Shown: piece by piece, positions 1 to 32,039 of the stretch
Position numbering within the stretch: the stretch's first letter is position 1
How the letters are laid out: each line of letters opens with the position of its first letter
Assembly: GCA_030539935.1 (NCBI GenBank)
Contig: JAUNXF010000008.1
Location: forward strand, 1-32,039
DNA length: 32,039 bases
From: Methanobrevibacter sp.
GTDB lineage: Archaea > Methanobacteriota > Methanobacteria > Methanobacteriales > Methanobacteriaceae
Reading direction: 5' to 3'
Notes under the pieces: generated by a model
Databases searched by the model: none
The model's input: only the letters and a program-made list of their open reading frames with translations
What the model was told of the DNA's origin: nothing
Translations under genes and position numbers: made by a program

Positions 1-67
1 CTAAACATGAGTTTACCTTATCCACTATCTCTTCTTTGATTTTTGCTTTTTCTTCGCTACTAATCAT
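1..67 (-). CDS. Small hypothetical protein, partial (duplicate copy 1)
   Basis: This is the N-terminal end of a gene that runs off the left edge of the window. It reads MISSEEKAKIKEEIVDKV followed by NSCL, the same as the start of the complete gene at 3525-3818. At DNA level 78 of 81 bases match between 1-81 and 3752-3832, and two of the differences are a synonymous Ser-Ser codon swap. I place the start at the ATG at 67 because GGAAGAGGAT lies just upstream; an in-frame ATG at 82 is an alternative. The two copies also share part of the upstream sequence (AAGAACTT..AAATTTTAAGTTT). Function unknown. Confidence 0.6.
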   Translation of the reverse strand, partial: MISSEEKAKIKEEIVDKVNSCL

Positions 68-136
68 GATATCCTCTTCCATTTATATTATTTATTACAT
101 CCTATTTTTTGAATCCCAAAAGAACTTCATGCATAA

Positions 137-155
137 ATTTTAAGTTTTGCGAAAC
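137..155 (+). repeat. Partial copy of the GTTTTACGAAAC element
   Basis: AGTTTTGCGAAAC at 143-155 differs by one base from the right half of the repeated element seen at 4016-4051, 9875-9913, 11251-11288, 12832-12868 and 13232-13268. The left half (GTTTAAT..ATTAAAC) is absent. It lies upstream of the small gene at 1-67. Confidence 0.4.
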
Positions 156-229
156 CCAACCTTATGACTTTATTTATCAAACAGTCTGCTTATTAATTTT
201 ATTCAAATTTTTATTCAGCTTTTTTTAAT

Positions 230-1084
230 TTATTTTTTTAGATTCTCATTCAATGATCTTATTTCTTCTCTTAATTCCTTATTCAACTCTTTCATTTCTT
301 CCAATTCTTTTTTAAGGTGATTGAGATCATCATCTATCATATTTACTTTTTTGTGAACTGAATTTAAATTTTCCTTGTTGAAACTCAAATCCTCCTTTAG
401 GATTTCAATGTTGTCATCGTTTTTTGTAATGTTGAAGTCAGGATTTGCAAATAGCCTTCCTGCAAAGTAAGTTGCCATAGCCCCTGTTACTGCACTGAAT
501 AATAAGACCCCTATAATAAGGGTGATTAGGCCTATTGTCTTTCCTATGGCTGTTTGAGGCATGACATCACCATACCCGACGGTTGTAATGGTTGATAAGA
601 CAAACCATAAGCTATCAAACAAACTGTTTATGCTTGAATCGAACAGGTATAGTCCAAGTGTGGAAGCAAGAACTACAAGAAGTGTCACGCCAAATACCTC
701 ATCCAGATGTGTCTTTTTCAAGAAGACATCAATGGTCTCTAAAAATTGTGAGAAAAGGGCCATGATCTTGATGAATCTTAAGATTTTAAGCAACCTTAGA
801 TTATATGCATTCAATGCAAAGGGCATCATAATCAAATCAAAAGGGATGGCAGCCATTATTTCAAGCCAGTTCTTTAAAATGAATCGCTTTTTATTGTTTG
901 ATTGGGACAATCTTGTGAAGAAATCATTCCAAAGGACAATACATACAATAGTGTCAAAGACAATTATCCCATAATAAATGTTGATTGGAACCCTTGAAAT
1001 TAATGTAAAGCTTATCAGGACCAAATCAATTATTATCAGTATTGATAAGCATATATTAAACTTCTTAAAGTTATTCAATTTCAT
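230..1084 (-). CDS. Voltage-gated-type potassium channel with C-terminal coiled coil
   Basis: A 284-residue membrane protein. Hydrophobic segments at about 12-30, 38-53, 75-92, 104-120 (with R97, R103 and K106 near this S4-like stretch) and 128-148 precede the pore helix. The potassium selectivity filter TTVGYGD is at 167-173 and a last membrane helix spans about 182-206. This is the six-helix plan of the Kv/KvAP family. After residue 225 the protein is charged and heptad-like (LKKELEEMKELNKELREE), so it probably ends in a tetramerising coiled coil; no RCK/TrkA-N nucleotide-binding domain is present. The ATG at 1084 follows GAGGCAAATC. It stands alone, with no obvious operon partner. The potassium-channel call is strong; gating by voltage is inferred from fold only, since S4 carries few positive residues. 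Confidence 0.88.
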   Translation of the reverse strand: MKLNNFKKFNICLSILIIIDLVLISFTLISRVPINIYYGIIVFDTIVCIVLWNDFFTRLSQSNNKKRFILKNWLEIMAAIPFDLIMMPFALNAYNLRLLKILRFIKIMALFSQFLETIDVFLKKTHLDEVFGVTLLVVLASTLGLYLFDSSINSLFDSLWFVLSTITTVGYGDVMPQTAIGKTIGLITLIIGVLLFSAVTGAMATYFAGRLFANPDFNITKNDDNIEILKEDLSFNKENLNSVHKKVNMIDDDLNHLKKELEEMKELNKELREEIRSLNENLKK

Positions 1085-1274
1085 GATTTGCCTCTATAAG
1101 TATTTTCTTTATGAATCCTTTTGTTTTTAGTCAATGCATGGGCTTCTTATTTAGAATCAATGCAATGCTGCTTTGGTTAATTTTATTATTTCCTAATCAG
1201 TTTTTTCATCACCACAAGGAGAATGGACTCTTGAATAAGGTTGTTCATTTCCCCAATTTTGAATCAATAGCTTG

Positions 1275-1907
1275 CTAATTGTACAATGTGTCATAGTCAA
1301 TGAACTCCTTTTTAACATTAGCATTGTCAACATCCACTCTTTCCCGGTATATGCACTTGCCGGAATCCAAATGGGTCTTGTATACTTCAAATATTGCATA
1401 ATCCGCTTTTTCATCAAAATACACTATGTATGGCACATCTCCAAGATAGCAAGTTCCCAAATAGTTGCTGTCATTATACAGCACTTCCCCATTCTTTGAG
1501 TAGAAGATGACATTTACGGCATGAGTTCCAAAGCTTTTCTCATTGTATGTGATCTCATAGCCCACATCTGTAGAAACCTTTGATTCATACTGGGTTGAAT
1601 AAATGTATCTGGTGATCTTCAAATCATCCACTGCTACTGAATTGGACATCGCATCAGTAACTGCAGGCACAACGACATTTGCCATAACAATTATTGCAAG
1701 AATTATCAGAATTACTGCAAGGCAATATTTTCCAGTGCCATCGTCTTCAGAACTTTCCTTACTGGATGCAGATCCATAGCTGCCTGGCACATATCCTGGA
1801 ATATAACTTGAAGAACCATCGTATCCTCTTCCATACATCTTTTCCGAATCGCTGGCACCATAGTGATAGTCTGCATTCTGCATGAAAAAGTCATCGTCAC
1901 CTATCAT
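1275..1907 (-). CDS. Hypothetical single-pass membrane protein
   Basis: 210 residues with no family that I recognise. The first 60 residues are Gly/Ser/Tyr-rich and acidic (for example YGASDSEKMYGRGYDGSSS), which looks disordered. One strong membrane helix follows at about 61-83 (YCLAVILIILAIIVMANVVV). The remaining 125 residues are mixed beta-like sequence, including GYEITYNEKSFGTHAVNVIF, and are probably extracytoplasmic. This plan resembles archaeal membrane proteins with a short cytoplasmic tail and an exported beta domain, but that is inference. The ATG start is preceded by GGTGGAAATTC. Both neighbours are separated from it by more than 180 bases, so it is probably transcribed singly. 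Confidence 0.72.
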   Translation of the reverse strand: MIGDDDFFMQNADYHYGASDSEKMYGRGYDGSSSYIPGYVPGSYGSASSKESSEDDGTGKYCLAVILIILAIIVMANVVVPAVTDAMSNSVAVDDLKITRYIYSTQYESKVSTDVGYEITYNEKSFGTHAVNVIFYSKNGEVLYNDSNYLGTCYLGDVPYIVYFDEKADYAIFEVYKTHLDSGKCIYRERVDVDNANVKKEFIDYDTLYN

Positions 1908-2169
1908 GAATTTCCACCATTCACTCTATTGTTTAATTCTATCTTCATTATATAGTATTTATTTTTTTATATATTATCTTAATCATTATACCCCCTTAAT
2001 GAAGTTTCATAAAATGCTTATTTAACTATTTTAAACACTTAAAGATATTTATTATTTTCCCTTAAAAAATATTTATATGCCCTGTCTTTAGTTCATTAAT
2101 CCTTTAAATAAGTTTATATTTTAGTTTGAATAGAATTTTACATAATAACCAAAATCTATGAAGTAAAAT
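1908..2169. other. Intergenic region with promoter-like TATA boxes
   Basis: AT-rich spacer between divergently transcribed genes. TTTATATG near 2072-2079, preceded by an A-run, and TTTATATT near 2110-2117 fit archaeal BRE/TATA sites for the gene starting at 2170. CTTTAGTTCATTAAT at 2086-2100 resembles the left half of the repeated dyad element. No coding signal seen. Confidence 0.35.
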
Positions 2170-2733
2170 ATGTCAAGAATAAATATTGGAGCAAAACCAT
2201 ATATAATGCCAATGCCCGTGCTAATTGTCTCATCTTATGATGAAGAGGAAAAGCCATGTGCAATGTTGGCAGTGTGAGATGGAATAAGCAATGAAAAAGA
2301 AATTTCAATCACCATAGCATCACAAAGGAATACCCTAAAGGGAATTCTTTTAAGGGATTCCTTCGTCGTGAGCATGGCTGATGTTGAAAATGTGGTTGCA
2401 TGCGATTTTCTTGGAATAACCCCTGGAGAAAAGGTAAAGGACAAATTTGAAAAATCAGGATTCCATGCAACAAAATCAGAATTTGTCGATGCACCCATTA
2501 TAGATGAATTGCCTTTTGCAGTGGAGTGCAAAGTGAAAAGCTATGATGAGGCAAATTGGAGGCTGATTGGAGAAATTGTCAATGTAAGTCTGGATGAGGA
2601 AATTCTTGGCGATGACGGCAAGGTGTCCTTTGACAAATTCCATCCTCTTGCATTTGATTGGATGAGCAAAATCTATTTGTCAATTGGAGAAAAGGTTGGA
2701 AACGCTTATCGTGATGGCCGTCAATTGAAATGA
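2170..2733 (+). pseudogene. Flavin reductase-like FMN-binding protein, interrupted by in-frame TGA
   Basis: The frame starting at ATG 2170 reads MSRINIGAKPYIMPMPVLIV, continues to AMLAV, meets TGA at 2275-2277, and goes on in the same frame with DGISNEKEISITIASQRNTL and SMADVENVVACDFLGITPG to the stop at 2733, ending GEKVGNAYRDGRQLK. This is the flavin reductase/flavoredoxin split-barrel family, NAD(P)H- or ferredoxin-linked FMN proteins of about 185-190 residues. Family members usually have Trp at this point (pattern AMxAAWGGIS), so the TGA very likely comes from TGG. Without the first 36 residues the barrel would lack its first strands, although an ATG at 2368 leaves a 121-codon open frame. 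I read it as a recent nonsense pseudogene; a sequencing error is possible. No selenocysteine or pyrrolysine context is seen. Confidence 0.82.
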
Positions 2734-2740
2734 ATATGAA

Positions 2741-2775
2741 TTAATTAAGTTCATTAAAGCAGCACTTTACGAAAC
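2741..2775 (+). repeat. Copy of the repeated dyad element (diverged)
   Basis: TTAATTAAGTTCATTAAA followed by GCAGCA and CTTTACGAAAC. It matches the consensus at 12832-12868 in both halves with several differences. It lies just after the flavin reductase pseudogene and about 170 bases before tRNA-Leu. Confidence 0.6.
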
Positions 2776-2944
2776 TATGAAAATTCAGATTAATTCATAT
2801 AATAAATAAAGTCAACAAAGCAGTTTCAATGGCAAACTTCATGAAATTTTATATACTATGAAAACAAATATTAAATAGGAATCACTTATCCAATTCACCA
2901 TACTTAAAATCAATTGAGTGATTTCACTTAAAAAAGCATTATTT

Positions 2945-3026
2945 AGAGACATAGCGAAGCGGTCAAACGCGGCAGACTCAAGATCTGTTGATTAGTTCTT
3001 CAGGGGTTCGAATCCCCTTGTCTCTA
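2945..3026 (+). tRNA. tRNA-Leu (CAA anticodon)
   Basis: Class II tRNA of 82 nucleotides. The acceptor stem AGAGACA (2945-2951) pairs fully with TGTCTCT (3019-3025), with discriminator A at 3026 and no encoded CCA. The D arm is GCG/CGC; the anticodon stem GCAGA/TCTGT encloses CTCAAGA with anticodon CAA at 2979-2981, so it reads UUG. The long variable arm lies between 2989 and 3001, and the T arm is AGGGG-TTCGAAT-CCCCT (3002-3018). A T7 run at 3028-3034 is a likely terminator. No intron is seen. Confidence 0.95.
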
Positions 3027-3027
3027 C

Positions 3028-3034
3028 TTTTTTT
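3028..3034 (+). terminator. Oligo-T terminator of tRNA-Leu
   Basis: A run of T begins two bases after the tRNA 3' end, the usual archaeal termination signal. A second A-run/T-run pair follows at about 3074-3098. Confidence 0.5.
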
Positions 3035-3186
3035 AGGATAGGGAGTTTGTAAACTGAACTCTCATTCCACAATTAAAAAAAAAAAAACTCTTTTTTTAAA
3101 ATATCTTATTATTTCTAAAATATCTTATATTTTTTAGAATAGCTTATTATTATAATAATATCTTATTATTATTTTGCTTTTTTATC

Positions 3187-3306
3187 TTAGATATCTTTTT
3201 AAATTCAACTGATTCTTACCTGCAATCTAAATGCCCCCATTGTAAAGATAATCATAACAATATTGTTAAATTTGAATATAAAAAAAGAGGTTGGAAAAAA
3301 TATTAA
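3187..3306 (+). pseudogene. Fragment of a zinc-ribbon transposase N-terminus (probable)
   Basis: The frame reads LDIFLNSTDSYLQSKCPHC then KDNHNNIVKFEYKKRGWKKY and stops at 3304-3306. A CPHC knuckle (3232-3243) followed by a short basic beta segment ending in Lys/Arg/Trp is typical of the N-terminal zinc ribbon of archaeal insertion sequence transposases, where a second Cys-x2-Cys should follow. That second half and the whole catalytic domain are missing and there is no good start codon, so this is debris. The region from 3307 to 3524 shows no coding or structural signal. The assignment is from motif appearance only. Confidence 0.4.
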
Positions 3307-3524
3307 ATTTAATTGATTTCTCAATTAATAATTTTAAATATAACACAAGAAGACATACATATCCTAATAGTTAGAATAATTAAAATAAAAGTAGTGTTAA
3401 ATCAGCGAAAAATATTATTGATGATGCCCAGATATAAGGATTACTGAATATGAATTTATTAAAAAATAAAAAAAGATTTGGAATTCTGGCCAATCTTCTA
3501 ATGCCAAAATAAAACAAGAAACTT

Positions 3525-3818
3525 TTATAGTTCAAAATTGAAGCTTACTGATGTGAATTTCATTCCGCTATCTCTGATTTTTTTAGATTTTATCTCAACA
3601 TCCTCATATTTATTTAAGAATGAGGTAATCTCTCTAGAAACAGAGTCGTATTTTCTTCTATCATAAACCCTGTAAGTTCCCATGAATTTAACTGATTCAT
3701 TTTTATTTAGGACAGTCACTTTATCCATCCTGAATGATTCGCCGTTTTTCTCTAAACATGAGTTTACCTTATCCACTATCTCTTCTTTGATTTTTGCTTT
3801 TTCTTCACTGCTAATCAT
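3525..3818 (-). CDS. Small hypothetical protein (duplicate copy 2, complete)
   Basis: About 97 residues, soluble and charged, starting MISSEEKAKIKEEIVDKV and ending MKFTSVSFNFEL. The first third is helical and lysine/glutamate-rich; the rest alternates in a beta-like pattern (VTVLNKNESVKFMGTYRVYD). There is no Cys/His cluster, signal peptide or membrane helix, and I do not recognise the family. I chose the ATG at 3818 because GGAAGATGAT precedes it at the same place as in copy 1; ATGs at 3833 and 3842 (the latter with AGAGG four bases upstream) are alternatives. The partial gene at 1-67 is a near-identical paralogue, so about 3.7 kb separate two recently duplicated copies. Confidence 0.65.
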   Translation of the reverse strand: MISSEEKAKIKEEIVDKVNSCLEKNGESFRMDKVTVLNKNESVKFMGTYRVYDRRKYDSVSREITSFLNKYEDVEIKSKKIRDSGMKFTSVSFNFEL

Positions 3819-3990
3819 GATATCATCTTCCATTTTTAGCATAGTGCCTCTGATATTTTTGACATGCCTCAAGAACTTTCAGCAAATTTTAAGTTTATTT
3901 ATAATCTATAAATCATTATTTTTATAATTTTTGAGGAAATCATTATAAAATTGATAATTAAATTTATAATGCATTTAACGAATATCGGTT

Positions 3991-4051
3991 AAGTTTAATT
4001 AAGTTCATTTATCAAAGTTTAATTAATTCATTAACCTTAGTTTTACGAAAC
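3991..4051 (+). repeat. Repeated dyad element with an extra left half-copy
   Basis: A left half-copy, AAGTTTAATTAAGTTCATT (3991-4009), is followed directly by a full copy: AAGTTTAATTAATTCATTAA, then CCTTAG and TTTTACGAAAC (4015-4051). It lies 171 bases upstream of the ATG of the beta-helix gene at 4223 and in the same orientation, as does the copy upstream of the paralogue at 10039-11109. Confidence 0.75.
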
Positions 4052-4222
4052 CTAAACTATATTTATTTATATCTCTTTAAATATAATTTTAAGTATATTT
4101 TAGACTTTAGGCATTATCGCATTCATTAGTTTAACAAAAGTTTGGGAGTTCGTCAAATTCATGCGAAATTTCAGATGACTAAGGACATATTTAAAATTTT
4201 AATGGGAATAATGGGTGAATTT

Positions 4223-6594
4223 ATGGGATTATTTGATAAATTCAAGAAAAAAGCGAATGAAAACACCAATTTCGAATCCAATGCTAGCAAAGGTTTCAAA
4301 TTCCTTGACAAACTGATTCACAGCCGAGCCAAGGAGATTTCACTAGACTGTGACATTGAACTGAAACTGGAATTATTAAATAATGAAGAGAAGGCCTATC
4401 TCGAAGGCATTCCTTTAAATGTTGACAATCTGGTAATTGACGGCAATGGCCATTCAATAGATGCAAAAGGGAAAGCAAGAATATTCAACTGACAGGCAAG
4501 AACATAACCCTCAAGAATCTTACTTTTAAAAATGGGTCTGCAAGGGCAGGTAATGATTATGGAGAAGGTGGAGCCATAATACTTAATGATGGCAGCATAA
4601 ATATTTTTAAGTCATCCTTTACAGACAATCGTAGCGATGGTAGAGGAGGTGCAGTAGCCTGCTTCTATGGTGAGCTGAATATTAAAGATTCCACATTTTC
4701 CAATAATGCAGCTGCAAACGACAGTGGAGGAGCAGTATGCATTTATGGAGGAATATTAAATATGTCCGATTCCAGATTTTACAAAAACTCTGCAGAAAAG
4801 GCAGGTGCACTAGACCTTAGCAATGTTGATTTCACTATAGAAAAATGCACATTTTCAGATAATAAAGCCAAATCAGCAGGTGCACTAGACAATAGTGGCC
4901 CTAATCCACTTGCACCCACCCCTATCTTTTATGACAGTGTCTGTGACATAAAAGAATCAGTATTCGAAAACAACAGCGCTGAAGAATATGGTGCAATAAG
5001 CTCAAGCAAAATGCTGAACATATACGATTCTAAAATAATCTCCAACACTTGTGATGACGAATATGTCATTCATTTTAGAGACAACGTTAAAATCATAAAC
5101 TGCAAAATCTCCAACAATGAATCTCAAAAGGCCATTATAAATAATGAAGATTCATTGCAAATCTACGGAAGCGATTTCAAGGATAACATATCAAAAAATT
5201 ACATTATTGATAATGATTCCAATTTAAGCATTTTCAATACTAATTTTATTGAAAATAAGGTTGATGATGCAGTGATCTATAATAATGGAGAGCATTGCAT
5301 TGTCGAAAACGGTACTTTTGAAAACAACCTTTCCCATGGCGATGCAAAAAACATTTACAATGATGGCGAATTGACTTTGAAAAACCCAAAAATCAATGAT
5401 GAAAACAAAACCATATTCAATGATAGTTGGGGGCATATACTCATCAAGAACTCCCCTCCAAATTTATCCGATAAGATTGATGGGGATGGCGAAGTTGTAG
5501 TTGAAAATTCGATGATTCCTAAAGTAAAGACATTTGATTTTGGACATTTGGATAGAATAATTCACAAAAGCAATGAAAAGGAAATTTTTCTGGAAGATGA
5601 CATACTATTTGAAAATTATGAAAAGGAGTATTACGAAGGCGGAATCGAATTGGACATTGACGATTTGGTCATAGACGGAAATGGGAAAACAATTGACGGC
5701 GATGGAAAATCTCGCATTTTCACAGTAACAGGAAAAAACATCACCCTAAAAAATATCACGTTCAAAAACGGAAAATCCCATAAAAATTATGACAACAAGT
5801 TAAACAACCACGGAAGAGTATTGCGAATTACAAAGGGCGCAAATTTAACCGTGAAAAACTGCAAATTCCTAAATAACACATCGGAAGAATATGGTGGGGC
5901 AATATCCAATAGTGGTGAATTGAACATTTGCGAATCCCAAATATCCCACAATATCTCTAAATCCCATGGAGGAGCAATATTTAATTATCATGGGAAATTA
6001 AAGCTATCAAAATCCGTATTGAGCGATAATGATGGAAACAAGAAGGGTGGCGCCATATATAATATCTATGCCGATTTAAAGATGACGAATTCCATGCTTT
6101 CAGAAAATAGCGTAACCGGATCAGGTGGCGGTGGAATCGGTTCATATGGCCTCGGAGGAGCTATTTACAGTGAAGATAGTGATATGGACATATCAGAATC
6201 CACTTTATCGAATAACTATGCAGCATCCGAAGGTGGAGCCATATATAATTCTGAAGGTAATCTGCTAATGAGAAAATCCGCAATATCCAAAAATAAAGTA
6301 GGGAATTCCAATTTTTCAGGGGCAGTGCATTCATCCGAAAAGGGAATAGACAAAATCTTCAAATTTATTACCCAAGAGATTGGGGCAAGGTCCGTTTCAA
6401 ACACAGAATATTTTAATGTTGATGAGATTGGCAATCACATATTAAAGGGAATAAACTTGAAAGATTGTACATTTAAAGAAAATGATCCTTATGATCTTGC
6501 CATTGGTGCCATAAGTCATGAATATCTAAATGAATTCAGTTCTCAACTTGGATATTCAGTATATGATAAGGTTATGTTTGAGAGAAACGATTGA
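4223..6594 (+). pseudogene. Right-handed beta-helix (PMP-repeat, adhesin-like) protein, frameshifted
   Basis: Translation starts at ATG 4223 after GGTGA (MGLFDKFKKKANENTNFES) and proceeds to KARIFN, where TGA at 4490-4492 stops it. Removing one base's worth of shift near 4487-4491 restores TGKNITLKNLTFKNG, and that frame stays open from 4492 to 6594, so the intact protein would be about 790 residues. It has two tandem modules. Each opens with a cap of the form FxxLDxLIHxxxKEIxLxxDI..VIDGNG..ID..GK.RIF (about 4290-4490 and 5521-5735) and continues with short beta-helix coils such as EYGGAISNSGEL and EGGAIYNSEGNL. No signal peptide, anchor or membrane helix is visible, unlike exported methanogen adhesin-like proteins. 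A fragment starting at ATG 4762 could still be made. Slippage or sequencing error cannot be excluded. Confidence 0.8.
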
Positions 6595-6661
6595 TATCAT
6601 TATAACTTGAAAAATGAACAGTACTAAGTGTTGGAAGAAATGATATCCATCCAATAAGTCC

Positions 6662-6679
6662 AGAAAACTTTACGAAACA
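6662..6679 (+). repeat. Right-half copy of the repeated dyad element
   Basis: AGAAAACTTTACGAAACA keeps the TTTACGAAAC core; the left half is not recognisable. It sits about 45 bases upstream of the ATG at 6723. Confidence 0.4.
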
Positions 6680-6722
6680 TTTAAAATAATGACTTTTTAT
6701 AGTATTATATGAGGTTGTTTTA

Positions 6723-7565
6723 ATGAAAAAATCATCCATAATTCTATTTTTTGCAGTTTTTGAAATAATAGCAATTATATTATTCATCGCATTAAATGAT
6801 ATTTTCTACCTATTCAATTTCACATACATAGGGTCTTGCCTATCAATTGGTCTTTATTTGTACAATGTAGAAAACAAATATTCCAAATACGCTAGAAACT
6901 TTATTCAATTGGCCATAGGACTTTATATGTTAGTTTATCTTGGAATAATCTCTCATGAGAACCTGATGATAGAGGGATTCTGGTATTATCTATTTTTAGG
7001 AGTATTTGAAGCTGCAGTGATTCACTATCTCGTTGCAAAAATCTTGGGACCCTTCCTTTTTGGCCGTGGATGGTGCGGATATGCATGCTGGACTGCAATG
7101 ATTCTTGACCTTTTACCTTATAATGCTCCAAACAAAAACCTTGACCATAAAAGAAAGGATTACGGTTTCATCAGATATGTGCTTTTCATTATTTCCTTAA
7201 TTGGGGTGGGATTGCTTTTCATAAGGAATGTGCCTAATTTAAGCACAGTGATGTTTTACCTGTTTATAGCTGGAAACATTATTTACTACACAGTCGGAAT
7301 CCTCCTTGCATATGCTTTAAAGGATAATAGGGCTTTTTGCAAATACATTTGCCCTACCACAGTGTTTTTAAAGATAGGTGCAAGATACTCCTTATTAAAG
7401 GTAAAGTACAAAAGGGAAAATTGCATCATCTGCAATAAATGTTATAGGGTTTGTCCCATGGATGTTGATATTTGCAACAATGATAAAAATAAGAAAAACG
7501 GCACAGAATGCATTTTATGCTTAAACTGCACCAAGGCATGTGGCAATGATGCTCTTTTCCTATAG
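6723..7565 (+). CDS. Polytopic membrane 4Fe-4S protein (NapH/CcoG-like)
   Basis: 280 residues. Membrane helices lie at about 5-24, 28-46, 60-78, 87-108, 150-168 and 176-198. GRGWCGYAC (114-122) and FCKYICP (205-211) are the paired cysteine motifs of the NapH/MauN/CcoG 4Fe-4S membrane family. The C-terminal tail carries two 4Fe-4S sites: C234-x2-C237-x2-C240-x3-C244P and C263-x2-C266-x2-C269-x3-C273. Such proteins pass electrons between membrane and soluble redox partners; the partner here is not evident because the neighbours are beta-helix genes. GAGGT lies nine bases before the ATG. The C-terminus stops soon after the last cysteine, so there is no extra domain. The specific substrate is unknown. 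Confidence 0.85.
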   Translation: MKKSSIILFFAVFEIIAIILFIALNDIFYLFNFTYIGSCLSIGLYLYNVENKYSKYARNFIQLAIGLYMLVYLGIISHENLMIEGFWYYLFLGVFEAAVIHYLVAKILGPFLFGRGWCGYACWTAMILDLLPYNAPNKNLDHKRKDYGFIRYVLFIISLIGVGLLFIRNVPNLSTVMFYLFIAGNIIYYTVGILLAYALKDNRAFCKYICPTTVFLKIGARYSLLKVKYKRENCIICNKCYRVCPMDVDICNNDKNKKNGTECILCLNCTKACGNDALFL

Positions 7566-7806
7566 ACCATTTTTATCCAAGCTTTTTACGGTCATGAGAA
7601 CGCAAAAAACCTGATTAAAAAATGTTTTGCTAGGAAATAGTTGATTAAAAAGGGATTATCATTTTAAATAGTGAAAAAATAGCTTAGAATAAATAAAATC
7701 TTGAAAATTATAAAAAAATAAGTAAAATAATTGACAAAAATAAATTATCAATAAAATAAGAATTCACTAAGAGGCTAAAGTATGAAAATGCCTGAAAGTA
7801 TATGCA

Positions 7807-9003
7807 CTATCCAAACAATGCACCCAATGGAGAATAATCATCATCCCCCTTGTCCTTATCACAATCACTCACGTCATCTGAATTTGAGCCCTTGGATTTG
7901 CCATGACATTTAAAAGACTCATAGATGGGAACATCCACATCAAAATCAAAAACAATATCTCCAGAATTAATAATATTGTCCTTTAATAGCTTAAACTCCT
8001 TTTCATCAATGAATAGAACATCATCATTGGCCAAATAGGATTTTCCATCAATATTGCATGAACCTATTCTGCAAAGTCCGCTGTTTGCAATGACCCCTTC
8101 ATCATACTTATTCCTGAAACTTGAATTTTCAATTTCCAAAAATGGACTAGAGTCAAGTTCATCAGGACGGGAAACGCCAGAATACCACTGACTATTTTTT
8201 ATAAGGCTATCTTCGAATTTGCAATCCCTTATATGGAAAATGCCCATATTCTTAATTGAACCAAGGATCCTGTTTTCATTTTCAAAAATGGAATTGCTTA
8301 AACAAACTTTTCCAGCCTCATTTAAAATGGAAACTATCAATTCTGCAAAATCATAACTGCAATATACATTTTTATTGTCTTTAAATTTGCAGTTATCCAC
8401 AACCAATTCCCCATTTCGGTTAAAGATTACACAAATTTCACAGTCTTCACCCTTATTCTCTTGAAATATGGAATTCTTGACTTCAATAAGCCCATCATTT
8501 AAAATAAGCCCATAATGGGGATAGTCCACATCATTTTGATAAAAACGGGAATCGCAAACGAATGCATTGGAATCCTTTGCATTATAGATGCATACTGAAA
8601 ATCCTATAGATGATCTTGATAAGTAATTTCTATAAAAACAACAATTTTTTATCCATATGTTTCCAAAATAATTATGGATTGCACCTTGATTGTGAATGAA
8701 TCTGCAATTCTCAAATATCAAATCACCTGACCGGTTTGATATGAGAAACTCTGATTTGAAATTTTTAAAGCAAATATTCCTAAATGTGACGTTTTTTGCA
8801 TGATTCTTCAATCTGCACTGCCCTTCCTTGGCATCTATGACATGCCCATTTCCATCAATAGTTAAGTCATCAACATCCAGTTTGATTCCATCATTATATT
8901 TAGATTCTTCATCAGACCCTAATACAATATCTGAATCCAAAACAATCTCTTTTGCACTGCTGTGAATCAATTCATCAAGATATTGAAAATTTTTTGAACC
9001 CAT
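7807..9003 (-). CDS. Right-handed beta-helix repeat protein, signal-less
   Basis: About 398 residues. The start is ATG 9003 (MGSKNFQYLDELIHSSAKEI) because GGTG lies eight bases upstream; a TTG at 9009 is in frame. It shares the cap of the proteins at 4223 and 10039: FQYLDELIHSSAKEIVLDSD, then VDDLTIDGNGHVIDAKEGQ and FRNICFKNF. The coils that follow are more diverged, with few GGAI turns but clear period-like patterns such as NSIFQENKGE, NCKFKDNKN and NSIFENENR. The tail (about 365-398) is Asp/Ser/Lys-rich (SKGSNSDDVSDCDKDKGDDD). There is no signal peptide, membrane helix or wall anchor. A beta-helix fold is well supported; cell location and role are not known. Confidence 0.8.
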   Translation of the reverse strand: MGSKNFQYLDELIHSSAKEIVLDSDIVLGSDEESKYNDGIKLDVDDLTIDGNGHVIDAKEGQCRLKNHAKNVTFRNICFKNFKSEFLISNRSGDLIFENCRFIHNQGAIHNYFGNIWIKNCCFYRNYLSRSSIGFSVCIYNAKDSNAFVCDSRFYQNDVDYPHYGLILNDGLIEVKNSIFQENKGEDCEICVIFNRNGELVVDNCKFKDNKNVYCSYDFAELIVSILNEAGKVCLSNSIFENENRILGSIKNMGIFHIRDCKFEDSLIKNSQWYSGVSRPDELDSSPFLEIENSSFRNKYDEGVIANSGLCRIGSCNIDGKSYLANDDVLFIDEKEFKLLKDNIINSGDIVFDFDVDVPIYESFKCHGKSKGSNSDDVSDCDKDKGDDDYSPLGALFG

Positions 9004-9144
9004 ATCCAAACACCATACACTATTTATTATCTATTATTTTATTTGAATAAAAACTAGCCTTGTCCAATTAAGATGAATTAGTTGAAATAATTTGGCTTCA
9101 CATCAGCCAATGCGCTCAACTAGAATTAAATGGGAATTCAAGTT

Positions 9145-9786
9145 CTATTCAACATCAAAACCCTTTTCTATCATGCTGTTTTTAAGAATCTCCATGGCTT
9201 TTATTGTATCAGGTCCTGAAACCCTCTTAATCATGCGATTGTTTTCATTGAACCTTCCGATGAAATAATCTTGCTGCTCCTTGCTTACAAGGTCAAGTCT
9301 GGTATAGTTTGTAAGGCATTCCAGAAGGGCGAATACTCCCCTGTTTAAGGCCTTTGCACAGGGATGGTTTTTGACGATTTTGACAACATCACTGCTTACG
9401 ATATAAGCTTCCCCATTTGATGTTACATGGTCCTTAATCGGATCCATTTTTCTAATGTCTGTAACCTCACAAATGACATATGCTTCTGCATTCTTCAATA
9501 TTGCAATGTCCTCATCATCTGTAAACTCTTCAATATCCAAGTTTCCGATGGTTGAATTTACAAAATTTATAGGATCAAAAGTAATATTTACAACATATTT
9601 CCGGGTTTCCATAATGTTTTTGAGGGTTTTGGTACCGACAAATAATCTGCATCCAAGTTTGTCCTTGCCTTTGCATACAATTCCTATTGGCGCTGCATTT
9701 TTTACGCCGTCCTTGCTCATGGTAGTGTAAATCCCTTCATATTTCTGTCCTTCTTCAATTCCGATATCTGTCAAATCCATAGCCAT
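9145..9786 (-). CDS. DUF447-family flavin-binding split-barrel protein
   Basis: 213 residues matching the archaeal DUF447 family. The N-terminal part has the split-barrel look of FMN-binding proteins (GQKYEGIYTTMSKDGVKNAAPIG, split here as GQKYEGIYTTMS and DGVKNAAPIG; then RLFVGTKTLKNI and YVVNITFDP). The C-terminal half is helical (ALNRGVFALLECLTNYTRLD), as usual for the family. It is probably cytoplasmic and binds a flavin or a related cofactor; no reaction has been established that I can name. The ATG is preceded by GGTGATGAA; the second in-frame ATG two codons later is an alternative. It sits among accessory genes but resembles a core methanogen gene in length and composition. Confidence 0.85.
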   Translation of the reverse strand: MAMDLTDIGIEEGQKYEGIYTTMSKDGVKNAAPIGIVCKGKDKLGCRLFVGTKTLKNIMETRKYVVNITFDPINFVNSTIGNLDIEEFTDDEDIAILKNAEAYVICEVTDIRKMDPIKDHVTSNGEAYIVSSDVVKIVKNHPCAKALNRGVFALLECLTNYTRLDLVSKEQQDYFIGRFNENNRMIKRVSGPDTIKAMEILKNSMIEKGFDVE

Positions 9787-9874
9787 TTCATCACCTATAA
9801 TAATTTACATTATCAATATTAATATCTATTCTTTAATGTAATTAAAAATTATTATAAAAATTTAGGCATAATTG

Positions 9875-9913
9875 AAGTTTAATTTAGTTCATTAAACCTT
9901 AGTTTTACGAAAC
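9875..9913 (+). repeat. Full copy of the repeated dyad element
   Basis: AAGTTTAATTTAGTTCATTA then AACCTTAG and TTTTACGAAAC. GTTTAAT and ATTAAAC form a 7-bp inverted repeat with a 7-base loop, and GTTT-TACG-AAAC a second short dyad. With the inverse copy at 11251-11288 it brackets the beta-helix gene at 10039-11109. The rest of 9787-10038 is AT-rich and empty. Confidence 0.8.
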
Positions 9914-10038
9914 AAAAACCTAAAAAAATAACTTAAAAAAAAACAGACAAAAAACACTCCCCTAAAGAATAAAAAAACTTAAAAAAAGAAAAAGAATCAA
10001 ATAACCCATCTAAAAAAGCACAAATAAACAAATTCAAA

Positions 10039-11109
10039 TTATTTAGAACCTACATTAAAATTATCTGGCTTGTTGTGTTTAAATTTACAATTATTCAATT
10101 TTAAAGAATTATCATTTTCTGAATATATTGCTCCGCCAACCCTTTCGGATATGTTTGATTCAAACACAGATTGTGAAATAATGAGGTTCCCTTCAGAATA
10201 ATTGAAGATTGCACCACCTTCAAACTTATTTGATTTATTTGCCCCAAATACGGATTTTTGAATGCTTGCCTTGCCATAATTAACTATTGCACCAGCATAT
10301 CTAGCTGAATTTTCTTTAAAGGCAGACTGGCTTATATTCAACTTACAATCACTAGCATTGTAAATTGCTCCAGCAGATCCTGAAATGTTTTGCTTAAAAG
10401 AGGATTTGGTTACGTTCAATTGAGATCGCATCCAATTGCATATGGCCCCACCATTGCCATGATCTTCTGTAACTGAATTGTTAATGAATTCAGATTCCAA
10501 AATGCTTGCTTGGCCCCAATTATGAAATATTGCTCCACCATACCATTCTGCAGTGTTATCATCAAATATGGTTTTGGATATTGTCAAATCATTACGATTG
10601 ATTATTGCGGCGCCTCTTTTTGCTTTGTTTTTATTAAATATTGATTCTGCAATATTTAACTTACCGTAATTTCTTATTGCTCCACCCTCTCCTTTAGCCA
10701 TATTATTCTCAAATGTGGATTTCAATAGTTTTAAATTTCCTTTATTGAATATTGCTCCGCCATTTCCTTCATTGCATGTTCCATTTGCAATGTTATAAAT
10801 AAATTTGGATTCTATAATTTCCAAATTAGAGTCCTTAGAAATCTTTATTGCCCCGCCATTTATTGCTTTTCCATTTTTCAATATTATGTTTTTAAGTCTG
10901 ATATGTTTGCCGGAACAATCAAATATTCTTGCTTTCCCACATGCATCAATCCTATGGCCTTTACCATCAATAAGAACATCTTTATCTAATTTAATTCCAT
11001 CCCAATATTCAAGCTCCTCATCCTCAGTTAATTCTATATCAAAATCCAAAACTATTTTTTTATCCTTTCTTTGAATCAAATCATCAAGATATTTAAAATT
11101 ACGTGACAT
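10039..11109 (-). CDS. Right-handed beta-helix (PMP-repeat) protein, signal-less
   Basis: 356 residues, the most regular of the three paralogues. The cap spans about 1-70 (NFKYLDDLIQRKDKKIVLDF, then GKGHRIDACGKARIFDCSGK and LKNIILKNGKAINGGAI). About ten coils of roughly 25 residues follow, with turns GGAIFNKGNL, GGAIRNYGKL, YGGAIFHNWG, GGAICNWMRS, AGAIYNASDC, AGAIVNYGKA, GGAIFNYSEG and GGAIYSENDN. It ends 20 residues after the last coil with no anchor. No signal peptide precedes the cap: the ATG at 11109 follows GGGGGGCTAGTT and the protein begins MSRNFKYLDD. The repeat pattern is the one seen in methanogen adhesin-like proteins, but export is not supported here. A copy of the dyad element lies 141 bases upstream in the same orientation. 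Confidence 0.88.
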   Translation of the reverse strand: MSRNFKYLDDLIQRKDKKIVLDFDIELTEDEELEYWDGIKLDKDVLIDGKGHRIDACGKARIFDCSGKHIRLKNIILKNGKAINGGAIKISKDSNLEIIESKFIYNIANGTCNEGNGGAIFNKGNLKLLKSTFENNMAKGEGGAIRNYGKLNIAESIFNKNKAKRGAAIINRNDLTISKTIFDDNTAEWYGGAIFHNWGQASILESEFINNSVTEDHGNGGAICNWMRSQLNVTKSSFKQNISGSAGAIYNASDCKLNISQSAFKENSARYAGAIVNYGKASIQKSVFGANKSNKFEGGAIFNYSEGNLIISQSVFESNISERVGGAIYSENDNSLKLNNCKFKHNKPDNFNVGSK

Positions 11110-11250
11110 AACTAGCCCCCCGATTCATATAAAGAAATCTGTTAAATAATCAAGCATTCAAATTATTAATTAAAATAATTCACCCATTAAACTCCAAATA
11201 CAAAAACAAAAAAACTCACCCATTATATTCCAAATTCAAAATTAATTAAA

Positions 11251-11288
11251 GTTTCGTAAAACATTGGTTTAATGAACTAAATTAAACT
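11251..11288 (-). repeat. Full copy of the repeated dyad element (minus orientation)
   Basis: On the minus strand it reads AGTTTAATTTAGTTCATTAA, then ACCAAT and GTTTTACGAAAC. It is upstream of the gene at 10039-11109 and in its orientation. The rest of 11110-11489 is AT-rich with no coding signal that I can identify. Confidence 0.8.
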
Positions 11289-11489
11289 CAAGTGTAAAAA
11301 ATATTTAGGGGCCTGAATTTTTTGATGTGAAAATTCCCTCGAATTTTCCTTATTTTAATTCATTCTCCTAAAAAATAAGTTTAATTTCTAAAAATACAAA
11401 TGTATTTTTAGTTATATAAAAAAATAGGTCTTTAATATCGTTAAATTTAAATAATATGCTTTATAAATATATTATTGGCGATAATACTG

Positions 11490-12014
11490 AAGCATAGATT
11501 AAATTTAGATAAGAAAGACCCAAATTATATTTTGTTGAAAGAAATATTTAAAATTATGGATTCAAGAGAATCCAAACAAATATTGGCATCCTATTGATTT
11601 AAAAACCTAAACAGAACAATATTTGCTTTTAAAATCATTTTTATAAGCATGTTCTTTGGAATTGACATTCCATTCATCCTAAATGAACTCAAATCCAATA
11701 GAAGACTCTGCAAATTCCTTAATATTTCTGAAGTTCTGACTGCAGATCAAGTTTATAAAATCTTTTCAGAAATAAACTCTGAAAAACTTATAAAATCATT
11801 AAACAGAATCTTAAACTCAAGAAATATGGTCAAAAGGAGAGGAAAAAAGACTTTCATTGTCGATGCGATTCCAGTGGACTTGGATATCAATTTCCGCAGA
11901 AATAAAAAGAGCAAAGAACATCTCAGAAAATTGAATCTCAAATGGAGTTATTCTTCATCTAAAGGTTATTATATTGGATTTAAAGCGACTGTTGTGATGA
12001 ATTACGATTCTATG
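11490..12014 (+). pseudogene. Decayed transposase (DDE, IS4-like), truncated at both ends
   Basis: One frame reads KHRLNLDKKDPNYILLKEIF, stops at TGA 11595-11597, then continues as FKNLNRTIFAFKIIFISMFF, IPFILNELKSNRRLCKFLNI, KKTFIVDAIPVDLDINFRRN and SSSKGYYIGFKATVVMNYDS. The segments FIVDAIPVDLD (likely first catalytic Asp) and KGYYIGFKATVV are typical of IS4/IS1182-type DDE transposases. Homology stops near 12014, where the sequence turns into the end of a cas1 stump on the other strand. The C-terminal half with the remaining catalytic residues is gone, and an ATG at 11649 gives only a 142-codon hybrid frame whose last 15 or so codons are antisense cas1. No terminal inverted repeats or target duplications are visible. 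Confidence 0.7.
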
Positions 12015-12127
12015 ACATCAATTCTTTTTAAATTGATCTTTTCAAGCTCATCATCCTTTTCCTTAATCAATAGCTGATTATCACGCTTATGAATTGACTT
12101 ATTGTAGCCTTCAATTAATATCTTCAT
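12002..12127 (-). pseudogene. cas1: cas1 remnant (N-terminal 38-41 codons)
   Basis: On the minus strand, ten bases after the cas2 stop, ATG 12127 opens MKILIEGYNKSIHKRDNQLL then IKEKDDELEKINLKRIDVI and stops at 12002-12004. This matches the N-terminal beta domain of Cas1, the CRISPR spacer-integration nuclease of about 320-340 residues, in its pattern (G)xxKSIxKRDNQxxIKE. The rest of the gene, including the catalytic Glu/His/Asp domain, has been replaced by the truncated transposase. A cas1 stump directly behind cas2 in the same direction supports both assignments. It cannot support integration. Confidence 0.72.
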
Positions 12128-12136
12128 TAAAATCCC

Positions 12137-12412
12137 TCAAAAAATCCTATACAAATCTTCTACAAAACTTAAGTTCCTACCAAAGGTATTTGTTTTTTCA
12201 TAGCATGATTTGCATATTGGAATCATGATAATGCTATCATATTCCCTTATATTCTCCATAATATCTGTTTGCATCATAAACAGCTCATCATAATCAATAT
12301 CCCCAAAATACAGATTTTCCTGAATTCGCTTAAATGCAAAGTGCTTTAATATGCCTATTAACCTTTCCCTATTCGTCTTGAACTTTATTTCAAAAGAAAC
12401 TAAAACATTCAT
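12137..12412 (-). CDS. cas2: CRISPR-associated Cas2-like protein
   Basis: 91 residues, the usual Cas2 length (80-110). The first beta strand is MNVLVSFEI, then a helix with [20 protein letters not shown], followed by ENLYFGDID, an acidic helix, and [20 protein letters not shown], the order of the Cas2 ferredoxin-like fold; the PICKSCYEK ending occurs in part of the family. Cas2 is the dimeric scaffold of the Cas1-Cas2 integrase. The conserved Asp at the end of strand 1 is Glu here (E8). AGGTGTTATT precedes the ATG. The partner cas1 is a stump, and no CRISPR array or interference gene is present in the window, so this is probably an orphan left after loss of the locus. Confidence 0.72.
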
Positions 12413-12630
12413 AATAACACCTACGAGGATATTTTTTAAATTTATTATTAGAATATCTTATGATATTTTTTAAAAAAGAATTAAGATTTAAGTAAAATAG
12501 TTAAAAATTAATAAATTGCACTTAAAAAACAAATAAAAAGTTTTTTTATATTTAATATATGAATAGTGAATGTTTATCTATTATTTGAATAAAAAAAGAG
12601 ATTATAAAGATTTAAGATTTTATTAAAAAT

Positions 12631-12770
12631 TTGGAAACCTACCCAATATAACACCATTAAGAAGTTCCTCCTCAAAATCAAGGAAAAAAACGAGGAAAGG
12701 TTTATATAATATGATAACAGATTTGTGGAAACATACCCATTATAACACTGTTAAAAACCCCTTCCACAAA
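12631..12770 (+). repeat. Pair of diverged direct repeats with dyads
   Basis: Two units of about 40 bases start with GGAAAC at 12633 and 12727: GGAAACCTACCCAATATAAC and GGAAACATACCCATTATAAC, then ACCATTAAGAA versus ACTGTTAAAAA. They are 94 bases apart. The second is framed by a 9-bp inverted repeat, TTTGTGGAA (12722-12730) and TTCCACAAA (12762-12770). Behind the first lies TTCCTC (12665-12670) with GAGGAA (12692-12697). TTTATATAA at 12701-12709 is TATA-like. The rest of 12413-12830 is AT-rich and shows nothing coding. They could be decayed CRISPR repeats, a mobile-element end or a duplicated RNA element. Confidence 0.5.
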
Positions 12771-12831
12771 ACTTTTATAAACCAAGTAGAATAAACCATT
12801 TAAATAAGTAAAATAAGAAAAAATATTAAGG

Positions 12832-12868
12832 GTTTAATTTAGTTCATTAAACAATAGTTTTACGAAAC
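12832..12868 (+). repeat. Full copy of the repeated dyad element
   Basis: GTTTAATTTAGTTCATTAAA then CAATAG and TTTTACGAAAC. It is identical over 37 bases to 13232-13268, exactly 400 bases downstream. It ends 24 bases before the ATG at 12893, so a normal TATA box cannot fit between it and the gene. Confidence 0.85.
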
Positions 12869-12892
12869 GGAAAAATCCTTGGGGGAATGATT

Positions 12893-13159
12893 ATGGATGA
12901 AAAATATGCGTTTTATTTATTTATTTTATTCCTAGCCCTTCTTTTGATAATTTTGTGGGCTGTTTTTATAATCGATACAACAGAAAGGAATCAGCAAATA
13001 GATCATACTCACTATTATCATTCATCAAGTTCTGAAAATGAGGAACCTAAATATGTTTTAGAGAGATATCATCCTGTTGAAACTTATACTTCCCCTTATG
13101 ACAATAGGGATTATGTTAATCAGCTTTATAGGCTTTATCCCCAATATTATTATCCATAA
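12893..13159 (+). CDS. Small single-pass membrane protein, Tyr-rich tail
   Basis: 88 residues. The start is taken at ATG 12893 (MDEKYAFYLFILFLALLLII) because GGGGGA sits seven bases upstream; the ATG at 12887 directly abuts that site. One membrane helix covers about 6-27, followed by a polar tail rich in His, Ser, Glu and Tyr (for example HTHYYHSSSSENEE and LYRLYPQYYYP). No domain is recognised. A short N-terminus before the helix suggests that the tail could face either side; charge (DTTERNQQ after the helix) does not settle it. The gene is bracketed by two identical direct copies of the dyad element and has no operon partner. Confidence 0.6.
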   Translation: MDEKYAFYLFILFLALLLIILWAVFIIDTTERNQQIDHTHYYHSSSSENEEPKYVLERYHPVETYTSPYDNRDYVNQLYRLYPQYYYP

Positions 13160-13206
13160 AATTTTAAGATTTAATTTTTTCATTAATATTAAATGATTAA
13201 TTTTAT

Positions 13207-13229
13207 TAAGTTTTTTTAGTTTTTTTTAT
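13207..13229 (+). terminator. Oligo-T tracts after the small membrane protein gene
   Basis: Two T-runs (T7 and T8) separated by AG occur about 50 bases after the stop at 13159, a plausible archaeal terminator for the plus-strand gene. Confidence 0.4.
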
Positions 13230-13231
13230 TA

Positions 13232-13268
13232 GTTTAATTTAGTTCATTAAACAATAGTTTTACGAAAC
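13232..13268 (+). repeat. Full copy of the repeated dyad element
   Basis: Identical over 37 bases to 12832-12868 and in the same orientation, so the two form perfect direct repeats around the gene at 12893-13159. It lies immediately after the stop of the gene remnant at 13277-13526 when read on the minus strand. Confidence 0.85.
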
Positions 13269-13276
13269 TGAAAATA

Positions 13277-13526
13277 TCATCTATATTTTTGAATTTCCCT
13301 AAAGAAGTCTGCATAAGGTTGTAATCCTTTATCAGCCCAAAGTTTCCAAATATTTAACTCATTTGAAACAACCCCTGCCTTAGCACATGCTTCTTCAAGT
13401 GTTTTTCCCTCTTTTAAATAATTTAAAACATTTTTTTACAAAATTATGAATCTAGGCAACTCTTCATTATAAAAATCTAATGAATTTCCATTAAAAATGG
13501 TAAAACCTCCCAAGGTTAAAGATATG
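13277..13526 (-). pseudogene. Gene remnant with helix-turn-helix-like segment
   Basis: On the minus strand one frame reads LGGFTIFNGNSLDFYNEELP, then RFIIL, meets TAA at 13436-13438, and continues KNVLNYLKEGKTLEEACAKA, GVVSNELNIWKLWADKGLQP and YADFFREIQKYR to a stop at 13277-13279. The second part has the repetitive helical look of small HTH proteins found beside archaeal mobile elements (a KEGKTLEEACAKAGV-type helix-turn-helix). There is no good start codon for the whole frame. Codon pattern and continuity across the stop argue for a real but decayed gene. Function unknown. Confidence 0.45.
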
Positions 13527-13674
13527 TTTTACTAAACTTAGAAAATATTATAAAAATCACAAATATCTGCGAATCTTAAGATTAATTTAAATATAAAATA
13601 ATAAATTACAAAAAATAGAAAAAATAGAAAAAATAGGATAAAAAAAATAAAAAAGAAAAAATAGATTAATAAAA

Positions 13675-14724
13675 TTATAAAATTTGCTTATTAATCAATT
13701 CAGCATTCAAAATAGAAGCACCAGCAGCACCTCTAATTGTATTATGTCCAACAAGAACATATTTGAAGCTGTTATCAAATGCTTGATCTTTTCTGACTCT
13801 ACCAACAGTAGCAGCCATACCGCCATAAGCCATTCTGTCCATTCTTGGTTGAGGTCTGTCATCTTCTTCTTTGACTATGACAGGTTGTTCTGGAGCGGAA
13901 TGAAGACCTAATTCTTGAGGAAGTCCTCTGAAGTCAGCCATTGTCTTTTTGATTTTATCAATGTCTGCTTCATCATCAAGCTCTACGAATACCGCTTCAG
14001 TGTGACCGTCAATAACAGGCACTCTGTGACAGGATGCACTTAATGAGAAGTTTGCAGGTACAACTTCATCACCGTCAAGTGAACCTAAAAGATGCAATGT
14101 TTCGCTTTCCATCTTTTCCTCTTCACCGCCAATATATGGAACCAAATTATCTACAATAGCCATTGAAGGAACACCGTTATAACCTGCTCCTGAAACAGCT
14201 TGCATGGTAGATACATAAATTCTGTTTATGTTGAAATTGTCATAGATTGGCTTTAATGTTAAGGTCAAAGCAATGGTTGAACAGTTAGGGTTAGTTACAA
14301 TGAAACCGTCCCAGTTGTTGTTTTTCTGTTGTGCTTCAATCATGTCCAAGAATTGTGGATTGACTTCAGGAATTACTAAAGGAATGTCCTTTTTCATTCT
14401 CATCGCACTAGCATTTGATGCCACAACAAAATCCTTTGCAAATTCTGGCTCGACTTTTGCAGCAAAATCAGCAGGAAGTGAAGAGAATACTATTTCAACA
14501 TCCTTATCCATCTGTGCAGGGTCAGTTTCAATAACAGTAATGTCTCTTACAGATTCAGGCATTTCACTATTCATATACCAAGTGGTAGCGTCTTCATATT
14601 TTTTGCCTGCAGATCTTCCAGAAGCTGCAAGTGCAGCAATTTCAAAATCAGGATGATCAGCCAACAATTGGATGAATCTTTGACCTACCATTCCAGTTGC
14701 ACCAAGTACACCTACTTTTACCAT
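13675..14724 (-). CDS. asd: Aspartate-semialdehyde dehydrogenase
   Basis: 349 residues, the archaeal/fungal-type enzyme that reduces aspartyl-4-phosphate to aspartate 4-semialdehyde with NADPH, the second step towards lysine, threonine and methionine. The NADP-binding loop [10 protein letters not shown] is at 8-17. The catalytic cysteine C148 lies in [10 protein letters not shown] (144-153), and the likely acid/base His is H241 in [10 protein letters not shown] (237-246). The C-terminus ([16 protein letters not shown]) is complete. GAGATGATTT precedes the ATG. It is the last gene of the lysC-dapA-dapB-asd run, 61 bases after dapB, and was probably co-transcribed with it. Confidence 0.97.
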
Positions 14725-14785
14725 TTAAATCATCTCAATAATTATAATTTTATTTATTTTTTTCTAAAAGAAAGAGGAATTAAAA

Positions 14786-15604
14786 TTAAATTCCTAAAAC
14801 ATCAGACATGTCGTTAACTTTTCCAGGTTCTGCGGAACCTACGAATCTTAAAGCTCTGATAACACCAGCAATGAATACTTCTCTAGTATGTGCCATGTGT
14901 TTAACTTCCAATCTTTCACCATCACCAACATACAATACAGTGTGGTCTCCTACAATGTCTCCACCACGTACTGCATGTATACCGATTTCCTCTTTGGTTC
15001 TTTTACCTACTTGACCTTGTCTTCCATAGACACCCACTTCTTCAGGGTTTCTTTCAAGAGCGTCAGCAACCACTTCAAATGCAGTCATAGCAGTTCCAGA
15101 AGGAGCATCTGCCTTTTGATTGTGGTGAGCTTCAATGATTTCAATATCAAAGTCATTTAAGATAGGAGTCAAGTCCTTCAATACTTTGAAGAATACATTT
15201 ACACCAATTGAGAAATTAGAGGAAATAACTGCCTTGATGTTCTTTTCCTTGATTACATCAGCGTTTCCTTTAGCTTGCTCTTCAGTAAATCCAGTGGTAC
15301 CAACCACTAAGTTTACACCACAATCAGCAGTTCTTTTAATGGTTTCAACAGCAGCTGGAGCAATGGTAAAGTCAACTAACACTTCAGCTCCAGATTCTTT
15401 CAATGCTTTTTCCAAATCTTGGGAACCGACGATAGGAACTCCAATATTACCGATACCTGCTTTTTCACCTGCGTCCACACCTGCTAAAGGAGTGTTTGGC
15501 ATTTCAATAGCAGCTACAACTTCCATATCATCCTGTTCAGTAATTTTTCTTATAATGCCGGAGCCCATTCTTCCAGCAGCTCCAGTTACAGCAACTTTTA
15601 TCAT
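14786..15604 (-). CDS. dapB: 4-hydroxy-tetrahydrodipicolinate reductase
   Basis: 272 residues of the DapB family, which reduces the dapA product to tetrahydrodipicolinate with NAD(P)H in the cytoplasm. The N-terminal Rossmann motif is VTGAAGRMGSGI (6-17), and VVGTTGF lies at 100-106. The catalytic and substrate-binding block EAHHNQKADAPSGTA is at 158-172, with H160/H161, K164 and the SGTA loop. AVRGGDIVGDHTV and GDGERLEVKHMAHTREVF are also typical. Length and ends are normal. It sits 58 bases downstream of dapA. Confidence 0.97.
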   Translation of the reverse strand: MIKVAVTGAAGRMGSGIIRKITEQDDMEVVAAIEMPNTPLAGVDAGEKAGIGNIGVPIVGSQDLEKALKESGAEVLVDFTIAPAAVETIKRTADCGVNLVVGTTGFTEEQAKGNADVIKEKNIKAVISSNFSIGVNVFFKVLKDLTPILNDFDIEIIEAHHNQKADAPSGTAMTAFEVVADALERNPEEVGVYGRQGQVGKRTKEEIGIHAVRGGDIVGDHTVLYVGDGERLEVKHMAHTREVFIAGVIRALRFVGSAEPGKVNDMSDVLGI

Positions 15605-15662
15605 AATATCATCTAAATAATTTTATAAGTATAATCAAATTGTAAAAAAATAAGAACTGGAA

Positions 15663-16556
15663 TTATAAAATTCCAGCATCTTCCAATGCTTTTCTTAAGA
15701 TTACTCTGTTTTCTTCCAACATAGGAACTAAAGGTAATCTTAATGGACCTGCAGGCATTCCCATCATTTTCAATGCTTCTTTTGCAGGTGCTGGACTGGT
15801 TTCAATGAATAAAGCTTTGATTAAGTCATATTGTTTGTAATGTAATTCCAATGCTTTATCATAGTCACCGTCTAAAATGCAGTTTACCATTTGAACCATG
15901 GTTCTTGGATCGATGTTTGCAGATGCACTCACTACACCTCTTGCACCAACAGACATTAAAGGAAGGGTCAATTCATCACTACCAGACAATATTACGATAT
16001 CGTCTTCCAATCCTTCATCCCTTAAGAGTTTCATGGTTTTGGATACTTTGTCCACATCAGAGGAAGCTTCTTTTAAAGCGGAAATATTGTCCACTTTTGC
16101 AAGTTCCACAATGGTTTCAGGAGCCATATCCAAACTGGTACGTGATGGAACATTGTAAGTGATCAAGTCAATGTCCACTGCATTTGCAATTTGGGTATAA
16201 TGTTCAATTACACCATGTTGTTGTGGTTTGTTGTAATATGGAGTGATCAATAGAGCCATGTCTGCTCCAGCATCATCTGCATATTTGGTTAAGTCCAATG
16301 CTTCGGTAGTTGCATTACTTCCAGTTCCAGCAATGGTGGTTACTCTGCCATCAACTTCATCAATCATGATGTCAAGAACTTTTCTATGTTCATCATGGGT
16401 TAAAGTAGCGGATTCACCAGTGGTTCCTACAGCAACTAAACCGTCCACATCATTGTCAATCAACCAGTTAATATTTTGTCTGTATCCTTCTTCATCTATG
16501 GATCCATCCTCATGCATAGGAGTGACCATAGCAACAGCAGTTCCTTCAAAACGCAT
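15663..16556 (-). CDS. dapA: 4-hydroxy-tetrahydrodipicolinate synthase
   Basis: 297 residues, a TIM-barrel class I aldolase that condenses pyruvate with aspartate semialdehyde. Counting from [16 protein letters not shown] is at 44-49, the catalytic Tyr is Y134 in ITYNVPSRT, and the Schiff-base Lys is K162 in [10 protein letters not shown] use ATG 16556, with AAGGTG upstream, rather than the in-frame GTG at 16565, which overlaps that ribosome binding site. The upstream neighbour lysC ends 290 bases away, so dapA may have its own promoter; a TTCGTA/TACGAA dyad lies in that gap. Confidence 0.97.
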
Positions 16557-16694
16557 AAAAAACACCTTTTTATTATTATAATTATTTTTGAATTTTTATT
16601 TCGATTATTTAATAAATCTAATCATTGATTTTTATTTCAATCTAATTTTAATTTCTAAAGAATCATATTAATTTCAAATACTTAATCAGTTAAA

Positions 16695-16729
16695 GTTCGT
16701 ATCATTAAAAACCAAATATTTTTACGAAC
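16695..16729 (+). promoter_or_regulatory. GTTCGTA/TACGAAC inverted repeat upstream of dapA
   Basis: A perfect 7-bp inverted repeat, GTTCGTA (16695-16701) and TACGAAC (16723-16729), around an AT-rich centre that includes ATCATTAAAAA. It resembles the dyad element of the accessory region in its TTTACGAA core but is different in layout. It lies about 140 bases upstream of the dapA start, where an operator would be possible. The regulator is unknown. Confidence 0.4.
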
Positions 16730-16846
16730 CTTCAATGATTGTAAATAAAAATTAATTACAATAAAAAACGATAGAAACAAATTACTTCCCTTTAATGAAA
16801 ATAAAGTAAATGCCTCTTTATTGGGTAAAAATAATAAAAGCGAGAG

Positions 16847-18064
16847 TTATAAAACTCCCTTTATTAAGTCGTATGCTACCTTACCATCTTCCCAGTTAAT
16901 AAATAAGACAATAGCAGTTTGGGATGATGAGATTTCAACGATGTTTATGTGTGCTTCCTTAAGTGGATTGGTGATTTCAGTGATTACACCAGGAGTTTCA
17001 ATAAAGTCTGGGTTAATCATGGTTAACATTGCAATGTCCCTTCCTAAGGATATTGAGCTTAAACTATCTTCAGCAATGACTAACTTGTGCAATAAATGGT
17101 ATGCTTCATCAGCATCGCATTTATCCAAGAATAAGGTAATTGAATTTTGACCTGCAGAAATTCCATAAATGTTGATGTTAGCTTCCGCTACCAAAGTTGT
17201 CATTTTTGCAAGGAGGCCGATTTGATTAAGCAAATCTTCCCCAACCAAAGCAACTACAGAAATAGGTTCCGGATGCAAGCATACTGATTTGCTCATGGAA
17301 TCTTCAAAGGGACCTACAATCTCAGTCCCAGGGTCAGACAAATCACCTTTTTCAAAGCTAATGATTTTTGCTTTTATTTCAGGATCTTTAAATCTTAAAG
17401 CATGAGGGTGTAAAACTTGTGCTCCGTGAGTAGCTAAATCTCTCATCTCTTCAACAGAGATGTAGTCCAATTTTTCAGCTTCATTGATTTTTCTTGGATC
17501 AGTGGACATGACTCCATCCACATCGGTAACGATAATCACATCATCTGCATTTAAGCAATGGCCTAACAGGAATGCAGTTACGTCACTGCCTCCTCTGCCT
17601 AAGGTAGTCACTTCACCTTCTTCAGTCCTTCCAAGGAATCCGCATATGACTGGAATGATGCCTTCATCCAAAAGACCTAACAATCCTTGAGATTGCTCTT
17701 CAGTTCTTTCGAAATCTATTTTGGCCTTTCCATAGTTATCGTCAGTGATGACAGGCCATAAGTCATGGTTTGGATCAATGTATTCGGATTTGACTCCTAA
17801 GGATTCCAAAACTGATGAAAATACTCTGATGCTGGTTCTCTCACCCATGGATAAAATTTCCGCCAATTGCTTTTCGGTTACTTCTTTTCCAATGGATTCA
17901 TCAGCAATGGCTACCAAGTCATCAGTAGTCTTATTGATAGCTGATACAACAACCACAACCTTCTTTCCGCTCATGTACTCATTAACGACAGATTGTGCAG
18001 CTTTCCTAATTCTTTGTCCATTTCCTATCGAAGTACCGCCAAATTTGGCTACAATTAATTCCAT
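16847..18064 (-). CDS. lysC: Aspartate kinase with two ACT domains
   Basis: 405 residues; phosphorylates aspartate, the first step of the aspartate family pathway. The amino-acid kinase domain opens with [11 protein letters not shown] (KFGGTS at 7-12), has SMGERTS at 72-78, TTLGRGGSD at 153-161 and [13 protein letters not shown] at 179-191. Two ACT domains follow (about 265-335 and 345-405), the usual site of feedback inhibition by lysine or threonine. ATG 18064 is preferred over the in-frame GTG at 18076 because AAGGTG lies upstream of it and the family starts just before VAKFGGTS. It heads the lysC-dapA-dapB-asd cluster; a TATA-like AT stretch (about 18100-18120) lies upstream. Confidence 0.96.
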
Positions 18065-18361
18065 TTGTTTACACACCTTTTCATTAAATTAAAAATAAAA
18101 ATAATTTTATTAATATATTTTTTAGACTATTATCCATTTATTAGTTTTATAAAAGGGTATTAATATATTTATTTATTATTTTTGAATTTTTTGATAAAAA
18201 TTAGGGATTTGTTAATAAAAAATAATGAAATCTTAATAAAAATTTAACCTTAATCCTGCCTATGATTATAAAAATGATAAAATGGTCAAAATTAGTAAAA
18301 ATTATAAAAATAGGGAAAATAGATTAAAGTTAATTAATCTAAAAAATAGCAAAAAATAAAA

Positions 18362-18559
18362 TTATGCTTGGTTTGCTTGTTGTCTTACCAATCTGGTAAT
18401 GTAACCAGCAATCTTATTTCTTAAATGTTTAGTGCTTACAGTTGAGTATTCTGCCACTAATCTTTTGTTTTCTTCAAAGTCAGTGGTAAATTTACCTTGG
18501 TGAGTTTCAATTAATTCTTTTGATATACGTTTTACGAATGAAGTTCTAATGTTTCCCAT
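18362..18559 (-). CDS. rps17e: 30S ribosomal protein S17e
   Basis: 65 residues, the archaeal/eukaryotic-specific small subunit protein S17e in its short archaeal form. [19 protein letters not shown] followed by [15 protein letters not shown] and [13 protein letters not shown] are the family signature. Start at ATG 18559: GGAGGAATGATT is directly upstream, whereas the ATG six bases earlier abuts the ribosome binding site. The stop codon of the chorismate mutase gene lies inside that binding site, so the two genes are translationally coupled. Confidence 0.95.
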
Positions 18560-18561
18560 AA

Positions 18562-18885
18562 TCATTCCTCCAATAATTCTCTCTGTTTATTTTTACTTAA
18601 AATTGTTAGCATGTTCATAATATCGCCAAGAATATCATCATCAATGTTTTTTTCTTGAGCCAATTTACTTACCTTGGCATGGACTTCATCTTCTCTTGAC
18701 TTGTCATAAATCTCCATGCCCAAATAAACTTTAGCTGAAACGATATCCTTAGCAAGTGAAGTTCTTTCACTTATTAAGTTAACTAAATCATTATCAATTT
18801 CATCGATTCTTTTTCTAGATGCTTGAAGAACATCCTGAGCCTCTTCATCATTTTCATATAAGCCCATAATCTCTTTCTCATCCAC
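18562..18885 (-). CDS. Chorismate mutase (AroQ type)
   Basis: 107 residues, all-helical AroQ-class chorismate mutase, which converts chorismate to prephenate for phenylalanine and tyrosine. The core [20 protein letters not shown] (24-43), then LAKDIVSAK and [13 protein letters not shown], carries the expected Arg/Lys/Glu active-site residues. I accept the GTG at 18885 as start since GGAG lies eight bases upstream; the ATG at codon 7 has no clear ribosome binding site. The short acidic leader ([16 protein letters not shown]) is an addition to the family core. Its 3' end overlaps the ribosome binding site of rps17e. Confidence 0.9.
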
Positions 18886-19264
18886 AAAAATAACTCCATA
18901 GTTTTGATAATAGATATACTTTATAGTTCATCTTATTTAAATATAGTTATTGAAATTATGAAAATCTAAAGTAGAAAAAAAGATTTGTTCTAAAAGATAA
19001 TATTTAAAAAAAATGTGAAGAATAACCCTATTCAAGATAAACTCAAAAAACTCAAATATGGTCATTGATCACATATGGATTGTCCTATGTTTGGTTTTTA
19101 TTTGAAAAATCTTTTTTGTGCAAAAAAGGATTGTTGCAAATAAAAGGCATATGTCCCTCCCACCTGCCCAAGAACAATGAAATGTTCTCCATAAGAATTT
19201 TGTTTAAGGACTATCTAAACAATATTTGAAAATGCACACAGCCCCAAAAATAGGGACCATGAAA
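18886..19264. other. Intergenic region, little recognised
   Basis: Contains an AT-rich promoter region for the chorismate mutase gene near 18900-18950 and a small dyad, GAACA-ATGAAA-TGTTC (about 19171-19186). TTGAAAATGCACA occurs at about 19226-19238 and again at 19269-19281 in the 3' end of the next gene, a 13-base direct repeat about 43 bases apart. No gene seen. Confidence 0.3.
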
Positions 19265-21907
19265 TCACTTGAAAATGCACAATGTCTCATCCTTGTTCAT
19301 GTCATGATAGAATTCCGCCTTATCCTCATCAAAGTCTATGACCTGAATCATGTCATATATCTCCTCACTTAAATTAGGATTAATGTCCTTTAGGATATTC
19401 GGATAATCATAAATCATATCCCTATTGAACTCTATCTTCTTCTCGTTTTCAAACAATGCACCATAGTATATCTCAGCTTCAACCAAGTCCTGGAACATGT
19501 GGCTTCCAAAGGAAAGCTCAGGCATATATCCGACTTCACTGTATGCCTCCTCCAATATTGCAGAGAAATGGCTGATGTCAGCAAAGACAACAGGAATTCC
19601 CAGTTCAGGAGAGGATGTTCCTATCCTTCCAGGAACCATCAGGATGGCTGTCTTGTCATTGTCCCTGCAATAGGCGTTCACATCACTGATCACTCTGGCA
19701 ATTGAACTTTTCTGTGCATAAGGGTATTCATAATACTTATGTGGATCGACATAGCATATTGTGTCTATCTTGCTCTTTCTTGACATTCCCATAGAAGATT
19801 CCTTTATATGGAAGAAGACATTCTTGTCTTCAGGCATTTCAATGGCCTCATCGTTTATTGAAACCTGAAGAGGGCGACACTGCAACAGGTTAACGTTAAA
19901 TGAGTTGTCTTCCCCAACATTGACAGTGTATTCAATGTCAACAGGATAGTCATATGCGATTTCCAAAGTATTCAGGATATCCTTCATCTCGCCAATGAAT
20001 TCCTGATTCCTTACAAGCCCTTCACAATTGACAAAGACTATTTCACGACGCTGGCCACGGTCACGGAACATTCTCTCTGCCTCACGGTCATGCTCAACCA
20101 AGACCTTTTTTGCATATCTTGGAATCACACTCAAACCCTCGTCTACAGGAACATCATGCAAACTGATCTCCTTCAAGTCTATGACATCAAGATAATGTTG
20201 GGAATACCTGTGCTTTTCCCTTATGTCCTTGGCCATAGTCACTTCCGGCTTGTCAAGATTGATGATTCTCGGATAATCCTTCTTTGTCCTGTCAACAGCC
20301 TTTGTACCAAGACCCATTACAAGCCTAAGCATTCCCTTGCTGTTGTCCATATCAGGAAGCGGGGAATATGGACTGTATGAAAATCCTACACCTGCAGCAG
20401 TAGGGAAGAAATAGTCTCCATAATATGAGCCTGAAACCCTTTGAACCAAAAGGGCCATCTGCTCATCGGTATCGTCCAAATCGTTTATTTTCCTATATTC
20501 CAAAGCGGAAATGTTCATGGTACTTGCATAGACTACCTTTACAGCCTCTTCAAAGGCCTCCAAACGCTCTTCAAGAGAGCCTCTGTTTACACAGAACACT
20601 GACTCATACTTTCCTGCAAATGCATTTCCGTATCCGTCCTCAAGGAAACTGCTTGACCTTACAATAATTGGGTTCTGTCCGAAATAATCCAATATCTGTA
20701 TGAATCCCTTTTTGATCTCATCAGAGAAGCTTCCATTCCTAAGGCCTTCTTCAAGCTCCTTTCCATATTTATAATATCCTTCCTTGGTTATTTGCTTTAC
20801 ACGAATGTCCCACAAGTCATTTGAAACGATATATGTGTAGAATAAGTCAGAGCCAATGTAAAAAGAGTCATCCGGCTCGAAATTTTTGTATATGTCCGGA
20901 CGGTTCCTTTCGATTATCTTCCTTGCCAAAAGCATTCCACAAGTTTTACCTCCCACCAATCCACTGCCTACACGACGGTCATAGATTGTGATGTAATCCT
21001 CAAAGGTGAAGTATTCCTTGATTTTGGAAAGCATCCTTTCATCCTTGGTCATCATCAGCTCACAGATCTTATCGCACTCATCATCGATATTTTGGCCTTC
21101 CCCATACTTCATCCTAACCTGAAGCATGTATCTTTCCCAACTGTCTAAGATCTGTCCGTTCTGATGCTTGTCAGAGTCATTGATTGTCTTGTAATACTTG
21201 CTGACCTCCTGACCATCCTGCAGGACCTTGACAAATCCTGTTTGAGGATTGAACTTATGTCCCAGGAACATGGTCTGGGAATATCTGTTCCATACCTTAA
21301 GCGGAGAGACATAAACCTCTTCCGGAGAATTTGAGTATACATTCAGGAAGAGTTGGGTTGTTTCACGGATTTTGGCTATGGCATCATATGAATGCCTTCC
21401 ACGAATGATTGGGAAATATGCAACAGTATCCAGCTTGAACAAGAACGGACAGGTGACCTTAAAGAAATTGCCCATCATCAAGTCTGTTGACCACACCGCC
21501 TGAAGGTCGCTTAAGCAGTCAAAGACATAGAATGCATCGTAGCCTTCCTTTTCTATAATTCTTCGAACTTCCAAAGTGAATGTTTCAAACTGGTTGTATG
21601 GGTTTACCTGATAAATCTTAACCCCGTCACGTTCAATCATGCAAAACTCGCTTTCAGGATTATTCTGTTCGATTTCAAGCAGCCTGAAATCCTCCTCAGT
21701 CATTTCTATGAGGGGAGGATGATAAGAAAACCTAATGTAGATTAAGTTCCTTCCATCTTCCTTTGCCTGTTTTACATAAGGATTGACGAAGTAGGAAAAT
21801 TCATTTAAATTTGTAACGTTCCAAACTACATTGTCTCCCAAACGGATATTGTCTAAGGCTTGATCAAGCCCAGGAATCCCGGATTTAATTCTATCGAATG
21901 CAGCCAT
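19265..21907 (-). CDS. KaiC-like / PEP-pyruvate-binding (ATP-grasp) fusion protein without phosphohistidine domain
   Basis: 880 residues from ATG 21907 (GGAGATATTATT upstream). The first 200 residues begin FDRIKSGIPGLDQALDNIRL, the opening of KaiC/RecA-like ATPases, but where Walker A should follow there is GDNVVWNVTNLNEFS, so this domain looks degenerate; DCLSDLQAVW is at the Walker B position. Residues about 310-690 are a PPDK/PEP-synthase N-terminal ATP-grasp domain: GLVGGKTCGM, PIIVRSSSFLEDG (412-425), LVQRVSGSYYGDYFFP (487-502), RLVMGLGTKAVD (528-539) and NLLQCRPLQ. The last 190 residues (GRIGTSSPELGIPVVFADI, FGSHMFQDLVEAEIYYGALF) are not the phosphohistidine or PEP-binding barrel, and no TGGxTSHA motif is found. 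It is therefore not a functional PEP synthase by the usual mechanism. It follows the glutamate synthase operon by 59 bases. Role unknown. Confidence 0.82.
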   Translation of the reverse strand: MAAFDRIKSGIPGLDQALDNIRLGDNVVWNVTNLNEFSYFVNPYVKQAKEDGRNLIYIRFSYHPPLIEMTEEDFRLLEIEQNNPESEFCMIERDGVKIYQVNPYNQFETFTLEVRRIIEKEGYDAFYVFDCLSDLQAVWSTDLMMGNFFKVTCPFLFKLDTVAYFPIIRGRHSYDAIAKIRETTQLFLNVYSNSPEEVYVSPLKVWNRYSQTMFLGHKFNPQTGFVKVLQDGQEVSKYYKTINDSDKHQNGQILDSWERYMLQVRMKYGEGQNIDDECDKICELMMTKDERMLSKIKEYFTFEDYITIYDRRVGSGLVGGKTCGMLLARKIIERNRPDIYKNFEPDDSFYIGSDLFYTYIVSNDLWDIRVKQITKEGYYKYGKELEEGLRNGSFSDEIKKGFIQILDYFGQNPIIVRSSSFLEDGYGNAFAGKYESVFCVNRGSLEERLEAFEEAVKVVYASTMNISALEYRKINDLDDTDEQMALLVQRVSGSYYGDYFFPTAAGVGFSYSPYSPLPDMDNSKGMLRLVMGLGTKAVDRTKKDYPRIINLDKPEVTMAKDIREKHRYSQHYLDVIDLKEISLHDVPVDEGLSVIPRYAKKVLVEHDREAERMFRDRGQRREIVFVNCEGLVRNQEFIGEMKDILNTLEIAYDYPVDIEYTVNVGEDNSFNVNLLQCRPLQVSINDEAIEMPEDKNVFFHIKESSMGMSRKSKIDTICYVDPHKYYEYPYAQKSSIARVISDVNAYCRDNDKTAILMVPGRIGTSSPELGIPVVFADISHFSAILEEAYSEVGYMPELSFGSHMFQDLVEAEIYYGALFENEKKIEFNRDMIYDYPNILKDINPNLSEEIYDMIQVIDFDEDKAEFYHDMNKDETLCIFK

Positions 21908-21966
21908 AATAATATCTCCTAATTCTAAATTCAATTAATTTGATTCTCCCATTTGCACTCCTTAAC

Positions 21967-23448
21967 TTAGCTTCTCACCATTGGCACACCAGTCAGTTGT
22001 GAAGCTTCCATAGTCAAAGCGACCAAATCCTGACGTTCAAGATTCTCAATATCTGTGTTTCCTGCCTGTTGGGTTAATGCGGTTACTTCCTGAGTCATTG
22101 CCTCAATATAATTTGCTACTTGCTGACCTTTCCTTATAGGGTCAAGTCTTCTTCTAAGCATCCTGTCCTGTGTTGCAATTCCTTTTGGACAAATGCCTTC
22201 AGAACAGGATTGGCAAACCTTGCATCCTATGGAAATGAGTGCGGAGGTAGCGATATATACTGCATCGGCACCTAAGGCTATCGCTTTTGCAACATCAGCT
22301 CCAGACCTTATTCCTCCGGCAGCCACAAGACTTACCTCACTTCTTAAATTAATTTCCTTAAGGGCATCATCAGCCTTCACTATTGCCTCTATTGTAGGAA
22401 TACCTGCATGTTCTGTAACCACTTCAGGACCTGCACCGGTTCCTCCCTGCATACCGTCAACCACAATTATGTCTGCACCTGCCTTTGCAGCAATCTTTAC
22501 ATCCTGCTCCACTCTACCAGATGCGAATTTTACAATGATCGGCACCTTCCAATCAGTGATTTCCCTTAATTGATTGATTTTCATGCCTAAATCCTCAGGT
22601 CCGACAATATCCATGTGCCTTGCAGGACTTAATGCAGAGGTTCCTTCCGGAATATTTCTAACCCTTGCAACTTCTGCAGTTACCTTATGGGAAAGCAAAT
22701 GTCCTCCCATACCTGACTTTGCTCCTTGACCTATCTTTATCTCAACAGCTTCTGCATTGCTCAGATAGCTGGCTGAAACTCCAAAACGGCCTGATGCATA
22801 TTGTGCAATCAATTTGTCTGCATAATGCCTTTCTTCAGGAAGCATTCCGCCTTCACCGGTATTGGTAATTGTGCCTACCTTGCTGCTTCCGATAGCCAAT
22901 GCAATTTTAGCTTCCTTGCTTAATGCACCAAAGGACATTGCCCCAATCATGATAGGGGTGTCTATTTCAATTGGGTTTTCCGCAAACCTGTCTCCAAGAA
23001 CCACTGAAGTCTTGCATGTTTCCCTGTATGAGTCTATTGGAGGCCTTGAAACCTGTGCAGGCAATATGCTCAAGTCATCAAATGTTGGGATTCTTCTAGT
23101 GAGTCCGCAACCACGAACCTTATATGAGCCTGATTGGCTTTTACGCTTAATCTCCACCATTGTTGAATTTGTCCATACTCCCCTTGCCTCATCAACAAGA
23201 GGCCTTACATATATTGCATGTGTCGGACACATCTCCTCACATATCTTGCACCCTACACATTTTTCCTGATGGATTGGCAAAGGCTCATCATTGATCACTT
23301 CATAAACGCCATGAGGACAATTTGAATAGCAGCTGTAACAGTTCTTGCATGATGATTTGTGAGGATTGTCACATAAGTACCAGCAGCATCCAGGCCTATC
23401 ATTACTCTGCTTGCATATTTCCAACTTTCTTTCAACAGTAAATGACAT
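21967..23448 (-). CDS. Archaeal glutamate synthase, FMN-binding subunit with ferredoxin domain
   Basis: 493 residues. A Cys-rich N-terminus contains two 4Fe-4S motifs, C34-x2-C37-x2-C40-x3-C44P and C64-x2-C67-x2-C70-x3-C74P. Then comes the FMN/2-oxoglutarate barrel of glutamate synthase: PIMIGAMSFGALSKEA (165-180), TNTGEGGMLPEE (195-206), GQGAKSGMGGHL (240-251), LSPARHMDI (273-281), DGMQGGTGAGPEV (331-343) and AAGGIRSGADVAKAIALGAD (376-395). C409, C412, C415 and C420 close the sequence near CPKGIATQ, the iron-sulfur site of the family. It makes glutamate from 2-oxoglutarate and ammonia channelled from the amidotransferase subunit. The ATG overlaps the stop of the FrhB-like gene (TGATG), with GGGGAGG upstream. 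Confidence 0.94.
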   Translation of the reverse strand: MSFTVERKLEICKQSNDRPGCCWYLCDNPHKSSCKNCYSCYSNCPHGVYEVINDEPLPIHQEKCVGCKICEEMCPTHAIYVRPLVDEARGVWTNSTMVEIKRKSQSGSYKVRGCGLTRRIPTFDDLSILPAQVSRPPIDSYRETCKTSVVLGDRFAENPIEIDTPIMIGAMSFGALSKEAKIALAIGSSKVGTITNTGEGGMLPEERHYADKLIAQYASGRFGVSASYLSNAEAVEIKIGQGAKSGMGGHLLSHKVTAEVARVRNIPEGTSALSPARHMDIVGPEDLGMKINQLREITDWKVPIIVKFASGRVEQDVKIAAKAGADIIVVDGMQGGTGAGPEVVTEHAGIPTIEAIVKADDALKEINLRSEVSLVAAGGIRSGADVAKAIALGADAVYIATSALISIGCKVCQSCSEGICPKGIATQDRMLRRRLDPIRKGQQVANYIEAMTQEVTALTQQAGNTDIENLERQDLVALTMEASQLTGVPMVRS

Positions 23449-24545
23449 CAGTCTGCCTCCCCTTCAATATTTTCAAGTGATTCTTCCTTCAAATTCCTTA
23501 ATGGTTTGAAAACCGGACAGACAGAATATTTTGTCCCTCCAGATTTTACAACCTCGTCAATTGCACTTGTTAACTTTGCATAAGGTTTCCAAGCCAAATG
23601 ATCTTCCTTATCAACAATAAGGGCTTCTGTTACAATATCATTTGTCAGCAAATAGTCAATCAATGTTGTAACGATTGAACCGTCCTGACCTTGAGTATGT
23701 TTTAGGGACTTGACAGTCAAGACTTTCATAAAGTCGCCGATTGGCTTTGAGTTGTCGTTTCTCAAATCTTCAGGTATGAATGTTCTTGGACATACTGCAA
23801 AGCATGCATGACAGTCCTCCGGACATTCCCCTTTCATTCTTGGCTTAGTATCATCAATTGTTATCAGGCCCTCTGGACATGCATATTCACATGCTCCACA
23901 GAGCACACATGCCCCTACATCAATAACGTTTGACCTTAAGTCCATGAAATTAGCTCCGGAGATTTCTCCCATGATTGAATCATCTGACTTCTGCCTTTGG
24001 TACAATACAGGCCTTGCCAAAAATTCCCTTTCTTCAATGTCCTCCAGATTTTTGCTTATCTTGGATTGGGCTATCTTATTCAGCAATTTAAATTGTGAAT
24101 CTGAAAAGTCCTTAACTTCAATGAATTTCTGTTCGATTGCCCCATCAACTATTTCCTCACCTTTTTCAGTTCTTATTATCAATGTTGACCAGCCATCCTC
24201 GGATCCGATGGAACCTATTGAAATGTCAGATGTCTCTGATGTCAGTTCAACACATATGTTACAGTTTTTTCTGATTATCCTTTTAGCCTCTGATAGAGGT
24301 ATCCTAACTGTTTCCTTAGTTTTTAGCAATAAGAATACAAATCCTTTCTCAATTTGGAATTTCTCAATGTCATCCATCTTCAAATCATATTCTTTCAAGA
24401 GATTTACAAAGTACTTATATGAAAAATTCTCCATACAGAATAAGCCCAACTTAACATCAATAGGGCTATCTGTATAGTGCTGCAGTTTGGATGCAGCCAT
24501 TATTTCACATGGTGTTCCCACCATAGCTATTTTATGTTCGCTCAT
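23448..24545 (-). CDS. FrhB-like iron-sulfur subunit of glutamate synthase, permuted domain order
   Basis: 365 residues. It starts directly in what is normally the second half of FrhB/FdhB proteins: IAMVGTPCEIMAASK (6-20), VKLGLFCMENFSY (31-43) and CNICVELTSETSDISIGSIG with EDGWST (95-121). Two 4Fe-4S motifs follow: C213-x2-C216-x2-C219-x3-C223P and C241-x3-C245-x2-C248-x3-C252P. The normal first half comes last: GQDGSIVTTLIDYLL (286-300), EALIVDKEDHLAWKPYAKL and AIDEVVKSGGTKYSVCPVF. Standard members run ferredoxin, N-half, C-half. FrhB-type proteins carry FAD and oxidise or reduce F420, so this subunit probably feeds electrons from F420H2 to the FMN subunit. GGAG precedes the ATG by eight bases, and the gene is packed inside the GOGAT operon. 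Confidence 0.87.
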   Translation of the reverse strand: MSEHKIAMVGTPCEIMAASKLQHYTDSPIDVKLGLFCMENFSYKYFVNLLKEYDLKMDDIEKFQIEKGFVFLLLKTKETVRIPLSEAKRIIRKNCNICVELTSETSDISIGSIGSEDGWSTLIIRTEKGEEIVDGAIEQKFIEVKDFSDSQFKLLNKIAQSKISKNLEDIEEREFLARPVLYQRQKSDDSIMGEISGANFMDLRSNVIDVGACVLCGACEYACPEGLITIDDTKPRMKGECPEDCHACFAVCPRTFIPEDLRNDNSKPIGDFMKVLTVKSLKHTQGQDGSIVTTLIDYLLTNDIVTEALIVDKEDHLAWKPYAKLTSAIDEVVKSGGTKYSVCPVFKPLRNLKEESLENIEGEAD

Positions 24546-24556
24546 TTTTTCAGCTC

Positions 24557-25210
24557 CTATTGTATGTTAACGATTTTCTTAAAGTTTGCATAGTCAGTGT
24601 CACTTAGTTCGAAGCCATATTTGCTTAGTGTTTCCTTTAGCTCCTTCTGGTCTTCAGGAGAAACTTTTTCCATAACAGCATTTTTTCCTAGGCTTTTCAC
24701 ACTTCCAAGAACATATATGCTTCCTCTCATAATTGACTCGCCAACATCCTCTGTAACATCACCAAGAATTATGAGCCTTCCGCCCATCATAAGGAGGCCT
24801 GTCATAAAACCGCTGTTTCCTCCAATGATTACAGTTCCTCCTTTCATGATTTCTCCAGTTCTTGAACCGACACTTCCTTTCACTATTACTGTACCGCCAT
24901 AGATTCCCTGGCCTGCGCCATCCCCAGCTGTACCTTCAATGACCAATTCACCATTTGTCATGTTGTCTCCAGCAAACCAGCCGGCATTTCCATTGATGTG
25001 TATCCTTGGTCCATGAACCATTGTTCCAACAAAATAACCTGCAGAACCATTGATTTCTATATCCACGTCTTCAGTCAATCCTGCACAAATATTGTGCCTT
25101 GAATCAGGATTGTCAATAATGAGCTTATCATAATTTTGAGCATGCTCCTTTATGGCACGATTCAATTCCTTTTCATCCATATCCTTTGCATCGATAAGAT
25201 ATTCTTTCAT
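24557..25210 (-). CDS. Glutamate synthase GXGXG-domain subunit
   Basis: 217 residues. After a helical start (MKEYLIDAKDMDEKELNRAI) the protein is a right-handed beta-helix with the glycine pattern of the C-terminal GltB domain: INGSAGYFVGTMVHGPRIHI, NGNAGWFAGDNMTNGELVIE, GTAGDGAGQGIYGGTVIVKG, SVGSRTGEIMKGGTVIIGGN and SGFMTGLLMMGGRLIILGD. In bacterial GltB this domain is structural and helps to join the amidotransferase and synthase parts; here it is a separate gene, as usual in archaea. FwdC of formylmethanofuran dehydrogenase has the same fold, but the neighbours decide for GOGAT. It starts 13 bases after the amidotransferase gene and ends 11 bases before the FrhB-like gene. Confidence 0.92.
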   Translation of the reverse strand: MKEYLIDAKDMDEKELNRAIKEHAQNYDKLIIDNPDSRHNICAGLTEDVDIEINGSAGYFVGTMVHGPRIHINGNAGWFAGDNMTNGELVIEGTAGDGAGQGIYGGTVIVKGSVGSRTGEIMKGGTVIIGGNSGFMTGLLMMGGRLIILGDVTEDVGESIMRGSIYVLGSVKSLGKNAVMEKVSPEDQKELKETLSKYGFELSDTDYANFKKIVNIQ

Positions 25211-25223
25211 AGATAAACCCCCA

Positions 25224-26141
25224 TTAAATGGTGTAAGCTCTTGTTTCCCCTGGAGCTATCTGTTCTATTTTGTCTGAATCAGTGACATCATGCAATGCCA
25301 TTTCCTCTGAAGCTATTGCAAAAATCTCATCGGTTTCAACCATTACACCAGGCCTAAGGCCAAGCTTGTCCTTAGCAATTCCAATGCCGTTAGGTGTTCC
25401 AACAAGTATTGAAAATGGGCCGTCCAAGTCGATAACCGCCTGATCCAATGCCTCTTCCAACTTATAGCCTTGGTCAAGTTTATCTGCCATATAGTGAACA
25501 ATGCACTCGGTATCATTGAATGATTCAAAGGTATGTCCCTTTCTCTCCAATGGATCCCTTATTTTCCAGTAATTGGTAATTTGACCATTATGCACTACAG
25601 TGATATCCGGTATGATGTAGCTTTGGTATGGGTGTGCATGATAACGGTCTACACCACTTTCTGTTGCAAAACGGGTATGTCCTATTCCATGTGTTCCCAT
25701 TATGCTCTTGACATCAAATCGCTCAGCGATGTCCTTTACCTTACCTGTGTCCTTTATCATTTCAAATGAATGTGATCCGTTGATGACACGGACATTCTTC
25801 AATTCATCTATTTCATTTATGCAAGGTTTTAAAAGGGAATACTCGTCCAATGCAATTTTACATTTATATACATCTGAGTCCCCTACAGACTCAATCAATT
25901 CTTCCTCAAAGATTGGACTTATCTGATTTAAAAGTGATTTTAAATTGTCTAATGCGCCTCTTCTTCTTTTTACTTCAATGTTTAATTGATAATAGTTTTC
26001 AGGAAAATCCAGACTGCCATAGATTGCATAACCTGCTGAATCCGGACCCCTATGCTGTAATGATTCAAGCATTGATGTCAATGCCTCTCCTACAGGGTGA
26101 GTTTTTTTATCCTTGTATATTACACCTGCTATTCCACACAT
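25224..26141 (-). CDS. Glutamate synthase amidotransferase subunit (class II)
   Basis: 305 residues. The N-terminus MCGIAGVIYKD exposes Cys2, the Ntn-type nucleophile that hydrolyses glutamine to glutamate and ammonia. LQHRGPDSAGYAIYG (about 29-43), GHTRFATESGVDRYHAHPYQ, VVHNGQITNYWKIRD and NDTECIVHYMADKL are the class II amidotransferase motifs. The protein is of the stand-alone archaeal GOGAT type, with no synthase domain fused and too short for amidophosphoribosyltransferase. GGAGGT precedes the ATG by six bases. It heads the four-gene glutamate synthase operon. Confidence 0.92.
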   Translation of the reverse strand: MCGIAGVIYKDKKTHPVGEALTSMLESLQHRGPDSAGYAIYGSLDFPENYYQLNIEVKRRRGALDNLKSLLNQISPIFEEELIESVGDSDVYKCKIALDEYSLLKPCINEIDELKNVRVINGSHSFEMIKDTGKVKDIAERFDVKSIMGTHGIGHTRFATESGVDRYHAHPYQSYIIPDITVVHNGQITNYWKIRDPLERKGHTFESFNDTECIVHYMADKLDQGYKLEEALDQAVIDLDGPFSILVGTPNGIGIAKDKLGLRPGVMVETDEIFAIASEEMALHDVTDSDKIEQIAPGETRAYTI

Positions 26142-26181
26142 TTTTCTACCTCCAAAATAAACGGTGAATACACGTATTTAC

Positions 26182-26402
26182 CATATGCCTAATAAATACA
26201 AATAATTCTAAAAATTACATATGCCCTAAAAAAAAATAATTCTAAAATACAATATGCCATAAAGCAATAATCCAAAATTCAGATTCATAATCATATGCCT
26301 AATCCTTAAAACAATGAACCCAAATGCAGATTCCGGATTAATGCCTAATAATTGAAATAATTCTAAAATTACATATGCCCTAAAAAAAAATAATTCTAAA
26401 AT
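26182..26402 (-). repeat. Repeat cluster upstream of the glutamate synthase operon
   Basis: The 328-base gap 26142-26469 holds no gene. A block of 48-49 bases occurs at 26200-26248 and again at 26355-26402, differing by one A: ATAATTCTAAAATTACATAT, then GCCCTAAAAAAAAA and TAATTCTAAAAT. The core (C)ATATGCC recurs six times, near 26182, 26218, 26252, 26292, 26338 (TTAATGCC) and 26372, at spacings of 32-48 bases. The array lies 40-260 bases upstream of the operon start, so it may hold regulator sites, or it may simply be simple-sequence expansion. Confidence 0.6.
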
Positions 26403-26448
26403 TAATTGGTGGCAAATTTAAGAGGAGACCTTAAACTTGACCACCAAT
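26382..26448 (-). terminator. Hairpin and U-tract after glnA
   Basis: ATTGGTGG (26405-26412) pairs with CCACCAAT (26441-26448) and, inside it, CAAATTTAAG (26413-26422) pairs with CTTAAACTTG (26430-26439) with one mismatch, leaving a 7-base loop and a one-base bulge at 26440. Read in the direction of glnA it begins 22 bases after the stop codon. An A9 run on the plus strand (26382-26390), that is U9 in the transcript, follows 15 bases later. It looks like a bacterial-style intrinsic terminator, or a leader structure of the glutamate synthase operon. Confidence 0.6.
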
Positions 26449-26469
26449 ACATTCAAAAAAGGAATGAAT

Positions 26470-27807
26470 TTATACGTCTAAATACTCATCTCTTTCATAA
26501 TCGAACACTTGTATCCTATAAGCATCCCATTCAGCTCTTTTGATGCTGTAGAACTGATTGAACACTTTTTCTCCAAGAGCATTCTTAACCACTTCGTCCT
26601 TTTCCAATGCATGATATGCTTCCCATAAGCTTGTTGGCAAGTTGCCAATGCCTTTTTGGACAATTTCATCTTGGGAATATGCGAAGAGGTTTTCTTCTGT
26701 TGGTTCGCCAGGGTCAATCTTATTGTCAAGACCATCCAAACCTGCTTCAAGCAATGCTGCAAATGCTAGGTATGGGTTACATGATGGGTCAGCGGATCTG
26801 CATTCAATTCTTGTACCTAATCCACGGGATGCAGGAATCCTTAACAAGGTGGACCTGTTTTTAAAACCATAAGCTATGTAGCATGGCGCTTCATAACCTG
26901 GAACTAAACGTTTATAGGAGTTGACAGTTGGTGACAGGATTGCTGATAAAGCCTGTGCATGTTTCAATAATCCTCCAATGAAGTATAATGCTTCTTGAGA
27001 TATTTGGTTTTCAGTGTTTGGGTCATAGAAGATGTTTTCCCCATCCTTAAATAGGCTTTGGTTACAGTGCATTCCACTACCGTTGATTCCCAAGAATGGT
27101 TTTGGCATGAATGTTGCTTTGAATCCTAAGTTATTGACCACTGCCTTTACAGCTTCCTTAAAGGTTATTACAGCATCAGCTGTTTTTAAAGCGTCTGCAT
27201 ATTTAAAGTCAACCTCATGTTGTCCAGCTGCCACTTCGTGGTGGCTTACCTCTACATCAAAACCTAATTGTTCCAAACCGAATACAATTTCCCTTCTGAT
27301 GTCGGTACCTTGGTCCAATGGCTCTACATCAAAGTATTCAGCTTCGTCTGCAGGGATGTAGTTTCCATTTTCATCTTCCTTAATGATGAAGAATTCTGGT
27401 TCTGGACCTATATTGAATTGGTAGCCTCTTTTTTCAGCTTTTTCCAATGCTCTTTTAAGAACTCCCCTTGGGTCTCCGTCATATGGTTTTCCTTCTGTAG
27501 TGTAAACATCACAAATGAATCTGCTGGTACCTTTTGATTCAGGTCTCCATGGAATTGTTGAGAATGTGTTGATATCTGGTTTTGCAAGTAAGTCACTGTC
27601 ATTGATTGAAGCCAATCCTGCAATTGAGGAACCGTCAAATAATAATCCGTCATTTACAATATCTTCAATATCATCAGCTTTTTTAAGAGGCACTGCCATG
27701 CTTTTTGGCAATCCATGTATGTCTGATATTTGCAATTTCAAGAATTTTACATCGTTTTCTTCGATTGTTCTAATAATCTGGTCTATTTTATTGTCTTTTT
27801 CTGACAT
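26470..27807 (-). CDS. glnA: Glutamine synthetase, type I
   Basis: 445 residues; makes glutamine from glutamate, ammonia and ATP. Motifs in order: [42 protein letters not shown]-type metal site ([10 protein letters not shown]), [54 protein letters not shown] and [20 protein letters not shown]. It is of the GSI-alpha length, with no insertion and no NLYDLP adenylylation site. Start at ATG 27807 (AGGATGTGAAATA upstream), not the in-frame codon at 27885. Upstream lie a TATA box and an NrpR-type operator, so repression under nitrogen excess is expected. The glutamate synthase operon follows, giving a GS/GOGAT pair. Confidence 0.97.
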
Positions 27808-27912
27808 TATTTCACATCCTTTTTTGAGTTTAATTTTTGAGTTTTTTCCATTGCTTGAATGATATGGAAACTGGAAACCCCTCATGACTAAATGAATTAT
27901 AAATTCATAGTC

Positions 27913-27930
27913 GGAAGGAACCTTCCTTCC
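27913..27930. promoter_or_regulatory. NrpR-type operator of glnA
   Basis: GGAAGGAACCTTCCTTCC contains GGAA-N6-TTCC twice, in registers 27913-27926 and 27917-27930. GGAA-N6-TTCC is the established operator of the methanogen nitrogen repressor NrpR. It lies about 105 bases upstream of the ATG and 20-40 bases downstream of the TATA box, at the expected transcription start. Confidence 0.8.
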
Positions 27931-27950
27931 TACTATACTTTATACTTATT

Positions 27951-27966
27951 GATATATAAATTTTTT
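27951..27966 (-). promoter_or_regulatory. glnA promoter (TATA box with A-rich BRE)
   Basis: On the minus strand AAAAAA is followed by TTTATATATC, a good archaeal BRE/TATA pair. A start about 25 bases downstream would fall on the NrpR operator. The remainder of 27967-28259 is AT-rich; no gene or structure is seen there apart from the presumed promoter of the radical SAM gene. Confidence 0.65.
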
Positions 27967-28259
27967 GAATGAACTAAAAATGATAAACAGAATTTAAACC
28001 CATATTTTATTGATTTGCCACATATCATTACAAGGTTAAGAATAAAAATAACTCATATAGATTTAAAAGCCAATCTAATGAAATCTAAATAGATAAGAAT
28101 AAAAATAAGAAATGCAAATAAAAAATAATAAAATAGAGAAATATTTTTCAAATGCTCTCATAAATAATTAAATAGATTAGAACAAATATTAAATAGTAGA
28201 ATAAAAATTGGACATGAACAATAAAAACAATTAAAGAATTAAACTTAAAAAGTGAAATC

Positions 28260-29129
28260 ATGCATTACGTTAACGCAAAAAGTATTTTATCCCCAAATAA
28301 TGGTATGAACCTATACAGAGGATGCTCCCATGGCTGCATCTACTGCGACTCCAGAAGCAATGTCTACAATATGGATCATGCCTTTGAAGACATTGAAGTC
28401 AAGGCAAACGGGCCGGAACTCCTTAAGAAAGCACTGAAAAACAAGAAGGAAAAGGTCATGATTGGAACAGGATCCATGACAGACCCATATATTCCGCTTG
28501 AGAGGAAGATGCAGAATGTGAGGGAATCCCTGGAGATAATATATAAGTATGGGCATGGATTCACTTGCATCACCAAATCAAACTTGATACTTAGGGATCT
28601 GGACCTGCTCAAAAAGATAAATGAAAAGGCAAAAGTGGTTATTCAGATGACATTAACAACATACGATGAAGAGCTGTGTAAAATACTTGAACCTAATGTA
28701 TGCACTACAAGGGAAAGGGTTGAAGTCTTGAAAATACTGGATAAGCACAATATACCAACTGTCGTTTGGTTAAGCCCCATTCTCCCATTCATAAATGATA
28801 CAGAGGAAAACATTAATCGAATACTTGACTGCTGCATAGAATCAAATGTCAAGGGCATACTCTGCTTTGGAATGGGCATGACATTAAGGGAAGGAAACAG
28901 GGAATATTTCTATAAGAATCTGGACTATCATTTCCCCGGACTTAAGGAAAAGTACATTGAAATCTATGGAGACAGCTATGGCATTGCCAGTCCAAATCAC
29001 AAGGAATTAATGAAAATATTCTATAAAAGGACAAATGAGCACAATATCATGAACAATGTGGATGAAATATTCGAATATCTTCATGAGTTTCCAAGAAAGG
29101 ATAAGACTAAGCAAACCACCTTATTTTAA
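28260..29129 (+). CDS. Radical SAM protein, spore photolyase-like (SPL) family
   Basis: 289 residues. The radical SAM cluster C22-x3-C26-x2-C29 lies in LYRGCSHGCIYCDSRS, the form typical of the SPL/COG1533 group, followed by MIGTGSMTDPYIPLE and ITKSNLILRDLDLL. VIQMTLTTYDEELCKILEPN and WLSPILPFINDTEENI are the later barrel strands. True spore photoproduct lyase is longer and acts on spore DNA, so in an archaeon the substrate is unknown; DNA is possible. The final residues KQTTLF resemble a short PCNA-binding motif. GTGA lies six bases before the ATG. It is the only plus-strand gene in the right half and stands alone. Confidence 0.88.
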   Translation: MHYVNAKSILSPNNGMNLYRGCSHGCIYCDSRSNVYNMDHAFEDIEVKANGPELLKKALKNKKEKVMIGTGSMTDPYIPLERKMQNVRESLEIIYKYGHGFTCITKSNLILRDLDLLKKINEKAKVVIQMTLTTYDEELCKILEPNVCTTRERVEVLKILDKHNIPTVVWLSPILPFINDTEENINRILDCCIESNVKGILCFGMGMTLREGNREYFYKNLDYHFPGLKEKYIEIYGDSYGIASPNHKELMKIFYKRTNEHNIMNNVDEIFEYLHEFPRKDKTKQTTLF

Positions 29130-29249
29130 AAATAACTTAAAAATAAAAAAATAGCTAAAATAAATAAAAAAAACTTAAAAATAAAAAAATAGCCAAAGCA
29201 AATAAAAAAAGAATAATAAAAAAGAATTATTAAGGAAAGGCAAAGGCCT

Positions 29250-30971
29250 TTAATTAATAATTACATCCATAAATTCGAAATTTTCCCCATCAAACAATCC
29301 CTTATCAGATATCTTGATTGAAGGAATAACCAACAATGCCATAAATGCCATTGTCATGAATGGAGCTTCTATTTTACATCCCAATACCTCAACCATCTTA
29401 TGCAAAATGCCTAATTTTTTAGCTACATCATAGACATCCTCATTAGACATCAACCCTGCAATAGGAAGAGGCAATGAATCAGCGAAATCTTCACTGACAA
29501 CAGAGATTCCTCCCTTATCATCAATGACCTGATTTACTGCATCAGCCATCATTTGAGAATCATATCCGACAACAATTATATTGTGTGAGTCATGGGCAAC
29601 TGATGAAGCAATAGCCCCTTTCTTAAGTCCAAATCCTTTAATGAATGCGTTAGCAACAGTGTTTCCACCATAACGTTCCACTACAGCAATCTTTAAGACA
29701 TCCTGATAGATGTCCGGCTGCACTATGCCCTCTTTCACATATAGCTTTGCAGTTGTCTTTTTGGTTAGGAGATCGCCATCAAAACACTCTATCACATTGA
29801 CTTCACACTCATCCCCGTCATAATGTATGTCAAAATCGCTGGCAGTCTTTTTGCTTGCATTGACTGTATTCTTAGATTCAATTTCTGGAGCATCGAAGAG
29901 GACATTTTCTCCATCGAACACGCATTCCCCTCCGATATATGTTTCCAAGACATTCAAATCATAAATGCTGTCAACAATGACAAAATCTGCCTGTGCACCA
30001 GGGACAATGGCTCCACAATTAAGATTATAATGATATGCTGGATTGATTGTCACCATCTTTATGGCCTTAAGAAGGTCAATTCCCAAACTGACTGCCTTTT
30101 TAATTGACAAGTTTAAATGACCTTTGAGCAAATCGTTTGGATGCTTGTCATCACTAACTATGAAATCAAAAAGAGGGTAATAAACCTTTCTCTCAAATAT
30201 GTCTCTGAAAAGAAGTTCCATCGGTCCTGAAAAATCAATGGACTGAGCGCCTTCATCTATATCAAAAAGACCCTCCATATCCATGGCAGATGAGCCGTCA
30301 CGAACCATGATCTTCATACCCTTTAGCTTCTTTTCAAGAGCCTCCATCACATTGCTGCATTCATGGTCTGTACTGATGCCTCCAGCAAGGTATTTGTCCA
30401 GATCTTCACGAGTGACCAAAGGTGCATGACCATCTATTGGCTTTCCATATTCTCTTGCCAATGCCAATTTTCTATGAACCTCCTCATCCCCATTGATTAC
30501 ACCGGGGAAATTCATCATTTCCCCTAATGCCACAATCTCATCCTTTTTAAGCAAGTATTCTATATCTGATGAGTCCAAAACAGCCCCTGAAGTCTCAAAG
30601 GCAGTGGCAGGCACACAGGAAGGTGCAGTGAAATAAAAATTAAAAGGAACCTGCTCTGCATTTTCAATCATTGCTTCAATCCCTTCAATTCCTAAAACAT
30701 TAGCTATTTCATGAGGGTCGGTAACTACAGCGGTGGTACCATGACGGACTGCAATTCTAGCAAATTGTGCAGGTGATACCATACTGCTTTCAATATGTAT
30801 ATGGGAATCGATGAATCCCGGAATCATCAAACCCTTAAAATCAATTTTATCAAGTTCATGTTCATTAACTGTAATTGGGGTTACTTCCTTAAAAATACCA
30901 TTTTCTATTGTAATTCTAGCAGGATAAATAGTGTCTGATATTACATCCAACATATATGCTGTAAATGACAT
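29250..30971 (-). CDS. ade: Adenine deaminase
   Basis: 573 residues of the amidohydrolase superfamily; converts adenine to hypoxanthine plus ammonia for purine salvage. The metal site is [20 protein letters not shown] (51-70, H57 and H59), then [17 protein letters not shown] (81-97). [33 protein letters not shown] and [13 protein letters not shown] are the adenine deaminase motifs; the C-terminal domain has [14 protein letters not shown] and GLMSNEDV. Length is normal. GGAGGAATGAA is directly before the ATG. It precedes no evident partner; the shikimate kinase gene lies 71 bases upstream in the same direction. Confidence 0.96.
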
Positions 30972-31041
30972 TTCATTCCTCCTCTATTGCATTTAAAGTA
31001 ATAATAAAAATCTGTGAGTAAAACTTTTGCTTAATCTGAGA

Positions 31042-31950
31042 TTAGATAAATCTTGTTCCTAAATTATCCACTTTTGTTTCAATGACTCTGCCCTCATAAG
31101 AATCCCAAGCATCCTTTACGCCATCAATGGAACTTTCATCCACAATTGCTACAAAGGCAGATCCTGTTCCGGACAAACCGGAAGCAAGTGCTCCTGATTG
31201 AAGGGCATCAAGTGCAATGCCATTGTCAAATCCTAATGCACTGCCATATAAAATCCCATTCAATGTCAAGGCTTCCAAATACTCCTTGTTCATTGCCTTC
31301 TCAAATGCCATTTTAGAGAATGGGGCAATCAACTTCATCCTCTCCACATCAGAAGATCCGCTTAGGGATTCCTCATTTGGCATGAAGACCAAAACATCAT
31401 ACTCAGGAATCTTTTCTCTAAGGAGAATCTCCCTGTTTGCATTGTCTGTTACTGTAACTCCTCCAAAGAACGATGCTGTAGCATCATCAAAAGCTCCGGT
31501 AATGGTAACTCCAGCAAGAAGGGATGCCTCAATTCCCATATTAATAATTTCCATATCAGTCAATGGCTCCAGGCAAAATTCACTTTCAACCAAAGCTGCA
31601 GTTGCCATTACAACAGCATTGGATAAGGCACTGCTTGAAGAAAGCCCTGAACCTAAAGGCAAATTTGATTTTGTCTTTACTTCAATTCCTTCCCCGTTTC
31701 CAAAATCCAAACTTGGAATGATATCATCAAAATCCTTTGCACTTCCTATGTTATAATGGTCTAAGACCTGTTCTACACATAAGTTCATTAAATGAGGATC
31801 CGCCCCCAAATCTGATGTGCAGTTAACGCCTATACTGGAAAACTTAGCTTCAGCCTCAATGGAAAGCCCAATGCCAAATGCAGAACCGAAACCGGTTGAA
31901 ATTGCATTGATAATTGTAGCCGAACCTGAAGATAATACTGTTTTACTCAA
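31042..31950 (-). CDS. Shikimate kinase, archaeal GHMP type
   Basis: About 302 residues of the GHMP kinase superfamily, unrelated to bacterial AroK; phosphorylates shikimate in the aromatic amino acid pathway. SGSATIINAISTGFGSAFGI near the start and the phosphate-binding motif LPLGSGLSSSSALSNAVV are diagnostic of the archaeal enzyme, as are LAGVTITGAFDDA and SGLSGTGSAFVAIVDE near the end. I take TTG 31950 (SKTVLSSGSATII) as start, with GGTGATTTAT upstream; the in-frame GTG at 31959 lies inside that binding site. With the chorismate mutase at 18562 it is the second aromatic-pathway gene in the window, but they are not linked. Confidence 0.92.
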   Translation of the reverse strand: MSKTVLSSGSATIINAISTGFGSAFGIGLSIEAEAKFSSIGVNCTSDLGADPHLMNLCVEQVLDHYNIGSAKDFDDIIPSLDFGNGEGIEVKTKSNLPLGSGLSSSSALSNAVVMATAALVESEFCLEPLTDMEIINMGIEASLLAGVTITGAFDDATASFFGGVTVTDNANREILLREKIPEYDVLVFMPNEESLSGSSDVERMKLIAPFSKMAFEKAMNKEYLEALTLNGILYGSALGFDNGIALDALQSGALASGLSGTGSAFVAIVDESSIDGVKDAWDSYEGRVIETKVDNLGTRFI

Positions 31951-32039
31951 ATAAATCACCTAATTATCTTAAATCTATATACTACTTTTTAAATCAAATG
32001 ATATATAGTTAATTGAAAAATCAAAAAGAAATAAAACAA

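Follow-up and report, generated by a model that had tools for sequence, protein, structure and literature searches.

A 37-bp repeat of Methanobrevibacter very probably belongs to a CRISPR-type array with gene-sized inserts, built by a stand-alone Cas1-Cas2 integrase

What is a 37-bp element with two dyads doing, in several copies, in the accessory block of a Methanobrevibacter chromosome? In the window, i.e. the whole stretch of 32,039 nucleotides that was analysed, we found five good copies of it, together with a diverged one, in a cluster near the gene asd. The copy GTTTAATTTAGTTCATTAAACAATAGTTTTACGAAAC at 12832-12868 (plus strand) is identical to the one nearest asd, a PWM match at 13232-13268 (plus). 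Further PWM matches lie at 9877-9913 (plus) and, as an inverted copy common to the M1-like genome G012, at 11251-11287 (minus); the copy at 4017-4051 (plus) lacks 2 bp, and the diverged one at 2739-2775 (plus) has a PWM score of 29, against 54-56 for the good copies. Outside this diverged copy, all full copies are identical by PWM except for 4-6 nt between the dyads, and the asd-side copy with the inner spacer AATA is retained in most array-bearing relatives. Indeed, the element is real: its 21-bp left part GTTTAATTTAGTTCATTAAAC has five matches at no more than three mismatches, against 0.00 expected from 100 shuffles. In its perfect form, GTTTAATN7ATTAAAC, the dyad is confined to the window, with just four occurrences across the entire 1.67-Mb assembly against zero for the reversed control. 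The preliminary description had placed the copies correctly to within 1-2 bases. The right-half pieces that it reported at 143-155 and 6662-6679 are at chance level (TTTTACGAAAC at no more than two mismatches, 19 matches versus 14.5 +/- 4.1 expected), and the loosely similar dyad that it pointed out at 16695 turned out to be a separate site, kept before lysine (dap) genes of related genomes. Within the genus, 14 of 19 genomes contain the element; 42 other genomes lack it, and viral contigs had 0 matches.

The neighbourhood of the copies suggests what they are. On the minus strand, 12137-12412 encodes a Cas2 of 91 aa (PF09827, E 6e-15; TIGR01573, E 3e-8), followed at 12008-12127 by the first 40 codons of a Cas1 with 93% identity to the intact Cas1 of G005; the remainder is lost, and the remnant is joined to an insertion-sequence transposase fragment (11649-12005, plus) which has no Pfam match and whose surroundings match at least five copies in G012 (M1) at 88-96%. 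An intact homologue of this Cas1 (L039:815-1819) matches PF01867 with an E value of 2e-72. Because Cas1 is truncated, the system in the window's genome is probably inactive. Between cas2 and the first repeat lies a conserved leader of ~400 bp (12413-12831, plus), which the repeat abuts exactly as in G005 and G008. It contains an 8-bp inverted repeat with the arms TTGTGGAA (12724-12731) and TTCCACAA (12762-12769), and its GGAAA begins 105 bp ahead of the repeat, a position shared with other species. The two identical repeats enclose a 363-bp insert, or 'giant spacer' (12869-13231, plus), with a 90-aa ORF at 12887-13159, and no full copy of this insert was found elsewhere in the window's genome, which is 75% complete. 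The DNA between the repeats further left (9914-11250) holds a beta-helix (Chlam_PMP-like) gene at 10039-11109 (minus). On the other side, asd (13675-14724, minus) is a fixed chromosomal gene that flanks the array in the genus; the gene that other species have beyond the array comes directly after asd in G011 and G015. The earlier suggestion of a link between the element and accessory DNA was correct, and the copies bound inserted DNA.

Is this arrangement common in the family? Stand-alone cas2-cas1 pairs of the window's Cas1 group (group A) were found in four genera of Methanobacteriaceae, and strong matches to group A Cas1 (>440 bits) are confined to this family; viruses gave only distant matches of no more than 37% identity. 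In group A, Cas1 has intact catalytic residues (E165, H230 and D242/E245 are invariant) and an adjacent Cas2, as in a CRISPR-Cas adaptation module, the truncated Cas1 of the window aside; ~29 of the genes have an open frame of almost full length. Nearly every pair is accompanied by its own repeat, which measures exactly 37 bp and keeps a constant distance to cas1; in the main subgroup, the first repeat lies 109-115 or ~190-198 bp from the cas1 stop. Within the window's genus, several genomes with arrays have no group A Cas1 (e.g. G009, 99% complete), so that arrays can outlive the enzyme. Among the matches listed (PADLOC, 25 of 54 families for 74 ORFs in the neighbourhood), we found neither Cas4 nor the linked effector or crRNA-processing genes of a CRISPR-Cas immune system near group A, although a weak cas match may lie further down the table. 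The sister Cas1s (group B) of the same genomes accompany type III-A effectors, with Csm3/4/5 and Cas6 among their PADLOC neighbours, and ordinary CRISPR arrays of 37-bp repeats and 36-bp spacers.

The anatomy of the group A arrays is that of an adaptation module, with the leader directly before the first repeat and an exact duplication of the repeat. Across 163 copy pairs from 22 arrays, each of 37 columns shows an identity of 0.95-1.00 between repeats, which drops to 0.28-0.36 at the first base beyond them. From one species to another the repeat changes in sequence and always keeps a length of 37 bp. GGAAA stands at -104/-105 in 17 of 22 leaders, and the dyad is found at a fixed distance across genera while its arms vary together between species. 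Some repeat copies are inverted or stand alone elsewhere in the genome, and copies keep no position relative to genes, some lying upstream and others downstream or antisense. What sets the group A arrays apart is their spacing: 74 inserts have a median length of 892 bp and a range of 201-4583 bp, against an ordinary spacing of ~36 bp, although decayed repeats may go unrecognised within some of the long intervals, which would overstate insert length. Uniform short spacers (~20-60 bp), by which a CRISPR array is recognised, are lacking in group A arrays; regular short-spacer arrays accompany none of 37 group A loci, 12 of 15 group B loci and all three type I-B (group C) loci.

Where do the inserts come from? 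Six of them, from the two species G071 and G131 (335, 414, 440, 483, 499 and 529 bp), reproduce at 98-100% identity chromosomal loci that are still intact in that genome. They are flush with the repeats on both sides, and none of the six donor fragments has a whole or partial repeat site at its ends. These donors are internal pieces of genes, e.g. hisH and adhesins. Virus genes are also found among the inserts: part of a 2623-bp insert is 87% identical to the methanogen virus vir080, which also matches a 504-aa cassette gene at 70% DNA identity; no source of this gene was found in viral contigs. Exact self-copies were absent from four further genomes searched for donors (G073, G076, G077 and the window's own), and no exact self-donor was found for seven short inserts from five others. 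Insert ends are weakly A-rich inward, and six donor sites are too few for a PAM.

Based on this anatomy and the base-exact donors, we conclude from sequence that the element is very probably the repeat of a CRISPR-type array built by a stand-alone Cas1-Cas2 integrase, and that the inserts very probably arrived by integration of this kind. In the mechanism that we propose, Cas1-Cas2 would recognise the conserved leader and the first repeat, and a linear double-stranded DNA fragment of ~0.2-4 kb, copied from the cell's own chromosome, a virus or another source, would be inserted at the leader-repeat junction with duplication of the 37-bp repeat. Inserts with a useful gene would be retained, and the array would thereby become a growing block in which repeats alternate with accessory genes. 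Both the chemistry of the enzyme and the benefit of the group A system are what we infer; that the benefit is gene capture is a tentative claim, which we would place a little short of even.

The strongest competing reading accepts the same array and takes its kilobase inserts for the functionless by-product of an adaptation module from which effectors and length control have been lost, the inserts being mostly neutral. We doubt this reading, but it deserves serious weight: of the 66 inserts analysed, 17 lack any ORF of 55 aa or more, the known self-donors are pieces from within ordinary genes, and several species, the window's and M1 among them, have a broken Cas1. However, the ~29 open Cas1 genes with their invariant active site and the leader dyad position kept across genera point to selection, and many inserts carry complete conserved genes common to several species. 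It seems very improbable to us that this is an ordinary CRISPR array whose long inserts work in trans with the cell's own type III-A or I-B effectors. Some group A genomes do have such loci, but many have group A arrays and no group B locus, the group A repeats are unlike those of the type III-A and I-B loci, and inserts reach 4.6 kb.

Among the three options of the preliminary description, a recombination site came nearest, since the copies bound inserted DNA, but the site is the repeat of a Cas1-Cas2 array and not that of a recombinase. There is little chance that a site-specific recombinase, integron-like or Xer/dif-like, moves cassettes each bearing the 37-bp site, even though the 4-nt inner spacer travels with the right-hand gene in several genomes of the genus (thi4 in the case of TAAA, a zinc-ribbon/TPR gene in that of CCAA) and part of the family has a XerA-like recombinase in the vicinity of cas2-cas1. 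The constant neighbour is Cas1-Cas2 and not an integrase, and a sequence that varies at a constant 37 bp is expected of a Cas1-Cas2 ruler; we discarded integron and Xer/dif cassette systems because Cas2/Cas1 adjoin the repeat and the exact donors carry no site. The other two options, an operator or 5' leader and a very small mobile element, are the least probable of all. The dyad symmetry and the several copies upstream of genes would suit them, but the exact donor copies and the missing fixed position relative to genes contradict them, and in other species unrelated sequences, again of 37 bp, occupy the same place beside Cas1-Cas2. A MITE or transposon was likewise rejected, as the inserts share no ends.

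How does the Cas1-Cas2 array compare with known systems? Its nearest relative is the adaptation module of group B, the type III-A loci found in the same family. The two share homologous Cas1 and Cas2, direct repeats of 37 bp with a leader next to the first of them, self and virus DNA copied in between, and a greater degeneracy of the distal repeats. In contrast to the ~36 bp of group B, group A inserts measure 0.2-4.6 kb and are often whole genes, with no regular array and, among the matches listed, no effector, Cas6 or Cas4. Integrons (IntI, attC) reach the same outcome, an array at one fixed place in the chromosome in which repeats set off cassettes of single genes. Group A, however, has Cas1-Cas2 in place of IntI, its captured pieces need not be genes, the six donors have no attC-like site, and no constantly linked integrase was seen in the loci inspected. 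In plasmid Xer/dif modules, too, mobile genes are flanked by short conserved sites that have inner dyads, whereas the group A data need no recombinase and combine a site varying in sequence at constant length with site-free donors. In casposons, the Cas1 transposons, Cas1 likewise works on DNA as long as a gene or longer. The group A inserts, however, are flush chromosomal fragments without terminal inverted repeats and mostly free of Cas1-Cas2, the target is the leader-repeat of an array, and polymerase B was found neither among the listed Pfam families of cassette ORFs nor in the inspected cas1 neighbourhoods.

We give even credence to the broader proposal that this effector-less Cas1-Cas2 lineage, widespread in Methanobacteriaceae, is a gene-capture integrase which copies kilobase pieces of cell and virus DNA into a dedicated array and feeds the accessory genome of gut methanogens, as the CRISPR counterpart of the integron. 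No prior description of such arrays was found in the open-access literature searched. Known Cas1-Cas2 complexes are rulers by which spacers are held to about 30-40 bp. If the proposal is true, a CRISPR integrase can act as a gene-capture machine on pieces 10-100 times longer and without effectors, and it would be a natural enzyme that places gene-sized DNA at a short defined site. The occurrence of groups A and B within one family makes length control by Cas1-Cas2 directly testable. The finding would also bear on how CRISPR adaptation arose from, or reverts to, DNA mobility, and it would explain the hypervariable accessory block of rumen and human gut methanogens.

The element GTTTAATTTAGTTCATTAAAC-NNNN-GTTTTACGAAAC is present in the window as the preliminary description had it, and its 21-bp left part, allowing three mismatches or fewer, gives five matches where 100 shuffles gave none. 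Repeat copies were placed by a PWM scan at 2739-2775, 9877-9913, 11251-11287 (minus strand), 12832-12868 and 13232-13268, while a further copy at 4017-4051 carries a 2-bp deletion; a search of the whole assembly found the exact dyad confined to the window. The right-half pieces, which had been listed alongside the copies, occur at chance level when taken alone, and the look-alike at 16695 turned out to be a distinct conserved site preceding the lysine operon. This dyad (GTTAAAGTTCGTATCATTAAAAACCAAATATTTTTACGAACC, 16695-16730), located before dapA and conserved in four compared genomes (G009, G010, G016 and G017), probably serves to regulate the lysine genes and has no relation to the repeat. 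The accessory block also holds a tRNA-Leu (CAA) at 2945-3027, flanked by two repeat copies, and a stretch that comprises an uncharacterised 115-aa gene and the region upstream of it is duplicated at 1-155 and 3752-3900.

Using a degenerate 37-mer at up to three mismatches, we found copies in 14 of 19 genomes of the genus and in none of 42 other archaea, and a reversed-control pattern gave no matches in the same search. Every match in the GTDB contig collection was Methanobrevibacter, and the viral contigs searched contained none. In most copy-bearing genomes the copies form one block adjoining asd, in which the repeats set apart single genes or small gene groups; in G011 and G015 the gene found beyond the array elsewhere comes immediately after asd, i.e. 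an empty site. Genomes mostly share the same array order and differ by the presence or absence of entire cassettes. In several genomes the 4-nt spacer within the site keeps company with the right-hand gene (TAAA with thi4, CCAA with a zinc-ribbon/TPR gene); closest to asd, the copy has AATA in most genomes.

The window holds a cas2 gene (12137-12412, minus strand; PF09827, E 6e-15) and the first 40 codons of a cas1 gene (12008-12127), 93% identical to the intact Cas1 of genome G005 (PF01867, E 2e-72) and cut off by an insertion-sequence fragment. The array in this genome is probably frozen, and several relatives retain arrays without any Cas1 of this lineage, here called group A. In G000, G005 and G008, a leader of about 400 bp lies 5' of cas2 and runs directly into a repeat.

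Is this arrangement common in the family? When this Cas1 was used as query, stand-alone cas2-cas1 pairs turned up across the family at 50-65% identity, matches above 440 bits being confined to the family, and nearly all pairs are surrounded by exact 37-bp direct repeats of species-specific sequence. In 163 copy pairs taken from 22 arrays, each of the 37 columns shows an identity of 0.95-1.00, which falls to 0.28-0.36 one base outside; later repeats of an array carry more mismatches. Inserts between repeats have a median length of 892 bp (n = 74, range 201-4583). In the main subgroup the first repeat lies 109-115 or about 190-198 bp downstream of the cas1 stop, whereas G064 and the window's genus have the leader on the cas2 side. 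The leaders carry an inverted repeat with co-varying arms (GTGGAAAC/TTCCAC, GAGGAAAC/GTCCTC, TAGGAAA/TTTCCTA), and GGAAA stands at -104/-105 in 17 of 22. A XerA-like tyrosine recombinase and an MntP-like gene lie near the stand-alone cas2-cas1 in many species of the M. smithii group (loci L137:7755-8831, L142:4611-5693, L143:6834-7928).

The origin of the inserted DNA could be traced directly in two genomes. G071, a single contig, has inserts of 483, 414, 499 and 529 bp that match chromosomal loci at 684625, 1799374, 1382517 and 921250, respectively, as 99-100% copies, and the two inserts nearest the leader in G131 (335 and 440 bp) copy such loci at 98-99%. Aligned base by base, insert and donor agree up to the final base at each repeat, save for a few internal mismatches, and diverge at once beyond; the donor flanks, checked for a repeat or part of one, had none. 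The donors are pieces internal to genes, which we read as hisH, moaE, an acyltransferase, a pterin-binding enzyme and adhesins. Since they are gene-internal and still in the chromosome, capture copied the DNA instead of moving it and did not select whole genes. One G071 insert, of 2623 bp, partly matches portal/protease genes of the methanogen virus vir080 at 87% identity; a stretch of it recurs in G076 at 99% identity, where it is inverted and ends differently, which suggests independent capture. Among the cassette genes are acyltransferases, an MmeI-type restriction enzyme, Thi4, a DNA ligase, a glycosyltransferase, an ion channel, regulators and virus head genes. A recurring cassette gene family, with products of about 90-150 aa, shares the motif K-x-N-x-E-x-x-x-N-L-P (L127:5979-6431, L131:9245-9631, L137:13250-13657, L135:13324-13707); three members scanned had no NCBIfam match. 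Read inward, insert ends show a weak bias to A (position 4 is A in 41 of 61 inserts from L129, L163 and other arrays), with T-rich positions at -4/-3, a possible end preference.

The other Cas1 genes of the same genomes serve as internal controls, and they have ordinary arrays. Group B Cas1 (about 40-45% identity), encoded beside the type III-A genes Csm3, Csm4, Csm5, Cas6 and Csx1, accompanies 37-bp repeats with a period of about 73 bp in 12 of 15 loci; group C Cas1 (26% identity; type I-B) accompanies 30-bp repeats at about 66 bp in all three. In contrast, none of 37 group A loci held a regular array, and no Cas effector appeared among the matches listed for 74 neighbouring ORFs. Group B falls on one side of a branch with support 100/100; group A may not form a single clade in this analysis, and either group may be the ancestral one. 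The catalytic residues of group A Cas1 (E165, H230, D242/E245) are invariant, and 4n06 is its best solved relative. The YDISD start motif of the family's type III-A Cas2s is missing from group A Cas2, which is also shorter by one residue ahead of the central strand; these differences are a candidate basis of changed length control.

The array anatomy, the exact 37-bp unit, the linkage to Cas1-Cas2 and the donors are direct observations, and their simplest account is that Cas1-Cas2 integrates DNA between hundreds and thousands of base pairs long at the leader-repeat junction, which would duplicate the repeat as in CRISPR adaptation. For the enzyme chemistry, the leader-end polarity and the length preference, this is what we infer. 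The system resembles CRISPR adaptation in mechanism and the integron in result. When examined for the defining features of known systems, group A arrays had neither the short uniform spacers of a CRISPR array nor the linked effectors of a CRISPR-Cas immune system, neither the attC at the cassette of integrons nor the terminal inverted repeats of casposons. Its parts are clearly homologous to the CRISPR adaptation module, and a stricter reader may class it as a variant thereof. To our knowledge, and within the open-access literature checked, no described system stores gene-length DNA with Cas1-Cas2. As to the benefit, the young inserts hold gene fragments, which fits kilobase inserts being a by-product, while the old inserts hold conserved whole genes, which fits gene capture.
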